Source of the DNA: Halanaerobiales bacterium
GTDB lineage: Bacteria > Bacillota > Halanaerobiia > Halanaerobiales > DTU029
DNA length: 64,000 nt
Direction of reading: 5' to 3'
Assembly: GCA_029981855.1 (NCBI GenBank)
Contig: JARRCS010000014.1
Location: 1 to 64,000, forward strand
Every line of letters begins with the position of its first letter. Positions within the stretch are counted from its first letter, which is position 1. The notes beneath the pieces are model-generated. The model ran no database searches. It had not been told where the DNA came from and worked only from the letters and a program-made list of their open reading frames with translations. This document shows positions 1-64,000 of the stretch, piece after piece. The position numbers were made by a program, and so were the translations under genes.

Positions 1-38
1 GCAATTTTTCATTGCTCATTTCAAGAGTGACAAATATA

Positions 39-67
39 ATCTTAGCAATCTCTCCTTGAATTGTCAA
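39..67 (-). promoter_or_regulatory. tandem sigma-A promoter, copy 1
   Basis: On the minus strand TTGACA (62-67) and TAAGAT (39-44) are separated by exactly 17 bp. This is the last of three near-identical promoters that all fire toward the left edge. Sequence around it is repeated at 126-154 and 204-232. Confidence 0.7.
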
Positions 68-125
68 GTAGAATTTTTATGCCCTCAAAGAGGGCTTTGC
101 TTCCTCTTTAAGAGCGACAGATAAT

Positions 126-154
126 ATCTTAACATCACTCTCTCATCCTGTCAA
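126..154 (-). promoter_or_regulatory. tandem sigma-A promoter, copy 2
   Basis: Minus-strand TTGACA (149-154), a 17-bp spacer and TAAGAT (126-131). The segment downstream of the -10 (ATTATCTGTCGCTCTTAAA) is shared word for word with copy 3, which indicates a duplicated promoter unit rather than chance -35 and -10 matches. Confidence 0.75.
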
Positions 155-203
155 GGGCTTTTTTTAAGTTTCTTTTAAAACCCTTTTAAGAGCGACAGAT
201 AAT

Positions 204-232
204 ATCTTAACATCTCCCTTTATAATTGTCAA
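204..232 (-). promoter_or_regulatory. tandem sigma-A promoter, copy 3
   Basis: Minus-strand TTGACA (227-232), a 17-bp spacer and TAAGAT (204-209). It lies just downstream of the yjbQ stop codon. Stacked strong promoters of this kind are typical of rRNA operons in Firmicutes, so the transcript is probably a stable RNA beyond the window. A weaker fourth relative of the -10 half starts near 259. Confidence 0.75.
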
Positions 233-282
233 GGATAATTTCCCCTTGCTTGGTTTTTAAGAGATAGATAATATTTATCTTT

Positions 283-681
283 TTATCCTTTAATCACTTT
301 AATAAATACCTCCCTCGTCCTGGGACCATCAAATTCGCAGAAATAAATTTTCTGCCAGCGCCCCAGCAGCATTCTACCATTTTCAATAATAATAGTCTCA
401 CTGACACCAAAAAGACTGCTCTTAATGTGTGCTGCAGAATTCCCTTCAAAATGCCTATAATTATCATCAAAAGGTATAATTTTATTGATTTCATTTAAAA
501 TATCAGCCTTAACATCTGGATCCGCGCCTTCATTTATTGTTAATGCCGCTGTAGTATGGGGTGTATATACAATAATAATTCCCTCATTAATTCCCGTATC
601 ATTAATTACTTTATTTAGCAGGCTGGTAATATCAACCAATTCAACCTTTTGAGATGTTTTAACCTTAAAAATTTCAAGCAT
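283..681 (-). CDS. yjbQ: YjbQ/UPF0047 family protein
   Basis: A 132-residue protein, the full usual length of the YjbQ (UPF0047) family. Family landmarks are visible: TPHTTAALTINEGADP around residues 41-56, HFEGNSAAHIKSSLFG around 77-92, and GRWQKIYFCEFDGPR near 107-121. The conserved His and Glu residues of the single compact domain are present. Some members show weak thiamine-phosphate synthase activity, but the physiological role is not settled. Start: ATG preceded by GAGGAGG with a 7-8 nt spacer. It is the last gene before the tandem promoters at the left edge. A terminator-like hairpin at 752-778 separates it from the glycerate genes, so it probably has its own promoter. Confidence 0.9.
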   Translation of the reverse strand: MLEIFKVKTSQKVELVDITSLLNKVINDTGINEGIIIVYTPHTTAALTINEGADPDVKADILNEINKIIPFDDNYRHFEGNSAAHIKSSLFGVSETIIIENGRMLLGRWQKIYFCEFDGPRTREVFIKVIKG

Positions 682-751
682 AAAAAAACCTCCTCATATA
701 ATATATAATAATCGATATATTGTATAATTCGGTAAAAACCTTAAATGTAGA

Positions 752-778
752 AAAGGTGCCAGAATTACTCCAGCACCC
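752..778 (-). terminator. rho-independent terminator after the hydroxypyruvate reductase gene
   Basis: On the minus strand GGTGC...GCACC encloses a short TGGAG/CT-rich loop and is followed by TTTTCT. It sits about 40 bp past the stop codon of the 820-1797 gene. The stem is modest. Confidence 0.5.
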
Positions 779-819
779 TAATTTATAATGATATGCTTAA
801 GGGAAAACTATATGTAATA

Positions 820-1797
820 TTATTTAAGGGAATCGGGATTAAGAAGATTGGGCATTTCCTCTCCTTTAAGCCCTGCCAAAAGATTTTTAGCAGCTATCAC
901 TGCCATCTTAGTTCTTGTCTCAATACTGGCACTGGCAATATGGGGTGCTAAGATAACATTATCTAATTCAGTAAGACCTGGTGCAAGTTCAGGTTCTTCT
1001 TCATAAACATCTAACCCGGCTCCGGCAATTTCATTATTTTTTAGCGCCTTAACCAGGGCCCTTTCATCTACTATTGGTCCCCTGGCAGTATTAATTAAAT
1101 AGGCCGTCTTTTTCATCAGCTTAAGTTCTTTTTCACCTATTAGATGCTCTGTTTCGGGCATCAGAGGTACATGAATAGTGACAAAGTCCGCCTCCTGTAA
1201 CAGATTTTCTAAATCTCTGTACTCAATACCCAGTTCTTTTTCCTCTTCAACCGTTCTCCTATAGGCATCATAATATAATACCTTCATCTCAAACCCTTTT
1301 GCTCGTTTAGCAACAGCCTGACCTATTCGTCCCATTCCGATTATACCCAGGGTTTTTCCAAAAACATCACCACCAAGTAATAACATTGGACCCCAACCTT
1401 TATATTTTCCTGCCCGGGTAAACTGGTCGGCCTCTACGAGCCTTCTGGCGGTAGCCATAAGTAAGGTCCAGGCAAAGTCTGCAGTAGTATCTGTTAAAAC
1501 ACCCGGGGTATTGGAAACAGGAATTCCCCTTTCGGTACAAGCAGCAATATCAATATTATTAAAACCTACTGCATAGTTAGCTATAACTTTCAGATCTGGA
1601 TTTAAATCCAGAAGTTCGGCATCAATAGTATCCGTCAGCAAACAAAGCAAGCCATCAATCCCTTTAATTGCTTCTTTAAGCTCCTCTCTTGTCATTACCC
1701 GGTCATGAGGATTTACCTCCATATCACACTCGGCAGCAATCATATCCAGGGCCTTCTGTGGTAGTTTGCGGGTAATATATACCTTCGGTCTATCCAT
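820..1797 (-). CDS. D-2-hydroxyacid dehydrogenase, likely hydroxypyruvate/glyoxylate reductase
   Basis: A 325-residue member of the D-isomer-specific 2-hydroxyacid dehydrogenase family (GyaR/GhrB type). The NAD-binding Rossmann motif GIIGMGRIGQAVAKRA is near residue 155; the family signatures LINTARGPIVDE and LDVYEEEP follow, and the catalytic-His region APHIASAS is near the C terminus. It would interconvert hydroxypyruvate and D-glycerate (or glyoxylate and glycolate). The neighbouring GntP permease and glycerate kinase make the glycerate reading the better one. A TTG six bases further upstream is in frame, but the GGGGG ribosome site abuts it, while the ATG at 1797 has a 7-nt spacer, so I use the ATG. 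The substrate is inferred from context. Confidence 0.87.
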   Translation of the reverse strand: MDRPKVYITRKLPQKALDMIAAECDMEVNPHDRVMTREELKEAIKGIDGLLCLLTDTIDAELLDLNPDLKVIANYAVGFNNIDIAACTERGIPVSNTPGVLTDTTADFAWTLLMATARRLVEADQFTRAGKYKGWGPMLLLGGDVFGKTLGIIGMGRIGQAVAKRAKGFEMKVLYYDAYRRTVEEEKELGIEYRDLENLLQEADFVTIHVPLMPETEHLIGEKELKLMKKTAYLINTARGPIVDERALVKALKNNEIAGAGLDVYEEEPELAPGLTELDNVILAPHIASASIETRTKMAVIAAKNLLAGLKGEEMPNLLNPDSLK

Positions 1798-1922
1798 TAT
1801 CAAACCCCCTGTAGTCAGTGAACTTGTACCATAGAGCGTACGGGATTTTAAACCCTAGCGAAACTTAAAGACCTTTAAATACTTTAGTTTCAACTGAAGT
1901 AGGAAGTTTATAGTCACATAAT

Positions 1923-3260
1923 TTAAACAAATATAACAGCTAAGATAGCAACAAAGATAATTGTCACAATTCCCTGGATTAGGGTTGCCATAGAATGAGT
2001 CTTATAAGCCGTTGTTGTATCAAGATTCGAGAACTGGCTTACTACCCAGAAATAGCTATCATTAGCATGAGAAATAGTCATTGCCCCAGCACCAGTAGCC
2101 ATAACAACTAGAGCTTTAGCAACTGGAGTAGTCAATCCCAACGAAGGTAAAAGGGGCGCAACTAAAGCTGAAGTTGTAATTAAAGCCACTGTTGATGAAC
2201 CCTGAGCAGACTTTAAAGCAGCAGCGATAATAAAGGGCAAGAATATCCCGAGATGATAAGTAGCTAATGTTTGTCCAAGATAATCACCAATTGGAGTAGC
2301 TTTCAAAATTGCTCCAAAGGCCCCACCTGCACCGGTGATCATAATAATAGTAGCAGCATTTTTTAGCCCATCACCAACCCAACCGCTAATATATTCTTCC
2401 TTCCAGGCAGGTATTAGTCTGAAAGCCAAAAAGATACCGATAATCAAAGCAACGGTTGGATCACCAATAAAATCTAAAAAGGTCTTAAACCAACCTGTTC
2501 CAAAGATATGGGCCGGAAAATCAGCAATAGATTTTAAGGTAATTAATAGAATGGGAATAATAATTGGGGCGAAAGCATCAAAGGTACCGGGTAAATCAAC
2601 CTTATCCTCTGATTCAACCTCAACCTCTATATCCGGTTCAACCCAAAACCTGGCTGAATATTTAGTAGCCCAAAGATAACCAGCAAATATAGCTGGAATA
2701 GAAATAATTATACCTAAAAGAATCACCAATCCAAGGTCAGCTCCAATAGTCCCGGCAGCAGCTATAGGTCCGGGTGTTGGAGGAACTAAAGTATGAGTGG
2801 CATATAAACCTGTTGATAAGGCCACAGCCATTGTAGCCATAGAGATTTTTGTTTTTTTAGCAAGAGATTTATTTAATGAAGAAAGAATTACAAACCCACT
2901 ATCACAAAAAACAGGAATAGAAACTATAGCACCAGTTAAAGACATGGCCAGGACTGTTCTTGCCTTTCCCACAAAATTTAAAACTGCATTAGCCATAGTC
3001 AGTGTCCCTCTAGACTTTTCCAATAAAGTTCCAATAATTGTGCCGGCAATTATAACAATTCCAATATAACTTAAAATACCTCCAAAACCACCTGTTACTG
3101 TCTTAACCACATCTGTTAATGGCATTCCGGATAAAATACCAACTCCAAAAGCTGCTAATAAAAGGACCAAAAAAGCGTGCATTTTTACCTTTGCCGTCAT
3201 GTAAATGATAAAGATGATCGATAAAATCAAAATGACTAAAAGCAATGGACCTGCTAACAT
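1923..3260 (-). CDS. GntP-family gluconate/glycerate:H+ symporter
   Basis: A 445-residue polytopic membrane protein with about 12 hydrophobic segments. It is the size of GntP permeases and has their pattern: an N-terminal ILSGMPLTDVVKTVTGGFG stretch, the PPTPGPIAAAGTIGADLG loop near residue 160, and a C-terminal SHANDSYFWVVSQFS motif close to residue 397. GntP proteins import gluconate and related sugar acids. Between a glycerate kinase and a hydroxypyruvate reductase the likely substrate is glycerate. The ATG is preceded by GAGGAGGG with about 7 nt spacing. It is separated from the upstream kinase gene by a 129-bp gap that contains a copy of the dispersed repeat. Confidence 0.87.
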   Translation of the reverse strand: MLAGPLLLVILILSIIFIIYMTAKVKMHAFLVLLLAAFGVGILSGMPLTDVVKTVTGGFGGILSYIGIVIIAGTIIGTLLEKSRGTLTMANAVLNFVGKARTVLAMSLTGAIVSIPVFCDSGFVILSSLNKSLAKKTKISMATMAVALSTGLYATHTLVPPTPGPIAAAGTIGADLGLVILLGIIISIPAIFAGYLWATKYSARFWVEPDIEVEVESEDKVDLPGTFDAFAPIIIPILLITLKSIADFPAHIFGTGWFKTFLDFIGDPTVALIIGIFLAFRLIPAWKEEYISGWVGDGLKNAATIIMITGAGGAFGAILKATPIGDYLGQTLATYHLGIFLPFIIAAALKSAQGSSTVALITTSALVAPLLPSLGLTTPVAKALVVMATGAGAMTISHANDSYFWVVSQFSNLDTTTAYKTHSMATLIQGIVTIIFVAILAVIFV

Positions 3261-3318
3261 TTTTTACCCTCCTCTTTAATCCTTGATTTAATAAGTGTCT
3301 GGAGCCTTTTGATTTAAA

Positions 3319-3391
3319 TTAATGCCTTCCTTCAGCAACTTAATATAAGTAGTAACTGCAAATAGATGTTAGAGAGATGTTTGGAAATTTT
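3319..3391. repeat. dispersed intergenic repeat, left-arm copy
   Basis: The copy reads from TTAATGCCTTCC through CTGCAAATAGATGTT to GATGTTTGGAAATTTT and ends on the stop codon of the glycerate kinase gene. Only the left arm is present; the AACATCTATTTGTAGTT right arm is missing. Confidence 0.75.
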
Positions 3392-4529
3392 AATTATCAC
3401 TTCCTAACTTAAAGGTTCTAAATACTTGTTCTGTAGAAAACTGTAACCATTCTGCCGTCTTTTGTATAGATTCTTCCAAAGCAACTGGCTGTTGGATAAT
3501 ACTAAAAATCGCATCTATTCCTTCTTTTAAAACAATGTCAGCATCATTACCCAAAGTTCCAGCAAAGGCTATTACAGGTATACCATGTTCTTTAGCCTTC
3601 CTGGCAACACCGATTGGTGTCTTCCCTTTAACAGTCTGACCATCTATCTTCCCTTCACCTGTGATTACCAGATCCACTCCCTGTAACTTTTCAGCAAATT
3701 TATTGGTTTCCAGTACAATCTCCACACCTGATCTAAGTTCAGCATTGAGAAAAGCAACTAGCCCGGCTCCCAGTCCACCGGCAGCCCCGGCTCCGGGAAT
3801 AGACTGTATATCTTTCCCTAATTCCCTTTTTACAATCCGGGCAAAGTGGCGCAAATTATTATCCAACTGCCTGACCATCTCCGGGGTGGCACCCTTTTGT
3901 GGACCGTAAATATAAGCGGCTCCATCAGGCCCATACAAGGGATTGTTTACGTCACAGGCTACCCTAATCTCCACCTCGTTTATTCTAGAGTCTAACCCAC
4001 TCATGTCAATTGATTCAATCCTGTTAAGCTCTCCTCCCCCAAAACCTACTTCTTTTCCATCTTTATCTTTAAAACTAATACCTAAAGCCTGAGCCATACC
4101 AACACCGCCATCATTAGTGGCACTACCACCAATCCCAATTATTAACTCCTGAGCTCCCTCATCTAAAGCGGCTTTTATTAACTCACCGGTTCCATAGGTA
4201 GTAGTCTTAGTGGGATCAGCCTTACCAGGAGGAACAAGAGGTAAACCAGAAGCTGTAGCCATCTCGATAACCCCGGTCTTACCATCTCCTAAAAGGCCAA
4301 AATAGGCCTTTACCGGCTCACCCAAAGGCCCGGTAACCTCTTTACTGATGATCTTACCTCCAGTGGCGTCAACCAAAGATTGTACCGTTCCTTCCCCACC
4401 ATCTGCCATGGGCACCTTAGTTATTTCGGCTTCCGGCAAAACCGATAAAACCCCTTTTGTAATATTCTCAGCTACTTCTAAAGCTGTCAGACTCCCTTTA
4501 AATGAATCTGGAGCTATTAGTATCTTCAT
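3390..4529 (-). CDS. glycerate 2-kinase (GarK/GlxK type)
   Basis: A 379-residue type-I glycerate kinase. Its N terminus, MKILIAPDSFKGSLTA, is characteristic, as are KVPMADGGEGT near residue 40, IGIGGSATNDGGVGMAQALG near residues 131-150, and VITGEGKIDGQT near 284. It phosphorylates D-glycerate with ATP, feeding 2-phosphoglycerate (or 3-phosphoglycerate) into glycolysis. It is first in the minus-strand glycerate operon (kinase, permease, reductase), with a promoter and palindrome upstream at 4626-4667. Length and motifs are complete. Which hydroxyl is phosphorylated cannot be read from sequence. Confidence 0.93.
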   Translation of the reverse strand: MKILIAPDSFKGSLTALEVAENITKGVLSVLPEAEITKVPMADGGEGTVQSLVDATGGKIISKEVTGPLGEPVKAYFGLLGDGKTGVIEMATASGLPLVPPGKADPTKTTTYGTGELIKAALDEGAQELIIGIGGSATNDGGVGMAQALGISFKDKDGKEVGFGGGELNRIESIDMSGLDSRINEVEIRVACDVNNPLYGPDGAAYIYGPQKGATPEMVRQLDNNLRHFARIVKRELGKDIQSIPGAGAAGGLGAGLVAFLNAELRSGVEIVLETNKFAEKLQGVDLVITGEGKIDGQTVKGKTPIGVARKAKEHGIPVIAFAGTLGNDADIVLKEGIDAIFSIIQQPVALEESIQKTAEWLQFSTEQVFRTFKLGSDN

Positions 4530-4625
4530 TTAAACCCACTCCCAGTGATTCTTAATGCCGAAAATTATTCTCAAGATCATATGTATAATTCTAGACTTTG
4601 AAAAAAATCATTATTTTTAGTATTT

Positions 4626-4654
4626 AGTATAACAATAGTATACCACAACAACAA
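4626..4654 (-). promoter_or_regulatory. promoter of the glycerate operon
   Basis: Minus-strand TTGTTG (4649-4654), a 17-bp spacer and TATACT (4626-4631), about 100 bp upstream of the kinase start. Its -35 overlaps the palindrome at 4653-4667. Confidence 0.5.
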
Positions 4655-4667
4655 TGATATTATCATT
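4653..4667. promoter_or_regulatory. palindromic operator candidate
   Basis: AATGATA-T-TATCATT is a perfect 15-bp inverted repeat touching the upstream edge of the glycerate-operon -35. Its size and place fit a dimeric regulator such as a GntR or SugR protein, but no regulator gene adjoins it. Confidence 0.4.
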
Positions 4668-4698
4668 AAAGTTGATTAAGATATCAATTTGAAGAAAG

Positions 4699-4726
4699 TA
4701 ACCAGAGGGATCTAACCCCCTGGTTA
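4699..4726 (-). terminator. terminator after lysS
   Basis: TAACCAGAGGG and CCCCTGGTTA form a 10-bp stem immediately after the lysS stop codon. The T-rich tract on the minus strand is short. Confidence 0.6.
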
Positions 4727-4735
4727 TTATATCTC

Positions 4736-6217
<1,482 letters not shown>

Positions 6218-6706
6218 CTACCCCTTTTTTCTCGTTTTTTCAATCGATAATATCTCATATTCCATAATACCGGAAGGAACCTTAACCTTGACCAGATCGC
6301 CTATTTTATGTCCCAGGATGGCCTTGCCGATGGGCGATTCATTGGATATTTTAAAATTTAAAGGATCAGCCTCAGCTGAACCAACGATTGTATAGGCAAA
6401 AATCTCATCAGTTTCTTTTTCCCTTAAGCGAACGGTGGTACCAAGATTGACCGTTTCACCGGTAATGTCATCATCTTTAACAATTCTGGCATTGCGCAGC
6501 ATATTTTCAATCTCTTTAATCCGACCCTCAATAAAGGCCTGCTCATTCTTGGCGTCATCATATTCGGAATTTTCGCTAATATCACCAAATTCTCTGGCTG
6601 CTTTAATCCTTTTGGCAACTTCCCTTCTTTTAACATGTATTAAGTTATTTAGCTCTTTTTCTAACTTCTCATATCCTTCCTGAGTTAATAAAACTTCGTC
6701 AGCCAT
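6218..6706 (-). CDS. greA: transcription elongation factor GreA
   Basis: A 162-residue GreA. The N-terminal antiparallel coiled coil (to about residue 77) contains AAREFGDISENSEYDDAKNEQ, whose acidic tip enters the RNA polymerase secondary channel to trigger cleavage of backtracked RNA. The C-terminal FKBP-like domain contains VGSAEADPLNFKISNESPIGKAILG. The ATG follows AGGGG with an 8-nt spacer. It is first in the greA-lysS operon, with a consensus promoter at 6800-6828. Its leader contains the terminator hairpin of the preceding gene. Confidence 0.97.
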   Translation of the reverse strand: MADEVLLTQEGYEKLEKELNNLIHVKRREVAKRIKAAREFGDISENSEYDDAKNEQAFIEGRIKEIENMLRNARIVKDDDITGETVNLGTTVRLREKETDEIFAYTIVGSAEADPLNFKISNESPIGKAILGHKIGDLVKVKVPSGIMEYEILSIEKTRKKG

Positions 6707-6740
6707 AGTTTCGACCCCTTTGCTAAGAATTTACCCATAG

Positions 6741-6774
6741 AAAATTAGTGTCAAGATAACTATCCTGACACTAA
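6741..6774 (-). terminator. terminator of the isocitrate dehydrogenase gene, inside the greA leader
   Basis: TTAGTGTCA (6745-6753) and TGACACTAA (6766-6774) form a 9-bp stem, with extra GGATA/TATCT pairing in the loop, followed by TTTTCT on the minus strand. It is located downstream of the greA promoter. Confidence 0.75.
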
Positions 6775-6799
6775 TATATATATATTCCAATTATTAATT

Positions 6800-6828
6800 A
6801 TTATAATTTAATAGCAAATATTTGTCAA
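6800..6828 (-). promoter_or_regulatory. sigma-A promoter of greA-lysS
   Basis: Minus-strand TTGACA (6823-6828), a 17-bp spacer and TATAAT (6800-6805): a full consensus promoter. Start of transcription is expected near 6793, upstream of the hairpin at 6741-6774. Confidence 0.8.
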
Positions 6829-6841
6829 GAAAGCCTACAGA

Positions 6842-8044
6842 CTATTTATTGGAAAAAGCAGCCCATCTTTCTGCTAACTTCTCATCACTGATTGTCTCCA
6901 TTAAATAATCAGCAAATTCTCTGCCGGTCGCTCCTGTATCCCGTCCGGTAATAACTAACTGTTTTTCATAATGGCCGCAGATATCCAGAGCCATCTGGAT
7001 CTTCTCTGCTTTCTCTTTATAACCAATATGCTCAAGGAGCATCCCCGCGGCTCTAATCATACTGCTGGGATCCGCATATTTTGCCCGTCCTTCCTTAACC
7101 ATTCTCGGAGCGGAACCGTGAATAGCCTCAAACATGGCATATCTCTTACCGATATTGGCACTGCCTGCCGTGCCAACACCACCCTGAAATTCAGCTGCCT
7201 CATCAGTTAAAATATCCCCGTAAAGATTGGGGAGAACCATAACCTTAAACTGCTTTCTTCTCTTGGGATCAACCAGTTTTGCGGTCATAATATCAATATA
7301 CCAGTCATCCCATTCCACGTCCGGGTAATCACGAGCTATTTCCCTGGCAACATTAAGAAACATCCCATCAGTAGTCTTAATTACATTGGCTTTATTGACT
7401 ACAGTTACTTTATTCATCCCGCTCTTTTGGGCATAGTCAAAGGCTGCTTTGATGATTCTATAAGAGCCTTCATAGGTAGTAACCGTAAAATCTACCGCTA
7501 AATCATCATTAACTCTTACTCCTTTATTTCCTACAGCATAAGCACCTTCCGTATTTTCCCGGAAAAATACCCAGTCGATCCCCTCTTCCGGAATTTTCAC
7601 CGGCCTGACATTGACAAAGAGATCTAGTTCCTTTCTCATGGCAACATTGGCACTTTCAATATTGGGCCATTGATCACCTGCCTGAGGTGTGGTAGTAGGC
7701 CCTTTCAAAATAACATGGCATTTCTTTAACTCTGCCAGTATATCATCAGGAATCGCCTGTCTGCATTTTGCCCTATTCTCAATGGTTAAACCCTCAATAT
7801 CCTTAAACTGAACCTTACCGGACATTAAATCGTCCTCCAGCAAAAACTTAAGTACCCTCTTAGCCTCCGCAGTAATATAGGGACCAATCCCATCCCCACC
7901 AACAAAACCAATAACGATGGTACCCAGGTCCTGATAATCAATAAAATCCCGCTGGGATTTCATCTTCTCAATCCTGGCAAACTGTTCTTCTAAAAGCCGC
8001 CCGAAATGTTCCTTTGCTCTATTTATCAGATCCGATTTGTCCAT
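6842..8044 (-). CDS. isocitrate dehydrogenase (isocitrate/isopropylmalate dehydrogenase family)
   Basis: A 400-residue beta-decarboxylating dehydrogenase. Near residue 130 the stretch SANVAMRKELDLFVNVRP matches the Ser-x-Asn-(3)-Arg substrate loop of isocitrate dehydrogenases, not the Leu-rich loop of isopropylmalate enzymes. RENTEGAYA, VVNKANVIKTTDG (catalytic Lys), the Mg-binding Asp residues near NLYGDILTDEAAEFQGG and EAIHGSAPR are all present. It should oxidise isocitrate to 2-oxoglutarate. The NAD/NADP-determining residues after HGSAP (RM) match neither textbook class. It lies downstream of a two-subunit LeuC/LeuD-like hydro-lyase, which suggests a citrate-to-2-oxoglutarate route for glutamate synthesis. 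A separate, complete leu operon lies at 53-58 kb. Confidence 0.85.
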   Translation of the reverse strand: MDKSDLINRAKEHFGRLLEEQFARIEKMKSQRDFIDYQDLGTIVIGFVGGDGIGPYITAEAKRVLKFLLEDDLMSGKVQFKDIEGLTIENRAKCRQAIPDDILAELKKCHVILKGPTTTPQAGDQWPNIESANVAMRKELDLFVNVRPVKIPEEGIDWVFFRENTEGAYAVGNKGVRVNDDLAVDFTVTTYEGSYRIIKAAFDYAQKSGMNKVTVVNKANVIKTTDGMFLNVAREIARDYPDVEWDDWYIDIMTAKLVDPKRRKQFKVMVLPNLYGDILTDEAAEFQGGVGTAGSANIGKRYAMFEAIHGSAPRMVKEGRAKYADPSSMIRAAGMLLEHIGYKEKAEKIQMALDICGHYEKQLVITGRDTGATGREFADYLMETISDEKLAERWAAFSNK

Positions 8045-8078
8045 AAGTAAAACCCCCTATTTTAAATTGTACCTCACT

Positions 8079-8146
8079 TATTCAACAACTTAATATACTT
8101 CAGTAGTAACTGCAAATAGATATTGGAAAGATGTTGGGAAATTTTT
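8079..8146. repeat. dispersed intergenic repeat, left-arm copy
   Basis: Runs from TACCTCACTTATTC through CTGCAAATAGATATTGGA to a T-run, filling the gap between the LeuD-like stop and the isocitrate dehydrogenase start. One mismatch falls in the AGATGTT core; the right arm is absent. Confidence 0.65.
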
Positions 8147-8151
8147 TGTTG

Positions 8152-8652
8152 TTATTCTACATTAAAGGTGCCATACTTCCGGAAATGACCTACCAATCCC
8201 CCGTCATTTAAGATCTTAATCATTACATCAGGCAGGGGTTTAACCCTGATAACCTGGTCTTTAGTCAGATTTCTGATTACACCCTTTTTCAGATCAACCT
8301 CCAGCTGATCTCCGGCCTCAATCCCGCTTGTATCGCACTCTATCACCGGTAAACCGATATTAATAGCATTCCGGTAAAAGATCCGGGCGAAGGAAGTAGC
8401 AATTACCGCCCCGATACCGGCATATTTTATCGCTAAGGGTGCCTGCTCCCGGGAAGAGCCGCAGCCGAAATTACTATCGGCCACAATAAAGTCCCCCTGC
8501 TCTATCTTACTATAAAAGTCGGAATCCAGATCCTCCATGACATGTTTAGCCAGTTCATTCATATCAAGGGTTTTAAACTTATACTTACCCGAGATAATAT
8601 AGTCTGTATTAACATCACTGCCGAAACGATGTACCTTACCCTTTAGCTCCAT
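8152..8652 (-). CDS. LeuD-like small subunit of a two-subunit aconitase-type hydro-lyase
   Basis: A 166-residue swivelling-domain subunit. It has [17 protein letters not shown] near residues 63-79 and [17 protein letters not shown] near residues 89-105, both typical of IPM isomerase/homoaconitase small subunits. The substrate-discriminating stretch after NTDYIISG is KYKFKT instead of the PARYLNS seen in the LeuD at 54610-55104, so a different substrate is likely. It pairs with the LeuC-like gene upstream, overlapping it by 10 bp, which suggests coupled translation. Followed by isocitrate dehydrogenase, the pair most plausibly isomerises citrate to isocitrate; homoaconitate or dimethylmalate cannot be excluded. 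Confidence 0.82.
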
Positions 8653-9926
8653 TGACTATCACCCTCTGTCAGATAATTTCTAGGATCAGCTATTTTCCCT
8701 TCAATAGCAGAAGCAGCAACCGTTGCAGGTGAACCGAGATAGATAAAGGCCTTGCCGTTCCCCATCCGTCCCTTAAAATTCCTATTGGCCGTAGAGATCA
8801 CATTTTCACCATCGGAGGGAACACCGTTATGGGTCCCGACACAGGGTCCGCAGCCGGGAGTGACCACAGCTGCCCCTGCTTCAACCAGAGTCTGAATCGT
8901 CCCTTCATTCATTGCCTTAAGATAGATCTCTTTTGAGGCAGGAGCGACAATAAAGCGCACATCAGGATTAACCTTCTTACCCTTCAGAATAGCAGCAGCA
9001 ATCCGCAAATCTTCCAGCCTGCCATTGGTACAGGTGCCCAGAACTGCCTGCTGAATCGGAGTTCCCATAACCTCATCGATCGGGGCTACATTATCCACTG
9101 TATGGGGTTTAGCAACCTGGGGTACTAGATCTGAGAGATCATACTCCAGGACCTTCTCATAGACGGCATCCGGATCGGCCTTAACCGGAGTAAAGGGCTT
9201 ATTTGAGTGCTCCTTTACCCAGCGGATGGTCTTCTCATCGGCCTCCATCAATCCGGCCTTACCGCCCATTTCAATTGCCATATTGGAGATAGTAAAACGG
9301 GCTTCAACACTTAGATCATCAATAACCGGCCCGGTAAATTCAACGGCCTTGTAGGTTGCACCATCTGCAGTGACCTGACCGATTAAAAAGAGAATAACAT
9401 CCTTAGAGAAAACACCTATAGGCAGTTTCCCCTTAAGGACAAATTTAATTGTCTCCGGAACCTTAAACCAGAGTTTCCCGGAGGCCATAGCAGCAGCCAG
9501 ATCAGTCGAACCGACACCGGTAGCAAAGGCATTAATTGCCCCGTATGTACAGGTGTGAGAATCTGCCCCTACTACTAAATTACCCGGAACAACATGACCC
9601 TGCTCAGGCATCAGCTGATGGCAAACACCACAACCGATATCATATAACTTGACACCCTGCTCTTTAGCAAATTTCCGCATCATATCATGCAGGGCCGAGA
9701 CACCCTCCAGCGGGCTGGGTGCACTGTGATCAATCACCATAGCTACTTTCCAGGGGTCATAAAGTTTCTCTACCTCCATCTCCTTAAGGGCATTAATTGC
9801 TAAGGGAGATGTTCCATCCTGTCCCATCATAAAGTCCAGCTCAGCAATAACTATATCTCCTGCCTCAACTTCCTTGCCGGCATGAGCACCAATAATCTTT
9901 TCGACAATAGTTTTTCCTGTACCCAT
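8643..9926 (-). CDS. LeuC-like large subunit of a two-subunit aconitase-type hydro-lyase
   Basis: A 427-residue [4Fe-4S] subunit of the aconitase superfamily. Cluster ligands are visible as the Cys in [15 protein letters not shown] near residue 301 and two Cys in [17 protein letters not shown] near residue 360. [30 protein letters not shown] and [13 protein letters not shown] are also conserved. An in-frame ATG lies 15 codons further upstream, but AAAGGAG sits correctly only before the ATG at 9926, and [15 protein letters not shown] is the natural family start. It forms the active enzyme with the small subunit that overlaps its 3' end. Aconitase is the favoured function because isocitrate dehydrogenase follows and the dedicated leuCD is elsewhere. 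Confidence 0.83.
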
Positions 9927-10325
9927 TTTTCGCTCCTTTCCTGTAATTATTTTGTCTAGTAAAATATGCACAGATGAATTCTGTAAACCAGGTCAATTTT
10001 TCCGGCTAAAAATAATATTTATATTTACTATTTGCATAAATATAAATCCTGAAGAAAAAAATAAGCTTTATCCTAGCCAATAAAGCCTTTAATTAAGTAA
10101 TTTTTAGTTATCTCTTTCCTGTTCAATCTGCTCAATTACTCGGCTACTAGGTTTCTTTTCACCTTTGATTATAGCACTTATATCCTGAGGTCAAGCCTAT
10201 CAGGTTTTATGTGCTATCCTTATAACAAAATTAAGTTTGCTCTTATTATATATTACAATGATACCTTCTGTCAATATTAGTTTGGCCCGCTCTCCGGTTC
10301 CGGCTTTGGTAAAAATAACCAGATA
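9927..10325. other. 399-bp intergenic region with an inverted repeat
   Basis: No supported gene was found. At 10017-10047, ATTTATATTTA and TAAATATAAAT form an 11-bp perfect inverted repeat with a 9-bp centre, about 90 bp upstream of the LeuC-like start. This may be the operator region of that operon. A 25-codon open stretch at 10128-10205 on the minus strand lacks a start and was not called. Confidence 0.45.
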
Positions 10326-11414
10326 TCAGCAGGTAGCAATAAGCTTTTTTTCCGCCCTCTTTCTAATCTCGGCTATTTTATCTTCAGATAGGGCCCGCTC
10401 AAAACTCCTTAACCCGGCCAGTTTAAATCCGTGTTTCCTGGCCATAGCCATTGTCTCCTTTACCTTTTCTATCTCCAGGACCGGCCCTAAACTGTAATCT
10501 TCAAACCTATCCTCCAGGGCCAGCATCATCGTTTCTGCCATACAGGCATAGGAAGTCTTGGGCGGGTAGCCAAAATTAAAGTTAAAGTTGACAGGTCCAG
10601 GGACCTCTACTATCCCTCCTTCAATTACCAGGACATCATCCCGTTCCCTGGCAACCTTTCCGGCAACATCCCGGGGCCTGGCCACATCACACACAACCGC
10701 ACCCGGCTGCAGATCTGAGGGCATAATCAATGATTCCACAGCCCCCGAGGCACTAATAATTACCTGGGATATTTTGACAGCAGCTGCAATATCAGTAGTA
10801 CAGGAAAGATTAATTCCGGGGTTAAGCTGAATTATTTCTTCCCTTAAATTCCTCAATTTTTCTAGATTACGTGCCACCAGCTGTAAATTATGTAAATCCT
10901 GACCCAGAATCAGGCTAACCGCCCTGCCGATTGAACCTGTCGCTCCGATGACGGTCACCATAACCTCCTTTAAATTATGTCCCATTTTGGCGGCCGCCAG
11001 TTTAGTACCCTCAATTGCAGTAGCAACCGTATAGCTATTACCGGTAGTAACGGGAACATCTAGCTCCCGGGCAATGGTTATTCCCTTATCTCCAATAACT
11101 GAAGTAAAGGCACCCAGACCAATGATCTGACAGCCGAGTTCCTGGGCCTTCTTACCAGCTTTAATGATCTTCTTTAATACCTTATCGGTCGGCAGAGTCA
11201 GCATCTGTTTAGAAGTCAGGGTTACCCCAATAAAATACCCTTCTATCTCCTTACCGGTTTTCGACCTTACTCCTGTTATGTGAGAGGCTTTAACCGGCGG
11301 CATAACCCTTGTAAGCTTCTCAATAAAAGAATCCGGAACCTTCTCTGCCCAAGAAAACTTTCTGGCAAAGTCATCTATCTCAAGGGGATGAATAATAAAG
11401 CCAAATCTATTCAC
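10326..11414 (-). CDS. acyl-ACP-reductase-like dehydrogenase (COG5322-like)
   Basis: A 362-residue Rossmann oxidoreductase. The sequence resembles cyanobacterial long-chain acyl-ACP reductase: an N-terminal FGFIIHPLEI, a dinucleotide motif VIGATGSIGRAVS near residue 155, VIEGGIVEVPGPV, and a C-terminal YACMAETMMLALE followed by MARKHGFKL. The Cys of ACMAE (about residue 291) aligns with the cysteine reported to form the acyl-thioester in acyl-ACP reductase (Cys294). It could therefore reduce an acyl thioester to an aldehyde; genome pipelines often call such proteins shikimate or amino-acid dehydrogenase. GTG start preceded by AAGGAGG. It is the last gene of a minus-strand trio with the 11574 and 12623 genes; dispersed repeats lie in both gaps. 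Substrate unknown. Confidence 0.65.
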   Translation of the reverse strand: MNRFGFIIHPLEIDDFARKFSWAEKVPDSFIEKLTRVMPPVKASHITGVRSKTGKEIEGYFIGVTLTSKQMLTLPTDKVLKKIIKAGKKAQELGCQIIGLGAFTSVIGDKGITIARELDVPVTTGNSYTVATAIEGTKLAAAKMGHNLKEVMVTVIGATGSIGRAVSLILGQDLHNLQLVARNLEKLRNLREEIIQLNPGINLSCTTDIAAAVKISQVIISASGAVESLIMPSDLQPGAVVCDVARPRDVAGKVARERDDVLVIEGGIVEVPGPVNFNFNFGYPPKTSYACMAETMMLALEDRFEDYSLGPVLEIEKVKETMAMARKHGFKLAGLRSFERALSEDKIAEIRKRAEKKLIATC

Positions 11415-11452
11415 TTAAAAAGCTTCCTCCTTTTATCTAATGATATCTGCAT

Positions 11453-11543
11453 TAGTACCTCACTTCCGTTCAGCAACAACTACAAATAGATGTTAAAGAA
11501 ATGTTTGGAAATTTTTTGAATCGCAAACATCTATTTATTGTTC
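11453..11543. repeat. dispersed intergenic repeat, both arms
   Basis: Left arm TACCTCACTTCCGTTCAGCAAC, then CTACAAATAGATGTTAAAG; right arm GCAAACATCTATTTATTGTTCT. Both terminal inverted repeats are present with a short centre, between the acyl-ACP-reductase-like start and the 11574 gene stop. Confidence 0.75.
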
Positions 11544-11573
11544 TCTAAAAGGAAATTCGTATAAGTAGTATCT

Positions 11574-12500
11574 CTAGCTAACGGCCTTCCTGTCAAATCT
11601 GATAACCCTGGGAATAAAGTTCATCCTGTTCAGCAATTCCAGATAATCCCGGCTGCTTAACTCCTCGGGCCTTCTCCCTGCCAGGGCAACCAGAACCCCT
11701 TCCATAACATTTGTTCCAAAAGAGCGACCGTTTAATTCAGGGGTAGTGGTGATTATCATCTTTACTCCCCGCTGTTTCAGGTCGAGAATGTTCTCAGTAG
11801 TGACGGTATTAGTTATGATTATTTTATCCTCCAGGGTAGCCGGCATATACTTTTTAATAAAATGATAATCCCCGGCAATAATATCGGCCTGATAATAATA
11901 ACGGGCAAATTTTTTACTGCCCGGTGCCTCCCTGTCCTGTTTGCTCCCTATTGGGTAAAGCCATTCAAAGGGTAGCTTTGTAATAATCGGAGCGACTAAC
12001 CTGGCTACCTTGTCAAGGGTGTCGATTGAATGGATAGGTACGGGTATACCCAGACCGAAGATTAAATCCCCGATGATAATCTGAGAACCCAGATCAACAA
12101 AGGCCTCGGCCATACCGAACCTGTCAACCGCCGAAACCATCAGCACCTTTTTTTCTTTGAAATTTAACCCCATCTCCTGGTGGAGATAGTTGATCACCCT
12201 TCTCTCCAGGGTATTTTTTAAACCGCTACCATCAACAATCGGGGTCTTTTTAACATTTTTAATTAGTTTTTTAGCATCCCGAAAGGTATAACGCCTCCCC
12301 CCTGAATAAATATAAAGATCGATACCCCCCAGGCCAAAGGCATCATACTGACCATCAAGTTCGGTAAATAGTTGTAAGGCCTTCTCTTTATCTCCATCAG
12401 TACCCCGGCGTTCGATAATAAATTTTTCCCCCAGTATCTCCGTTTCAACCCGGTGATCCCTCTTACTTGAACCGAGACTGATACTTAAAACCTTCTTCAT
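11574..12500 (-). CDS. conserved protein of unknown function (family often labelled quinate 5-dehydrogenase)
   Basis: A 308-residue soluble protein. Recognisable stretches are GLGGIDLYIYSGGRRY near residues 55-70, TPIVDGSGLKNTLERRVINY near 86-105, a Rossmann-like KKVLMVSAVDRFGMAEAF, and a Thr-rich TNTVTTENILDL followed by ITTTPELNGRSFGTN. I know this family only under the unproven label quinate 5-dehydrogenase; no glycine-rich NAD motif of the usual type is visible. The ATG at 12500 has AAAGGG 9 nt upstream; an in-frame TTG three codons earlier abuts that site and is rejected. It sits between the HTH regulator and the acyl-ACP-reductase-like gene, flanked by repeat copies on both sides. No function is assigned. 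Confidence 0.6.
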   Translation of the reverse strand: MKKVLSISLGSSKRDHRVETEILGEKFIIERRGTDGDKEKALQLFTELDGQYDAFGLGGIDLYIYSGGRRYTFRDAKKLIKNVKKTPIVDGSGLKNTLERRVINYLHQEMGLNFKEKKVLMVSAVDRFGMAEAFVDLGSQIIIGDLIFGLGIPVPIHSIDTLDKVARLVAPIITKLPFEWLYPIGSKQDREAPGSKKFARYYYQADIIAGDYHFIKKYMPATLEDKIIITNTVTTENILDLKQRGVKMIITTTPELNGRSFGTNVMEGVLVALAGRRPEELSSRDYLELLNRMNFIPRVIRFDRKAVS

Positions 12501-12522
12501 CCCAATCAACCCTTTCCAGAGT

Positions 12523-12617
12523 AAATACCTTATTTTGTTCGACAGCTTATTTTATTTTAACTGCAAATAGATGTTGGAGAGATGTTTGCCAATCGTAAAC
12601 ATCTATTTGTAGTTTTC
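12523..12617. repeat. dispersed intergenic repeat, both arms
   Basis: Starts near TACCTTATTTTGTTCG, has CTGCAAATAGATGTTGGAGA as left terminal repeat and TAAACATCTATTTGTAGTTT as right terminal repeat. The right arm is a near-perfect reverse complement of the left. Confidence 0.8.
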
Positions 12618-12622
12618 TAAAC

Positions 12623-13150
12623 CTAACTCTGAGCAAAAGTCTGAATAATCTCCTCGACCTTGTCAGGATCAACATACTGATCTTCCCTGAGGGGGGATTC
12701 CCCCAGTTCAATCCCGACAATATTACCCTCAATCAGTTTATCGATCAGATCGAGCCTCATATCTGACCCCAGAAAGATAATCAGATCAAATTCCTTTAAT
12801 TTCACCAGAATCTCCATTATCTGATTGAATAACTCCAAGCCGCTCTTATTCTCGATAAAGGCCCATCTCTCTTCCTCGGTCATTAAAAAAACATAGTCCA
12901 GTCCGTAATCCTTGCCCAGTTTCAGTAACTCATCTTTATTTTTAATGGGAAAACCCAACAGGGCTATCTTTTTACCCTTTCTCACCTCACCGAGTTTCTC
13001 CAGTCTGGAGATGAAACTCCTCTCCACACCTATTTCAGCGGCCACCTTTGATTGAGAATAACCTTTCTCTCTGAGAGCCAGTACTCTGTTAATAACCCGC
13101 TCTATCCGTTTATTATTGATAATTTTATCACCGATCCGTGAGAACCGCAT
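12623..13150 (-). CDS. helix-turn-helix transcriptional regulator
   Basis: A 175-residue protein. The N-terminal helix-turn-helix reads YSQSKVAAEIGVERSFISRLE at about residues 32-52, typical of XRE/Cro-like DNA-binding domains. A C-terminal domain of about 110 residues contains KIALLGFPIKNKDELLKLG, EFDLIIFLGSDMRLDLIDKL and IVGIELGESPLREDQY, which looks like a small alpha/beta sensor or effector domain that I cannot name. The ATG at 13150 has AGGGG at a 7-nt spacing; the GTG eight codons upstream lacks a ribosome site. It is first in the minus-strand trio and divergent from the Mur-ligase-like gene, with a shared 130-bp promoter region containing palindromes, so it likely controls both sides. 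Confidence 0.8.
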   Translation of the reverse strand: MRFSRIGDKIINNKRIERVINRVLALREKGYSQSKVAAEIGVERSFISRLEKLGEVRKGKKIALLGFPIKNKDELLKLGKDYGLDYVFLMTEEERWAFIENKSGLELFNQIMEILVKLKEFDLIIFLGSDMRLDLIDKLIEGNIVGIELGESPLREDQYVDPDKVEEIIQTFAQS

Positions 13151-13177
13151 CCAGCCACCCCTTACTTTGTGCACAAT

Positions 13178-13189
13178 TATGTATACATA
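13178..13189. promoter_or_regulatory. palindromic operator candidate for the HTH regulator
   Basis: TATGTATACATA is a perfect 12-bp palindrome just downstream of the minus-strand -10 element, where a repressor would block its own gene. A GTGCAC palindrome lies a few bases closer to the start codon. Confidence 0.45.
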
Positions 13190-13192
13190 TAT

Positions 13193-13220
13193 ATTTTACC
13201 ACTATTAGCAAATTTGTCAA
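13193..13220 (-). promoter_or_regulatory. promoter of the HTH/unknown/reductase trio
   Basis: Minus-strand TTGACA (13215-13220), a 16-bp spacer and TAAAAT (13193-13198), 43 bp upstream of the HTH start codon. Confidence 0.65.
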
Positions 13221-13240
13221 GTATCAAGATTTCTGGAAAT

Positions 13241-13249
13241 TGGTATAAT
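13241..13249 (+). promoter_or_regulatory. extended -10 promoter of the Mur-ligase-like gene
   Basis: TGGTATAAT is a perfect extended -10 (TGnTATAAT) placed about 35 bp before the plus-strand start codon. No good -35 was found at 17 bp, which is acceptable for extended -10 promoters. Confidence 0.55.
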
Positions 13250-13283
13250 ATATATGAGAGAATATCGGGAGGTTTTACAAGTT

Positions 13284-14720
13284 ATGAAGCTAGAGAAGAA
13301 AATTCCAGCAATAGCTGGAATTACCTGTGATTCTAGAGAGGTCAGACCGGGTTATGCCTTTGTAGCCATTACCGGTTTTAATAAAGATGGAAATAAATTC
13401 ATTAAAGAGGCGATTGAAAAGGGGGCAGGTATTATCTTTACAGAAAAGAAAATTAAAATGAAAAGCGAGGTACCGATTATCAGGGTTAAGGATGCCCGCT
13501 TTTTACTCGGCCAGCTGGCAGCAGAATTTTATGACTTCCCCTCACGAAAATTGAAACTGATCGGTGTAACAGGCACCAACGGAAAAACCACAACAACCCA
13601 CCTCATCTATCATTTATTGAATTATAAAAGGGGCAAAGCCAAAAAGGCAGGATTAATCGGGACGGTTAATGTTGATACTGGTACGAAGTTCTATCCCGGG
13701 GATCTGACTACACCTCCACCAGTAAAACTACAGCAATACCTTAAAGAGATGGTAGATAAAAAACTAAAATATGCCTGTATGGAGGTCTCTTCCCATGGTA
13801 TTAAGTTAAAGAGGATAGCAGGTAGCAGATTCGCAGTCAAGGTTGGAACCAATATCAGTATTGATCACTATGACCTCCATCCCAGTTTTCCCGATTATCT
13901 CGAAGTTAAAAAGGCCTTTTTGCAGGATAATAACTGTAGCCTGGTTTTAATAAATCACGATGATAACTATCTTGGCTCTCTGGGAAAACTGGCCAAAAAT
14001 CAGGTTAATTTTGCCATCTACTCAGAGACTGAAGTAAGAGCGGAAGAGATAACTAACCGGGGTTATGAAGTGGAATTTATCTATAAACTTAATAAACCCT
14101 TAAAAAATGAAGGCGGTCAGATTATTCCACCCTGCCGGATGCCGGTCAAAATGAAACTCTTCGGTGAGCATAACATCTATAATGCCCTGGCTGCCATCAC
14201 CATCGCCCTCTACTATGGGATAAGCCCTGGACTCATTCAGGAATTTTTCCGGGATTTTCAGGGTGTCTGGAGAAGACTTCAGGTTATCTATAATAATGAT
14301 TTTACTATCATCGATGACTGTGCCCATAATCCCGGCAGTTATGCGGCCGTCTTTAAGACAGTCAAAAAGATGCGTTATAATAAAATATTTATAATAAATT
14401 CCCTCAGAGGAAACAGAGGGATTAAGATCAACAGGGAAAATGCTGAAACTATCAGTAAGTGTTTAACTGAACTGGGAGAATATCAGCTCTTTACCTCAAA
14501 CTGTAATGATGTAGTCAAACCAGTAGATCTGGTTAGCAGGGAGGAGGAGAAGATCTTTCTTAATACTCTGGACAGGTATAAGATTAAGTATCAGCACTTC
14601 CAGGAGCTAAAACCCGCCCTCAAACTGGTCTTAAAAAAGGTAACAAAGAATAATCTGATTCTTTTATTGGGGCCCCACGCCATGGATCATGCAGGAGAAA
14701 TGATCTTAGGGATGATCTAA
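13284..14720 (+). CDS. MurE-like Mur ligase family protein, divergent
   Basis: A 478-residue ATP-dependent Mur ligase relative. The N-terminal domain contains AGITCDSREVRPGYAFVAI; the central domain has the P-loop GVTGTNGKTTTTHLIYH near residue 98, TTPPPVKLQQYL, MEVSSHGIKLKR and NISIDHYDLHPSF. The C-terminal domain has IIDDCAHNPGSYAA and NSLRGNRGIKINRENAE, matching MurE VDYAHTPDS and the GGDRDxxKRP loop in outline. The MurE DNPR diaminopimelate motif and GKGHE end motif are replaced (SNCNDVVKP, LLGPHAMDHAGE). It would join an acid to an amine, but probably not in normal peptidoglycan synthesis. ATG at 13284 follows GGGAGG by 11 nt. It is divergent from the HTH regulator and overlaps dusB convergently by 4 bp. 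Confidence 0.75.
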   Translation: MKLEKKIPAIAGITCDSREVRPGYAFVAITGFNKDGNKFIKEAIEKGAGIIFTEKKIKMKSEVPIIRVKDARFLLGQLAAEFYDFPSRKLKLIGVTGTNGKTTTTHLIYHLLNYKRGKAKKAGLIGTVNVDTGTKFYPGDLTTPPPVKLQQYLKEMVDKKLKYACMEVSSHGIKLKRIAGSRFAVKVGTNISIDHYDLHPSFPDYLEVKKAFLQDNNCSLVLINHDDNYLGSLGKLAKNQVNFAIYSETEVRAEEITNRGYEVEFIYKLNKPLKNEGGQIIPPCRMPVKMKLFGEHNIYNALAAITIALYYGISPGLIQEFFRDFQGVWRRLQVIYNNDFTIIDDCAHNPGSYAAVFKTVKKMRYNKIFIINSLRGNRGIKINRENAETISKCLTELGEYQLFTSNCNDVVKPVDLVSREEEKIFLNTLDRYKIKYQHFQELKPALKLVLKKVTKNNLILLLGPHAMDHAGEMILGMI

Positions 14721-15718
14721 CCTTTTTCACCGAGACTAACCAGATACTCCCTGAGGGTTTTTTCGATCGCTTCACAATTATCCAGTCTGTTAATCCTTTC
14801 CTTAATTTTGTTGGAAGAGGGCATTCCCTTAATATACCAGGCTAGGTGTTTACGCATTTTGGGAATACCCATCTCTGGACCAAAGTAATCAACTGCCTTT
14901 TTAAGGTGGTATAAGGCCATATCTATCCTTTCTCGATAATCCGGTTCTGGTAATAGCTCCCCGGTCTTTAAATAGTGGCTCGTTCTTTTTAATAGCCAGG
15001 GATTACCCCGGGCACCTCTGCCGATCATTACCCCATTACAACCGGTAAATTCCACCATCTTTCCGGCATCCTCGGGAGAAAAGATATCGCCATTACCGAT
15101 AACCGGGATATTCACCTTCTCCTTTACCTCTCTGATGATCCCCCAGTCGGCCTTACCGCTGTAAAAATCTTCTCGCGTCCTGCCGTGGACAGCAACCGCC
15201 CTGGCCCCGCTTTCTTCACCAATTAAAGCTATCTCTACCGCATTAATATGCTGATTATCCCATCCCTTACGGATCTTAATTGTCACCGGAATATCTACAG
15301 CTTTGACCACAGCTGAGATTATCTCCCCTGCCCTTTCGGGATCTTTCATTAAAGCAGATCCTGAGCCATTCTTGACAATCTTTGGAGTAGGACAGCCCAT
15401 ATTAATATCTATAATATCGGGTTGAAACCTTTTTTCCACCAGACAGGCAGCCCTGGCCATAACTTCAGCATCCTCTCCAAAGAGCTGAACGGCAATAGCC
15501 CCCTTTTCTCCGGTAGAATAATCTATTAAAACCTCGGTCTTTTTACTACCGTAGACCAGGCCCTTACTGCTAACCATCTCCGTATAGACCAGTTCACACC
15601 CCATCTCACGTATGATCTGGCGGTAGGGGTAATCACTAACCCCGGCCATCGGAGCAAGGATTACCGGATTTTCAATCTTTAGATCACCTATCTGCATCAA
15701 CCCACTCACTTTCTTCAT
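14717..15718 (-). CDS. dusB: tRNA-dihydrouridine synthase
   Basis: A 333-residue flavoenzyme of the Dus family (NifR3/DusB type). The FMN-binding TIM barrel begins near [41 protein letters not shown] near residues 98-118 carries the catalytic Cys region, [18 protein letters not shown] follows, and [13 protein letters not shown] plus [15 protein letters not shown] bind phosphate. It reduces uridines in the tRNA D-loop. Its start codon overlaps the coaX stop (ATGA, 4 bp), so the two are translationally coupled. A dus gene between coaX and lysS is the normal Firmicute arrangement. Confidence 0.94.
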
Positions 15719-16488
15719 TCATTGACTCCATTTAACAAACCTATGTAGTATAATCCCTCCAGGGTCAAGAAGGGTTCAACCTCTTCAATGATCTCTGTTT
15801 CATTAGCGATCAAGCCTACCAGTCCTCCGGTAGCAACTACCCTGCTATCCTGACCAATCTCCTCTTTAAACCTCCTGACCAGTCCCTCTACCTGGCCGAC
15901 AAATCCAAAGAGTATTCCCGACTGCATGGCTAAAATAGTATTTTTACCAATAGCCCTCTCAGGCCTTTTCAGCTCTATTCTCGGTAATTTTGCCGCATAA
16001 TTAAAGAGGGCCTCTGCAGAGATACCGATCCCCGGGGCAATCGCTCCTCCGAGGTAATCCCCCTCTCTGGAAACAGCACAGAAGGTGGTAGCAGTACCAA
16101 AATCGATTATTATTAGCGGGCCGCCGAACTTGCGGTAAGCGGCAACAGCATTGACAATTCTGTCTGCCCCGACCTCACGTGGATTATCCATCTTTATATT
16201 CATACCGGTTTTAACTCCGGGACCTATAATCAGCGGTTTTAGATTAAAATAATGCCGGGAGGCCTTTTCCAGCACCGTAACGACGGGCGGTACTACACTG
16301 GAAATGACCATCCCTTTAATCCCCTCTACCTCAAGGCCTGCATAATTAAAGAGATTATAAAACAGGATACCGTATTCATCAGGGGTTTTATCCTTATCTG
16401 TTGAAACCCTCCAGTCCCTGATTAGTTTTCCTTCTTGAAAGACTCCTAAAACAGTATTAGTATTTCCCACATCAACGGTTAAAATCAT
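15715..16488 (-). CDS. coaX: type III pantothenate kinase
   Basis: A 257-residue CoaX. The N-terminal [15 protein letters not shown] phosphate loop, [17 protein letters not shown] near residues 101-117, [13 protein letters not shown] near 126-138, [16 protein letters not shown] and [11 protein letters not shown] are all in place for the ASKHA fold. It phosphorylates pantothenate with ATP at the first step of CoA synthesis and completes the pathway encoded by the pan genes at 20-23 kb. A GTG two codons upstream is in frame, but the AGGGGG site is correctly spaced (8 nt) only for the ATG at 16488. It overlaps dusB by 4 bp. Confidence 0.95.
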
Positions 16489-16571
16489 CAGCACTACCCC
16501 CTTTGGAACAAAAACCTATTTTGTTTTTATTATAACATAAAAGCTAAACGAATAAAGAGATTAACCCCATG

Positions 16572-16593
16572 AAAAAACCCCCCTTTCGGGGGG
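16572..16593 (-). terminator. strong terminator after the BMP-family gene
   Basis: CCCCCC-GAAA-GGGGGG followed by TTTTTT on the minus strand, immediately after the stop codon at 16609. Confidence 0.93.
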
Positions 16594-16608
16594 TACTGCA
16601 GATTTATT

Positions 16609-17580
16609 TTATTTTACATCTTCCGGCTTGGTGGGAACTACCAGTTCGCCGTTAATAATCTTCTCTTTATACTCATCCACTATCTTCATATACTTCGGAG
16701 GAACCTTGGTCAGGGCCTGTTTGCTGTAACCTACACCATCTTCAGCTAAGCCATAAACTTTATGGCCAGGTTCAAATTTACCTTCATAAAGGGCCTTAAC
16801 CTCAGTATAAACCGCTACATCAACCCTTTTAATCATACTGGTCAGGACATTATAGGGGGCCAGATGGGCCTGAGGTGAATCAACACCGATAGCATAAAGC
16901 TCTTTTTCGGCGGCTGCCTTGATTACACCGATACCGCAGGCACCCGAGGCATGATAGATAATATCAGCGCCCTGGTTAAACTGGGTAAGGGCTAACTCCT
17001 TACCGGCACCGGGATCATCAAAAGCTCCGGTATATCCGGTCAAGACCTTGGCATCGGGATTAACGGCCTTAACTCCAGCTTTATAACCTGCTTCAAACTT
17101 TTTGATTAAAGGCATCTCCATACCACCAATAAAGCCAATTGTATCCTTTTCGGTCATTAAACCGGCGATAGCACCAACCAGGAAGGAACCTTCTTCTTCT
17201 TTAAAGGTAACAGAGACAACATTGGGCTGGTCAACAACTGCGTCAATAATACCAAATGTAACATCGGGATACATGGCCGCTACCTGTTCTAGAGCATCAG
17301 TCATCAGAAAACCGATAGCCCAGACCATATCATAATCCTGTTCAGCCAGAGTAGTCAGATTTGGTACATAATCGGTCATAGTTGATGATTCAACAACAGT
17401 TATCTCGATCCCCAAATCATCCTTTGCCAACTGCAGCCCCCTCCAGGCAGCATCATTGAAGGACTGATCACCAAGACCGCCAACATCGGTTACCATACCG
17501 ACCTTGAAATCAGCAGCAAGGGCACCGGTTGTTAGAACAAATACCATTACTACAGCCAATAAGAAACTTAGTTTTTTCAT
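16609..17580 (-). CDS. BMP family (PnrA/Med-like) ABC-type substrate-binding protein
   Basis: A 323-residue exported binding protein. Residues 1-22 form a signal peptide (MKKLSFLLAVVMVF then TTGALA) with a likely signal peptidase I site after ALA; no lipobox Cys is present, unlike many Gram-positive family members. Mature-domain landmarks are VTDVGGLGDQSFNDAAWRG, the DYDMVWAIGFLMTD region, GAIAGLMTEKDTIGFIGGM and YHASGACGIGVIKAA, characteristic of basic membrane protein/purine-nucleoside receptors. It is monocistronic here: a strong terminator follows and no permease or ATPase adjoins, so the transporter partners must be elsewhere. The ATG follows GAAGGGGG. Confidence 0.9.
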   Translation of the reverse strand: MKKLSFLLAVVMVFVLTTGALAADFKVGMVTDVGGLGDQSFNDAAWRGLQLAKDDLGIEITVVESSTMTDYVPNLTTLAEQDYDMVWAIGFLMTDALEQVAAMYPDVTFGIIDAVVDQPNVVSVTFKEEEGSFLVGAIAGLMTEKDTIGFIGGMEMPLIKKFEAGYKAGVKAVNPDAKVLTGYTGAFDDPGAGKELALTQFNQGADIIYHASGACGIGVIKAAAEKELYAIGVDSPQAHLAPYNVLTSMIKRVDVAVYTEVKALYEGKFEPGHKVYGLAEDGVGYSKQALTKVPPKYMKIVDEYKEKIINGELVVPTKPEDVK

Positions 17581-17734
17581 ACTATTCCCCCTTCAACATA
17601 ATAATTTTTAGAGGCTTTCATTTTTTGCTATAACAATTTGTTTAATAATTATGGAGTATAATTAGCTAGCAAACCTCCACGTAATTATTATTCTAGATTA
17701 GTACTAATATTCCTGCCTTAAAATACTATTTTAA

Positions 17735-18721
17735 TCAATTTTCTTCCTTCCGCAGGGTAACATCTCCGGCCCAGAAACTCCACACCTTACCGCTATTATC
17801 TTTGATTACCAGCTCACCCAGAGATGATATATCAATAACCCTGCCCTGGTAGGTCTCACTGCCACTATAGATGGTAACAGATTCACCTAAAATATTAAGG
17901 TATCCTTTCCATTCCTTTAATATTTCCTTAAACCTCCCCTCTAAAAGCTTTTGATAATAACCCTCAAAGAAATTAAGTATACCCTGAAGTAATCCGGTTC
18001 TATCTATCCGGGTATTTAGAGCGATTTTCAATGAGGTTGCTTTTGCTGACAGTTCTTCCGGAAAATAATCCTGGTTAACATTGATACCAATACCGATTAC
18101 TGCAAAGTTAATCATTCCCAGATCGGCATTTAACTCTGACAGGATTCCACAGACCTTTCTGTCATCTATAAGAATATCATTGGGCCATTTGATAAGCGGT
18201 TTCAGCTCCGGATTCAGCTCAGAAAGAGCCTTTACCAGTGTTAAAGAGGCAATAATCGTTAAAAAAGGGGCTTTATTTGGTGGAATATCTGGTCTGACTA
18301 TCAGGGAAAACCAGAGGCCTGTACCCGGAGGAGAAAACCAGCTTCTTCCCAGCCTTCCCTTCCCGGCAGTCTGCTCTTCAGCAATAACTACCGTACCGGT
18401 AGGAAAATCCTTTCTGGCCAGTTCCTTGGCCCTCTCATTGGTGGAACCAAGACTGGAAAAGACCTTGATCTCCCTCCCGATATAATCGGTTTTTAATCCC
18501 AGATAAACCTCTTCAGGTACTATTCTGTCAGGGATCTTCACTAACCGGTATCCCTTATTTGTCGCGGATTCAATCTGATATCCCTGTTGCTTAAGTTTAT
18601 TAATATGCTTCCAGATAGTGGTACGGGAGACACCTATCTCCTCGCTTATTTTCTCCCCGGAGACAAAATCCCCATTATGCAACAACTCCAACAGTTTTAA
18701 ATCAATCTCATTCATATTCAA
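17735..18721 (-). CDS. birA: bifunctional biotin protein ligase/biotin operon repressor
   Basis: A 328-residue BirA. The N-terminal winged helix-turn-helix (about residues 8-60) contains SGEKISEEIGVSRTTIWKHI. The ligase domain has TAGKGRLGRSWFSPPGTGLWFS near residues 118-139, the biotinyl-AMP loop, then PLIKWPNDILIDDRKVCGIL and IGIGINVNQ; a small SH3-like C-terminal domain follows. It attaches biotin to carboxylase carrier proteins and can repress biotin genes. A TTG at 18721, 8 nt after AAGGAG, is a better start than the internal ATG, which would be 14 nt away. It is divergent from htrA across a 120-bp region. Confidence 0.94.
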   Translation of the reverse strand: MNMNEIDLKLLELLHNGDFVSGEKISEEIGVSRTTIWKHINKLKQQGYQIESATNKGYRLVKIPDRIVPEEVYLGLKTDYIGREIKVFSSLGSTNERAKELARKDFPTGTVVIAEEQTAGKGRLGRSWFSPPGTGLWFSLIVRPDIPPNKAPFLTIIASLTLVKALSELNPELKPLIKWPNDILIDDRKVCGILSELNADLGMINFAVIGIGINVNQDYFPEELSAKATSLKIALNTRIDRTGLLQGILNFFEGYYQKLLEGRFKEILKEWKGYLNILGESVTIYSGSETYQGRVIDISSLGELVIKDNSGKVWSFWAGDVTLRKEEN

Positions 18722-18737
18722 CTATACTACTCCTTCA

Positions 18738-18778
18738 TTTTAATCTAATTTTAATCTTCTTTTAATCCAATTTTAATT
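18738..18778 (+). promoter_or_regulatory. four 11-bp-phased direct repeats upstream of htrA
   Basis: TTTTAATC starts at 18738, 18749 and 18760, and TTTTAATT at 18771: exactly one repeat per 11 bp. The last overlaps the htrA -35. Direct repeats in one helical phase are the usual target of OmpR/PhoB-family response regulators. Confidence 0.65.
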
Positions 18779-18805
18779 GTTTTATATACCCTATTTTATT
18801 ATAAT
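18777..18805 (+). promoter_or_regulatory. promoter of htrA
   Basis: TTGTTT (18777-18782), a 17-bp spacer and TATAAT (18800-18805), 40 bp before the start codon. The weak -35 next to phased repeats fits an activated promoter. Confidence 0.65.
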
Positions 18806-18844
18806 TTTTAATGTAAAACAAATTATGAAAGGTGGTTGATATTA

Positions 18845-20038
18845 ATGACGAGCAAATTTAGAGGATCAAATATCAGGTATTATGCCCTGGTTGCCCTGAT
18901 CGCTTTACTTATCGGTTTAACTATTGGATCCATTTATGAGATAAGCCCTTCTATCCAGGCAGATGAAGGGGAAAAGCAACCAGTTAAACCGGAAAGGGTT
19001 GTAGTAACAGAAAGAAATGTCTTTGCTGATATTGCCGGAAAGGTAGACTCAGGCGTTGTCCTGGTTACTGCCGAAACAAAGATTGATAGTGAGCATTTTA
19101 ACCCCTTTTTTGACGATCCCTTCTTCCGCTATTTCTTCGGTGACCGTTTCCAGATACCTGAGGAAGAACAAAGAGTTCAGGAAGGTTTCGGTTCCGGTTT
19201 TATCGTCTCTAAAGATGGCTATATAGTAACCAATGAGCATGTTATTCATAATGCAGATAAGGTGAAAGTCACCATCAACGGTTTTAAAAACCCGGTTCCG
19301 GCTAAGATACTCTGGTCCGATTTCTACCAGGATCTGGCTATTATTAAGGTTGATGTAGATAAAGATCTGACAGCCATTAAACTGGGTGATTCAGATAAGA
19401 TCCGGCCCGGTGACTGGGTAATTGCCATCGGTAATCCCTTTGGTTTTGAACATACCGTTACCGTCGGTGTAATCAGCGCTCTGGGGAGACCGATCCAGAT
19501 TCCTTCACGGGATGGGAAACTGAGGAGTTACCCCAATCTGATCCAGACTGATGCTGCCATCAATCCTGGTAATAGTGGCGGTCCTCTACTGAATATTGAT
19601 GGTGAAGTTATCGGTATCAATACTGCCGTTAGCACCCAGGGCCAGGGAATCGGTTTTGCCATCCCTATCAACGAAGTTAAGCCTATCGTAAGAGATTTAC
19701 AAGAAAAAGGTGAGATTGTCAGGCCCTGGTTGGGAATTTGGTACATGGAAATGGACCCGAGATTTAAGGAAGAGTATAAGGAATACTATGGCCTTGAAGA
19801 ATTAAACGGTGTAATGGTTACTAAAGTTGTCCCGGATAGCCCGGCAGATAAAGCAGGTTTAAGACCGAATGACATCATTACCAAAATAGAAGAAACCGAA
19901 ATCAAAAAGTCTGATGATGTCAAGGAAATAATCGATAGCAAAAAGATCGGGGACAGGATTATCATCCATGTTATCCGCAACGGGCAATCAAAATTGATCT
20001 TTGCCAGGATCGGCAAACGGCCAAATACGATCCAATAG
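18845..20038 (+). CDS. htrA: HtrA/DegP-family membrane-anchored serine protease with PDZ domain
   Basis: A 397-residue S1C protease. One N-terminal hydrophobic segment (about residues 13-29) anchors it outside the membrane. The trypsin-like domain shows the catalytic triad: His in IVTNEHVIHNADK, Asp in DLAIIKVD and Ser in DAAINPGNSGGPLLN. A single PDZ domain (PWLGIWYMEM onward, with VVPDSPADKAGLRPND) ends the protein. It degrades or refolds damaged envelope proteins. The ATG at 18845 follows AAGGTGG by 9 nt; an in-frame TTG three codons upstream overlaps that site. It has its own promoter, phased repeats and terminator, so it is a single-gene unit. Confidence 0.95.
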   Translation: MTSKFRGSNIRYYALVALIALLIGLTIGSIYEISPSIQADEGEKQPVKPERVVVTERNVFADIAGKVDSGVVLVTAETKIDSEHFNPFFDDPFFRYFFGDRFQIPEEEQRVQEGFGSGFIVSKDGYIVTNEHVIHNADKVKVTINGFKNPVPAKILWSDFYQDLAIIKVDVDKDLTAIKLGDSDKIRPGDWVIAIGNPFGFEHTVTVGVISALGRPIQIPSRDGKLRSYPNLIQTDAAINPGNSGGPLLNIDGEVIGINTAVSTQGQGIGFAIPINEVKPIVRDLQEKGEIVRPWLGIWYMEMDPRFKEEYKEYYGLEELNGVMVTKVVPDSPADKAGLRPNDIITKIEETEIKKSDDVKEIIDSKKIGDRIIIHVIRNGQSKLIFARIGKRPNTIQ

Positions 20039-20045
20039 ATGGAAT

Positions 20046-20072
20046 AAAAGAGGGGTAAATCCCCTCTTTTTT
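20046..20072 (+). terminator. terminator of htrA
   Basis: AAAAGAGGGG-TAAAT-CCCCTCTTTT followed by TT, starting a few bases after the htrA stop codon. Confidence 0.9.
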
Positions 20073-20082
20073 AATGATTTCC

Positions 20083-20199
20083 TGATAAGGAAATGAACTT
20101 TAGACAAATTCCTGCGATGCATTCGATGTACTAGTGTCTAAACCATCATTGCGTAATTTAAAAGAAGGTTTCTGTAATCGGAAATATCTAATTGTAGTT
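20083..20199. repeat. dispersed intergenic repeat, right-arm subfamily
   Basis: Contains ATGAACTTTAGACAAATT, GTACTAGTGTC, the hairpin pair AAACCATCATTGCGTAA and GAAGGTTTCTG, and the right terminal repeat GGAAATATCTAATTGTAGTT. It shares the AACCATCATTGCGTAA block with the copy at 36616-36755. Confidence 0.7.
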
Positions 20200-20202
20200 C
20201 GA

Positions 20203-20553
20203 TTAAGAAATAATATTATTCTCCTCATCAAAAAGAATTACTTTAGGCTCCCAGTCAGTTATCTCCTTTTCATTCAACAAAGCATAAGACATAATGATAA
20301 CCCGGTCTCCGACCTGAGCCAGTCTGGCGGCAGCCCCGTTTAAACAGATGGTCTTTGAACCTCTCTCTCCAGGAAGCACATAGGTCTCAAACCTGGCTCC
20401 ATTGTTAATATTAACCACCTGCACCTTTTCATGGGGCAGAATATCTGCTTTATCCATAATATCCTGATCAATTGTAATACTCCCCCTGTACTCCAGGTTG
20501 GCTTCTGTTACCCGGACCCGGTGTAATTTTGCCTTTAACATTGTTCTATACAT
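20203..20553 (-). CDS. panD: aspartate 1-decarboxylase proenzyme
   Basis: A 116-residue Pan[21 protein letters not shown] then YRGSITID places the self-cleavage Gly24-Ser25 exactly where the pyruvoyl cofactor is generated; [20 protein letters not shown] near residues 72-91 is the other hallmark. It makes beta-alanine for pantothenate. The open frame continues 24 codons upstream, but family length and the AGGTG site 7 nt before the ATG at 20553 fix the start. An unusually good AAGGAGG lies further upstream at about 20594, just past the panC stop, without a usable start near it. Confidence 0.96.
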
Positions 20554-20599
20554 CTTATAACACCTGGTCAAAGCTATCTGCCAGGTTGTTTTCACCTCC

Positions 20600-21445
20600 T
20601 TACACTTCAATAAAACAATTATCAATCAGGCGGGTGTTACCGATAAAAACGGCCAGGGCCAGCAATACCCGGTCACCAATCTTCTTTAAATCCTGTAGAC
20701 CTTCCGGGTCAACCACCGCTACATAATCGATTCTGGCCAGCGGTTCCTGATTAATCAAGCCGGCCATCTCTTCCCTTACTTTATCTGCATCCCTTTCTCC
20801 CTCCAGGATCATCTCCTTACCCTTCTCCAGGGCTTTAAAAAGAACTGTAGCTGCCTTTCTCTCTTTTGAGTTGAGATACTTATTCCGGGAGCTCATAGCC
20901 AGCCCATCCTCTTCCCGGACAATCGGTAAACCCTTTATCTCTACCGGAATATTCAGATCAGTAACCATCCTCCTGATAACAACCAGCTGCTGAAAATCCT
21001 TCTGCCCGAAATAGGCGCGGTGGGGCTGGACAATATTGAGTAATTTCGTAACTACCGTGGTAACCCCCCGGAAATGCCCCGGTCTGGATTTACCGCATAA
21101 TTTATCGGTTAAATCCCTGACCTCAACAAAGCTATTATAACCCTCAGGATACATCTCTTGAACACCAGGGGCGAAGACATAATCAACACCCAGCTCCCTT
21201 AGTTTGGCTGCATCATGTTCCAGATCCCTGGGATAGCTATCATAATCCTCATTAGGTCCAAACTGGGTTGGATTGACAAAGATACTTACTACCACAATAT
21301 CATTATCCCTAACTGCTGCTCTAACCAGACTTAGATGACCCTCATGAAGATAACCCATAGTTGGAACTAGACCGATATCCTTACCATCTTCTTTTGCCTG
21401 CTGGATCCGACTTCGCAGTTCAGCAATCCCCTTAATTATCTCCAA
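20600..21445 (-). CDS. panC: pantothenate synthetase
   Basis: A 281-residue Pan[19 protein letters not shown] near residues 27-44 holds the HxGH nucleotide-binding signature, [18 protein letters not shown] follows, and FGQKDFQQL and [10 protein letters not shown] complete the KMSKS-equivalent region. It condenses pantoate with beta-alanine using ATP. TTG start preceded by AAAGGAG. It overlaps the end of panB by 14 bp and precedes panD. Confidence 0.96.
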
Positions 21446-22289
21446 CTGAATCCAGCTCCTTTCTTAGCTCCTTCAGAACCTCTTCCTTCATATGAAAGCT
21501 TTCCTTATCAGCAGGAAAATTACCATTCTCAATATCACTGATATACTCCCTGATGGCCTGAGTTATAATCTGATTTAGATTAGCATATTGACGTACAAAC
21601 TTCGGTTTAAAACTATCATCAAAGCCTAGTAGGTCATGAAAAACAAGTACCTGCCCATCACAGTAAGGTCCTGCTCCGATTCCAATGGTAGGGATATCCA
21701 GCCTTTCAGTCACTATTTCGGCCAGTTCAAGAGGAACGGTCTCCAGGACAAGACAGAATGCTCCCGCTTCCTGTAAGGCCAGGGCATCTTCCAGTAGCTC
21801 AACCGCCTGAGCCCTGTCTCTGGCCTGAACCTTGAAACCACCAAACTGGTTAACCGACTGGGGTGTTAAACCCAGATGTCCCATCACGGGAATACCCGCA
21901 TCTACCAGGGCCTTAACCTGGGGGAGGACCCTCTGCCCACCTTCAAGTTTAACCGCCCCGGCCCCGCTCTCCTTCATAATCCTACCAGCATTCTTCATGG
22001 CCTCGGTTACCCCGGCCTGATAGGACATAAAGGGTAGATCCGTAACAATTAATGCCCTCCCGGCTCCCCGGTTAACCGCTTTAGTATGATAGATCATCTC
22101 GTCAACGGTAACAGGCAGGGTATCCTTCCGTCCCTGGACTACCATCCCCAGGGAATCACCCACCAGAACCACGTCTATCTTCGCCTCATCAGCCAGTCTG
22201 GCCGTATAATAATCATAGGCGGTTAACATGGAGATCTTCTTCCCCTGCCGTTTTTTTTCTAGTAAATCACTGATTGTCAACCTATTCAT
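21432..22289 (-). CDS. panB: 3-methyl-2-oxobutanoate hydroxymethyltransferase
   Basis: A 285-residue PanB. KISMLTAYDYYTARLADEA near residue 17, VVLVGDSLGMVVQGRKDTLPV near 41, GAVKLEGG and PVMGHLGLTPQSVN are the family blocks; the metal and substrate residues Asp and Glu lie in these. It transfers a one-carbon unit to 2-ketoisovalerate to give ketopantoate, so it draws on the ilv pathway at 58-61 kb. Three adjacent ATGs occur; the third (22289) is best spaced from GGAGGG. It overlaps the stop of the upstream reductase-like gene by 8 bp. Confidence 0.95.
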   Translation of the reverse strand: MNRLTISDLLEKKRQGKKISMLTAYDYYTARLADEAKIDVVLVGDSLGMVVQGRKDTLPVTVDEMIYHTKAVNRGAGRALIVTDLPFMSYQAGVTEAMKNAGRIMKESGAGAVKLEGGQRVLPQVKALVDAGIPVMGHLGLTPQSVNQFGGFKVQARDRAQAVELLEDALALQEAGAFCLVLETVPLELAEIVTERLDIPTIGIGAGPYCDGQVLVFHDLLGFDDSFKPKFVRQYANLNQIITQAIREYISDIENGNFPADKESFHMKEEVLKELRKELDSVGDN

Positions 22290-23142
22290 CATCATTCCCT
22301 CCTGAATGCTCAAACTTAAATTTCATCTCCTTGTTCCCGGTCAGGTCGGAGGTATACCTCCCCAGAAGCTGGTACAACTCATAATAATCCGGCAGAAACT
22401 CCCTAATGGCCCGCTGGTGAGTCTCAATCGTCGCAAAATCACCCCTGACAACAGGACCGGTCAAGGCCTGCTCCGGACCAATCTTCTCTATGTTACTTAA
22501 TGTCCCCTTAACCAGCTGCAAAATTCCTTCCCTTAGCTCTGGTTTGTCGAGCCCTACTTTCCTTAAGAATCTGTAGCTGGTATCAATCAGGGTTACTAAG
22601 TAGTTGGAAGCAACTACAGCAGCAGCATGATAGAGGGGCTTATGCCTTTTATCTATAAAATGGTAACGTACACCCAGTCTTCCGGCTAATTTTGCAGCAA
22701 ATTTCTCACCCCTCCGGTCACCTTCAATGGTAAAGACTGACTGGGGCAATAGCCTGACCCCCTCAGCAAAATTAGCAACCGCCTGGAGAGGGTGGAAAGA
22801 AAAAAACCCTGCAGCCTTAGTTCCTACTCTTAATATATCAGAGGCTAACAGACCACTCATATGCATTAAGTAGTTGCCGGTTTTAAAGCGGGCATCAGCT
22901 ATCATCTCAGCTGCTTTTTTAATCTGGCTATCGGGGGTGGTAATCATAATAAGATTGGCCTGTTCAAGATTCTCCAGCAACTCGTCCCTGGAAAAGGCCT
23001 TACCCTCACCGATTTTAGCAATGGCCTTCCGGGTAGAATCTACATGTCTGTTATAAACACCCAGAATCGTTACCCCGCTCTTTTTTAAAAGATAACCCAT
23101 GGCAGTACCAACCCTACCAGCCCCGATGATTATAACCTTCAC
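22282..23142 (-). CDS. Rossmann/DUF2520 protein, probable ketopantoate reductase
   Basis: A 286-residue protein. The N-terminal dinucleotide motif is IIIGAGRVGTAMGYLL; FSFHPLQAVANF near residue 118 is the signature of the DUF2520 architecture, and the helical C-terminal half has YHAAAVVASNYLVTL. It is first in the pan operon and its stop overlaps panB. No canonical panE is visible, and a DUF2520-type reductase (PanG) has been described as an alternative ketopantoate reductase, so NADPH-dependent reduction of ketopantoate to pantoate is the likely role. IlvC can also perform this step in some bacteria. GTG start behind GGGGG. Confidence 0.8.
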   Translation of the reverse strand: MKVIIIGAGRVGTAMGYLLKKSGVTILGVYNRHVDSTRKAIAKIGEGKAFSRDELLENLEQANLIMITTPDSQIKKAAEMIADARFKTGNYLMHMSGLLASDILRVGTKAAGFFSFHPLQAVANFAEGVRLLPQSVFTIEGDRRGEKFAAKLAGRLGVRYHFIDKRHKPLYHAAAVVASNYLVTLIDTSYRFLRKVGLDKPELREGILQLVKGTLSNIEKIGPEQALTGPVVRGDFATIETHQRAIREFLPDYYELYQLLGRYTSDLTGNKEMKFKFEHSGGNDDE

Positions 23143-23181
23143 CCTTTAACCCCCCTTGATAGCTTACTGTATTTCTTTAAA

Positions 23182-23204
23182 TTAATGCCTCACTACCGTT
23201 CGAC
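23182..23204. repeat. dispersed intergenic repeat, left-end fragment
   Basis: TAATGCCTCACTACCGTTCGACA matches the extreme left end of the repeats at 42230 and 51633 and then breaks off at the terminator T-run. Confidence 0.5.
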
Positions 23205-23238
23205 AAAAAGAAAACCTCCTGAACCGGTTTTCAGGAGG
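23205..23238 (-). terminator. terminator of the candidate ncRNA
   Basis: CCTCCTGAA-AACCGG-TTCAGGAGG, a 9-bp stem followed by TTTTCTTTTT on the minus strand. Confidence 0.88.
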
Positions 23239-23398
23239 CATACTGCACCCATTATTCACCTCCCGTCTCGGTTATTAGCATCCAAGCGGTTAATGTAGTA
23301 AGTTTTATGATATCAGCAAATTATCCAGAAAATAATTAGACATTAAATAACCTAATCTAAGCCGGTACGGCTCCAGTATCTGGATACCGTCCATTTCT
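23205..23398 (-). ncRNA. candidate structured small RNA between ftsH and the pan operon
   Basis: A unit of about 195 nt with its own promoter (23405-23433) and a strong terminator, and no convincing reading frame. Near the 5' end CGGTATCCAG-ATA-CTGGA and TACCG form a long hairpin, then TTAGA and TCTAA can pair. It resembles neither a T-box (no GGTGG-ACC core) nor a riboswitch class I can recognise; a 6S-like RNA or a pan-operon leader remain possible. The identity is open. Confidence 0.5.
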
Positions 23399-23404
23399 AC
23401 CTAA

Positions 23405-23433
23405 ATAATATCACTAACAAAGTTGAATATCAA
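23405..23433 (-). promoter_or_regulatory. promoter of the candidate ncRNA
   Basis: Minus-strand TTGATA (23428-23433), a 17-bp spacer and TATTAT (23405-23410), 42 bp beyond the ftsH stop. Confidence 0.6.
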
Positions 23434-23474
23434 GAAAAAAAGCTGACTTCTTACTCACTTCCTAAAAGAAACTA

Positions 23475-25388
23475 TTAATCACTTTTGTTAATGCCACTAC
23501 TGGTTCTCGCCGTGCTATCTTCCCTGTTTGTAGCTGCATAAGATTTATCAGAAACATTATCCCCCTTCTTTTCCTCCTCAAGGTCATTAAGGGGCTCGCC
23601 CTTAATCAGCTTCTGTAACTGGGTCGAATCCAGGGTCTCCCTTTCCTTTAAAGCCCTGACGATTCGCTCTACCTTAGCCGTATTTTCCTTGAGGATAGTC
23701 TCTGCTCTCTGATAACAGTACTCCATAATTGAGCTAATCTCTTTATCAATCTCGGCGGCTATCTCCTCACTGTAATTACGCTGCCGGGAGATATCACGTC
23801 CCAGAAAGATCTGTTCATCGTGTTTCTGTCCTAAAGTAAGCGGACCGAGTTTCTCGCTCATACCGTATTCAGTTACCATTGCCCTAACTATCTGGGTAGC
23901 CCTCTCCAGGTCATTTTGGGCACCAGTACTGATATCATCCAGAAAGATAGCCTCAGCTGCCCGGCCGGCGAGCATAACCGTTACCTGATCTAGAAGCTCT
24001 TTTTTGCTCATGAAATTCTTGTCTTCCTCCGGCAGAGCCCATCTCATACCACCTGCTCTACCCCTGGGTACGATCGATACCTTATGGGTCTTATCTGCAT
24101 ATTCTAACAGGTCACCTACCAGGGCATGACCGGTCTCATGATAGGCCACCAGGTTTTTCTCCTTTTCGGACATTACCCAGCTCTTTCTGGCAGGACCGGC
24201 AATCACCCGGTCGATAGCATCATCAAATTCCTGCATGGTAATCTTATCTTTCTTTCTTCTTACCGCCAGTATAGCGGCTTCATTGGCCAGATTCTCGATA
24301 TCCGCCCCGGTAAATCCGGGAGTCCTTTTGGCTAGAACCTCGGGATCGACATCACTTGCTATCGGTTTATCCCGGAGATGAATATTTAGGATTCCCTTTC
24401 TTCCCACGATATCCGGTTTATCAACAATTATCTGGCGATCAAACCTGCCCGGCCGGAGAAGGGCAGGGTCCAGTACATCGGGTCTATTGGTTGCAGCCAT
24501 AATGATAATACCTTCATTGGTTTCAAAACCATCCATTTCAACCAGTAATTGATTCAGGGTCTGCTCCCTTTCATCATGGCCACCACCGAGACCTGCACCC
24601 CTCTGGCGGCCAACTGCATCTAGTTCATCGATAAAAATAATACAGGGAGAATTTTTCTTCCCCTGTTCAAAGAGGTCTCTGACCCTGGAAGCACCAACAC
24701 CAACAAACATCTCAACAAAATCGGAACCACTGATAAAAAAGAAAGGAACTCCGGCTTCACCGGCAACCGCTCTTGCCAGCAAGGTCTTGCCGGTTCCGGG
24801 AGGCCCTACTAAAAGAACACCCTTGGGAATCTTGGCACCCATTCTGGTAAATTTACGGGGATTTTTTAAAAACTCTACTACTTCCTGAAGTTCTTCCTTA
24901 ACCTCATCATAATTTGCGACATCGTCAAAGGTAATCTTCCTACCATTCTCACTTAAACGGGCTCTGCTCTTACCGAAGGACAGCATCTGACCGCCGCCAC
25001 CCTGCATCCGCTGCATAATAAAGACCCAGGCAACAATCAGGATAATAATCGGCAGGATATAACCCAGGATGCTCATCCACCAGGGAGCCGTTGGCTGTGG
25101 CCTGGTGATAATCTCAACATCGGCTGCCCTTAATTCCGGAAGAATATCAGATAATAACTGTGGTGTTATATCCACAGAGAACTTTCTATTGTTATAAAAA
25201 CCTTCAATTTTTTCACTACCGATAATTATAACCTGATCAATTTTTCCCTTTTCTACTTGTTCTAGTAAATCAGAGTAATCAAAGTTCTGAAGTGCGTTTG
25301 GTGTCTGTTGCATAAAGAATTGGGCTACTAAGATAGAAAGAACAATTAGTACTAAATAAAATCCTATATTTTTTATGAAATTATTCAA
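23475..25388 (-). CDS. ftsH: ATP-dependent zinc metalloprotease FtsH
   Basis: A 637-residue membrane AAA+ protease. Two transmembrane segments (about residues 5-25 and 108-130) flank an external domain. The AAA module shows Walker [11 protein letters not shown] near residue 200, Walker [16 protein letters not shown], and the second region of homology [11 protein letters not shown]; the zinc site is HETGH near residue 421. It degrades misfolded membrane proteins and regulators. The frame opens earlier, but GGGGGG precedes a TTG at 25388 by 9 nt and the resulting [16 protein letters not shown] is the normal FtsH start. It follows hpt, as in Bacillus. Confidence 0.97.
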
Positions 25389-25487
25389 AACAACTAACCC
25401 CCCCTCAGGCACATCATTTCAATCATATACAATTCATTATTATAACACAAGAATTTATTTTTGACAACAGAGCTGCTGTAATCATAT

Positions 25488-26048
25488 CTATGAATATAAC
25501 TCCTCTTTTAATACACCGATAAAGGGTAGATTTCTATATTTTTCTGCAAAATCCAGACCGTAACCGACTACAAATTTATCGGGTATCTCAAAGCCGTTAA
25601 AATCAGCATTTATCTGCTTTTCAACCCTCCGTTCCGGTTTATCCAGCAAGGTTACAATCTTAATACTGGCAGGGTTGCGGGTTTTAAGCATATCTACCAC
25701 ATGTTTCAGAGTTAGGCCGGTATCCATAATATCCTCAACAATTAAAACATGGCGGTTTTCGATATTTTCTTCCAGGTCTTTGATAATTCTGACCATACCT
25801 GAGCTTGTGGTGCTCTCACCGTAGCTGGAGACATCCATAAAATCAAAGGTAACCGGAAGATTTACACAACGGGCCAGATCAGCCATAAACAAAACGGCTC
25901 CCCTTAAAATACAGACCATAACAATATCATCATCGGGATTATAACTAGCACTAATCTCTTCCCCTAGTTCCCTGATCCGTTTTTGCAGCCTTTCTTCGGA
26001 AATTATAACCTCAGCAATATCCTCGTAAAAAATATTTTCCTTTTTCAT
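25488..26048 (-). CDS. hpt: hypoxanthine (guanine) phosphoribosyltransferase
   Basis: A 186-residue purine phosphoribosyltransferase. The PRPP-binding motif VLIVEDIMDTGLTLKH is near residues 100-115; CILRGAVLFMADL, the flexible-loop MDVSSYG, and the base-recognition KFVVGYGLDFAEKYRNLPFIG are all visible. It salvages hypoxanthine and guanine to IMP and GMP. It starts 2 bp after the tilS stop with GGAGATT as ribosome site; tilS-hpt-ftsH is the conserved Firmicute order. Confidence 0.96.
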   Translation of the reverse strand: MKKENIFYEDIAEVIISEERLQKRIRELGEEISASYNPDDDIVMVCILRGAVLFMADLARCVNLPVTFDFMDVSSYGESTTSSGMVRIIKDLEENIENRHVLIVEDIMDTGLTLKHVVDMLKTRNPASIKIVTLLDKPERRVEKQINADFNGFEIPDKFVVGYGLDFAEKYRNLPFIGVLKEELYS

Positions 26049-26050
26049 CT

Positions 26051-27463
26051 TTAATCTCCTTTCAGGTGTAGTTTGAGGAATCTTTCCGTTTTATCGGTAA
26101 CCTTAAAGCGGTCATCTATCCTTAAGCCTGCAATCCAAATTATTTTACCGGTGCTATCCAGTACCAGAGGAATCCGGTTCCGCTCCCTTTCCGGTATCTT
26201 TTCATCGATAAAAAAATCCTTTAATTTTTTAACCCCCTTCATTCCCAGGGGGGTAAATCTATCCCCCGGCCGGCGATTCCTTACTGTCAGGGGAGGTTTA
26301 ACTTTATCAGCATCACAGAGACAGATCTCCGGTTTTAGAGCAAGTTTCCTCCAGCCGGTAAAATAAGGAGAGGTCTCTGCCTTGAGTACCCTATCCCCGG
26401 GCAGATTTACTTCACCGGGGACGGTTAACTTAAAGTTAAACTCAGCATAGCCCTCAGTAAAACCATTCTGGTCAAAAATTAACTGATCATATAGCCTCTT
26501 TACCTTTAGATTATCCTTTAAATCTATCATCTTTCCGGTACTGCCGGTTAAGATTAAATCATCAATGGCCTGATAATGATAGGAATAGAGATCGACATGA
26601 TCACCCTTTAAAGTGCTAATCACCATCCTGAAAATTCTTCTTCTGATAACCCTGGGAATTTCCTTTAATCCAGAAAGGGAGAGTACTATTTTATTACCCC
26701 TCTTCTCGATTAAGACCTCTTCTAAGTTTCTTTTAGCCAGCTCCCTTAAAAAACAATCCTCTTCCCTGATAATCTCTGCCATTCTGGCAATTACTTCCTT
26801 TAATCCGGGATTAATCTCCTTCTCCAGATAAGGAATTACCTTATGCCTGATCTTATTTCTGGTGTAAAGAGTCTCTTCATTTGTCGGGTCATATCTGGGC
26901 TGTAAACCCCTTATATGGCAGTATTTTTCAATATCCTTCCTGGAGATATCTAAAAGAGGATGGATTATTTCTAGATTATTGATCTCGGTCAGGGGGTCAA
27001 TCCCGGTCAGCCCCTTTAAACCTGTTCCCCGTACCAGGTTGAGAAAAATTGTCTCCACCAGGTCATCCCTATTATGGGCCAGGGCAATCTTATTTATCTT
27101 TAATTTCCCGGCCCATTTAAAAAGCAGTTGAAATCTGATTTCCCGGGCAGCCTCCTCCGGTGACAGTCCCTTTTCCTCAATATAGCCGGGGACATCATAC
27201 TCCTCAATAATTGCTTTCAGCTGATAGCGCTCAGCAGTCCTGGAAACAAAGGTGGCCTCCTGCCCGGCCTCCCTGCGAAACTTATGATTGAGATGAAAAA
27301 CAACCAGCTTTAATTTAAGTTTATTCTTAATTCTAGAAAATAAATCCAGCATAGCCAGAGAATCCGGGCCACCGGATACCCCTAACAGAATGGAATCCCC
27401 ACTCTTTACTAAATTTTTTTCATCAATATATTCTGCAAATCCCCTGATTAGGTCCAATTTCAT
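26051..27463 (-). CDS. tilS: tRNA(Ile)-lysidine synthase
   Basis: A 470-residue TilS. The PP-loop ATPase motif LLGVSGGPDSLAML is near residues 27-40, followed by VVFHLNHKFRREA, ALAHNRDDLVETIFLNLVRGTG and RNKIRHKVIPYLE. The C-terminal tRNA-binding domain contains VRNRRPGDRFTPLGMKG and KLKDFFIDEKIPERERNRIPLV. It converts C34 of the AUA-reading tRNA-Ile to lysidine. Two ATGs adjoin; the second (27463) is slightly better placed after GGGAG. It lies directly upstream of hpt. Confidence 0.95.
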   Translation of the reverse strand: MKLDLIRGFAEYIDEKNLVKSGDSILLGVSGGPDSLAMLDLFSRIKNKLKLKLVVFHLNHKFRREAGQEATFVSRTAERYQLKAIIEEYDVPGYIEEKGLSPEEAAREIRFQLLFKWAGKLKINKIALAHNRDDLVETIFLNLVRGTGLKGLTGIDPLTEINNLEIIHPLLDISRKDIEKYCHIRGLQPRYDPTNEETLYTRNKIRHKVIPYLEKEINPGLKEVIARMAEIIREEDCFLRELAKRNLEEVLIEKRGNKIVLSLSGLKEIPRVIRRRIFRMVISTLKGDHVDLYSYHYQAIDDLILTGSTGKMIDLKDNLKVKRLYDQLIFDQNGFTEGYAEFNFKLTVPGEVNLPGDRVLKAETSPYFTGWRKLALKPEICLCDADKVKPPLTVRNRRPGDRFTPLGMKGVKKLKDFFIDEKIPERERNRIPLVLDSTGKIIWIAGLRIDDRFKVTDKTERFLKLHLKGD

Positions 27464-27496
27464 CATACTCCCATTATTTAACTATTCTATTCTAGA

Positions 27497-29881
27497 TTAA
27501 ACCTTAAATTTCCTTCTTTTTTGTAAAATTTCTTCCACTTTAAAAACAACAATTGTCATATCATCTCTTGCCTTATGATTATTAGCCTGGATAATCTCAA
27601 AGATATAATCGGCCAGGTCCTGTGCCCGGTCAAAGGAAGAATTCTGTAATAACTGTTTGAGCCAGTCCTTTTCAGGTCTGGCCTCCATTACCCCATCGGT
27701 AACCATAATCACAAAATCATTATCCTGCAACTTAAAGGAACGGGAGCTAACTTCAATCTTGTCCAGGATACCGGCAGGCAGTGAGGCCGAATCGACCTCG
27801 ATCAAATCCCAGCCCCTTTTGATATAACTGGCCACAGCCCCGATCTTACTAAAGGTGATCTCACCGGTAAAGGTGTCAAAAAGTCCTATATCTAAAGTAG
27901 TAAAGCTTTCCTCCTGGTTCCTGAGATAGAGGGCTAAGTTAATCGTCTTAATAGCCAGTTTTTGGTCAAACCCGGCATTAATAATACTCTCTAATAGATT
28001 AATGGCAGCTTTACTCTCCAGGGCTGCCTTCTTACCGACACCCATCCCATCAGAGAGGACAATCAGGTCCTTGCCATCCCTTAAGGGTTTATAAATATAA
28101 GAATCCCCGGAAATAGCACCGGAAGAAGCCCTCTGTAAGAAGGTTAAATCCAACCGAAAATCACCCACCGGTCCGTATTGAATCTGACAGGGCTTATCCT
28201 TTAATTTATCACCACAGTTTCTGGTCAGGGTTCTAAAATCTGTTTCATATTCAGTATTTAAAAGCCTTAAAACCTGTTCCTCACAGGGGTTATTACCGGC
28301 ACAGGGTTCCATTGTAACTTTAAAATTTAGTTTAGCCGAATTTAGATTAGAGTTTAATTCTATATTATAGATATCGATTCCGCTCTTTAAGGCCTTCTCT
28401 TTAATATCCTTCAGGGAAGGGGCTCTTTTTAGTGTTAATTTTGAGGAGTTAGAAAAATGATGAATAATCTCACTGATACCCGCTAATTGCTCGGAGACTA
28501 TCTGCTGTTTATCATTTAACCTATCCCGCCAGAAATTATTAAGCTGATATAACTCAAAGCTGGACTTAACACCGGCTAAAATCTGATTGATATGAACGCA
28601 TTTGCCTCGTAAAAACCTTTCAATAGTCTCTTTATCGAGATTCCCCCTTCTTTCTCCTGCATCTACCATTAAGGCCATCCTCTGATAGGTATCCTTCTTC
28701 TCCTGCTGCCAGCAGATTTTAACTCTCTGACAGTGACGGCAGATCTTATTTTTAAAAATATAGATAAAATCTCCTAGGCGCTGATTATCTCTTTCCTCCG
28801 GTAGCACTTCCTTAAAGGTTAAACTTAATTCGTTAAAGACCCTGGCCAGCTCCAGTAGATGCCGGTTCAGGCTTTGGGATAGATCAGAATCTAATTCCAG
28901 ATCACTAATCCTAACCGTTTCTCTGGTTAATCCGGCAAAGAGACGCTGCCATACCCCCTCAGGTATTAACAGAAAGATAATTCCAGCTATTATCAGTTCA
29001 TTTATGGAATCCTTGAGGTCATAGATAGTCGGTGAAAAACCTGAATAGACTAAAAAGGCCAGAATAACACCGGCAAGTATCCATAGTTTATTCTTCTTTT
29101 GAAACAAACCACAGGTAAAGGCGGTAATTATAAACTTAAGCATGGTTAGAAGGGGGATTAGGTCTGCACTGACCATCACCAGACCATATAAGACAGCAGT
29201 CATAATACCGTAAGTAAAACCGATTGTATGAGCTACTCCAATAATAGAGAGCAGGACCAAAATCTCGATAGCCATCTCAGGTATCAATTTAATATTAGCA
29301 AGTCCGATTAAAGCCCCGCTGGTGATAATAAAGATAGTTATTATAGCAATTTTTGTCAGTCTCTTTTTATGATTAATGAGCTCTTCCATTCCCTCTAGAC
29401 CGAGACCGGTTAAAATGTAGATAAAAAGAGTTTCCCCTATAGTTAAAAAATACCGATACAGCAGGACCTGACTAAAATAATTTACGGCCAGAGAGATAAA
29501 TAAATACACCAGACTGATAAAAAAGACCTTGTCCAGCAGGCCTACCTTATATCCTTTAAATGAATTATAGAAGATAAATCCTATTATACCGGCAATTAGA
29601 TATGCTAAATTAAGATAATTTCCGGTCCAGATTAAACCCAGTCCGGTTGCCAGGGTTACCATAATAGATAGATATTTATTAATACCTGTAATTATAGACC
29701 AGTAAACTAAGGCCAAAGGAAAGAACCCGGATAATTCAGCCCGTCCTAGTAAAAAACCCAGGAAAGCAAGTAATAAATAGACAAAAAAACTATAATATTT
29801 ACCTTGCAGATGGTTATAGCTAAGAACTAATTTATTTTCAATCTGCTGTTGATTATTAGTAAAAAAAGTAGCCTGCTCCAT
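27497..29881 (-). CDS. spoIIE: stage II sporulation protein E, PP2C-type phosphatase
   Basis: A 794-residue SpoIIE. The first ~300 residues are mostly hydrophobic, about ten membrane segments. A central domain has a CRHCQRVKICW cysteine cluster near residue 380. The C-terminal PP2C domain shows SGDSYIYKPLRDGKDLIVLSDGMGVGKKA near residue 575 and FVIMVTDGVMEARPE near 730, with the metal-binding Asp residues present. In Bacillus it dephosphorylates SpoIIAA to activate sigma-F in the forespore and acts at the polar septum. Intact length argues that the lineage retains early sporulation genes. GAAGGGG precedes the ATG. Confidence 0.95.
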   Translation of the reverse strand: MEQATFFTNNQQQIENKLVLSYNHLQGKYYSFFVYLLLAFLGFLLGRAELSGFFPLALVYWSIITGINKYLSIMVTLATGLGLIWTGNYLNLAYLIAGIIGFIFYNSFKGYKVGLLDKVFFISLVYLFISLAVNYFSQVLLYRYFLTIGETLFIYILTGLGLEGMEELINHKKRLTKIAIITIFIITSGALIGLANIKLIPEMAIEILVLLSIIGVAHTIGFTYGIMTAVLYGLVMVSADLIPLLTMLKFIITAFTCGLFQKKNKLWILAGVILAFLVYSGFSPTIYDLKDSINELIIAGIIFLLIPEGVWQRLFAGLTRETVRISDLELDSDLSQSLNRHLLELARVFNELSLTFKEVLPEERDNQRLGDFIYIFKNKICRHCQRVKICWQQEKKDTYQRMALMVDAGERRGNLDKETIERFLRGKCVHINQILAGVKSSFELYQLNNFWRDRLNDKQQIVSEQLAGISEIIHHFSNSSKLTLKRAPSLKDIKEKALKSGIDIYNIELNSNLNSAKLNFKVTMEPCAGNNPCEEQVLRLLNTEYETDFRTLTRNCGDKLKDKPCQIQYGPVGDFRLDLTFLQRASSGAISGDSYIYKPLRDGKDLIVLSDGMGVGKKAALESKAAINLLESIINAGFDQKLAIKTINLALYLRNQEESFTTLDIGLFDTFTGEITFSKIGAVASYIKRGWDLIEVDSASLPAGILDKIEVSSRSFKLQDNDFVIMVTDGVMEARPEKDWLKQLLQNSSFDRAQDLADYIFEIIQANNHKARDDMTIVVFKVEEILQKRRKFKV

Positions 29882-29989
29882 TTTATCTGCCCCTTCCTAT
29901 TTTTTACAATATTTATCCATATTATAACTTAAATTAGTAAATACTTCTGTCGAAGAAGGGGGAGATGCCTTCTAAAATTTTCGCTAAAT

Positions 29990-30083
29990 AATGCTGTAAA
30001 GGAAGAAATCCCTCAGTTAAACCGGGGGATTATCCATTTTGTCCATTTTTTGGACATGGATAAACCCCACCATAGGTGGGGTT
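29990..30083. other. hairpin-rich gap, possible IS200/IS605-type end remnant
   Basis: GAAGAAATCCCTCAGTTAAACCGGGGGATTA resembles (in pieces) the conserved terminal hairpin of IS605-family elements. It is followed by TATCCAT...ATGGATA enclosing GTCC/GGAC, and by AACCCCACC-ATA-GGTGGGGTT (30063-30083), which can terminate the 30093 gene. No transposase or TnpB reading frame is present. Confidence 0.3.
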
Positions 30084-30092
30084 ACGTATCTC

Positions 30093-30506
30093 TTAGATAA
30101 AAAAAACAATTTTACTGGGATTAATAAAGAAGGTATTCACCGATTTAAGAGAGAGAATATCCTTAAAATTAAAGACAACTTCACCAAAAACCGTACTTGT
30201 ATTCTCCAGAAAAACCGTAGTATTAGCTCCTTTAAATTTTCTTCTAATAAAGTTAATAATACGTCTGGTTGTCTTTCTAAAAATATTTGGTGGGTTCGGA
30301 TAATCATCAAAGAAGTGGTATGATTTTTGGGGATTCATAAATATGTTCCTCGGTTTCGGGTGGTTGGAATAACAAAAAATTGGTTTCCTTTGCCGAGTAA
30401 CCTTATCCTTTAGATTCTCTTTAAGGACCATAATTCTTGCTCTAATAAATTTGATAAGATCTTTATTAAGGCAAAATAAACATAATAATATCAGAATACC
30501 CCCCAT
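30093..30506 (-). CDS. small hypothetical protein with N-terminal membrane segment and C-terminal beta domain
   Basis: A 137-residue protein I do not recognise. Residues 2-14 (GGILILLCLFCLN) are hydrophobic, followed by a basic linker. The last ~45 residues, TTVFLENTSTVFGEVVFNF then TFFINPSKIVFFI, align with the end of the 65-residue protein encoded at 30706-30903 (GEVVDGFDNIV...TFFINGDQIDFFF). The domain looks like a small strand-rich fold; an Lsm/DUF2642-like spore-coat fold is a guess. AAGGAGG lies 10 nt before the ATG at 30506; the frame opens earlier without a site. It sits between spoIIE and its relative; a partial repeat overlaps its upstream region. Confidence 0.6.
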   Translation of the reverse strand: MGGILILLCLFCLNKDLIKFIRARIMVLKENLKDKVTRQRKPIFCYSNHPKPRNIFMNPQKSYHFFDDYPNPPNIFRKTTRRIINFIRRKFKGANTTVFLENTSTVFGEVVFNFKDILSLKSVNTFFINPSKIVFFI

Positions 30507-30540
30507 TATCCTTAGCCCTCCTTTCCTGATTTTTAACAGA

Positions 30541-30582
30541 GATGAACTTAGACGAAGTATCGGAAACATCTATTTGTAGTTC
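30541..30582. repeat. dispersed intergenic repeat, right-arm copy
   Basis: ATGAACTTAGACGAAG followed by CGGAAACATCTATTTGTAGTT, the right terminal repeat in full. The left half resembles the copy at 20083-20199. Confidence 0.7.
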
Positions 30583-30650
30583 AACAGGGCTTTAATTCCC
30601 CTAAACATGATCAAATTAATCTTAATTTAATAGATTCCTAGATATTTAAA

Positions 30651-30682
30651 GATTGGCATGAATTATATAATTCATGCCAATC
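30651..30682. terminator. 32-bp perfect palindrome, probable bidirectional terminator
   Basis: Two 16-bp arms, GATTGGCATGAATTAT and ATAATTCATGCCAATC, abut without a loop base, directly after the stop codon of the 30706 gene. The T-run is short on either strand. Confidence 0.55.
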
Positions 30683-30705
30683 CATTTGTTTCCTAATATT
30701 ATATA

Positions 30706-30903
30706 TTAAAAGAAGAAGTCTATCTGATCCCCATTAATGAAGAAGGTTACACCACCAAATTTTATCGCTACTATATTATCAAAACCATCAACAACTTCAC
30801 CAGTTATGAAGAGTCCGGAATTAACACGAATAGTAATGAATGAGCCCATAAAGTTTTCCCTAATAAATCTTGCCAGTGCAGTGGCATCCGGGAAACCATC
30901 CAT
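30706..30903 (-). CDS. 65-residue hypothetical protein with strand-rich domain
   Basis: A very small protein with an excellent ribosome site (AAAGGAGGTGA, 7 nt before the ATG), so translation is likely. The N-terminal part FPDATALARFIRENFMGSF may be helical; the rest, FITIRVNSGLFITGEVVDGF then FGGVTFFINGDQIDFFF, is strand-rich and Gly-containing, as in small beta-barrels. Its C-terminal 30 residues match those of the 30093 gene product, so the two are relatives. It is flanked by the palindrome at 30651 and the repeat-protein gene at 30966. Both this gene and the next upstream begin MDG. Function unknown; a spore-associated role is only suggested by position. Confidence 0.75.
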   Translation of the reverse strand: MDGFPDATALARFIRENFMGSFITIRVNSGLFITGEVVDGFDNIVAIKFGGVTFFINGDQIDFFF

Positions 30904-30965
30904 ATAGATTCACCTCCTTTAAAAATTACTACCAACTGTAATACCCAAACAGGTAGCTTTCTATC

Positions 30966-31268
30966 TTATTCATCATCCTCTATTTCCGGTTTCAAAATAT
31001 CCTTTACATTTGGAGCAACATTTTTAACCTTGGGAAAATCCTTTAGGGTTTTAACAACATTTTGCAGATCCAGTATCTCTTCGACATTTTTAACTGCATT
31101 TTTAAGTTCCGGCAACTCATCTAGAGTTTTAACTGCCCTTTGAATTTCCGGCATATCGTCTAAGGTTTTAACCGCCCTTTTAAGCTCGGGAATATCCTCT
31201 AGCGTTTTGGCGTTTTTTTTGAATTCTGTGAGTTTATTTACATTTTTCATGAGCTCTTCTCCATCCAT
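30966..31268 (-). CDS. small acidic-basic protein made of six 13-residue repeats
   Basis: A 100-residue protein. From about residue 19 it consists of consecutive 13-residue units: NAKTLEDIPELKR, AVKTLDDMPEIQR, AVKTLDELPELKN, AVKNVEEILDLQN, VVKTLKDFPKVKN and a degenerate sixth, VAPNVKDILKPEI. The pattern is AVKTLxDxPELKx, alternating charged and hydrophobic positions, probably helical. No signal peptide, Cys or His is present. The start at 31268 has GGAGG at a 7-nt spacing; an upstream in-frame ATG is less well placed. I do not recognise the family. It lies 60 bp upstream of the 65-residue gene and may share its transcript; the ppx terminator isolates it from ppx. Confidence 0.75.
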   Translation of the reverse strand: MDGEELMKNVNKLTEFKKNAKTLEDIPELKRAVKTLDDMPEIQRAVKTLDELPELKNAVKNVEEILDLQNVVKTLKDFPKVKNVAPNVKDILKPEIEDDE

Positions 31269-31502
31269 ATAATCACCTCCATCCACTGAACAATCGGTAA
31301 CATTTTCTGTCTTGAATTTAGAATTTTATTGACCTAATCTGCTAAAGAACACCAACTAGCTAAATATGCATTATATATGGATATCATTAGTAGAAACTAT
31401 ACTTATATAAATACACGATTATATAACTAAATATATACTGTTTGCTAATATAATATGTGAGAGTTACCTAAATGTTACAAAGTTCTTTTAAGATTTTTTT
31501 GG

Positions 31503-31535
31503 AAAAAAAGAGCCCATTATTTCAATGGGCCCTTA
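31503..31535 (-). terminator. terminator of ppx
   Basis: GCCCATT and AATGGGC pair around a GAAAT loop, followed by a run of seven T on the minus strand. Confidence 0.88.
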
Positions 31536-31572
31536 TTGAATATCATATTATATTATGGTGCTGGGGGGGCGG

Positions 31573-32469
31573 TTAGCCCATTTCCCTAATGATACCATAA
31601 AGAATACCATGTTCACTAATAGTAATCTCTACCAGCTGAAATTTTTCCATGATGGTCTGCAGAATCATTGTTCCGGCGATAATTATATCGGCTCTTTCGG
31701 GTTGCAAACCGGGAATTTCTTTTCTCTCATCAAGGGATAACTTAGATAATCTGGCCAGAATCTCCTTTACCTTATCACGGGTCAGTTTGTACCGGTGGAT
31801 TTTTACACTCTCATACTCCTGCATTTCCAGATCAATTGCTGCCAGGGTAGTTATGGTTCCTCCGAGCCCGATAGCTCGAAAAGAATGATTGTTTATTAAT
31901 TGAGTCAGTTTATCATTAACAGCCTCTTTTAATACCTTTAATTCAGCATTGTCTACTGGTTTTACCGGGTCTGAAATATACCCTTCTGTCATCCTGACAG
32001 CACCTATGTTTAGGCTCTTAAAAACCACCTGCTTAGCTTCCTGCCAGATAAATTCAGTACTCCCTCCCCCGATATCGATAATCAGAAAATCATCACCGGT
32101 TAGATCAATACTTACACCGGTATAGATTAAACGGGCCTCTTCCCGCCCGCTAATAATCTTTAACTTATTGCCCGTCTCCTGCTCCAATCTGGCTGTCAAT
32201 TCCCCTGCATTTTTAACATCGCGCAGAGCACTGGTTCCAACCAGCGTAACCTTTTCTACACCGGCTTTTCTCATCTCCCGGAGAAAATCTTTAATGGCCT
32301 TGAGTGCCCTCTCAATGGCCTCCTCCTTTAAAAGACCGGTCCTGGCTACACCCTCTCCTAACCTGGTAGTAATAAGGCCCTGTTTTAATTCCTGATATCT
32401 TCCTTGATGGTAATCTACTATTAACATCCGGCAGGAATTTGTTCCCACATCAATCGCTCCCAGCTTCAT
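31573..32469 (-). CDS. Ppx/GppA family exopolyphosphatase/pppGpp phosphatase
   Basis: A 298-residue protein of the short, single-module Ppx/GppA class. ASKHA phosphate loops are GAIDVGTNSCRMLIVD at the N terminus and IDIGGGSTEFIW near residue 140; the catalytic Glu region is GTSALRDVKNAGEL and LGGTITTLAAIDLEM is present. It hydrolyses polyphosphate or the pentaphosphate alarmone; the sequence does not say which. The ATG at 32469 is 8 nt after AAAGGA; an ATG three codons upstream overlaps the ribosome site. It begins 5 bp after the DUF501 gene, and a strong terminator follows. Confidence 0.92.
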   Translation of the reverse strand: MKLGAIDVGTNSCRMLIVDYHQGRYQELKQGLITTRLGEGVARTGLLKEEAIERALKAIKDFLREMRKAGVEKVTLVGTSALRDVKNAGELTARLEQETGNKLKIISGREEARLIYTGVSIDLTGDDFLIIDIGGGSTEFIWQEAKQVVFKSLNIGAVRMTEGYISDPVKPVDNAELKVLKEAVNDKLTQLINNHSFRAIGLGGTITTLAAIDLEMQEYESVKIHRYKLTRDKVKEILARLSKLSLDERKEIPGLQPERADIIIAGTMILQTIMEKFQLVEITISEHGILYGIIREMG

Positions 32470-32474
32470 TACGA

Positions 32475-33047
32475 TCATCCTTTACGATATTCATTATGAT
32501 TTTCATTATGATTATCCTCTGTTTGACAGATTGTACAATCCTCAGGCCAGCTCAATCTTTGCCAGACAACTTCCCCAACCGGATTTTCTCCTTCTACCAG
32601 AAAATCTGCTAGATGGGTATGTAGACATTTAATCCCAGCCTTTTCTCTGATCCCACCTACACCGGATTCCCTTAAGACTTCAAGAATTGCCGGTGACTCC
32701 CCCTTTAAGGCCTCTATATCCTCCTCTTTTAAATGGGAAAACCTTTTTCGAGCATATCTTTTATGGGCTTTCTCCAGCTTTAACCTGAACCCCTCATCGG
32801 TCTTTAGAAGCTGAGTTAATTCCCCAATTAGCCCTTCATCCTCCAGCCTGGAAACCTCCTTCACAAGATAGGGGCAGCTTAACCAGTAGGTTGTGGGAAA
32901 GACCCACTTTTCCTTGCTATAGGGAAGGGTTAGGAGAACAGCCGGTTTACCCCGGGGACAGTATCTAGCTATACCACCGAGGTTGTCCGCTTCCCTCCCC
33001 AGCTGATTTGCAATGATCTCTCTCTCCCCCCTATCGGGATAGTTCAT
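32475..33047 (-). CDS. DUF501 family protein
   Basis: A 190-residue protein. IARYCPRGKPAVLLTLPY, PFPTTYWLSCPYL-like FPTTYWLSCPYLVKEVSRLE, GVGGIREKAGIKCLHTHLADFL and the end EDCTICQTEDN define the DUF501 family, with conserved Cys and His residues that could bind metal. The molecular function is unknown. DUF501 genes lie next to ppx/gppA in many Firmicutes and actinobacteria, as here (5-bp gap), which suggests a shared role in phosphate or alarmone metabolism or cell division. ATG start; the left-arm repeat lies upstream. Confidence 0.88.
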   Translation of the reverse strand: MNYPDRGEREIIANQLGREADNLGGIARYCPRGKPAVLLTLPYSKEKWVFPTTYWLSCPYLVKEVSRLEDEGLIGELTQLLKTDEGFRLKLEKAHKRYARKRFSHLKEEDIEALKGESPAILEVLRESGVGGIREKAGIKCLHTHLADFLVEGENPVGEVVWQRLSWPEDCTICQTEDNHNENHNEYRKG

Positions 33048-33069
33048 CTTTCATCACCTTTCTATAACA

Positions 33070-33177
33070 TTTAATACCTCATTTCCTTAGACAACAACTG
33101 CAAATAGATGTTGGAGAGATGTTTAGAAATTTTTGTAAATGAGCCTTAGTGAATCAGAACATCTATTTGTAGTTTGA
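33070..33177. repeat. dispersed intergenic repeat, both arms
   Basis: Left: TTAATACCTCATTTCC, then CTGCAAATAGATGTTGGAGA. Right: GAACATCTATTTGTAGTTTG. About 108 bp in the gap between the DUF501 gene and the S1-domain gene. Confidence 0.82.
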
Positions 33178-33199
33178 GATAATTTATTTGATATTAAAA

Positions 33200-33223
33200 A
33201 ACATCCCCATTAATGAGGATGTT
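33200..33223 (-). terminator. terminator after the S1-domain gene
   Basis: AACATCC and GGATGTT arms with inner CAT/ATG pairing, then TTTTTT on the minus strand. Confidence 0.85.
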
Positions 33224-33238
33224 AAATGTCAGTTTTAT

Positions 33239-33616
33239 TTATCTATTATTACCACCGCGATTACCACTGCGTTTTACTACTCGATTTCGTAAATCCTGCT
33301 GCCGTTCATTACTCTCCTTCATGAACCTGGCCATTTTCTCCTCAAAGGACATTTCCGGAGCATTATCACGGCGATCAGCCGGATTTTCCAGCTGTTTAAT
33401 CGATAATCCAATCTTTCCATCATCGGCAACCTTAATTACCTTGACCTTAATCTTTTCATCCTGTTTGAGGTAATTATTGATGTCTTTGACATAGGTATCA
33501 GCTACCTCAGAGATGTGAATTAATCCGGTATCCCCCCCTGGTAATTCTACAAAAGCACCAAATTTGGTAATTCCAGTAACCCTGCCTTCAACAGTACTAC
33601 CAACCTCAATGGACAT
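33239..33616 (-). CDS. yabR: S1 RNA-binding domain protein (YabR-like)
   Basis: A 125-residue protein with one S1 domain in its first ~75 residues: VGSTVEGRVTGITKFGAFVEL, TGLIHISEVADTYVKDIN and VKVKVIKVADDGKIGLSI. The tail is charged, ending in an Arg/Asn/Gly-rich NRVVKRSGNRGGNNR stretch that could contact RNA. In Bacillus the equivalent gene (yabR) lies between divIC and spoIIE, as here apart from inserted genes. The ATG at 33616 lies 12 nt after GAGGAGG. Its role is probably ribosome or RNA related; it is not essential in species tested, as far as I recall. Confidence 0.9.
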   Translation of the reverse strand: MSIEVGSTVEGRVTGITKFGAFVELPGGDTGLIHISEVADTYVKDINNYLKQDEKIKVKVIKVADDGKIGLSIKQLENPADRRDNAPEMSFEEKMARFMKESNERQQDLRNRVVKRSGNRGGNNR

Positions 33617-33696
33617 GCTAAAAAAATTCCTCCTCAAGTTTAATAATATTACTTATATTATATCTTACCCTCTTAATCTTGTCAAATACAACTTGA

Positions 33697-35865
33697 TCAT
33701 AATTTCATACTGAGGGAAATCCTCTTTCTACGCCGGTCAACATCCAGAATCCTGACACTGACTATATCCCCAACCTGGACAACATCCAGAGGATCCTCTA
33801 TATAATTATGACTCAACTCGGAGATATGAACAAGACCATCTTCCTTAACCCCTATATCGACAAAGGCACCAAAATCTACAACATTACGGACCGTGCCCTG
33901 AAGGATCATATCGGTTTTCAGATCCTCAAGGGTTAAAATATCTGTCCTGAAAAGGGGTTTGGGCAGTTTATCCCTGGGGTCACGTCCTGGTTGACTTAAA
34001 GCAGCAATGATATCCTTCAAGGTAGGCAACCCCACTCCCAGTTCTTCAGCCATAGATTCAAGATCAACCTTCTTTAACTCCTTTCTTAACTCTGCCAGCC
34101 TATCCCCGGACTTGATATCCTCGACGGAAAAGTTGAGACTCTTTAGTAAACCCCTGGCCGCTTGATAGGACTCCGGGTGAATCGGTGTATTGGCTAGCGG
34201 GTCTTCGCCATTACTGATTCTTAAGAAACCAGCGGCCTGGGTGAAGGTTTTATCTCCCAGCCGGTAGACATTCTTTAATTCCTCCCTGGTTCTAAAGGGC
34301 CCGTTCTCCTCCCTGTGCTTAACTATATTCCTGGCAACACTGCTATTAATCCCTGCCACATACTGAAGCAGGGAGGGTGAAACTGTATTTAAATCAACAC
34401 CGACATAATTAACCACCGATTCTACAACCTTCTGTAGAGATTCCTCCAGCCGGTTGGGGTTAATGTCATGCTGATATAATCCCACCCCGATTGATTTGGG
34501 GTCGATCTTTACCAGTTCAGCCAGGGGATCCTGCAAACGCCTGGCAATAGAGATAGCCCCCCTCATCGCTACATCTAATTCGGGAAACTCCTCTCTGGCA
34601 ACCTCTGAGGCAGAATAGACAGAGGCACCAGCTTCATTTACTATAGTATAATTGACAGACCCTTGTGTATTTTCCCGAATAACCTCTGCAATGAAAAACT
34701 CGGTCTCTCTGGATGCGGTCCCATTACCAATGGCAATTGAACTTACCCCATACTGACCGATCATCTCTTTGACAATCTCTTTAGCCTCAGCAACCTTCTG
34801 CTGTGGTGGATGGGGGTAAATAGTAGCTGTAGCCAGCAATTTACCTGTTGGTTCAACAACACAGACCTTTGACCCGGTTCTATAACCCGGGTCTATCCCC
34901 ATCACTACATGACCCCTCAAGGGGGGTTGGAGCAATAAAGCCCGAAGATTTCTGGCAAAAACCTCAATAGCGTGTTCTTCCGCCCTATCAGTAAGGCTAT
35001 TTCTGATCTCTCGTTCAATCGAGGGGGCAATCAGTCTTTTATAAGCATCCTCCAGGGCGGATATCAGTTCATCAAGGAAAATGCTTTTACTGTTAGTTAT
35101 CACAGCCTTTTTTATTAATTCAAGGATCTCTTCTTCAGGTGCCAGTACCTTAACCTGCAGAATTTCTTCCTTCTCCCCCCGGTTTAGAGCTAGTATCCTG
35201 TGGGGAGGCACCTTTTTAACCGGCTCCTGGTAATCATAATAGAGCTCATATTTACCGGTTTCATCCAACTCCTCCGCTTTAGCCCTACTGGTAATCATGC
35301 CCTTAGCAAAGCTTATCTTACGAATCTCTTTACGAATCCCGGCATCATCAGATATCCACTCGGCTATTATATCCCTGGCCCCCTGATAGACATCTTCAAT
35401 TGTTTCTAGTTCAAGTTCGGGATCGAGATATTCCCGGGCTAGTTCTGCTAGATCCCCCTCAACAAGAGCCTGTTCCCAGATCAACTCAGCCAGTGGCTCC
35501 AGACCTTTTTCCCTGGCCCTGGTAGCCCTGGTCTCTCTTTTCTGTTTATAGGGGCGGTAAAGGTCTTCCACCTCCTGTAAAATCTTAGCCTTCCTGATTT
35601 TATTCTCCAGTTCTTCGGTTAACTTATCCTGTTCATCTATCAGGCGAATAACCTCTTCCTTTCTCTTTTCTAAGTTTCTTAAATACTTAACTCTTTCCTC
35701 TATCTCTCTAATCTGAGTCTCATCTAAACCCCCGGTAATCTCCTTCCGGTATCTAGCAATAAAAGGAACAGTATTCTCCTCATCAAGAAGTTTTACCGTT
35801 CCCTTAACCTGAGATCTTTTCAATTGTAATTCTTGAGCAATTAAATCCAGCAGTCCCTGAGTCAA
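33697..35865 (-). CDS. tex: Tex/YhgF family RNA-binding transcription accessory protein
   Basis: A 722-residue Tex protein. The helical N-terminal region opens with the usual ARYRKEITGGLDE near residues 38-50. The YqgF-like domain contains VMGIDPGYRTGSKVCVVE near 324 and IAIGNGTASRETE; helix-hairpin-helix segments include YVAGINSSVARNIVKHRE near 500; a C-terminal S1 domain starts VDFGAFVDIGVKEDGLVHISELS near 660. Tex binds RNA and associates with transcription complexes. It lies between divIC and the S1-domain gene, where Bacillus has none, so this is a lineage-specific insertion in the sporulation cluster. Confidence 0.95.
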   Translation of the reverse strand: MTQGLLDLIAQELQLKRSQVKGTVKLLDEENTVPFIARYRKEITGGLDETQIREIEERVKYLRNLEKRKEEVIRLIDEQDKLTEELENKIRKAKILQEVEDLYRPYKQKRETRATRAREKGLEPLAELIWEQALVEGDLAELAREYLDPELELETIEDVYQGARDIIAEWISDDAGIRKEIRKISFAKGMITSRAKAEELDETGKYELYYDYQEPVKKVPPHRILALNRGEKEEILQVKVLAPEEEILELIKKAVITNSKSIFLDELISALEDAYKRLIAPSIEREIRNSLTDRAEEHAIEVFARNLRALLLQPPLRGHVVMGIDPGYRTGSKVCVVEPTGKLLATATIYPHPPQQKVAEAKEIVKEMIGQYGVSSIAIGNGTASRETEFFIAEVIRENTQGSVNYTIVNEAGASVYSASEVAREEFPELDVAMRGAISIARRLQDPLAELVKIDPKSIGVGLYQHDINPNRLEESLQKVVESVVNYVGVDLNTVSPSLLQYVAGINSSVARNIVKHREENGPFRTREELKNVYRLGDKTFTQAAGFLRISNGEDPLANTPIHPESYQAARGLLKSLNFSVEDIKSGDRLAELRKELKKVDLESMAEELGVGLPTLKDIIAALSQPGRDPRDKLPKPLFRTDILTLEDLKTDMILQGTVRNVVDFGAFVDIGVKEDGLVHISELSHNYIEDPLDVVQVGDIVSVRILDVDRRRKRISLSMKL

Positions 35866-35906
35866 TCTTACACCAACTTTCTGTTAATTTTTCTATAATG
35901 CTTTCC

Positions 35907-36224
35907 TTAAGAATCTTTATCTTTATCTTCAGCTCCGTCTTCCACCGGTATTAAGAGTAACTCGCCGGGTTTTACCAGACCCAACTCCTTTCTGGCTATC
36001 TCTTCAATATATTCAGGATCATTAATATTCTTTATTTCTTCTATCAGTTTTAGTTTTCTCTCCCTGGCCAGCTCGATCTCTTGATTCATTCTACAAATTT
36101 GTTCCTTTATTTGAATAATCTCTCTGTAATTAAGATAAAATTTATAGAGGGCAAAAACAATAATTATAGCCAGGAATATTTTAAAAAGAGGAGAGGCAAA
36201 GAAGTTATTTATTCTCTGGTTCAT
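35907..36224 (-). CDS. divIC: DivIC/FtsB-like septum formation initiator
   Basis: A 105-residue bitopic protein: one membrane helix (about residues 14-28, FKIFLAIIIVFALY) followed by a coiled coil (EIIQIKEQICRMNQEIELARERKLKLIEE, in part) and the family end EYIEEIARKELGLVKPGELLLIPV. It is a divisome scaffold that partners FtsL and DivIB at the septum. It lies 12 bp downstream of yabQ, the standard yabQ-divIC arrangement. Confidence 0.9.
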   Translation of the reverse strand: MNQRINNFFASPLFKIFLAIIIVFALYKFYLNYREIIQIKEQICRMNQEIELARERKLKLIEEIKNINDPEYIEEIARKELGLVKPGELLLIPVEDGAEDKDKDS

Positions 36225-36236
36225 CTAAACCACCCT

Positions 36237-36524
36237 TTATCTCATTAATCCGACCTGTTTAACAACGTAAAAATAGAAAATAAACCCTGATAAGATAGAT
36301 AACAGGACATAAAACCTGAGCTCTCCCCGGTTAGTACGAAAGAGGACCAGAAATCCTCCTATCCCGGCAGATAGACTGAGGAAGAGATCGGTAAAATTCA
36401 CCCACATCTTAGCGGGTTTTATTCGCTTGATTAATCTCTGATAGAGATCGAAAACAAGACCCAGCAAAAGCCCGAATCCAAACATAATAAGGAAGGTATG
36501 TATCTGGGTTAATAAAAAATCCAT
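36237..36524 (-). CDS. yabQ: spore cortex/coat biosynthesis protein YabQ
   Basis: A 95-residue membrane protein with three predicted helices: LIMFGFGLLLGLVFDLYQRL, FLSLSAGIGGFLVLF and LLSILSGFIFYFYVV. Length, topology and the position directly before divIC identify YabQ, which is needed for spore cortex formation in Bacillus. The frame begins 14 codons earlier, but GGGGGTGG is correctly spaced only for the ATG at 36524. Its normal partner yabP is on the opposite strand 380 bp away. Confidence 0.85.
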   Translation of the reverse strand: MDFLLTQIHTFLIMFGFGLLLGLVFDLYQRLIKRIKPAKMWVNFTDLFLSLSAGIGGFLVLFRTNRGELRFYVLLSILSGFIFYFYVVKQVGLMR

Positions 36525-36615
36525 CCTGCCACCCCCGTCAGGAAAATATGATAATTTCCAACTCAAAAAATGACCATATATAATATATGCAGGGAGGCAG
36601 ATTCTTGTGATTACT

Positions 36616-36755
36616 TTACTTTCAAATAACTACAAAATAGATGTTGGAGAGATAATTGGAAATTTGATTTTAAGGATTATGCGCTAGTGCAGAAACCATC
36701 ATTGCGTAACTAAAAAGAAGGTTTCTGCAATCGGAAACATCTATTTGTAGTTTTC
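36616..36755. repeat. dispersed intergenic repeat, long copy at the yabP/yabQ junction
   Basis: CTACAAAATAGATGTTGGAGA on the left; GCGCTAGTGCAGAAACCATCATTGCGTAAC, in parts, and GAAGGTTTCTGCAATCGG in the middle (AGAAACC/GGTTTCT hairpin); GAAACATCTATTTGTAGTTTTC on the right. The rest of this 380-bp gap shows nothing else clear. Confidence 0.8.
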
Positions 36756-36905
36756 ATAAAGGAAATTCCTATGGTATTCAATCAATATATACTTCTGTAA
36801 AAAATAAAAATCTCCTTCAAAGAAATTCATAATAAAGGATAATAATTAATATCTTTTAATAAGACAACTTTTGGACGGGATACCGGATGAAAGGGGGTTA
36901 GAAAA

Positions 36906-37187
36906 ATGGATAGCAGATCGAATAAGACCATAACCGGCCCACACAACCTTTCCTTAAAAAATCGTAAAACTCTGGAAATGGATGGGATAAAGGAGGTAGT
37001 TACTTTTAATGAAGAGAAGGTTATCCTCCAGACCAATCTGGGTAACCTTGAGATCAAGGGCAGGGATTTAAATATACAAAAACTAAACCTGGATGATGGG
37101 AGTATAAAAATAGAGGGGTATTTTTTCTCCCTGGAATATAATGATAAAACGATAAAGAAAGGGATAATTAACAGGTTGTTTAGATGA
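36906..37187 (+). CDS. yabP: sporulation protein YabP, inverted
   Basis: A 93-residue YabP. HNLSLKNRKTLEMDGIKEVVTF near residues 13-34 and GNLEIKGRDLNIQKLNLDDG followed by IKIEGYFFSLEY are the family signature. YabP acts with YabQ in spore assembly. AAAGGGGG 8 nt before the ATG confirms the plus strand. In Bacillus and clostridia yabP precedes yabQ on the same strand; here it points away from yabQ, with a dispersed repeat at the junction. It is complete, and converges on the msmK-type gene through a shared terminator. Confidence 0.9.
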   Translation: MDSRSNKTITGPHNLSLKNRKTLEMDGIKEVVTFNEEKVILQTNLGNLEIKGRDLNIQKLNLDDGSIKIEGYFFSLEYNDKTIKKGIINRLFR

Positions 37188-37188
37188 A

Positions 37189-37219
37189 AAATAAGCGGCC
37201 AGTAAATGGCCGCTTATTT
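37189..37219. terminator. bidirectional terminator between yabP and the sugar ATPase gene
   Basis: AAATAAGCGGCCA-GTAAA-TGGCCGCTTATTT: a 13-bp perfect stem flanked by A and T on both sides, serving convergent genes. Confidence 0.92.
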
Positions 37220-37234
37220 CATGAAATAGATGTT

Positions 37235-38353
37235 TTAGAAAATAGCCTCTTCTGTCTCGGGATCAAAAACATGCATCTTTCTGGTGTCAACACCGAGTTT
37301 GATATTATCACCAACCTTGGCTTTAGTTTCAACATCTACCCTGGCGATCATGGAATGATCGTCAATAGTGAGATAAAGATAGATCTCGGAACCCATCGGT
37401 TCAACAACCTCAACACTGGCTGTAAAGGAGTTATCTTCAGTTATATCAAATTCATGGGTAAGGGATGCATCTGTCAAATCTTCCGGACGGATACCGAAGA
37501 CTACCTGTTTATTAACATATTCTTTGATCTCCGGTACCTCCTTAACCTTTGTTTCGGGAATAGCAATCTTAAAGGCGCCTGCACCATCAAGATAGTATTT
37601 ATCCCCTTCCTTAAGCAATTTGGCATCGAGGAAGTTCATTGCCGGACTGCCGATAAATCCTGCCACAAACATATTGTTTGGCTTATTATAGAGGGTCAAT
37701 GGATCATCAACCTGCTGGATGACACCATCACGCAGGACAACAATCCTGTCCCCCATGGTCATAGCCTCGGTCTGGTCATGGGTTACATAGATAACCGTGG
37801 TCTGTAAGCGATCATGCAGCTTACTTAATTCAGTCCTCATCTGAACACGGAGTTTGGCATCCAGGTTCGAGAGGGGCTCATCCATCAGGAAAACCTTTGG
37901 CTCACGAACGATAGCCCGTCCCAGGGCAACACGCTGTCTCTGTCCACCGGAAAGCTGTTTGGGCTTGCGGTCAAGTAGCTGCTCAATTCCCAGAATGCCG
38001 GCAGCCTCCTTGACCCGGCGGTCGATTTCATCTTTAGGGAACTTACGTAGTTTTAGACCAAAAGCCATATTATTGTAGACATCCATATGAGGATATAAGG
38101 CATAATTCTGGAAAACCATAGCAATATCCCTATCCTTTGGCGGGACATCATTAACCACAGTATCCCCTATCTTAATAGTACCTTCAGTAATCTCTTCTAA
38201 TCCTGCAACCATTCTCAAAGTGGTAGACTTACCGCAACCGGAAGGACCGACCAGTACCAGAAACTCCTTATCCTTGATCTCCAGGTTAACATTGTTAACA
38301 GCGACTACATCATCAAATCTTTTGGTAACATTTTTTAAGGTTACACTTGCCAT
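37235..38353 (-). CDS. carbohydrate ABC transporter ATPase (MsmK/UgpC/MalK type)
   Basis: A 372-residue nucleotide-binding protein. Walker A GPSGCGKSTTLRMVAGLE is near residue 37, the Q-loop VFQNYALYPHM near 81, signature LSGGQRQRVALGRAIV near 135, Walker B VFLMDEPLSNLDAKLR near 155 and the switch His in YVTHDQTEAM near 192. The C-terminal ~130 residues form the regulatory OB-type domain of MalK proteins (FGIRPEDL). Such ATPases often serve several sugar importers; the permeases at 42.3-44.0 kb lack an ATPase of their own and are the obvious clients. The ATG at 38353 follows GGGAGG by 8 nt. It lies downstream of the LacI regulator gene at 38458. Confidence 0.94.
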   Translation of the reverse strand: MASVTLKNVTKRFDDVVAVNNVNLEIKDKEFLVLVGPSGCGKSTTLRMVAGLEEITEGTIKIGDTVVNDVPPKDRDIAMVFQNYALYPHMDVYNNMAFGLKLRKFPKDEIDRRVKEAAGILGIEQLLDRKPKQLSGGQRQRVALGRAIVREPKVFLMDEPLSNLDAKLRVQMRTELSKLHDRLQTTVIYVTHDQTEAMTMGDRIVVLRDGVIQQVDDPLTLYNKPNNMFVAGFIGSPAMNFLDAKLLKEGDKYYLDGAGAFKIAIPETKVKEVPEIKEYVNKQVVFGIRPEDLTDASLTHEFDITEDNSFTASVEVVEPMGSEIYLYLTIDDHSMIARVDVETKAKVGDNIKLGVDTRKMHVFDPETEEAIF

Positions 38354-38383
38354 CAAAAATTCCTCCCTTGTTTTTTTATTTCA

Positions 38384-38430
38384 TGTCAAGGAATCCATGC
38401 TTAAGTAGATAACTTTTATTTTCCTTGACA
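38384..38430. promoter_or_regulatory. inverted repeat upstream of the sugar ATPase gene
   Basis: TGTCAAGGAA (38384-38393) and TTCCTTGACA (38421-38430) are perfect 10-bp inverted arms 27 bp apart. Possible promoter -35 material on both strands or a looped operator. Confidence 0.35.
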
Positions 38431-38457
38431 GCAATAAATTATGGCCATAGACCAGGT

Positions 38458-39471
38458 TTATGATTTAATCTGCGGGTTTGATGAGGCCCGCATCTTTAAA
38501 ACCGGTTCTAAAACCCTGATTACTCTATCGGGGGACTGGTTATTAATCAGTTTAAGCAAATACTCAGCAGCCAGTCTCCCTAGCTTATTTAATGGTTCGG
38601 CTACCACCGTCAAAGGGGGATTTATTATTGAAGTAATCAGGCTTTCTCCATAACTGACAATGGCAAAATCATCTGGGATAAAATATCCTCCCATTTTAAT
38701 AGCCTCAATTAAACCGACGGCCAGCAGGTCACTGGTTACAAAAAAACCACCGGGGGGTTCGTCTAACTCCATTAAATTTAAAAAGGTATTATAGCCACTC
38801 TCTCTTGAACCATCTGTCTCAAAGATTAATTCCTCCCTGAGAGGTAGATTATGGTCTTTTAATGCCTGTTTATAACCATTCAATTTCTCCGATTCAAGGA
38901 AATCCTGTATAGAACCCATGATAATAGCTATTCGAGACAGACCCTGTTCTATTAAATGAGCGGTGGCAAGATACCCGCCTTTGGCATTATCAACGAGAAT
39001 AGTCGGAATTAAAACTTCTTCTGCCAGGCGGTTGACCAGGACAAGCCGGCCCTCTTTATTTAAAGCAAGATTTAAGATATTTTTATCGGCAAGTTCCCCG
39101 CCAACTATAATAGCACCATCTACCCGGTTACGGGCTACCAGTTCCAGATAGGCCTTTTCCTTATCAATATCATTAGCGGTATTACACAATATTACCTGAT
39201 ACCCGGCCCGGTTGGCAACCTCTTCAATACTTTTTATAATCTCAGTATAACCGGGAGTAGCCAGATCAGACAGCAATAAAGCAATTATACGGGTTTCCTT
39301 TTTCGCCAGTCCCCGGGCCAGCTGGTTGGGTTTAAAGTTATATTCTTTAACTATCTTCATAATCTTTCTTCTTGTTTCTTCCCCAACCCCGGGTTTATTA
39401 TTAATCGCCCTTGACACCGTTGACTCGGCCACCCCAACCATTCTGGCAATATCCTTTAAAGTCAAGGGCAT
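38458..39471 (-). CDS. LacI-family transcriptional regulator
   Basis: A 337-residue LacI protein. The N-terminal helix-turn-helix with hinge reads LKDIARMVGVAESTVSRAINN at residues 4-24 and YNFKPNQLARGLA near 49. The periplasmic-binding-protein-like effector domain follows, with VDGAIIVGG, FFVTSDLLAVGLIEAI and VIRVLEP. Two near-palindromic CGCAAGCGCTTGCG sites upstream are its likely operators, giving autoregulation, and the sugar ATPase gene lies directly downstream. The effector sugar is not evident. Confidence 0.93.
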   Translation of the reverse strand: MPLTLKDIARMVGVAESTVSRAINNKPGVGEETRRKIMKIVKEYNFKPNQLARGLAKKETRIIALLLSDLATPGYTEIIKSIEEVANRAGYQVILCNTANDIDKEKAYLELVARNRVDGAIIVGGELADKNILNLALNKEGRLVLVNRLAEEVLIPTILVDNAKGGYLATAHLIEQGLSRIAIIMGSIQDFLESEKLNGYKQALKDHNLPLREELIFETDGSRESGYNTFLNLMELDEPPGGFFVTSDLLAVGLIEAIKMGGYFIPDDFAIVSYGESLITSIINPPLTVVAEPLNKLGRLAAEYLLKLINNQSPDRVIRVLEPVLKMRASSNPQIKS

Positions 39472-39502
39472 CTATAAATTCACCTCTTTTCACTGCAATC
39501 TT

Positions 39503-39541
39503 CCGCAAGCGCTTGCGGAGATTTTACGCAAGGGCTTGCGT
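39503..39541. promoter_or_regulatory. two LacI-type operators
   Basis: CCGCAAGCGCTTGCGG (39503-39518) is a perfect 16-bp palindrome; ACGCAAGGGCTTGCGT (39526-39541) differs from symmetry at one central pair. Centres are 23 bp apart, 32-70 bp upstream of the LacI gene start. Confidence 0.8.
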
Positions 39542-39620
39542 TGTTATATTATTTATATTCTAGACGAAGTTAAAAATTCCTGCTTTTTTTGAAAAAAATT
39601 TTTAAATAACCTGCTACAAC

Positions 39621-39649
39621 TTGTAATCCGGGTAAAATTATGATAAAAT
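39621..39649 (+). promoter_or_regulatory. promoter of the citrate synthase gene
   Basis: TTGTAA (39621-39626), a 17-bp spacer and TAAAAT (39644-39649), 85 bp before the start codon. Confidence 0.6.
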
Positions 39650-39733
39650 ATTAATTACTAAGTATACATATCTCTTGTATATTTATTAGTTAAACACAAT
39701 TTTTAGGAATAGAGTAGTAAAGGAGAGTTTATT

Positions 39734-40996
39734 ATGCTTAACAGAATCAATAATATCTTATCAAATATTAAGGATGAAAATCTAAAGAAGAAGTACTATG
39801 AATTAATTATTACCCTGCTGGAAAAAGGCTATTTCCCGGGTCTGGCCGGGGTTCCGGTAGTAAAATCTCAAATCAGTCATATTGATGGAGAGAAGGGAAT
39901 TCTAACTTACCGGGGATATCCTGTTCAGGAACTGGCTGAAAACTGCACCTATGAAAATGTCTGTTTTCTTTTACTCAACGGAGACTTACCTCTGTCAGAA
40001 GAAAAAAATGAGTTCAGACAAAAACTGCTTGAAAATAGGAAAATTCACCCTAATATAGCCAGGGTTATTGCTTTAATGGATAAAGATTTGCATCCCATGT
40101 ATATGTTAAGCTCCAGTGTTTTATTACTCCAGAGTGATGATAAGGATGCCTTTGATGTTGAAAGGTATCAGCAAAACCTGCTCAGGAGTATCAGCTTAAT
40201 CGCAAAATTACCCACCATAATCGGGATTTTCAGAAACAGGGACCCTGAGTTCGCCGTCAATGAACAATTTACTTCCTTTGCTCAGTACTGTCTTTACTGT
40301 TTCAATCAGGAACTTGCTGCCGAAAAACAGTGGGTTGATTTCTTTGAAAAAATACTAATCTTACATGGTGACCATACCATGAATAATAGTACCTTTTCCG
40401 CCAGAGCTGTCAGCTCATCGATGGCCAGTATCTATGCCTCAATCTCTTCCGCCATCAATTCCCTTTCTGGACCTCTCCATGGCGGGGCCAATGAACGGGT
40501 AATCAAGATGCTGGAAGAAATAGGTTCCCCGGAAAGGGTTGAATCTTATGTCGATGACAAATTATCCAGAGGAGAAAAAATAATGGGGATAGGGCACAGG
40601 ATTTATAAAACCTATGATCCCAGAGCACTATATATCAAAGAAAAGATTCTACCTATAATCTTCGAAGATAAGGAGGCAATCAGGGTTGATGATGATCTGA
40701 TGAACCTCTATCAAATAGCCCAAAGGTTGGAAGAGGTAGCTTTAGACCGGCTATCTGATAAAAAGCTATACCCAAATGTAGACTTCTGGTCCGGCCTTGT
40801 CCTGAAGGCTATGAAAATAGAGCCCAGATACTTCACCACTATCTTTGCCCTGGGAAGAATAATGGGATGGTGCTCCCACTACCTTGAACATATGAAGGTA
40901 AAAAATAGAATCTACCGGCCGGAACAGTTATATGATGGCTTTGGTATCAGACATATTCTGGTCAATCAGGATGAAGAGAAAGTTAACCGGGCTTAA
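39734..40996 (+). CDS. citrate synthase
   Basis: A 420-residue citrate synthase. Catalytic residues are visible: His in LILHGDHTMNNSTFSARAV near residue 216, His in GPLHGGANERVIKML near 250, MGIGHRIYKTYDPRA near 282, and Asp in YPNVDFWSGLVL near 347. N-terminal GVPVVKSQISHIDGEKGIL and YRGYPVQELAE match the family, preceded by about 40 extra residues. It condenses oxaloacetate with acetyl-CoA; 2-methylcitrate synthase is less likely without prp genes. With the LeuC/LeuD-type hydro-lyase and isocitrate dehydrogenase at 6.8-9.9 kb it could complete a route to 2-oxoglutarate. Single-gene unit with its own promoter and terminator. Confidence 0.92.
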   Translation: MLNRINNILSNIKDENLKKKYYELIITLLEKGYFPGLAGVPVVKSQISHIDGEKGILTYRGYPVQELAENCTYENVCFLLLNGDLPLSEEKNEFRQKLLENRKIHPNIARVIALMDKDLHPMYMLSSSVLLLQSDDKDAFDVERYQQNLLRSISLIAKLPTIIGIFRNRDPEFAVNEQFTSFAQYCLYCFNQELAAEKQWVDFFEKILILHGDHTMNNSTFSARAVSSSMASIYASISSAINSLSGPLHGGANERVIKMLEEIGSPERVESYVDDKLSRGEKIMGIGHRIYKTYDPRALYIKEKILPIIFEDKEAIRVDDDLMNLYQIAQRLEEVALDRLSDKKLYPNVDFWSGLVLKAMKIEPRYFTTIFALGRIMGWCSHYLEHMKVKNRIYRPEQLYDGFGIRHILVNQDEEKVNRA

Positions 40997-41012
40997 AAAG
41001 CCCGGTTTTTTA
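40985..41012 (+). terminator. terminator of the citrate synthase gene
   Basis: AACCGGGCT and AGCCCGGTT form a 9-bp stem followed by TTTTT. It overlaps the stop codon of the citrate synthase gene and the end of the remnant on the other strand. Confidence 0.9.
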
Positions 41013-41150
41013 TATATCAGCAAAATTTTCCTTACCCTGCAAGATATCGGCTAAATTAAGATCAGCTATTTGGTCATAACGGTAATCGGCCTTCCCGACC
41101 CTTTCTACAGGACCTATTCCTACTGCCAGCATATTAGTGGCCTGGGCAGT
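41010..41150 (-). pseudogene. pgmB: C-terminal remnant of beta-phosphoglucomutase
   Basis: On the minus strand, just after the LacI stop, an open stretch reads ITAQATNMLAVGIGPVERVG followed by KADYRYDQIADLNLADILQG and ends in a stop at 41010. This resembles the end of HAD-type beta-phosphoglucomutases (AIKSAGMxAVGVG...GADLV...LTLELL). No start codon or upstream domain exists: the frame runs into the LacI gene. The enzyme normally processes the glucose 1-phosphate made by GH65 phosphorylases, one of which is encoded at 45.6 kb. Confidence 0.6.
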
Positions 41151-41154
41151 AATT

Positions 41155-42153
41155 TTACGCAGAACTACGGATAACCAGTTCGGGGGGCAATAAAACCTGT
41201 CTTTCCCTAATCTTCTCTCCCCTAATTATCCCCAGCAACAGATTCATCGCCATCCGGCCCATCTTCACACTCGGTATTTTAATTGTACTGAGGGCTGGAT
41301 CGATATACTCTCCGACCTGGATTCCGTCATAACCCATAACGGCTACCTCTTCTGGTATAGCGATCTTTTCCTCCTTTAGAGCCTTGATCACGGCTAAAGC
41401 CATCAAATCATTGGCAGCAAAGATGGCGGTAAAATCTCGGGTCTTTTCTAGCAGCTTTTTGGTAGCCCTGTAGGCACTCTGCTGGGTAAAGTCTGCATAA
41501 AAGATCAGATCTGGATTGACCTCCAGGTTACCGTCTCGCAGAGCCCTTTTATAACCCTCCAGGCGGTACTTGCCAGCGACCAGTTCGGGGGAGCCAGCAA
41601 CAGTTGCAATCTTGGTGTGGCCGGATTCAATTAAATAGTTTACCGCCTGGTAAGCACCACTTTCATTATCAGTCTCTACCCAGCAGATTTCCCCTACCAT
41701 CGGGTTACCTAAAAAGACAAAGGGAATATTTTCCCTTTGTAAATACTCGATCCTTGGATCATTTAACATTGGCTCAGTGAGAATAATACCATCTACCTTA
41801 TTGTTATTGAAGATTGAGGCCAGGTCTTCGACCTGATTTCTGGCAATATTGGGCAGGGTAAGACTGTACCCATTTGCCGTGGCTACCTCACCGATTCCCT
41901 GTAAAAACTCCAGAAAAAAAGGGTCAGCCACTGACCTGGGAACCCAGGGAATAACTACCCCGATAATATTAGTACTTTTCTTAGCCAGGGCCTGAGCCAC
42001 CTGATGGGGCCTGTAATTCAACCTCCTGGCTATCTCGGTAATCCTCTCCCTGGTATCTTCATTAACCCGCGGGTCATTACTCAAGGCCCTGGAAACTGTT
42101 GATTTCGACACATTAGCTGCTTTGGCAATATCATCCATCGTTATTTTACTCAT
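41155..42153 (-). CDS. LacI-family transcriptional regulator of the disaccharide genes
   Basis: A 332-residue LacI protein. The helix-turn-helix and hinge read MDDIAKAANVSKSTVSRALSN at residues 6-26 and LNYRPHQVAQALAKKSTN near 47-64; the effector domain shows IIGVVIPWVPRSVADPFF, NKVDGIILTEP and IFAANDLMALAVIKAL. It follows the sugar permease genes on the same strand, and three TRCAACCGGTTGYA palindromes lie before the binding-protein gene and the GH65 gene, so it probably represses both. A beta-phosphoglucomutase remnant abuts its 3' end. Confidence 0.93.
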   Translation of the reverse strand: MSKITMDDIAKAANVSKSTVSRALSNDPRVNEDTRERITEIARRLNYRPHQVAQALAKKSTNIIGVVIPWVPRSVADPFFLEFLQGIGEVATANGYSLTLPNIARNQVEDLASIFNNNKVDGIILTEPMLNDPRIEYLQRENIPFVFLGNPMVGEICWVETDNESGAYQAVNYLIESGHTKIATVAGSPELVAGKYRLEGYKRALRDGNLEVNPDLIFYADFTQQSAYRATKKLLEKTRDFTAIFAANDLMALAVIKALKEEKIAIPEEVAVMGYDGIQVGEYIDPALSTIKIPSVKMGRMAMNLLLGIIRGEKIRERQVLLPPELVIRSSA

Positions 42154-42229
42154 CGTAACATCACCTATTTTTTCTCCAACTATCTTTATCTCTATAAATT
42201 ATATCATTATAGAAATAAACCTTTCAATT

Positions 42230-42309
42230 TACCTCATTACCGTTCGGCAACTTACTCTACCTTCAAACAACTGCAAATAGATGTTGGAGAGATGTTTAGA
42301 AGTTTTTGT
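42230..42309. repeat. dispersed intergenic repeat, left-arm copy
   Basis: TTACCTCATTACCGTTCGGCAAC, in parts, then TTCAAACAACTGCAAATAG and ATGTTGGAGAGATGTTTAG. Lies between the permease stop and the LacI start. The right arm is absent. Confidence 0.78.
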
Positions 42310-42325
42310 AATATTAAATTATTCC

Positions 42326-43177
42326 CTATCCTTTAACCGAACCAGCCAGTATACCTCTAACAAAATACCTCTGCAGTGAGAAGAAAATAATCAGCGGAAC
42401 CACCATAGAGATAAAGGCTGCCGATGTTAAGAGATGCCAGTTCTGTCCATAAGAACCTACCAGACTCGATAATCTCATGGTTAATGGAGCCACATCCTTA
42501 AATCCTCCTAGATAGATTAAGGCAACCAACAGGTCATTCCAGACCCATAAAAACTGGAAGATAACCAGGGAGGCTAAAGCCGGAACCGATAAAGGTAAGG
42601 CTAAACGGTAAAAAACGGTCCAGATTGATGCCCCATCGATATAGGCTGCCTCAAAGAGGTCGTCTGGCAATGACTGGAAAAAATTATGAAGCATAAAGAC
42701 AGCAAAGGGTAGTCCGTAACCGGTGTGGGCCAGCCAGAGGCCAGCAAAGGTGCCTGATAGATTCAAGGTATTATAAATCTTCAGGATGGGTATAAAGGTC
42801 ATCTGTAACGGCACAACCAGCAGACTGATAATAATACCGTAGATCAGCCCCCTCCCTTTAAAGTGAAGCCGGGAAAGGCCGAAAGCAGCAAAGGCGGCTA
42901 CGGCAACCGGGATCAACGTCCCGCCGATAGCAATAATAAAACTATTTTTAAAGGCGGTGGACATACCGCCCTTCTTTAGAACCTCCCGGTAGTTCTCTGT
43001 TGTAAACTGGGTAAACTTGAGCGGGCTGTTGAAAACCGTCCACCAGCCGGTACTGCTTACCTCTTCAGCAGGACGGAAGGAGGTGATTAACAGGCCGAGA
43101 GTTGGCAGAAACCAGATAAACATAAAGCCGATAATTACGACATTTAAAATAACTCTGGGTAAAATTTTTCTGGACAT
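42326..43177 (-). CDS. carbohydrate ABC transporter permease (MalG type)
   Basis: A 283-residue inner-membrane permease with six hydrophobic segments. The EAA loop that docks the ATPase is LFEAAYIDGASIWTVFYRLALP near residue 185. N-terminal IIGFMFIWFLPTLGLLITSFRP and the large external loop are typical of MalG-class sugar permeases, particularly alpha-glucoside systems. It is coupled to the upstream permease gene (adjacent start and stop). No ATPase gene lies in this operon; the MsmK-like protein at 37.2 kb probably energises it. Confidence 0.93.
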   Translation of the reverse strand: MSRKILPRVILNVVIIGFMFIWFLPTLGLLITSFRPAEEVSSTGWWTVFNSPLKFTQFTTENYREVLKKGGMSTAFKNSFIIAIGGTLIPVAVAAFAAFGLSRLHFKGRGLIYGIIISLLVVPLQMTFIPILKIYNTLNLSGTFAGLWLAHTGYGLPFAVFMLHNFFQSLPDDLFEAAYIDGASIWTVFYRLALPLSVPALASLVIFQFLWVWNDLLVALIYLGGFKDVAPLTMRLSSLVGSYGQNWHLLTSAAFISMVVPLIIFFSLQRYFVRGILAGSVKG

Positions 43178-44046
43178 TAGCTCTCCTCCCCCTTCATCCT
43201 TTTTATGTTAGCAATAATTGCCGGAATAATTAACAGAAATAAAACGACGGCAATGGCACTTGCCCGACCGTAATTCCGGTACTGAAACATCTCCTTATAC
43301 ATTCTGTTGGCAATAACCTCGGTACCGAAATTACCATTGGTCATAACATAGACGATATCAAATATCTTCAGTACATTAACGATCATAGTGGTGGCAACCA
43401 CAGCAATGGTTGATTTCATTGACGGTAGAATAATATGGCGAAAAATCTGCCATTCGTTAGCGCCATCTACCCTGCCTGCTTCCATTAATTCCTTAGGAAT
43501 CCCCTTATAGGCGGCAGATAGGATAACCATACAAAAACCGGTCCAGATCCAGATGCCTACAAAAATCAGGGCAATATTATTAATCCATGGTCCCTGGATT
43601 AACCAGCCTTTAGGGTCGGCACCGAAAAGAACCAGAATCTGATTAAGGATTCCGATCTGTTCAACTCCCGGTGGTTTATAGTTATAGATAAATTTCCAGA
43701 CAACACCCGCCCCGACAAAAGATACGGCCATCGGCATAAAGATTATCGATTTAGCCAGTCTCTCATATTTAATTCTGTCGGCCAGAATAGCCATAATCAA
43801 TCCTAATCCCACCGTGCCCAGGGTAAAAACAACTAACCAGAGCAAGTTATTCCGGAAGGCCGTCAGCATGGACCTGGAGGTAAAGGCATAGATATAGTTT
43901 TTTAAACCGACAAAGGTCTCTGACCTCCTATCCATAAAGCTGAGGATAATGGTATGGATGGAGGGATATAGGAGATAAAAGATGATGAAAAAAAGGGCGG
44001 GCCCTACAAAGAGGGCCACCCAGATATTTCTGTTCTTGAGATTCAT
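43177..44046 (-). CDS. carbohydrate ABC transporter permease (MalF type)
   Basis: A 289-residue permease with six membrane segments, beginning IWVALFVGPALFFIIFYLLYP. The EAA loop is LMEAGRVDGANEWQIFRHIILP near residue 192. It pairs with the MalG-type protein encoded immediately downstream and with the binding protein 20 bp upstream. By analogy the heterodimer imports an alpha-linked disaccharide, the substrate of the GH65 phosphorylase in the same regulon. Confidence 0.93.
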   Translation of the reverse strand: MNLKNRNIWVALFVGPALFFIIFYLLYPSIHTIILSFMDRRSETFVGLKNYIYAFTSRSMLTAFRNNLLWLVVFTLGTVGLGLIMAILADRIKYERLAKSIIFMPMAVSFVGAGVVWKFIYNYKPPGVEQIGILNQILVLFGADPKGWLIQGPWINNIALIFVGIWIWTGFCMVILSAAYKGIPKELMEAGRVDGANEWQIFRHIILPSMKSTIAVVATTMIVNVLKIFDIVYVMTNGNFGTEVIANRMYKEMFQYRNYGRASAIAVVLFLLIIPAIIANIKRMKGEES

Positions 44047-44066
44047 TAAATATTCCTCCTGCTGAT

Positions 44067-45356
44067 TTAATCGGTTGCCTTACCGGTGGTATAGCTTTCA
44101 TCAGCGATATCTTCAATATACTCCAAGACGCTATCCAGGTCCTGACCGCCAACATAATCGAGAACACCCTGCCAGAAGGCACCTGAACCTACAGCTGCCG
44201 GCATAGAATCGGAGCCGTCAAATCTGAAGACTGAGGCATTCTGGAGTGCTTTGGCCATCTTTCTGGTAATATCATCAGGATAGACATTGGGATTGATTCT
44301 CTTATTGATACCAATCTTACCAAGTTCCCCGACCCAGATCATCTGGGCACCCGGTGTAGCCAGATAGTTCATAAAGGCCCTGGCTTCAGGGGTATCGTTC
44401 ATCATACTGATCATATCGGCCGCACCCAGAACCGGTGTGCCGAACTCCTCCTCGATAGAGGGGAAGGGGAAGAAGTCAAAGTCTTCACCGGCAACTACAC
44501 CGGGGTTATTTTCCTTAATAAAGCTGGTAATAAAACTTGCCTGACGGTGCATATAGGCCTGAGCCGGTTCGGCAAACAATGGGTTGGCGGCATCACCAAA
44601 GTTAGTAGCCAGGACGGCGGTCGGACCACCCCAGACTAGCTTGGGATCACGGGCAATCTTACCGAAGATCTCAAAGGCCCTTCTGACCCTCTCATCAGTC
44701 CAGGAAATATCATGATTTACCCACTGATCATAGACCTCAGGGCCAGCTGTCCGCAACATAATATCTTCAATCCAGTCAGTTCCGGGCCAGCCACTGGCTG
44801 CACCTGATTCCAAACCGATAGACCAGGGTGTATCACCGTTGGCTACCATCTTATCTGTTAAAGTCTCTAATTCCTCCCAGGTACTGGGAACCTCATAACC
44901 CTTAGCGGCAAACTCCTTCGGGTTATACCAGACCAGACTCTTAATATCAGCGGAGATGTATAACCCATACATGCCATCTTTATACGTAGCCAGGTCAATC
45001 CAGGTCTGATTATAATCCTCCTTCAGCGTCTCCATATCTAGTACACCTGTCAGATCAACCAGGTTTCCACTCTTTGCCAGGTCCTTCATCATACCCAGTC
45101 CGGTTAGAGCAACAACATCCGGTGGATTACCTGCCTCAAGCCTGGTTGTCAGCAGGGTAGGTAGGTCACGGGTCCCTTCAAACTGGACATCAATACCGCT
45201 GGCCTTTTCAAAGCTTTCCACCACCTTCATAAAGGCATCTAATTCCTGTCCACCCCAGACACCCATTACAGTTAATTTACCTTCAGCCATTACCGTACTT
45301 CCAAATGTCAGAACAACCAAAACCATCAGAGCCAGAGCAAATAAACCCTTTTTCAT
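44067..45356 (-). CDS. sugar ABC transporter substrate-binding protein
   Basis: A 429-residue exported binding protein. Signal peptide: MKKGLFALALMVLVVLTFG then TVMA, cleavage near residue 24, no lipobox Cys. The mature part starts GKLTVMGVWGGQELDAF and has the family-1 pattern (FEKASGIDVQFEG, TTRLEAGNPPDVVAL, then YNPKEFAAKGYEVPSTWEEL). Extracytoplasmic capture of a disaccharide, probably an alpha-glucoside. Two LacI-type operators lie 29-73 bp upstream of the start codon. Confidence 0.92.
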   Translation of the reverse strand: MKKGLFALALMVLVVLTFGSTVMAEGKLTVMGVWGGQELDAFMKVVESFEKASGIDVQFEGTRDLPTLLTTRLEAGNPPDVVALTGLGMMKDLAKSGNLVDLTGVLDMETLKEDYNQTWIDLATYKDGMYGLYISADIKSLVWYNPKEFAAKGYEVPSTWEELETLTDKMVANGDTPWSIGLESGAASGWPGTDWIEDIMLRTAGPEVYDQWVNHDISWTDERVRRAFEIFGKIARDPKLVWGGPTAVLATNFGDAANPLFAEPAQAYMHRQASFITSFIKENNPGVVAGEDFDFFPFPSIEEEFGTPVLGAADMISMMNDTPEARAFMNYLATPGAQMIWVGELGKIGINKRINPNVYPDDITRKMAKALQNASVFRFDGSDSMPAAVGSGAFWQGVLDYVGGQDLDSVLEYIEDIADESYTTGKATD

Positions 45357-45384
45357 TTTTTTACTCCTCCTGTTTTTTTATTAA

Positions 45385-45429
45385 TACAACCGGGTGTATA
45401 ATTTTACAACATATCTGCAACCGGTTGTA
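45385..45429. promoter_or_regulatory. two LacI-type operators before the sugar transporter operon
   Basis: TACAACCGGGTGTA (45385-45398) and TGCAACCGGTTGTA (45416-45429), centres 31 bp apart, flanking the likely -10 region on the minus strand. Same consensus as the site before the GH65 gene. Confidence 0.82.
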
Positions 45430-45572
45430 TTTTAGACATTAAATTAAATAATTAACAAAAAATTAACCCTTCTGTTCCTTACTAATATATTTAATCATAA
45501 AGTTAGAAATTCCTTCTTTTGATAGAAAATTGATAGAAAATTTTTTCTATTATTTTCTGTTTTCTTATCACC

Positions 45573-47939
45573 TTAATCATAATATTCGAATCTATTGGTC
45601 AAACCTACATTAATTCCTTTAATTAGGCGGACCTCTTCTCCTTGATGAATGATAGTTAATTCCTCACCCCTTAAAAGCTGATAATTAGTTCCATCAGGTT
45701 CAACCTTAATCTGTAACTGACGCCCCTTAAATTTTATCTTAAATTCATATCCATCCCATCCAGCGGGTAGATAGGGATTAAAATGTAGTTGGCCATTGTA
45801 GTTACGCATCCCGGCAAAGCCTTGAACCAGGGCCATCCAGGTACTGGCCATACAGGCAGTATGAACTCCCTGATAGGCATTATCATTATAATCATCCAGG
45901 TCTAACCGGGCCGTCTGCAGAAAGTAATTATAAGCCTGTTTATAATAACCGATCTCACTGGCAATAATACTGTAAATTGCCGGTGACAGGGAAGAGTCAT
46001 GAGTAGTTTTTGGCTCATAGAAATCGTAGTTAGTCCTCTTCTCTGTAAGGGTAAACTTATCTCCCAGAAGGAGCATCAGCAGGATTACATCTGCCTGTTT
46101 TATTACCTGATAACGCCAGATTACCAGAGGATGCCAGTTTTTAACCAGGGGGATTTCCTCTTCAGGAATGGCATCAACATCGATAGGCTCCTTAAAGAGG
46201 AAGGAATCATCCTGGGGATAGATACCCAGTTCTTCATTATATGGCAGATAGATATCCCGGGCAATCCTCTCCCATTTCTTCAATTCACTCTCTTCAAGGC
46301 CGAGGCGGTTTTGTAATTCCAGATATTTATCCGGGACCTTCTCTTCCATCAATCTAACCGCTTCAACGGCAAATTCCAGATTAAATCTGGCCATATAATT
46401 GGTGTAACAATTATTATTTACCCCCGGTTTATATTCATCAGGTCCACAGACTTCATTAAAGCAGAATTTATTACCCTTGAGGGGGATATAACTACCCCGG
46501 TCGGCCCACATCCTGGCCGTCTCGATCAGGATCTCGGTCCCGTAATTAAAGAGAAACTCATAATCATCGGTTGCAGTAAAATATTGATGTATGGCATAAG
46601 CGATATCGGCATCGATATGGTACTGTACCGTTGACCCCATAAAATATCCCGAAGCCTCTTCTCCGTTAATAGTCCGCCAGGGGTAAAGAGCCCCCTTAAG
46701 CTTCATTCTCCGGGCATTAGCCCGGGCCTCTTCCAGGGTATGATAACGGTAGAGCAGTAATTGCCTGGCAATCTCCGGCTGACTGTACAGGCAAAAAGGT
46801 AGAACATAGGTCTCCGTATCCCAGAAGTAGTGACCCTCATAAAACTCACCAGTTAGCCCCTTGGCAGCTATACTGGTCCGGCCATCCCTACCGGTTGACT
46901 GGAGCAGATGAAAGGCATTAAAACGGAAGGCCTGCTGTAGAGAGATATCCCCGTAAATCTTGACATCAACACTATCCCAGTATCTCCTCAAAAATTCCCG
47001 CTGTTCAGCTAATAACTGTTGCCAGCCCGCTTCCACCGCTTCAGCTAATTTCTCTAAAAGGTAATCCTTTAAAACCTCCTCTTTGACCTTATCTTCATCC
47101 ATATCCCGGGAACTGGATAGACAGACATATTTAGTCAGGTTGTAATCCTTACCCTTTTCTACCTTCAGCTCAAACTGCTCTATTACCCTCCCGGCCTCCA
47201 CCAACCTGATTCTATTACAGGTACTTGCTTCTGGGAGCTCTAAACGGTTATCCATGGCTGTCCCGACCATTATCCCCGTACTCGGAGCCAGCTGCAGTAC
47301 ATATCCCCTGTTACCGGCATAGCCCTTATCAACAACATCCAGGGCCTTTTTTCCCCTCAGGTGGTGGTAGTTACAAACATCACCTTTTATGGCAGATATA
47401 AGTCTCACTCTACCTGTAAAATTTAAGGGGGTGAAGTTATAATTAATTATCCCGTTATGTTGTGAGGTTAAAGAAAGGAATCGAATTATCTTTATTTTTA
47501 TTTTCTTTCCTCCGGGACTTAACCAGATAAGCTCTCTGGTCAGGGTGCCTTCCTTCATATTTAAAACCCGCCGGTAATTACTGACTCTACCAGTCAGCAT
47601 ATCAAACCTTTCTCCTTCAAGATAAAGGTTTATGCTGGTCCAGTCAGCTAGATTGAGTATGGTCTGACCCCTTTCCGGAAGATCAGGAGCCTCTTCACCA
47701 TAGATTATCTCTTCCGAGCCATAAACCCCGTTTATATAAATACCTGGAGTGGTTGTTTCCGAAGGTCCCGAATAATCCTCCTCCAGGGTGCCCCTTACCC
47801 CCATATATCCATTGCCTAAAGCAAAGATAGCCTCATTATGGTGGTTTGCCTCAACCCTGAATTCTTCTTCGGTAACCTGCCATGGTTCACATTTATACTG
47901 AGATTCTTGCTGTAATTTCCTTCGATGATATTTACGCAT
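45573..47939 (-). CDS. GH65 disaccharide phosphorylase
   Basis: A 788-residue glycoside hydrolase family 65 protein. Hallmarks: FALGNGYMGVRGTLEE near residue 39, the (alpha/alpha)6 barrel with KGLTGEFYEGHYFWDTE near 362, and the catalytic-acid segment CGPDEYKPGVNNNCYTNYMAR, in parts, near 492-512, where the Glu of DEY is the general acid. The phosphate-binding stretch KTTHDSSLSPAIYS is near 645. It phosphorolyses an alpha-linked diglucoside to beta-glucose 1-phosphate and glucose. Trehalose, maltose, kojibiose or nigerose specificity cannot be settled by eye. Its own promoter and operator lie upstream; the usual partner pgmB survives only as a fragment at 41.0 kb. Confidence 0.9.
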   Translation of the reverse strand: MRKYHRRKLQQESQYKCEPWQVTEEEFRVEANHHNEAIFALGNGYMGVRGTLEEDYSGPSETTTPGIYINGVYGSEEIIYGEEAPDLPERGQTILNLADWTSINLYLEGERFDMLTGRVSNYRRVLNMKEGTLTRELIWLSPGGKKIKIKIIRFLSLTSQHNGIINYNFTPLNFTGRVRLISAIKGDVCNYHHLRGKKALDVVDKGYAGNRGYVLQLAPSTGIMVGTAMDNRLELPEASTCNRIRLVEAGRVIEQFELKVEKGKDYNLTKYVCLSSSRDMDEDKVKEEVLKDYLLEKLAEAVEAGWQQLLAEQREFLRRYWDSVDVKIYGDISLQQAFRFNAFHLLQSTGRDGRTSIAAKGLTGEFYEGHYFWDTETYVLPFCLYSQPEIARQLLLYRYHTLEEARANARRMKLKGALYPWRTINGEEASGYFMGSTVQYHIDADIAYAIHQYFTATDDYEFLFNYGTEILIETARMWADRGSYIPLKGNKFCFNEVCGPDEYKPGVNNNCYTNYMARFNLEFAVEAVRLMEEKVPDKYLELQNRLGLEESELKKWERIARDIYLPYNEELGIYPQDDSFLFKEPIDVDAIPEEEIPLVKNWHPLVIWRYQVIKQADVILLMLLLGDKFTLTEKRTNYDFYEPKTTHDSSLSPAIYSIIASEIGYYKQAYNYFLQTARLDLDDYNDNAYQGVHTACMASTWMALVQGFAGMRNYNGQLHFNPYLPAGWDGYEFKIKFKGRQLQIKVEPDGTNYQLLRGEELTIIHQGEEVRLIKGINVGLTNRFEYYD

Positions 47940-47958
47940 CTACCCGATATCCTCTCTT

Positions 47959-47972
47959 TGCAACCGGTTGCA
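47959..47972. promoter_or_regulatory. LacI-type operator before the GH65 gene
   Basis: TGCAACCGGTTGCA, a perfect 14-bp palindrome just downstream of the -10 (47976-47981), in the classical repressing position. Confidence 0.85.
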
Positions 47973-47975
47973 TTT

Positions 47976-48004
47976 ATTTTAACATATTTTTATAAATTAG
48001 TCAA
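47976..48004 (-). promoter_or_regulatory. sigma-A promoter of the GH65 gene
   Basis: Minus-strand TTGACT (47999-48004), a 17-bp spacer and TAAAAT (47976-47981). Confidence 0.75.
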
Positions 48005-48071
48005 GGTAAAATTCTCTTAAATGAAAAAAGATTAGGAGGCCAGGATTTTATTGATAATTTGATTTTGAATA

Positions 48072-49352
48072 TTAAGGTGAAGCCAATTTGTTTATAAACT
48101 CAAAAGCTTTATCTGTAGTCTCTATAACATGGGTATACTTTTTTAAGACCAGTTTATTCCAGTACTTTTCAGCCTCTCCCCCGGTATAATCCCGGTCTTT
48201 TATGCCTTTTCCTTCTATGAGAACAATATTAATATCATCTATCTCTGTCAGTAAAGCAATATTAGGCAAATTACCGGGTCCAAAGGGAGTATCAGTAACG
48301 ATAACCAGGTCAGAACAATTAATTAACTGCCGGTTATATTTTAAGCTTTCCCGGTCAATATGAACAAAAGGTGGAATTTCAGCAACCTTTAAACCAAGTT
48401 TTTTAGCCACTTCCCAGTCAGCATCGCCCTGATTTAGAACACCACAGCTGATAATGTAGCCCTGGTTATAAAGGAGATTGATTATTTTTTTACCGGTTCC
48501 ACCACCGCAGATAACATGGATTCTTTTTTGGTAAACTGTTTGTGCTGCATCTTGCTTCCGTGAATTTACTCCTACCTGCACTTTAGGCACCATAATAATA
48601 AAGGGGCGGCCGGTTAAGGGATTGTTCTTCACTACTACCTCTGTATGATAAACCTCCTTGATATTTCGGGCAGTCAAAACCTCTTCCGGCTTTCCAACCT
48701 TAAAGATCTTTCCGTCCTTTAAAAGAACCAGTTTACTGCAGTACTGGCTGCTCAGATTGAGATCATGAGAGACAACAATTACCGTTAAATCCAGGTCCTT
48801 GTTTAAGGAAGCCAGCAGGTCGAAGATCTCTCTCTGGTAATTAATATCCAAACTAGCAGTCGGTTCATCCAAAAGTAAAACCCTGGGTTTCTGGGCCAGG
48901 GCCCTGGCGATAATTACCCGCTGACGCTCTCCACCGCTCAATTCATTGATTCTTTTATCCCTGAATTCAACCGTATCGGTTAATTCCATTACCTCCTCAA
49001 CAATCTCTTTATCCTCTTTCTTTACCCTCCCCCACCTATCCTGATAGGGATTACGGCCCATCATAATCAGGTCATAGACGGTAAAATTATAGTTCACTGC
49101 GGTATCCTGGGGTACCACAGCCATAAACCGGGCTAGTTCACCGATGTCATAGCTATTTAACAGTTTCTGATTTAAATAGATCACACCCGAATCAGGCGAG
49201 AGGATACGGCTGATATTCTTAAGAAGGGTAGTCTTCCCCGATCCATTGGGACCGATAATACCAACAAACTCCCTTTCCTCCAGATAGAGGTCTATTTTCT
49301 TCAGGATTTCTCTATTATTATAACTGAACTTAAGCTTATCTATCTTTAACAT
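48072..49352 (-). CDS. FecE/BtuD-type ABC ATPase with an extra C-terminal domain
   Basis: A 426-residue protein. Residues 1-250 are a standard siderophore/haem/B12 importer ATPase: Walker A GIIGPNGSGKTTLLKNIS, Q-loop VVPQDTAVNYNFT, signature LSGGERQRVIIARAL, Walker B VLLLDEPTASLD and switch His VVSHDLNLSS. About 150 further residues form a second domain (RIHVICGGGTGKKIINLL, GYIISCGVLNQGDADWEVAKKL, VIVTDTPFGPGNLPN) of alpha/beta character that I cannot name; it may bind the substrate or a nucleotide. It overlaps the stop of the FecCD permease gene, so the two are coupled. No binding-protein gene is present. Confidence 0.87.
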   Translation of the reverse strand: MLKIDKLKFSYNNREILKKIDLYLEEREFVGIIGPNGSGKTTLLKNISRILSPDSGVIYLNQKLLNSYDIGELARFMAVVPQDTAVNYNFTVYDLIMMGRNPYQDRWGRVKKEDKEIVEEVMELTDTVEFRDKRINELSGGERQRVIIARALAQKPRVLLLDEPTASLDINYQREIFDLLASLNKDLDLTVIVVSHDLNLSSQYCSKLVLLKDGKIFKVGKPEEVLTARNIKEVYHTEVVVKNNPLTGRPFIIMVPKVQVGVNSRKQDAAQTVYQKRIHVICGGGTGKKIINLLYNQGYIISCGVLNQGDADWEVAKKLGLKVAEIPPFVHIDRESLKYNRQLINCSDLVIVTDTPFGPGNLPNIALLTEIDDINIVLIEGKGIKDRDYTGGEAEKYWNKLVLKKYTHVIETTDKAFEFINKLASP

Positions 49353-49357
49353 CTTAA

Positions 49358-50371
49358 TCACCAGTATTCACTTTTTTTCTTCCGCAGAAGGTAGATAAAA
49401 TAGGGTCCACCGGCCAGGGCGGTAATAATTCCTACCGGAACTTCAAGGGGTGGTATTAAAGAACGGGCCAGGTCATCACTTATCAGTAAAAATATTCCTC
49501 CCAGCAGGGCTGCCAGAGGTAGTAGTTTTCTATGATCGGGCCCGATTAACATCCGGGCTATATGGGGAATTATTAACCCGATAAAGCCGATAATACCACT
49601 TACCGAAACCACAGCAGCGGTAATTAAAGTTGCCGCAATAATTAAAATTAATTTCACCCTCTCTACATTAACCCCCAGATACTGGGCATTCTCCTCCCCC
49701 AGTAAGATTAGATTTAAATCCTTAAGATATAGAACAATAGGGATTAAGCCGAGGAAGTAATAGGGTAAAACCAGTTTTACTTCATACCAGCTTGCGGTAG
49801 CGAGACTCCCCATCAGCCAGTAAACTACCTTATGCAGATCATTTGTTCCCAGTACCATCAAAAAGGACATGATCGCATTTAATAAAAAACCCATGGCTAC
49901 ACCTGCTAAAAGAAAGGTCATTACAGGGAATTTATGACCAACCCTGGCCAGATTATAGACAATATATACGGTAATAATTGCCCCCAGAAAGGCCATCAAA
50001 GGGATGGTACTGATACCGAGAAAGCTGAAACCAAGATTAAAGACAATAGCGATTGTAACCCCGGTCCCTGCCCCGGCTGAGATACCAACGACATAAGGGT
50101 CTACCATCGGGTTACGGATAATCCCCTGGAAGATGACCCCTGCTATAGCCAGACCTGAGCCAACCAGGAAACTTAAAATGATCCTGGGTAGCCGGATCTG
50201 CTTTATAATCACGGTATATGTCCCATCTCCCCCCCTTTTACCGAAAAGAGATTTGATTATCTGATTTGCAGGTATATAGGCCGTACCGATACTCAAGGAT
50301 AATAGTACTACTATAATTAATCCCGTAACCAACCCGATAAAAAGATAGAGGTTTCTCTTACTAAATTCCAT
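49358..50371 (-). CDS. FecCD/BtuC-family permease
   Basis: A 337-residue permease with about ten membrane segments. IIKQIRLPRIILSFLVGSGLA near residue 55, GVIFQGIIRNPMVDPYVVGISAGAG and VSGIIGFIGLIIPHIARMLIGPDHR near 260 are FecCD landmarks. It would import an iron-siderophore, haem or cobalamin. The open frame runs 30 codons further upstream across the aminotransferase stop; MEFSKRNLYLFIGL is the natural start, though an ATG four codons earlier is possible. Partner ATPase follows immediately. Confidence 0.86.
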   Translation of the reverse strand: MEFSKRNLYLFIGLVTGLIIVVLLSLSIGTAYIPANQIIKSLFGKRGGDGTYTVIIKQIRLPRIILSFLVGSGLAIAGVIFQGIIRNPMVDPYVVGISAGAGTGVTIAIVFNLGFSFLGISTIPLMAFLGAIITVYIVYNLARVGHKFPVMTFLLAGVAMGFLLNAIMSFLMVLGTNDLHKVVYWLMGSLATASWYEVKLVLPYYFLGLIPIVLYLKDLNLILLGEENAQYLGVNVERVKLILIIAATLITAAVVSVSGIIGFIGLIIPHIARMLIGPDHRKLLPLAALLGGIFLLISDDLARSLIPPLEVPVGIITALAGGPYFIYLLRKKKSEYW

Positions 50372-50405
50372 GGAGATCACCATTATTCTATATTCAAGGT
50401 GGATG

Positions 50406-51602
50406 TCAAAAATCCTGCCAATTTGTAATAATCTCGCCCAGAATCTTGATTCCCGTTTCAATATCCTCCTGAGGGCAGTTGGAGAAGGATAACCTGAGGT
50501 AATTATTCCCCTCTTCCGGATTGGCTAAAAAGGAATTACCTGTAACAAAGGCAACCCTGTTTTCTAAGGCCTTCTTTAATAACCGCCTGCTCTCAATATA
50601 CTCTGGGAGCCTAATCCAGTAAAAGAAACCACCCTTCGGTACCAGCCAGGAGGTAGATTTAGGAAAGTATTTCTCCAGGGCCTGCCCCATCTCCTCCAGT
50701 CTGGACCGGTAATGGGGTTTTACCCTCTTGATCTGGGCTTCTATTAACCCCTTCTCCCCGGCTACAGCAATTAACTCTTGCCCCAGGGAATTGGAAGTGA
50801 GATCGGTATTCTGTTTTGCCAGACCAGCCAGCCGGATAATCTCCCTATCTCCACAGATCCACCCAATTCTTAAACCCGGGATAAAAAACTTGGAGAAGGT
50901 TCCGAGATATATAACCCTGCCTTCAGTATCCAGTTCTTTTAAAGCCGATAATGGCTCATTATAGTAATTTAGCTCACTATAAGGGGTGTCCTCGATAATA
51001 TAAAAACCATATTTACCGGCCAGTTCCAGTAGGGCCTTTCTCTTTGGCAATGATAATCTAATCCCGGAAGGATTAGAAAAATCCGGTACCAGATAGATAA
51101 ACTTAAACCTCCTTCCCTTTGCCAGTTCTTCCTCCAAAAGATCGATCTCAATACCATCTTCAGCCAGATTAATTCCGGTTATATCTGCTTGATAACTCCT
51201 GATAGCCCCAAGGCCACCAACATAACCGGGATTTTCCACCAGAACCCTGTCCCCGGGATCGATAAAGATCTTGCTTAAAAGATCTAAGGCCTGCTGAGAA
51301 CCCGTTGTGATTAATATCTCTTCATCACTGGCCTTGATATTTCTCTTCTTTAAAAAGGAGATAATATACTCCTTTAATCTACCGCTACCTTCAGTACTCC
51401 CATATTGAAACAAATCCGGACCCCCGGGTTCTGCCATTAAGCTGTTTAACAATTCCCTTAACTCTTTCAGGGGGAAAATATTGCGGTCAGGTATCCCGCC
51501 GGCAAAAGAGATAATATCCCCCTGCCCTATCAAGCTCATAAATTCACTGATCTCACTGTTATTTAAGCACTCAACCCTTCTGGAAAGAAGTTCCTTTAAC
51601 AT
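50406..51602 (-). CDS. PLP-dependent class I aminotransferase (2-aminoadipate/multi-substrate type)
   Basis: A 398-residue fold-type I aminotransferase. Pattern: ISFAGGIPDRNIFPL near residue 31, YGSTEGSGRLKEYI, ITTGSQQALDLLSKIF near 97, YLVPDFSNPSGIRLSL near 170, and the PLP lysine in YLGTFSKFFIPGLRIGWI near 233. This is the LysN/AadAT/MocR-like subgroup that acts on aminoadipate, branched-chain or aromatic amino acids. A T-box leader upstream links it to the supply of one amino acid and supports a biosynthetic role, perhaps the final transamination for the adjacent ilv-leu block. The FecCD gene follows within about 35 bp. Confidence 0.88.
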   Translation of the reverse strand: MLKELLSRRVECLNNSEISEFMSLIGQGDIISFAGGIPDRNIFPLKELRELLNSLMAEPGGPDLFQYGSTEGSGRLKEYIISFLKKRNIKASDEEILITTGSQQALDLLSKIFIDPGDRVLVENPGYVGGLGAIRSYQADITGINLAEDGIEIDLLEEELAKGRRFKFIYLVPDFSNPSGIRLSLPKRKALLELAGKYGFYIIEDTPYSELNYYNEPLSALKELDTEGRVIYLGTFSKFFIPGLRIGWICGDREIIRLAGLAKQNTDLTSNSLGQELIAVAGEKGLIEAQIKRVKPHYRSRLEEMGQALEKYFPKSTSWLVPKGGFFYWIRLPEYIESRRLLKKALENRVAFVTGNSFLANPEEGNNYLRLSFSNCPQEDIETGIKILGEIITNWQDF

Positions 51603-51632
51603 TGATTATAACCTCCTTTAAATATTTTTCAA

Positions 51633-51697
51633 ATTAATGCTTCACTCTGTTCGGCAACTTGTTTTACCTTCAAACAACTATAAATAGATGTTGAAGA
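51633..51697. repeat. dispersed intergenic repeat, left-arm copy
   Basis: TTAATGCTTCACTCTGTTCGG, in parts, then TTCAAACAACTATAAATAG and ATGTTGAAG, ending at the T-box terminator T-run. The right arm is absent. Confidence 0.75.
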
Positions 51698-51935
51698 AAA
51701 AAAACACCCCTGCGTCAGTGCAGGGGTGTTAGACCACGGTACCACCCAGCTTCGCTATTTTCTCGCAAAAATAGCCTCTGTAAGTATACCTTGAACCACC
51801 ACAAGATATACTTGATATTTTAACGGTATCAACCGGAAATTCCTACTAGGTTTAATCACCTTTCAGAACTCAACTCCGAGGTGGCTTAATCCTCATCATC
51901 GTCTTTAACAGTAAATTATCAAGTTATTTTAGGTT
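51694..51935 (-). promoter_or_regulatory. T-box riboswitch leader
   Basis: Minus-strand leader of about 240 nt. GACGATGATGAGGATTAAG is a stem-I start; the T-box core TGGGTGGTACCGTGG is at about 51732-51750; the terminator is AACACCCCTGC...GCAGGGGTGTT followed by a run of T (51694-51730). Uncharged tRNA binding would favour the antiterminator and expression of the downstream aminotransferase gene. I could not assign the specifier codon by eye. Confidence 0.9.
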
Positions 51936-51941
51936 ACTTAT

Positions 51942-51970
51942 ATTATAATACTAAAAGGGGGACTATTCAA
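51942..51970 (-). promoter_or_regulatory. promoter of the T-box/aminotransferase unit
   Basis: Minus-strand TTGAAT (51965-51970), a 17-bp spacer and TATAAT (51942-51947). The -35 overlaps the stop codon of the citramalate synthase gene. Confidence 0.7.
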
Positions 51971-53552
51971 CCCGGGTTTTCTTTTTTTCCTTTCCTTTAT
52001 GGATCATCAGACCATATTCAATACTATCGATCAGGGCCTTCCAGCTGGCTTGAATAATATTGGTAGAAACCCCAACAGTTGTCCAGGACTTTTCTCCATC
52101 AGAGGTTTCGATTAGAACCCGGACCTTGGCTGCTGTACCATCATTTCCATTCAGCACCCGGACCTTGTAATCTATCAGTTTCATTTCCGCTATTTCAGGG
52201 AAGAAGCTGTTCAAGGCCTTGCGCAGGGCATTATCCAGGGCATTAACAGGTCCATCCCCCTCGGCAGCAGTATGAACCTTCTCTCCGTTAACTGTAAGTT
52301 TTATAACTGCCTCTGACCTGGTTTCATCCCCGAAATTATGGCTGATAATCTTAAAGTCATCGACCTCAAAAAAGCTGGTATAATCTTTATATTCGCGGTA
52401 GACCAGTAATTTGAGAGAGGCCTCTGCCCCCTCAAACTGATAGCCCTGATGTTCCATCAGCTTAATATTTTTGCTTAAATGTTTAAGTTTCTCCTGGTCA
52501 AAATCTGCAATGTTAAAACCCAGTTCCTTCAATTTATAACGGAAGTTACTCTTTCCGGCCAGTTCCGAAATTAGGACCCGCCTTTTATTCCCGAAGAGCT
52601 CCGGAGGTACATGCTCATAGGTAGCGGAATTCTTCTGTAGAGCACTAACATGAATACCCCCCTTATGGGTAAAGGCACTTTTGCCAACATAGGGCCGCTG
52701 ATTATCCGGCACCAGATTGGCAACCTCCATTACATAATAATAGAGTGGAGTTAGCTGCCCGGCATTTAACGCAGGGAGCCCAAGACCGTATTTGACTTTC
52801 AGGGCAGGGATTATACTACAGAGGTCAGCATTACCGCATCTCTCACCCAGACCACCGATGGTTCCCTGAATCTGGACCGCTCCTTCTTCATAGGCTGCCA
52901 GAGAATTGGCAACGGCAACACCGCTATCATTATGGGCATGAATCCCCAGGGGCATATCCAGTTCTTCCCTAACTTCCCTAAAAATAGTGGCAATCCTGGA
53001 AGTCAGCTGGCCACCATTGGTATCACATAAAACCAGTAGATCCGCTCCGGCATCCCTGGCGGTAATTAGAGTCTGCAGGGCATAATCCCTGTTATGATTA
53101 TATCCGTCGAAAAAATGCTCGGCATCGAAGAATACCTTCAAGCCGGCATCTTTTAGGTGACCGACCGTCTCTTCGATTAATTTAAGATTATCTTCCAGGG
53201 ATATCTCCAGGGCATCAGTAACATGAAAATCCCAGCTCTTAGCGAAGATGGCCACCGTTTTTACCCCTGATGAAACCAGTTTTTTAATATTCAGGTCATC
53301 CCTAACACCTATGCCATGTCTCTTGGTAGAACTGAAGGCGACAACCTCACTGTTCTTCAACTTAAGTCCTCTGACCCGCTTAAAAAACTCCTCATCCTTG
53401 GGATTGGAACCGGGCCAGCCGCCCTCAATATAGTCCACACCGAACTCATCAAGCTTTTTAACTATCTTTAATTTATCTTCAACGGTAAAGGATACACCCT
53501 CACCCTGTGACCCATCTCTAAGTGTTGTATCATACAGGGTTACAGTCTTCAT
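51963..53552 (-). CDS. cimA: (R)-citramalate synthase
   Basis: A 529-residue member of the homocitrate/isopropylmalate/citramalate synthase family, CimA type. Start LYDTTLRDGSQGEGVSFTVEDKL, in parts, with the metal-binding Asp; YIEGGWPGSNPKDEEFF near residue 41 is the CimA-type variant of LeuA's IEAGFP; LGIHAHNDSGVAVANSL near 202 holds the HxH metal ligands; a C-terminal regulatory LeuA-dimer domain is present. It condenses pyruvate with acetyl-CoA to citramalate, which LeuC, LeuD and LeuB convert to 2-oxobutyrate for isoleucine. The gene overlaps the leuB stop; no threonine deaminase gene lies in this block. The ATG at 53552 is preferred over the GTG before it. Confidence 0.88.
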   Translation of the reverse strand: MKTVTLYDTTLRDGSQGEGVSFTVEDKLKIVKKLDEFGVDYIEGGWPGSNPKDEEFFKRVRGLKLKNSEVVAFSSTKRHGIGVRDDLNIKKLVSSGVKTVAIFAKSWDFHVTDALEISLEDNLKLIEETVGHLKDAGLKVFFDAEHFFDGYNHNRDYALQTLITARDAGADLLVLCDTNGGQLTSRIATIFREVREELDMPLGIHAHNDSGVAVANSLAAYEEGAVQIQGTIGGLGERCGNADLCSIIPALKVKYGLGLPALNAGQLTPLYYYVMEVANLVPDNQRPYVGKSAFTHKGGIHVSALQKNSATYEHVPPELFGNKRRVLISELAGKSNFRYKLKELGFNIADFDQEKLKHLSKNIKLMEHQGYQFEGAEASLKLLVYREYKDYTSFFEVDDFKIISHNFGDETRSEAVIKLTVNGEKVHTAAEGDGPVNALDNALRKALNSFFPEIAEMKLIDYKVRVLNGNDGTAAKVRVLIETSDGEKSWTTVGVSTNIIQASWKALIDSIEYGLMIHKGKEKKKTRVE

Positions 53553-54613
53553 CACTCATCATCCTCTAAGTTTTTCAGTGTCTCAACAATATAATCACCG
53601 ACATCTGTAGTGCTCAGATCTCCGCCCATATCGGGTGTAATCTGATTAGTAGCCAGGGCTTCCTTAACGGCAAGTTCTACCTTTTTAGCCAGTTCGGCCT
53701 TACCAAGGTAATCTAAAATCATACCTGCTGAGAGGATAGCTGCCAGCGGGTTGGCAATATTTTTCCCCGCTATATCAGGAGCAGAACCGTGGACGGGCTC
53801 AAACATCGATACAGTCTCCGGATTGATATTTCCTGAAGCGGCAAGCCCCATTCCTCCCTGCAGCTCAGCTCCCAGATCTGTGATGATATCACCAAAGATA
53901 TTACAGGTAACAATCACATCAAAGACTTCCGGATTCCTGACCATCTTCATGGTAATGGCATCGATCAGGAAATGGTCGGTCTCAACATCCTTATACCGGG
54001 CTGCCATCTCTTTAAAGGCACGCTGCCAGAGGTCATGGGCATAGGTCAGGACATTACTCTTATCACAGAGGGTAAGCTTCCCCCCTCTCTCCCTGGCATA
54101 TTCAAAGGCATATTTAATAATCCGGTCGACACCCTTCCGGGTCGAGACCATCTCCTGAGTAGCTATTTCATCAGGAGTCCCCTTTTTCAAAAATCCTCCT
54201 ATACCGGCATAAATTCCTTCTGTATTCTCTCTAATTACCGTAAAATTAATCTCCTCAACCCCTTTATTCTTCAAGGGAGAAAACCTATCATGATAAAGCC
54301 TTACAGGACGTAAATTAATATACTGATCAAAATAAAAACGCAGTTTCAAAAGGATTCCCTTTTCCAGGATACCGGGAGGGACGGCCGGATCTCCGACAGC
54401 ACCCAGGAAGATAGCATCAAAGGTTTCAAGTTCATGTAAAATATTATCGGGTATAAGTTCACCTGTCTTTAAGTACCTCGCCGCCCCTAAATCAAAATCT
54501 TTAAAGGTGATCTTCAGATCGTATTTACTGTTAAAGTAATTTAAAATCTTGACTCCTTCCCTGACAACCTCCTTACCGATTCCATCTCCTGGTATTACTG
54601 CTATTCTGGTCAT
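53552..54613 (-). CDS. leuB: 3-isopropylmalate dehydrogenase (beta-decarboxylating family)
   Basis: A 353-residue beta-decarboxylating dehydrogenase. [17 protein letters not shown] at the start, [13 protein letters not shown] near residue 96, [14 protein letters not shown] near 127, [15 protein letters not shown] near 182 (catalytic Lys), [19 protein letters not shown] near 235 (Mg-binding Asp) and [26 protein letters not shown] and a following [13 protein letters not shown] resemble tartrate/malate dehydrogenase-type relatives more than the RELTGGIYF of classical LeuB. Its place after leuCD (4-bp overlap) and before cimA supports oxidation of both isopropylmalate and methylmalate. Confidence 0.9.
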
Positions 54614-55104
54614 CTGCCAACCTCCCCTTTAATCTTTTCAATTAAACCGCCGGCTTTAATTATCTCCTGCATAAATTCTGGAAAGGGCTCTGCGGTATAG
54701 GTTTGATTATGATCAAGATCCTTGATAGTACCCTGTTCTAAATCAACCTCGAGACAGGTCCCCTCCTCGATATTTACAGCCGCCTCTTTTGAGATCAGGA
54801 TGGGAAGGCCGATATTAATTGCATTCCGGTAAAAAATCCGGGCAAAGCTCTCGGCAATCACACAGGATATCCCGGCAGTTTTAATGGCCAGAGGGGCATG
54901 TTCCCGGGAACTACCCGAGCCAAAGTTTTTACCTGCCACAATAATATCTCCCTTTTCAACTCTCTCGGTAAAACTGCTATCAAGATCCTCCATACAGTGG
55001 GTGGCCAGTTCTTCGGGATCGGAACTGTTCAGATAACGGGCCGGAATGATTACATCTGTATCTACATTGTCACCGTATTTAAATACCTTACCTTTAAACC
55101 TCAT
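54610..55104 (-). CDS. leuD: 3-isopropylmalate dehydratase small subunit
   Basis: A 164-residue Leu[17 protein letters not shown] near residues 11-26 is the isopropylmalate-type loop; [21 protein letters not shown] and [15 protein letters not shown] follow. It pairs with LeuC to isomerise 2- to 3-isopropylmalate, and citramalate in the CimA route. It overlaps leuC and leuB by 4 bp each (ATGA), so the three are translationally coupled. Compare the LeuD-like protein at 8152-8652, which has a different substrate loop. Confidence 0.94.
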
Positions 55105-56366
55105 CTTACAACCTCCTCGGGATGGGTAATATAACCCTTGATTGCTGACGCAGCGGCCACTGCAGGGCTAGCCAGATAGACCTCACTCTCCGGGTGACCC
55201 ATCCTGCCGACAAAATTACGGTTAGTAGTGGAGATGGCTCTTTCTCCCTTAGCCAGTATCCCCATATGTCCCCCGAGACAGGGGCCACAGGTTGGTGTGC
55301 TGACAGCAACACCGGCATCGATAAAGATATCAATCAGACCTTCTTTAATAGCCTGCTTATAAATAGCCTGGGTTCCGGGGAAAACCAGACAGCGGACATC
55401 CGGATGAACATGATTGTTTTTCAATACCTCTGCTGCTATCCTTAAGTCCTCTATCCGTCCGTTGGTACAGGACCCAATTACTGCCTGGTCTATCTTGACA
55501 TGACTTGCCTGACTTACGGGTCTGGTATTTTCGGGGAGATGAGGAAAAGCAACCTGAGGCTCGATTTCACTAACATCATATTCAATAATCTTTTCATACT
55601 CTGCATCGGGATCACTCTCATAGGCGGTATACTCCCGTACCGCTCTATCCTTCAGGTATTCCCTGGTCTTCTCATCACAGGCAATCAGACCGCACTTACC
55701 CCCGGCCTCAATAGCCATATTCGACATGGTCATTCTGCCATCCATCGACAGGTTGCTGATGGCCTCACCACTGAACTCCATCGCCCTGTAGAGGGCACCA
55801 TCAACACCGATATCACCGATGGTATATAGGATTAGATCCTTACCGCTAACCCAGGGATTTAACCTGCCTGAATAGATAAATTTAATAGTGGGCGGAACCC
55901 TGAACCAGAGCTGACCGGTAGCCATTGCTGCGGCCATATCCGTACTCCCGACTCCGGTGGCAAAGGCGCCTAGAGCCCCATAGGTACAGGTATGGGAATC
56001 AGCCCCAACAATGATCTCTCCAGGTAGGGCCAACCCCTTCTCCGGTAAGAGACAGTGTTCAATGCCCATCTCACCAACCTCAAAATAATTGGTAATTTCC
56101 TGTTCCCGGGCGAACTTCCTGACCAGTAGGGCCTGTTCGGCAGAACTGATATCCTTGTTCGGAGTAAAGTGATCAGGCACAATGACCACCCGTTCCCGAT
56201 CAAAAACCCTATTAACACCGATTTTATTAAACTCCTTAACAGCCACAGGCGTGGTTACATCATTACCAAGGACTATATCAACCCTGGCATTGACAATCTG
56301 GCCAGGCCTGACTCTATCTTCATCCGTATGGGCTGCTATGATCTTTTCTACCATCGTCATTCCCAT
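55101..56366 (-). CDS. leuC: 3-isopropylmalate dehydratase large subunit
   Basis: A 421-residue [4Fe-4S] hydro-lyase subunit. Cluster cysteines lie in [18 protein letters not shown] near residue 296 and in [13 protein letters not shown] near 354; [33 protein letters not shown], in parts, and [14 protein letters not shown] are conserved. The HTPN-type loop is that of bacterial/archaeal type-II LeuC, about 50 residues shorter than the E. coli enzyme. GGGGGG precedes the ATG. It overlaps leuD by 4 bp. Confidence 0.94.
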
Positions 56367-56387
56367 AATCTTACTGCCCCCCTTAAG

Positions 56388-57929
56388 TTAAACTTTGACA
56401 GTATTATTATTTTTACATAATGTTTCAGTCATATACTTATTAATTGCTTCCAGATAGGCCAAGGTGCTGGCATAAGTTATATCTGTCTGGGCTGAATGGC
56501 CGGTATAGGTTTTATCATTGATCTTCACCTTAACAATTACCTCTCCCAGGGCATCCGTACCCTCAGTAATAGCATCTATCTTATATGAGATCAGTTCGAT
56601 GTTATCAACAGCAACAATTTCATTGATGGCCTGAAATATAGCATCGATGGGGCCATCACCACTGCAGGCAGCCTTTTCAATAATATCTTGATCCCTTCTT
56701 AGTTTAATCGTTGCAGTAGGCAGGACCGTATTTCCAGTAGAAACTGAAACATATTCCAGTTCATATACTGCATCTTTAGAATAAAGTTGATTATTGATTA
56801 AGGCCTCTATATCAACAGACCTGAGCTTTTTCTTCTTATCGGCCAGGTCCTTAAACTTAACAAATACCTCTTCAAAGCTCTCTTCATCAAGCTCATACCC
56901 CAGTTTGGAGATAAAATCCCTCAAGGCATGCCGGCCGGAATGCTTACCCAGGACCAGGCTGTTTTCCTTCAGGCCGATGCTCTTTGCATCCATAATTTCA
57001 TAGGTAGTCCGCTCTTTAATAACCCCATCCTGATGGATACCCGATTCATGAGCAAAGGCATTTTCGCCAACGATGGCTTTATTCGGCTGAACCGGCATCC
57101 CGGTAAAACTGGAAACCATTTTACTCAACCTCATAATCTGGGTAGTATCCTGGCTGATAGAGAGATTGTAGTAGTCTTTACGGGTTACAAGGGTCATAAT
57201 TAATTCCTCAAGAGCGGTATTTCCTGCCCTTTCACCAATACCATTAACAGCTACTTCAATCTGATTGGCACCGTTTTCGATAGCTGCCAGACTGTTGGCT
57301 ACAGCCAGACCGAGGTCGTTATGACAGTGGACACTTAATTCAGCCTGATCAATATTATCAACATTCTCCTTGATATTTCTGACCATCCTGCCAAACTCCT
57401 CAGGGATGGCATAACCGACGGTATCAGGTATATTTATAACCCTGGCTCCGGCCTTAATTACTTCCGTAAAGAGTCTGTAGAGAAATTCCAGTTCACTCCT
57501 AGAGGCATCTTCAGCTGAAAACTCAATATTTGAGGTATAACGGGCAGCATATTTAACAGCTTTTACCGCCCTTTCAAGTACCTCTTCTTCGGTCATCTTC
57601 AACTTATATTTCATGTGAATGGGTGAAGTGGCAATAAAAACATGAATCCGGGGATTTTCACCCGCCTTCAGGGCCTCCCAGGCCCGGTCTATATCCTTGA
57701 TATTTGCCCGGGCCAACCCGGCGATCTCAACATCACGCACCTTTTCAGCAATAGTCTTTACTGCCTGAAAATCCCCCTGAGAGGAGATGGGAAATCCGGC
57801 CTCGATGACATCAACCTTTAACCTGGCTAACTGTTTAGCAATAAGTAGTTTTTCTTCGGGAATAAGGCTGACACCGGGTGACTGCTCACCGTCTCTTAAT
57901 GTTGTATCAAAAATTTTAATCCTTTCCAT
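56388..57929 (-). CDS. leuA: 2-isopropylmalate synthase
   Basis: A 513-residue LeuA. IFDTTLRDGEQSPGVSLIPEEK at the start, VIEAGFPISSQGDFQAV near residue 36, SVHCHNDLGLAVANSLAAIENGA near 200 (HxH metal site), ERAGNTALEEL and HESGIHQDGVIKERTTYE; the C-terminal leucine-binding regulatory domain includes AACSGDGPIDAIFQAI. It condenses 2-ketoisovalerate with acetyl-CoA and is normally inhibited by leucine. The ATG at 57929 is about 10 nt after AGGA. First of the leuACDB-cimA series, directly after ilvC. Confidence 0.96.
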   Translation of the reverse strand: MERIKIFDTTLRDGEQSPGVSLIPEEKLLIAKQLARLKVDVIEAGFPISSQGDFQAVKTIAEKVRDVEIAGLARANIKDIDRAWEALKAGENPRIHVFIATSPIHMKYKLKMTEEEVLERAVKAVKYAARYTSNIEFSAEDASRSELEFLYRLFTEVIKAGARVINIPDTVGYAIPEEFGRMVRNIKENVDNIDQAELSVHCHNDLGLAVANSLAAIENGANQIEVAVNGIGERAGNTALEELIMTLVTRKDYYNLSISQDTTQIMRLSKMVSSFTGMPVQPNKAIVGENAFAHESGIHQDGVIKERTTYEIMDAKSIGLKENSLVLGKHSGRHALRDFISKLGYELDEESFEEVFVKFKDLADKKKKLRSVDIEALINNQLYSKDAVYELEYVSVSTGNTVLPTATIKLRRDQDIIEKAACSGDGPIDAIFQAINEIVAVDNIELISYKIDAITEGTDALGEVIVKVKINDKTYTGHSAQTDITYASTLAYLEAINKYMTETLCKNNNTVKV

Positions 57930-57945
57930 AACTATCACTTCCTGC

Positions 57946-58938
57946 TTAAGATTCTATCCAGGGCATCATATCCCTTAATTTCTTGCCTACCTTTTCTAAA
58001 AGGTGATTTTCATCCTTCCTGGTTAAGGCATTAAAGACTGGCCTATTTGCCTGATTCTCCAGGATCCATTCCCTGGCAAACTCCCCTGACTGAATCTTTT
58101 CCAATACCTCTTTCATTACCTCTTTTACCCGGTCATCTATGATCTTAGGACCCACAGTTATATCACCATATTGAGCGGTATCGCTGATAGAATCCCGCAT
58201 CTTGGTAAGTCCACCTTCAAAAAGAAGGTCGACAATCAGTTTTAGTTCATTTAAACACTCAAAGTAGGCAATCTCGGGCTGGTAGCCGGCCTCAACCAGG
58301 GTTTCAAAACCTGCTTTAATCAGGGCGGTCGTGCCACCGCATAAAACGGCCTGCTCACCGAAGAGATCTGTCTCAGTTTCTTCCTTAAAGGTAGTCTTAA
58401 TTACTCCTGCCCTGGTACAACCGATTCCTTTGGCATAGGCCAGACCGAGACTATAGGCCTTACCGGTATAATCCTGCTCAACTGCCAGCAGGGCGGGTAC
58501 TCCCTTGCCTTCCAGATACATTCTTCTTACCAGATGTCCCGGGCTTTTTGGGGCTACCATAAAGACATCGACATTCTCCGGGGGTACAATCTGATCAAAG
58601 TGAATATTAAACCCGTGGGAAAAGACCAGGGCATTTCCTTCCTCAAGATTGGGGGCGATATCCTGATAATAGACCTTGCTCTGTACCTCATCAGGGATAA
58701 GTATCTGGACAATATCGGCCTTTTGGGCCGCTTCAGCAGTAGTGAAGACCTCAAAGCCATCCTCTTCGGCAGTTTTAATACTCTTACTCCCTTCCTTTAA
58801 ACCAACTATAACCTTCAAGCCACTATCTTTCAGGTTCTGGGCCTGGGCATGCCCCTGACTGCCGTAACCAATAATAGCAATAGTTTTATCCTCCAGCAAT
58901 TCCAGTCTGGCATCTTTATCATAATATACATCAACCAT
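57946..58938 (-). CDS. ilvC: ketol-acid reductoisomerase
   Basis: A 330-residue class I enzyme. The nucleotide-binding loop is [20 protein letters not shown] near residue 22, then [33 protein letters not shown], in parts, near 125 and the metal-binding [12 protein letters not shown] near 190 with [17 protein letters not shown] are conserved. It converts acetolactate or acetohydroxybutyrate to dihydroxy acids in valine, leucine and isoleucine synthesis, and could also reduce ketopantoate. It begins 13 bp after ilvN. Confidence 0.97.
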
Positions 58939-58951
58939 CTCATATCACTCC

Positions 58952-59458
58952 TCAACCTATTTTTTGGTTCTTTTTCTCAATAACCTGGCCCCTGTTCAGG
59001 GCGATGATTCCTGTTCTGACAATATCCTTAATCCCAAAATCCTTCAAGATTTCAATCAAGGCCTCAATCTTATCCTCGGTCCCGGTAACCTCTATCATAA
59101 TACTATCATAGGCCACATCCACAACTTTGGCCCTAAAAGTATCAGCAATCTGAATTATCTCGGTCCTGTTGTTGCGGGTGCAGTTTATCCTGATTAAGGC
59201 TAGATCCCTATCAACAATTGCATTCTGATCCAGTTCAGTGACCTTAATAACATCTATCAGTTTGTTAAGCTGTTTTGTCACCTGCTCCAGGGTCTTGTCA
59301 TCACCCCTGACCACAATTGTCATCCTTGAAATATTGGGGTCTTCTGTCTCACCGACATTCAAACTATCGATATTAAAGTTTCTCCGACTAAATAAACTGG
59401 TTATTCTACTTAAAACCCCCGGCTTATTCAAGACCGATACCGACAATATATGTGTCAC
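58952..59458 (-). CDS. ilvN: acetolactate synthase regulatory small subunit
   Basis: A 168-residue ACT-domain subunit (IlvN/IlvH). VLNKPGVLSRITSLFSRRNFNIDSL, in parts, is at residues 9-33; VTELDQNAIVDRDLALIRI and GTEDKIEALIEILKDFGI follow, ending IVRTGIIALNRG. It binds IlvB and confers valine feedback inhibition. GTG start with GGGGG 7 nt upstream. A 417-bp gap with a large structured repeat separates it from ilvB, unusual for these normally adjacent genes. Confidence 0.95.
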   Translation of the reverse strand: MTHILSVSVLNKPGVLSRITSLFSRRNFNIDSLNVGETEDPNISRMTIVVRGDDKTLEQVTKQLNKLIDVIKVTELDQNAIVDRDLALIRINCTRNNRTEIIQIADTFRAKVVDVAYDSIMIEVTGTEDKIEALIEILKDFGIKDIVRTGIIALNRGQVIEKKNQKIG

Positions 59459-59484
59459 CTTTTTACCCCCTTTTCACATTATTA

Positions 59485-59872
59485 AATAAATGCCTAACTA
59501 CGCTTTGAGCATAGATAGATGTTTTCCGCATGAACGTAAATCTTGTTTCACTTTCCGTTCGGTACATCACTGGCACTATCAGCGACCTCCTGTCGTAGTG
59601 CCAGTACTAGGACATCCTGTCCGTCGCTGCATCGCCTCACTCCAAGTACTAGGCCCTTACGGACCGTCGGAACAATAAAATGAGTTTGATTGCTGCCCTT
59701 TTCACTCCAGAGTACTAAGTTACGCTATGGAACTAAAGCTCCACGTCTTGCTATTGTGCCCCTGGAGCCGGGAATTAGCATTTTGCACTAGCCCTTCATT
59801 TTATTACGCAAGGACGGGCCAGCACTAGCGCATCGAGCGCGTCGTAGTGAAGAAGGAAACATCTATCTATTA
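59485..59872. repeat. large structured repeat element between ilvB and ilvN
   Basis: A member of the dispersed family, ~390 bp. The left end reads AATGCCTAACTACGCTTTGA and ATAGATAGATGTTTTCC; the right end is GGAAACATCTATCTAT (59855-59870), 6 bp from the ilvB stop. Inside are hairpins ACTGGCACTA/TAGTGCCAGT (59569-59605), GGACA/TGTCC, GCTCCA/TGGAGC (59738-59768), CACTA/TAGTG with GCGC (59823-59849), and an outer pair AATAAAATGA/TCATTTTATT (59674-59805). AGTACTA recurs three times. No coding frame of note. Confidence 0.8.
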
Positions 59873-59875
59873 TCC

Positions 59876-61606
59876 TTAGCCCCCGATCATCTCCTGGATA
59901 CCAGCCCCCGGAGGTACCATCGGGTATACATTCTCCTCTGCAGGAATATGGATATCCAGCAGGGCAGGGCCATCTACCTTTAACATCTCTTCCAGGGCAG
60001 CTGATACCTCTTCCTTCCTCTCTACTCTCTTACCGTAGATTCCATATGCTTCCGTCAGCTTGACAAAATCAGGTAGCATCACCGGACATTTTTCTCCCGG
60101 CGATGAACAAATAGGTGGACATCCATTTCGCCTTTTTAAACAAGTAGCAGAATACCTTTTTTCATAAAAGAGTTCTTGCCACTGTCTGACCATACCCAGA
60201 TACTGGTTATTCAAAATGACAATTTTTACGGGTAGATTATAATTGGCAACTGTTGCCAGCTCCTGGATATTCATCTGAATACTACCATCTCCGGCTATAT
60301 CAATCACCGTTCTGTCAGGGTTGCCGGCCTGAACCCCGATTGCTGCCGGGAATCCATATCCCATGGTTCCTAATCCACCTGAAGAGATAAAGGAGCGAGG
60401 GATAGAGTAGTTATAGAACTGAGCCGCCCACATCTGATTCTGACCTACCTCGGTAGTGATGATAGCTTCTCCCCTGGTCAGCCTGTAGAGCTCTTCAATC
60501 ACATACTGGGGTTTAACCTTCTCCGAATTATCAGCATTCTCGTACCGTAACGGATATTTCTCCTTCCATTGCTCCAGCTGTTGATGCCATATGCCTTCCT
60601 TTTTTTCATGAACAAGGGGGATTAATTCCTGTAAGACATCCTTTACATTGCCAACAATCGGAATATCAACCTCAACATTCTTACTGATCTCAGCCGGGTC
60701 AATATCAATATGAATAATTTTGGCTTTATTAGCAAATGATTCCAGTTTACCGGTTACCCGATCATCAAAACGTGCCCCGACTGCAATCAAAAGATCGGTC
60801 TCAGAGATAGCATAGTTAGCATATCTACTTCCATGCATACCTACCATTCCCAGGGAAAGGGAATCTGTTTCCGGATAAACCCCCAGGGCCATCAGGGTTG
60901 TTGTCACCGGTATTTTCCCCTTACGGGCTAGCTGGCGGACCTCTTTAGCAGCACCGGAGATAATGGCCCCTCCCCCGACATAGAGCAGAGGTTTACCAGC
61001 ATTGTTAATTGCATTGGCCGCTTTGGCAATCTGTAATTTGTGACCCTTATAAGTCGGTTTGTATCCCGGTAGATCTACCTGATCAGGATACTGAAAAACC
61101 GTACTGGCAAGGGTAACATCCTTAGGTAGATCAATTAGCACCGGTCCCGGCCGCCCGGTCCTGGCGATATAAAAAGCCTCCTTGATTGTTCTAGCCAGGT
61201 CCTTGATATCGGTCACCAGATAGTTATGTTTGGTAATCGGAAGCGTTATACCCCTAATATCCGCCTCCTGAAAGGCATCCCGTCCGATCAAATTACTCGC
61301 AACCTGACCGGTTAAGGCTACTACCGGTACGGAGTCCATATAGGCGGTTGCCAGTCCGGTAACCAGATTGGTGGCCCCGGGCCCGGAGGTGGCAATGCAG
61401 ACACCAACCTTCCCGGTACTCCGGGCATACCCATCTGCTGCATGAATAGCAGCCTGCTCATGGCGGGTAAGATAATGCTTGATCGGGGCATCATAGAGGA
61501 CATCATAAATAGGTATAACAGCTCCACCAGGGTAACCGAAAACTGTATCCACTTTTTCTTCAATCAGGCTCTGGACTACTATTTCCGCTCCTGTTAAAAC
61601 CGTCAA
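59876..61606 (-). CDS. ilvB: acetolactate synthase catalytic subunit
   Basis: A 576-residue ThDP enzyme. The N-terminal domain starts [23 protein letters not shown], in parts; the catalytic Glu is in [16 protein letters not shown] near residue 49; the central FAD domain contains [12 protein letters not shown]; the ThDP motif is [14 protein letters not shown] followed by [17 protein letters not shown]. It makes acetolactate and acetohydroxybutyrate. The frame opens 38 codons earlier across a terminator, but GAGGTG sits 6 nt before the TTG at 61606. Between RYSAT and PDFVKL (about residues 485-507) there is an insertion with four cysteines spaced CX6CX3CX6C, absent from textbook IlvB. Confidence 0.95.
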
Positions 61607-61911
61607 AAATATCACCTCGCAAGGTATGTTATATAAAAAACAAAATCCCCGGACTAGTATCCAGGGAAAAGTAATGACATAGGTATCTTTCAGGCATACC
61701 TTAATCAATCTCTTCAGCAATAGAAGTAATCCCTTCTAACTACTCCGCTACTTAAACTTCTATTAATATTCTGTTTTAAGAAGTTATTCTTCCAATACCC
61801 TGGCTTTAAAGTTAGCTACTCGGATAATTTTCTATCATTAATATTTGATATTTGTTAGATGCTTAATTTATTCCTGCAGGGACATAGGTAAAAAATAACT
61901 CCAGTATTTAA
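61607..61911 (-). promoter_or_regulatory. ilvB leader with attenuator-like terminator
   Basis: About 305 nt lie between the promoter and the ilvB start. Near the end TCCCTGGA-TACTAG-TCCGGGGA (61646-61667) is followed by TTTTGTTTTTT, a terminator upstream of the coding start. Upstream are AAGGTATGCC/GATACC and AGAAGTAATCCCTTCT-type hairpins. No T-box GGTGG-ACC core and no Leu/Ile/Val-rich leader peptide were found, so the sensing mechanism is unclear. Confidence 0.65.
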
Positions 61912-61917
61912 TTTATA

Positions 61918-61946
61918 ATTATATTACTAAGGCATTAATTTGTCAA
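61918..61946 (-). promoter_or_regulatory. sigma-A promoter of the ilv-leu operon
   Basis: Minus-strand TTGACA (61941-61946), a 17-bp spacer and TATAAT (61918-61923): full consensus. The -10 borders, and the -35 lies within, the end of the upstream aminotransferase gene. Confidence 0.85.
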
Positions 61947-63051
61947 TACAATTTATAAAAAACTTATTTTCTTCCGGCAAACCGATGCTCACCCTGAGAT
62001 GATTTCGGTAGCCTAAGGGTTTACCCGGTCTGACTATTACCCCCATCTCCATTAGTTTTTTAAATACCTCCATACAATCCAGATCAATTTTAACTAAGAT
62101 AAAATTTGCCTCAGTGGGAACATAATAGATGCCCCGTTTGCTTAGTTCGGCGTAAAGATACTCTTTACCACGCTCATTATTCTCTATCGTTCTTTTAAGA
62201 AATTCAGTATCCCTCAAGGCTGCTCTGCCCGCCCTTTCAGCAAGGTGATTGACATTAAAAGGGTCTCTTGCTTTGCTTAAAACTTCTATTATTTCCGGCC
62301 TGGCTATAGCATAACCAAGACGAAGACCTGCCAGCCCGTAAGCCTTGGAAAAGGTTCTTAGAACAATAATCGGGTAACCGCTTCTGATATATTCTAAAAC
62401 ATCAGGATACCTTTGATCTTGAACATACTCATGATAGGCCTCATCTACAACCAGAATTACATCATCTGGCAGATTACTTAAGAGCAATTCAAATTCCTCT
62501 TTAGTAAAGATGGTACCTGTAGGATTATGAGGATTGGTTAAAAAGAGCAACCTGGTTTTACTGGTAATCGCCTCAGCCATAGCTTTTAAGTTTTGGTGGT
62601 AATTGTTCATCCAGACCCTGATCAGCTGACTACCCATTAAATAGGAGACAAAGGTGTATTCAACAAAGGTGGGGTAAGGGATGACCACATTACTGTTCTT
62701 TTCCAGGAAGGATTCGGCAATAACCTTCAGGAGACCATCGGAACCATTACCGAAAATAAGCATATCTTCTCCAATATTAAGTTTCTGACAGAGGTCAGTT
62801 TTTAATGACCTGCTGGCTCCATCCGGATAGCGATTAATCTGCTCGCATTCCTGAAAAATAGCCTCCTTAACCCTGTCAGATACCCCCAGAGGATTTTCAT
62901 TGGAAGCAAGCTTAACAACCCTCTCCAGACCGTATTCAGCCTTTACTTCAGCAATAGGCCTTCCGGGGACATAGGGCTTAATATAATTTATCTCCTTTCT
63001 GACGATCCTTTTCCATCCATCATTTTCTTTACTAGGCTTTGGTTTAAGCAT
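61927..63051 (-). CDS. HisC-family aminotransferase, probably aromatic
   Basis: A 374-residue PLP enzyme of the histidinol-phosphate aminotransferase family. KLASNENPLGVSDRVKEAI near residue 46, FGNGSDGLLKVIAESFL near 95, TNPHNPTGTIFTKEEFE near 170, VVDEAYHEYV, and the PLP lysine in RTFSKAYGLAGLRLGYA near 231. It follows pheA after 16 bp, so it more likely transaminates phenylpyruvate or hydroxyphenylpyruvate (HisC2-type) than imidazole-acetol phosphate; no his genes are near. AGGGAG is 8 nt before the ATG at 63051; the frame opens 21 codons earlier, inside pheA. Confidence 0.86.
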   Translation of the reverse strand: MLKPKPSKENDGWKRIVRKEINYIKPYVPGRPIAEVKAEYGLERVVKLASNENPLGVSDRVKEAIFQECEQINRYPDGASRSLKTDLCQKLNIGEDMLIFGNGSDGLLKVIAESFLEKNSNVVIPYPTFVEYTFVSYLMGSQLIRVWMNNYHQNLKAMAEAITSKTRLLFLTNPHNPTGTIFTKEEFELLLSNLPDDVILVVDEAYHEYVQDQRYPDVLEYIRSGYPIIVLRTFSKAYGLAGLRLGYAIARPEIIEVLSKARDPFNVNHLAERAGRAALRDTEFLKRTIENNERGKEYLYAELSKRGIYYVPTEANFILVKIDLDCMEVFKKLMEMGVIVRPGKPLGYRNHLRVSIGLPEENKFFINCIDKLMP

Positions 63052-63067
63052 ATTATCCACTCCCTTC

Positions 63068-63913
63068 TTAAATTTTAGCCTTGACATAACTGCCAAGAAT
63101 TTTAAAGACTCCACACTTCTGCCGCACGCCTGTCAGAGCTCTGATAACACCCGGGTCGTCCCTGTGCCCTTCAAAATCTATATAAAATAAATACTCTCCC
63201 AGCTGTTTCTTGGTTGGTCTGGATTCTACTCTGGTCAGATTGATTTCCTCTCTGGCAAATTCACCTAGTATATCATAAAGCACACCTGCTTGATTTACTG
63301 ACGGGGCACAGATAATCGAAGTTTTATATTCATCAGAACTGGCCGGATGACTAATGCCATTATGCTTATTAGTTATAATCAGGAAGCGGGTATAGTTATG
63401 ATAATAATCCTGAATATCTTCAGCCAGTATATCCAGATCATAGATTGAACTAACTCTTTTTGAGCCTATCATGGCCTTATCCTTACTCCCCTGGATCAAC
63501 TCCGCCGCCAGGGCGGTACTCTCCGTAAAGGAGATCTTCACCTCAGGTAAATGTTTATTAATAAAGAGATTTGCTTGACCTATTGCCTGGGAATGGGAAA
63601 ATAATTGCTTAATATCATCTATTTTTACTCCTGAGGGAGCAAGCAGGAAGTGTCTTATGGGGACAATCACCTCACCGATGATCTCCAGACAGGATTCCTT
63701 AAAGAGCAGGTCCATGCTAAGATTTACAGAGCCTTCAAGGGAATTTTCTACAGGTATAATGCCAACATCAATCCTGGTTGCTTTTAGCTGATCAACAATC
63801 TGGTTAATCGATTTTAGGGGTATAAGATTCTGCTCCTTACCAAAGTATTTAAGTCCAGCCTCCTGGCTAAATGTCCCGGGTGGCCCAAGATATCCACATT
63901 TTATATCCGTCAT
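63068..63913 (-). CDS. pheA: prephenate dehydratase
   Basis: A 281-residue monofunctional dehydratase. GYLGPPGTFSQEAGLKYF at residues 7-24, IIPVENSLEGSVNLSMDLL near 53, SHSQAIGQANLFI, then FTESTALAAELI and YTRFLIITNK form the catalytic domain; an ACT domain follows, with LTRVESRPTKKQLGEYLFYIDFEGH, in parts, binding phenylalanine for feedback inhibition. It converts prephenate to phenylpyruvate, the substrate of the adjacent aminotransferase. No chorismate mutase domain is fused. The upstream leader ends in a terminator. Confidence 0.95.
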   Translation of the reverse strand: MTDIKCGYLGPPGTFSQEAGLKYFGKEQNLIPLKSINQIVDQLKATRIDVGIIPVENSLEGSVNLSMDLLFKESCLEIIGEVIVPIRHFLLAPSGVKIDDIKQLFSHSQAIGQANLFINKHLPEVKISFTESTALAAELIQGSKDKAMIGSKRVSSIYDLDILAEDIQDYYHNYTRFLIITNKHNGISHPASSDEYKTSIICAPSVNQAGVLYDILGEFAREEINLTRVESRPTKKQLGEYLFYIDFEGHRDDPGVIRALTGVRQKCGVFKILGSYVKAKI

Positions 63914-63946
63914 TTAAATGCCTCCTCTCAAAGCTAAAAATATATT

Positions 63947-64000
63947 TGAAAGAAAAAACCCTTGCTCCTGAAAAAGGAACAAGGGTTAACTTGCTATACC
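63947..64000 (-). promoter_or_regulatory. terminator of the pheA leader, probably the 3' end of a T-box
   Basis: AACCCTTGTTCC and GGAGCAAGGGTT form a 12-bp stem (63958-63987) followed by TTTTTTC on the minus strand, about 45 nt before pheA. The sequence entering the hairpin (GGTATAGCAAGTTAACCC) has the spacing seen after the GGTGGTACCGCG core of T-boxes; the core itself would lie beyond 64000. Confidence 0.65.

Follow-up and report, generated by a model that had tools for sequence, protein, structure and literature searches.

A composite hairpin repeat between ilvB and ilvN of a Halanaerobiales bacterium carries a covarying double-hairpin unit found widely in its class

The genes for the two subunits of acetolactate synthase, ilvB and ilvN, are separated in the genome of this salt-loving bacterium by a hairpin-rich element that the relatives lack. 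The element is probably (at a probability of about 0.68) a non-autonomous, modular mobile repeat resembling REPs and MITEs that now serves as a transcribed, structured spacer between the two genes. The evidence comes from the locus itself, from the pairing and distribution of a double-hairpin unit designated M1, and from a second, abundant family of hairpin repeats designated FL. The window is the whole stretch of 64,000 nucleotides that was analysed.

The ilvB-ilvN locus

The minus strand is the transcript sense of ilvB, ilvN and the element, and the locus comprises the following features.

59876-61720, minus strand: ilvB, acetolactate synthase large subunit (Pfam TPP_enzyme N, M and C), intact
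58952-59458, minus strand: ilvN, acetolactate synthase small subunit (Pfam ACT_AHAS_ss and ALS_ss_C), intact
59466-59470, minus strand: putative ilvN ribosome-binding site GGGGG, 7 nt upstream of the GTG start, from the sequence
59482-59872, minus strand: whole type-2 composite hairpin element with inverted-repeat ends and the outer end GGCATTWATTTAA as in many FL copies; absent from relatives

The spacer from the ilvB stop (59876) to the ilvN start (59458) is 417 bp with the element inside, beginning at most 5 bases past the stop. The preliminary description, in which a hairpin-rich element splits ilvB from ilvN, is borne out, and Pfam confirms both products. The extent proposed there was 59485-59872; the real extent is about 59482-59872.

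The loci of relatives were collected with ilvN as the query. Among the 29 genomes fetched, the 26 others with both genes on the fragment have a gap of 6-26 bp, as against 420 bp here by the same measure (ends of the protein alignments); one Halanaerobium saccharolyticum locus (L061) duplicates one of the 26 genomes in this comparison. The closest named ilvN match is from H. saccharolyticum (73% identity), and the relatives point to Halanaerobiales as the order of the host. Because the gap is so short in all 26 other genomes, the insertion of about 390 bases between ilvB and ilvN is specific to this lineage. An identical insertion in all relatives, as expected of an old fixed event, is thus not what is found.

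No sigma-70 promoter or intrinsic terminator patterns were found within the element. The longest listed open reading frame inside it is an unremarkable frame of 62 amino acids, and none of the listed frames has a plausible function. Since ilvN retains its own GGGGG site 7 nt from the GTG, its translation is predicted to be independent of coupling to ilvB, the element uncoupling the one from the other.

Architecture of the element

The element is bounded by an inverted repeat, ATAGATAGATGTTT, that matches in 14/14 positions (59511-59524 and 59857-59870); any 14-bp inverted repeat occurred in 9/2000 mononucleotide shuffles of the same stretch. The parts within and including this shell are given below.

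59857-59870, minus strand: 5' terminal inverted-repeat arm ATAGATAGATGTTT, 14/14 complementary to 59511-59524
59786-59845, minus strand: M1 double-hairpin unit, hairpin A GAC-GCGC-UCGAU-GCGC-UA followed by hairpin B GUGCUGGCCC...GGGCUAGUGC with loop GUCCUUGCGUAAUAAAAUGAA; covariance model R1 81.9 bits, E 3e-22 (a seed copy of the model)
59764-59787, minus strand: type-2 core 5' stem strand AAAATGCTAATTCCCGGCTCC, 96% identity to the copy on contig C28; the window copy lacks its 3' partner
59711-59717, plus strand: AGTACTA word in a degenerate unit without a recognisable intact hairpin A (word search, pattern scan)
59646-59668, minus strand: third hairpin-A unit GAC-GGUCC-GUAA-GGGCC-UAGUAC (pattern scan); the segment is also found at four other loci
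59645-59651, plus strand: AGTACTA word, complement of UAGUAC on the 3' side of a hairpin-A unit (word search, pattern scan)
59603-59609, plus strand: AGTACTA word, complement of UAGUAC on the 3' side of a hairpin-A unit (word search, pattern scan)
59568-59627, minus strand: second, diverged M1-like unit, hairpin GGAC-AGGAU-GUCC followed by CUGGCACUA-CGAC-AGGAG-GUCG-CUGA-UAGUGCCAG; model R1 30.0 bits, E 2e-6, outside the seed, an independent unit
59511-59524, minus strand: 3' terminal inverted-repeat arm AAACATCTATCTAT (minus-strand reading), complement of 59857-59870

As read from these parts, the element consists of an inverted-repeat shell, two or three double-hairpin units and a type-2 core that has been damaged. 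Six or more hairpins can be made out, where at least five had been claimed. Folding gives -132.9 kcal/mol for the minus (transcript) strand (z = -4.2) and -115 kcal/mol for the plus strand (z = -3.2), and 0/100 shuffles were as stable in either case. The three AGTACTA repeats noted earlier are present at 59603, 59645 and 59711. Two of them arise as the complement of UAGUAC, the sequence closing a hairpin A, and the repetition is thereby explained. A base composition unlike the surroundings had also been described; the GC content of 48.3% is indeed higher than that of ilvN (41.0%) and the window (42.3%), but the contrast with ilvB (46.8%) is modest.

There are at least four related type-2 copies, of which that in the window is the longest; other long copies exist. 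The following were located in the genome.

C28:179568-179818: type-2 copy
C13:20656-20738: type-2 copy
C35:2317-2386: type-2 copy
C23:11049-11177: type-2 copy, 71% identity

The C28 copy is without M1 where the window copy has the unit at 59786-59845: in C28, element positions 8-31 run directly into 90-113, and M1 is the segment that separates the two in the window copy. Judged from this alignment, the two copies represent an empty and a filled M1 site within one host repeat, and the window element is by its sequence a type-2 mosaic of shared modules that are found at many loci.

The FL family and the short copies

The terminal word AACATCTATTTGTAGTT occurs 310 times in the genome with at most 3 mismatches, as against 25 for the reversed control. 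The copy statistics of FL for this genome are drawn from a 443 kb sample, in which the short copies align end to end with a consensus of 345 nt, FL, and derive from it by internal deletion. There are 84 FL-family clusters in the sample, one per 5.3 kb. FL folds into a single giant nested hairpin, and an alignment of the core from twelve copies in five genera has 51 pairs, of which 25 show compensatory changes. The strand asymmetry of wobble pairs, as GU versus AC, is weak and mixed (14 vs 4 for FL of this genome, 11 vs 8 in G039, 2 vs 8 in G001) and does not demonstrate selection at the RNA level.

The preliminary description had suggested that the window element is the long form from which the short copies arose by internal deletion. 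The two do have the end core ATAGATGTT and the outer GGCATTWATTTAA in common, and M1 is common to some FL copies, but the terminal repeats, for which identity with the small copies had been stated, are otherwise similar to, and not identical with, the ends of those copies (AACTGCAAATAGATGTT...). The short copies fit the 345-nt FL consensus instead, whose interior (FL 77-225) is missing from the window copy and conserved in four other genera (genomes G001, G003, G038 and G039), and type-2 copies are few. Because FL and the window element overlap only in the end core and one module, the short copies do not descend from the window element, and an ancestral role for it is hardly credible.

FL copies frequently start about 0-15 nt past the upstream stop codon. 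Between co-directional genes, 58/62 of the FL copies in the sample have one orientation; a related family in G039 has no such bias (10:8). The bias may be tied to replication or transcription; the genes of each sampled stretch run nearly all in one direction, so that the sample does not separate the two. These counts bear on a further possibility, that the element is a classical MITE moved whole by a DDE transposase recognising the 14-bp terminal repeats. Perfect terminal repeats, the non-coding sequence and hundreds of related copies agree with it. The one-sided orientation in this genome is unlike random transposition, although the 10:8 ratio of G039 is not; the internal modules seem to move or duplicate independently; and neither an autonomous partner (Y1 transposases searched) nor, among genomes that include no close strain with an empty site, a target-site duplication was found. 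A classical MITE is for these reasons considered unlikely.

Several observations were made on FL-like repeats elsewhere. The FL interior is present in G039 in at least 40 copies at 91-98% identity; the repeat there is a hairpin of about 235 nt, with that identity in the core (L186, L169, L199-L222), and a first look at this single 3.6 Mb genome gave 633 hairpin-repeat candidates, a recent expansion. Near-identical repeat copies are found at scattered sites in both G001 and G039. The FL core, for example L166 1575-1724, has two apical hairpins with conserved CAGGANG loops, like the GGA loops bound by CsrA, and a loop of this type is also found in the window element at 59604-59625. A purine riboswitch (RF00167) lies near an FL-type copy in G038 (L167 1826-1927).

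Structure and distribution of M1

M1 consists of hairpin A (GAC, a 4-bp stem, a UCGAU loop and UA) followed by hairpin B, which has a stem of 5-10 bp and a loop of 20-22 nt near AUCCWUGCGUAAYUAAAARGAA. Covariance across copies, proposed earlier as a check, was analysed in an alignment of nine copies from nine genomes, and the pairing is conserved: 98.3% of cells pair, and in 24 cells both partners have changed. Covariation scores 0.588, compared with 0.223 for shuffled alignments (0/500 as high) and at most 0.11 when the structure is slid. Among 24 M1 copies hairpin A has eight different stem sequences, with 94/96 cells paired. The earlier suggestion of a structured RNA is thus upheld at the level of the M1 module, which covaries strongly and is class-wide; the form under selection may be either the RNA strand or a DNA palindrome.

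Neither the element nor M1 has a match at the Rfam gathering score; the best match below threshold is Bacillaceae-1, at 22.4 bits versus 35. No paper on these repeats in Halanaerobium or relatives was found within the open-access literature. Elsewhere in the window there is a pan motif (RF01749; 23259-23393, minus strand, 37.3 bits).

Matches to the M1 covariance model are found in 36/59 genomes and 19/30 genera of the class, with 46 in this genome and 30 in G001. M1 occurs as a single unit, as tandem units and nested within other repeats; in G001 near-identical copies lie scattered, each enclosed in a longer hairpin repeat. Between rpsH and rplF it is present in 5/30 genomes (this genome, G009, G033, G034 and G036) and was undetected in the other 25, which include congeners of three of the carriers. 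Other sites are fabG-acpP, positions beside 16S rRNA and tRNA genes, and rRNA/tRNA spacers. This pattern of presence and absence suggests that M1 is a mobile or frequently lost module. A search of this genome for Y1 transposases, as candidate mobilising enzymes, gave three Y1_Tnp loci, whose flanks are unrelated and without the repeat.

Individual loci show further arrangements. Tandem M1 copies lie between fabG and acpP in several species (L021, L023, L026, L231, L248), on the transcript strand where this was read. In L242, L245 and L246, as judged by eye, M1 is seemingly nested in IS200/IS605-like right-end regions. L249 and L269, from two different families of the class, have M1 with a long perfect lower stem between tRNA genes.

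The distribution also bears on whether the element acts on the ilv operon as a cis-regulatory RNA (an attenuator, riboswitch or processing signal) that sets the IlvB:IlvN ratio. Such a role would suit the correct strand, the intercistronic position, the stable fold and the covarying unit. It is nevertheless highly unlikely, as the site is empty in every relative examined, the units recur at places as unrelated as rRNA/tRNA spacers, fabG-acpP, rpsH-rplF and IS right ends, and there is neither an Rfam match nor a terminator.

Comparison with known repeats

In its workings the element resembles REP/BIME, BOX and mitochondrial double-hairpin repeats, but it lacks features that define CGTC-tagged REPs. 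The latter have been reported from five phyla (Di Nocera et al. 2013, PMC3733652); that paper makes no mention of Halanaerobium, Clostridi- or Firmicutes. Like M1 they are small intergenic palindromes with a conserved short loop, a covarying stem and no dedicated transposase, and like the elements here they lie near the 3' end of the upstream gene (PMC3733652). On the complement strand hairpin A reads (C)GTC at its end, where the C is the last base of the stem and only GTC is unpaired; GAC and the first stem G are conserved, with one exception each at the GAC and stem-G positions. The loop of 4-5 bases agrees with the pentaloop UCGAU or UCAAU of hairpin A in the nine-sequence alignment. The REP stem, however, is 8-9 bp, whereas every aligned copy of hairpin A has an upper stem of 4 bp. 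A CCA-like unpaired tail and an AT stem start are found in the REPs; hairpin A is without both and has UA opposite. The REPs form head-to-head dimers, whereas in M1 hairpin A is paired with a different hairpin B, in head-to-tail order A-B-A-B (L025, L021). REPs mobilised by RAYTs have a repeat-flanked Y1 transposase gene, an arrangement that is absent from the three Y1_Tnp loci of this genome.

In outline M1 is also like the double-hairpin elements of mitochondria (PMC2800124; PMC4478555), known from Allomyces (Paquin et al. 2000, as cited in later papers) and, as RHE, from sponges (PMC2800124). They too are two-hairpin units in spacers, and their presence likewise varies between close relatives. 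M1 differs from them in being bacterial and nested in larger palindromes. Its conserved loops and changing stems are the reverse of the sponge RHE pattern (PMC2800124). With two adjacent hairpins, and mobility suggested by presence and absence, M1 fits the definition of a double-hairpin element.

The BOX elements of Streptococcus pneumoniae are assembled in modules, as the window element is, the shell enclosing differing numbers of internal units. The window element differs from BOX (PMC3049150) in a sequence that is, as far as known, unrelated and in modules that are also found outside the shell and in other genera. The bacterial MITEs NEMIS, ERIC, YPAL and RUP (PMC2229807) share terminal inverted repeats, non-coding sequence, an intergenic position and foldability in mRNA with the window element, which has the 14/14 terminal repeat and a longest listed frame of 62 amino acids; it differs from them in its nested, covarying multi-hairpin architecture and in that a parental IS is not known. 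A study of IS200/IS605 elements in H. hydrogeniformans described inserts with hairpins within tnpB, as well as one of 28 nt in the right end (PMC7290912). Going by that description, these inserts are possibly a sighting of similar nesting.

Discussion

The findings are best accommodated if the element belongs, as a composite copy, to a family of modular, non-coding repeats built from hairpins in what is presumed to be the class Halanaerobiia. It would have been inserted into the ilvB-ilvN spacer in this lineage only, its double-hairpin units spreading as separate modules. Movement would be non-autonomous, driven by an enzyme for which the hairpin is the substrate, be it as single-stranded DNA, as a DNA cruciform or as RNA. 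In its present place between ilvB and ilvN the element would be transcribed into the ilv mRNA, and by analogy with REP and MITE hairpins it could change the processing or stability of that mRNA.

A broader proposal is that Halanaerobiia have a class-wide system of mobile nested modules, in which double hairpins with conserved loops insert into the tips of larger hairpins and so make palindromes grow, by means of a dedicated enzyme that recognises hairpin structure and not sequence. The larger hairpins in question would be the FL and type-2 copies of this genome, the repeats of G001 and IS200/IS605 right ends. This proposal is tentative and rather unlikely.

The M1 double-hairpin unit is found across most genomes of the class, has no Rfam entry and is not in the REP survey (PMC3733652). 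It lends itself to studying how repeats built of palindromic modules become larger, change place and come to rest within operons. With the patchy occupancy at rpsH-rplF and ilvB-ilvN, and with type-2 copies both empty and filled, the movement of such repeats and their effect on co-transcribed genes can be tested directly.
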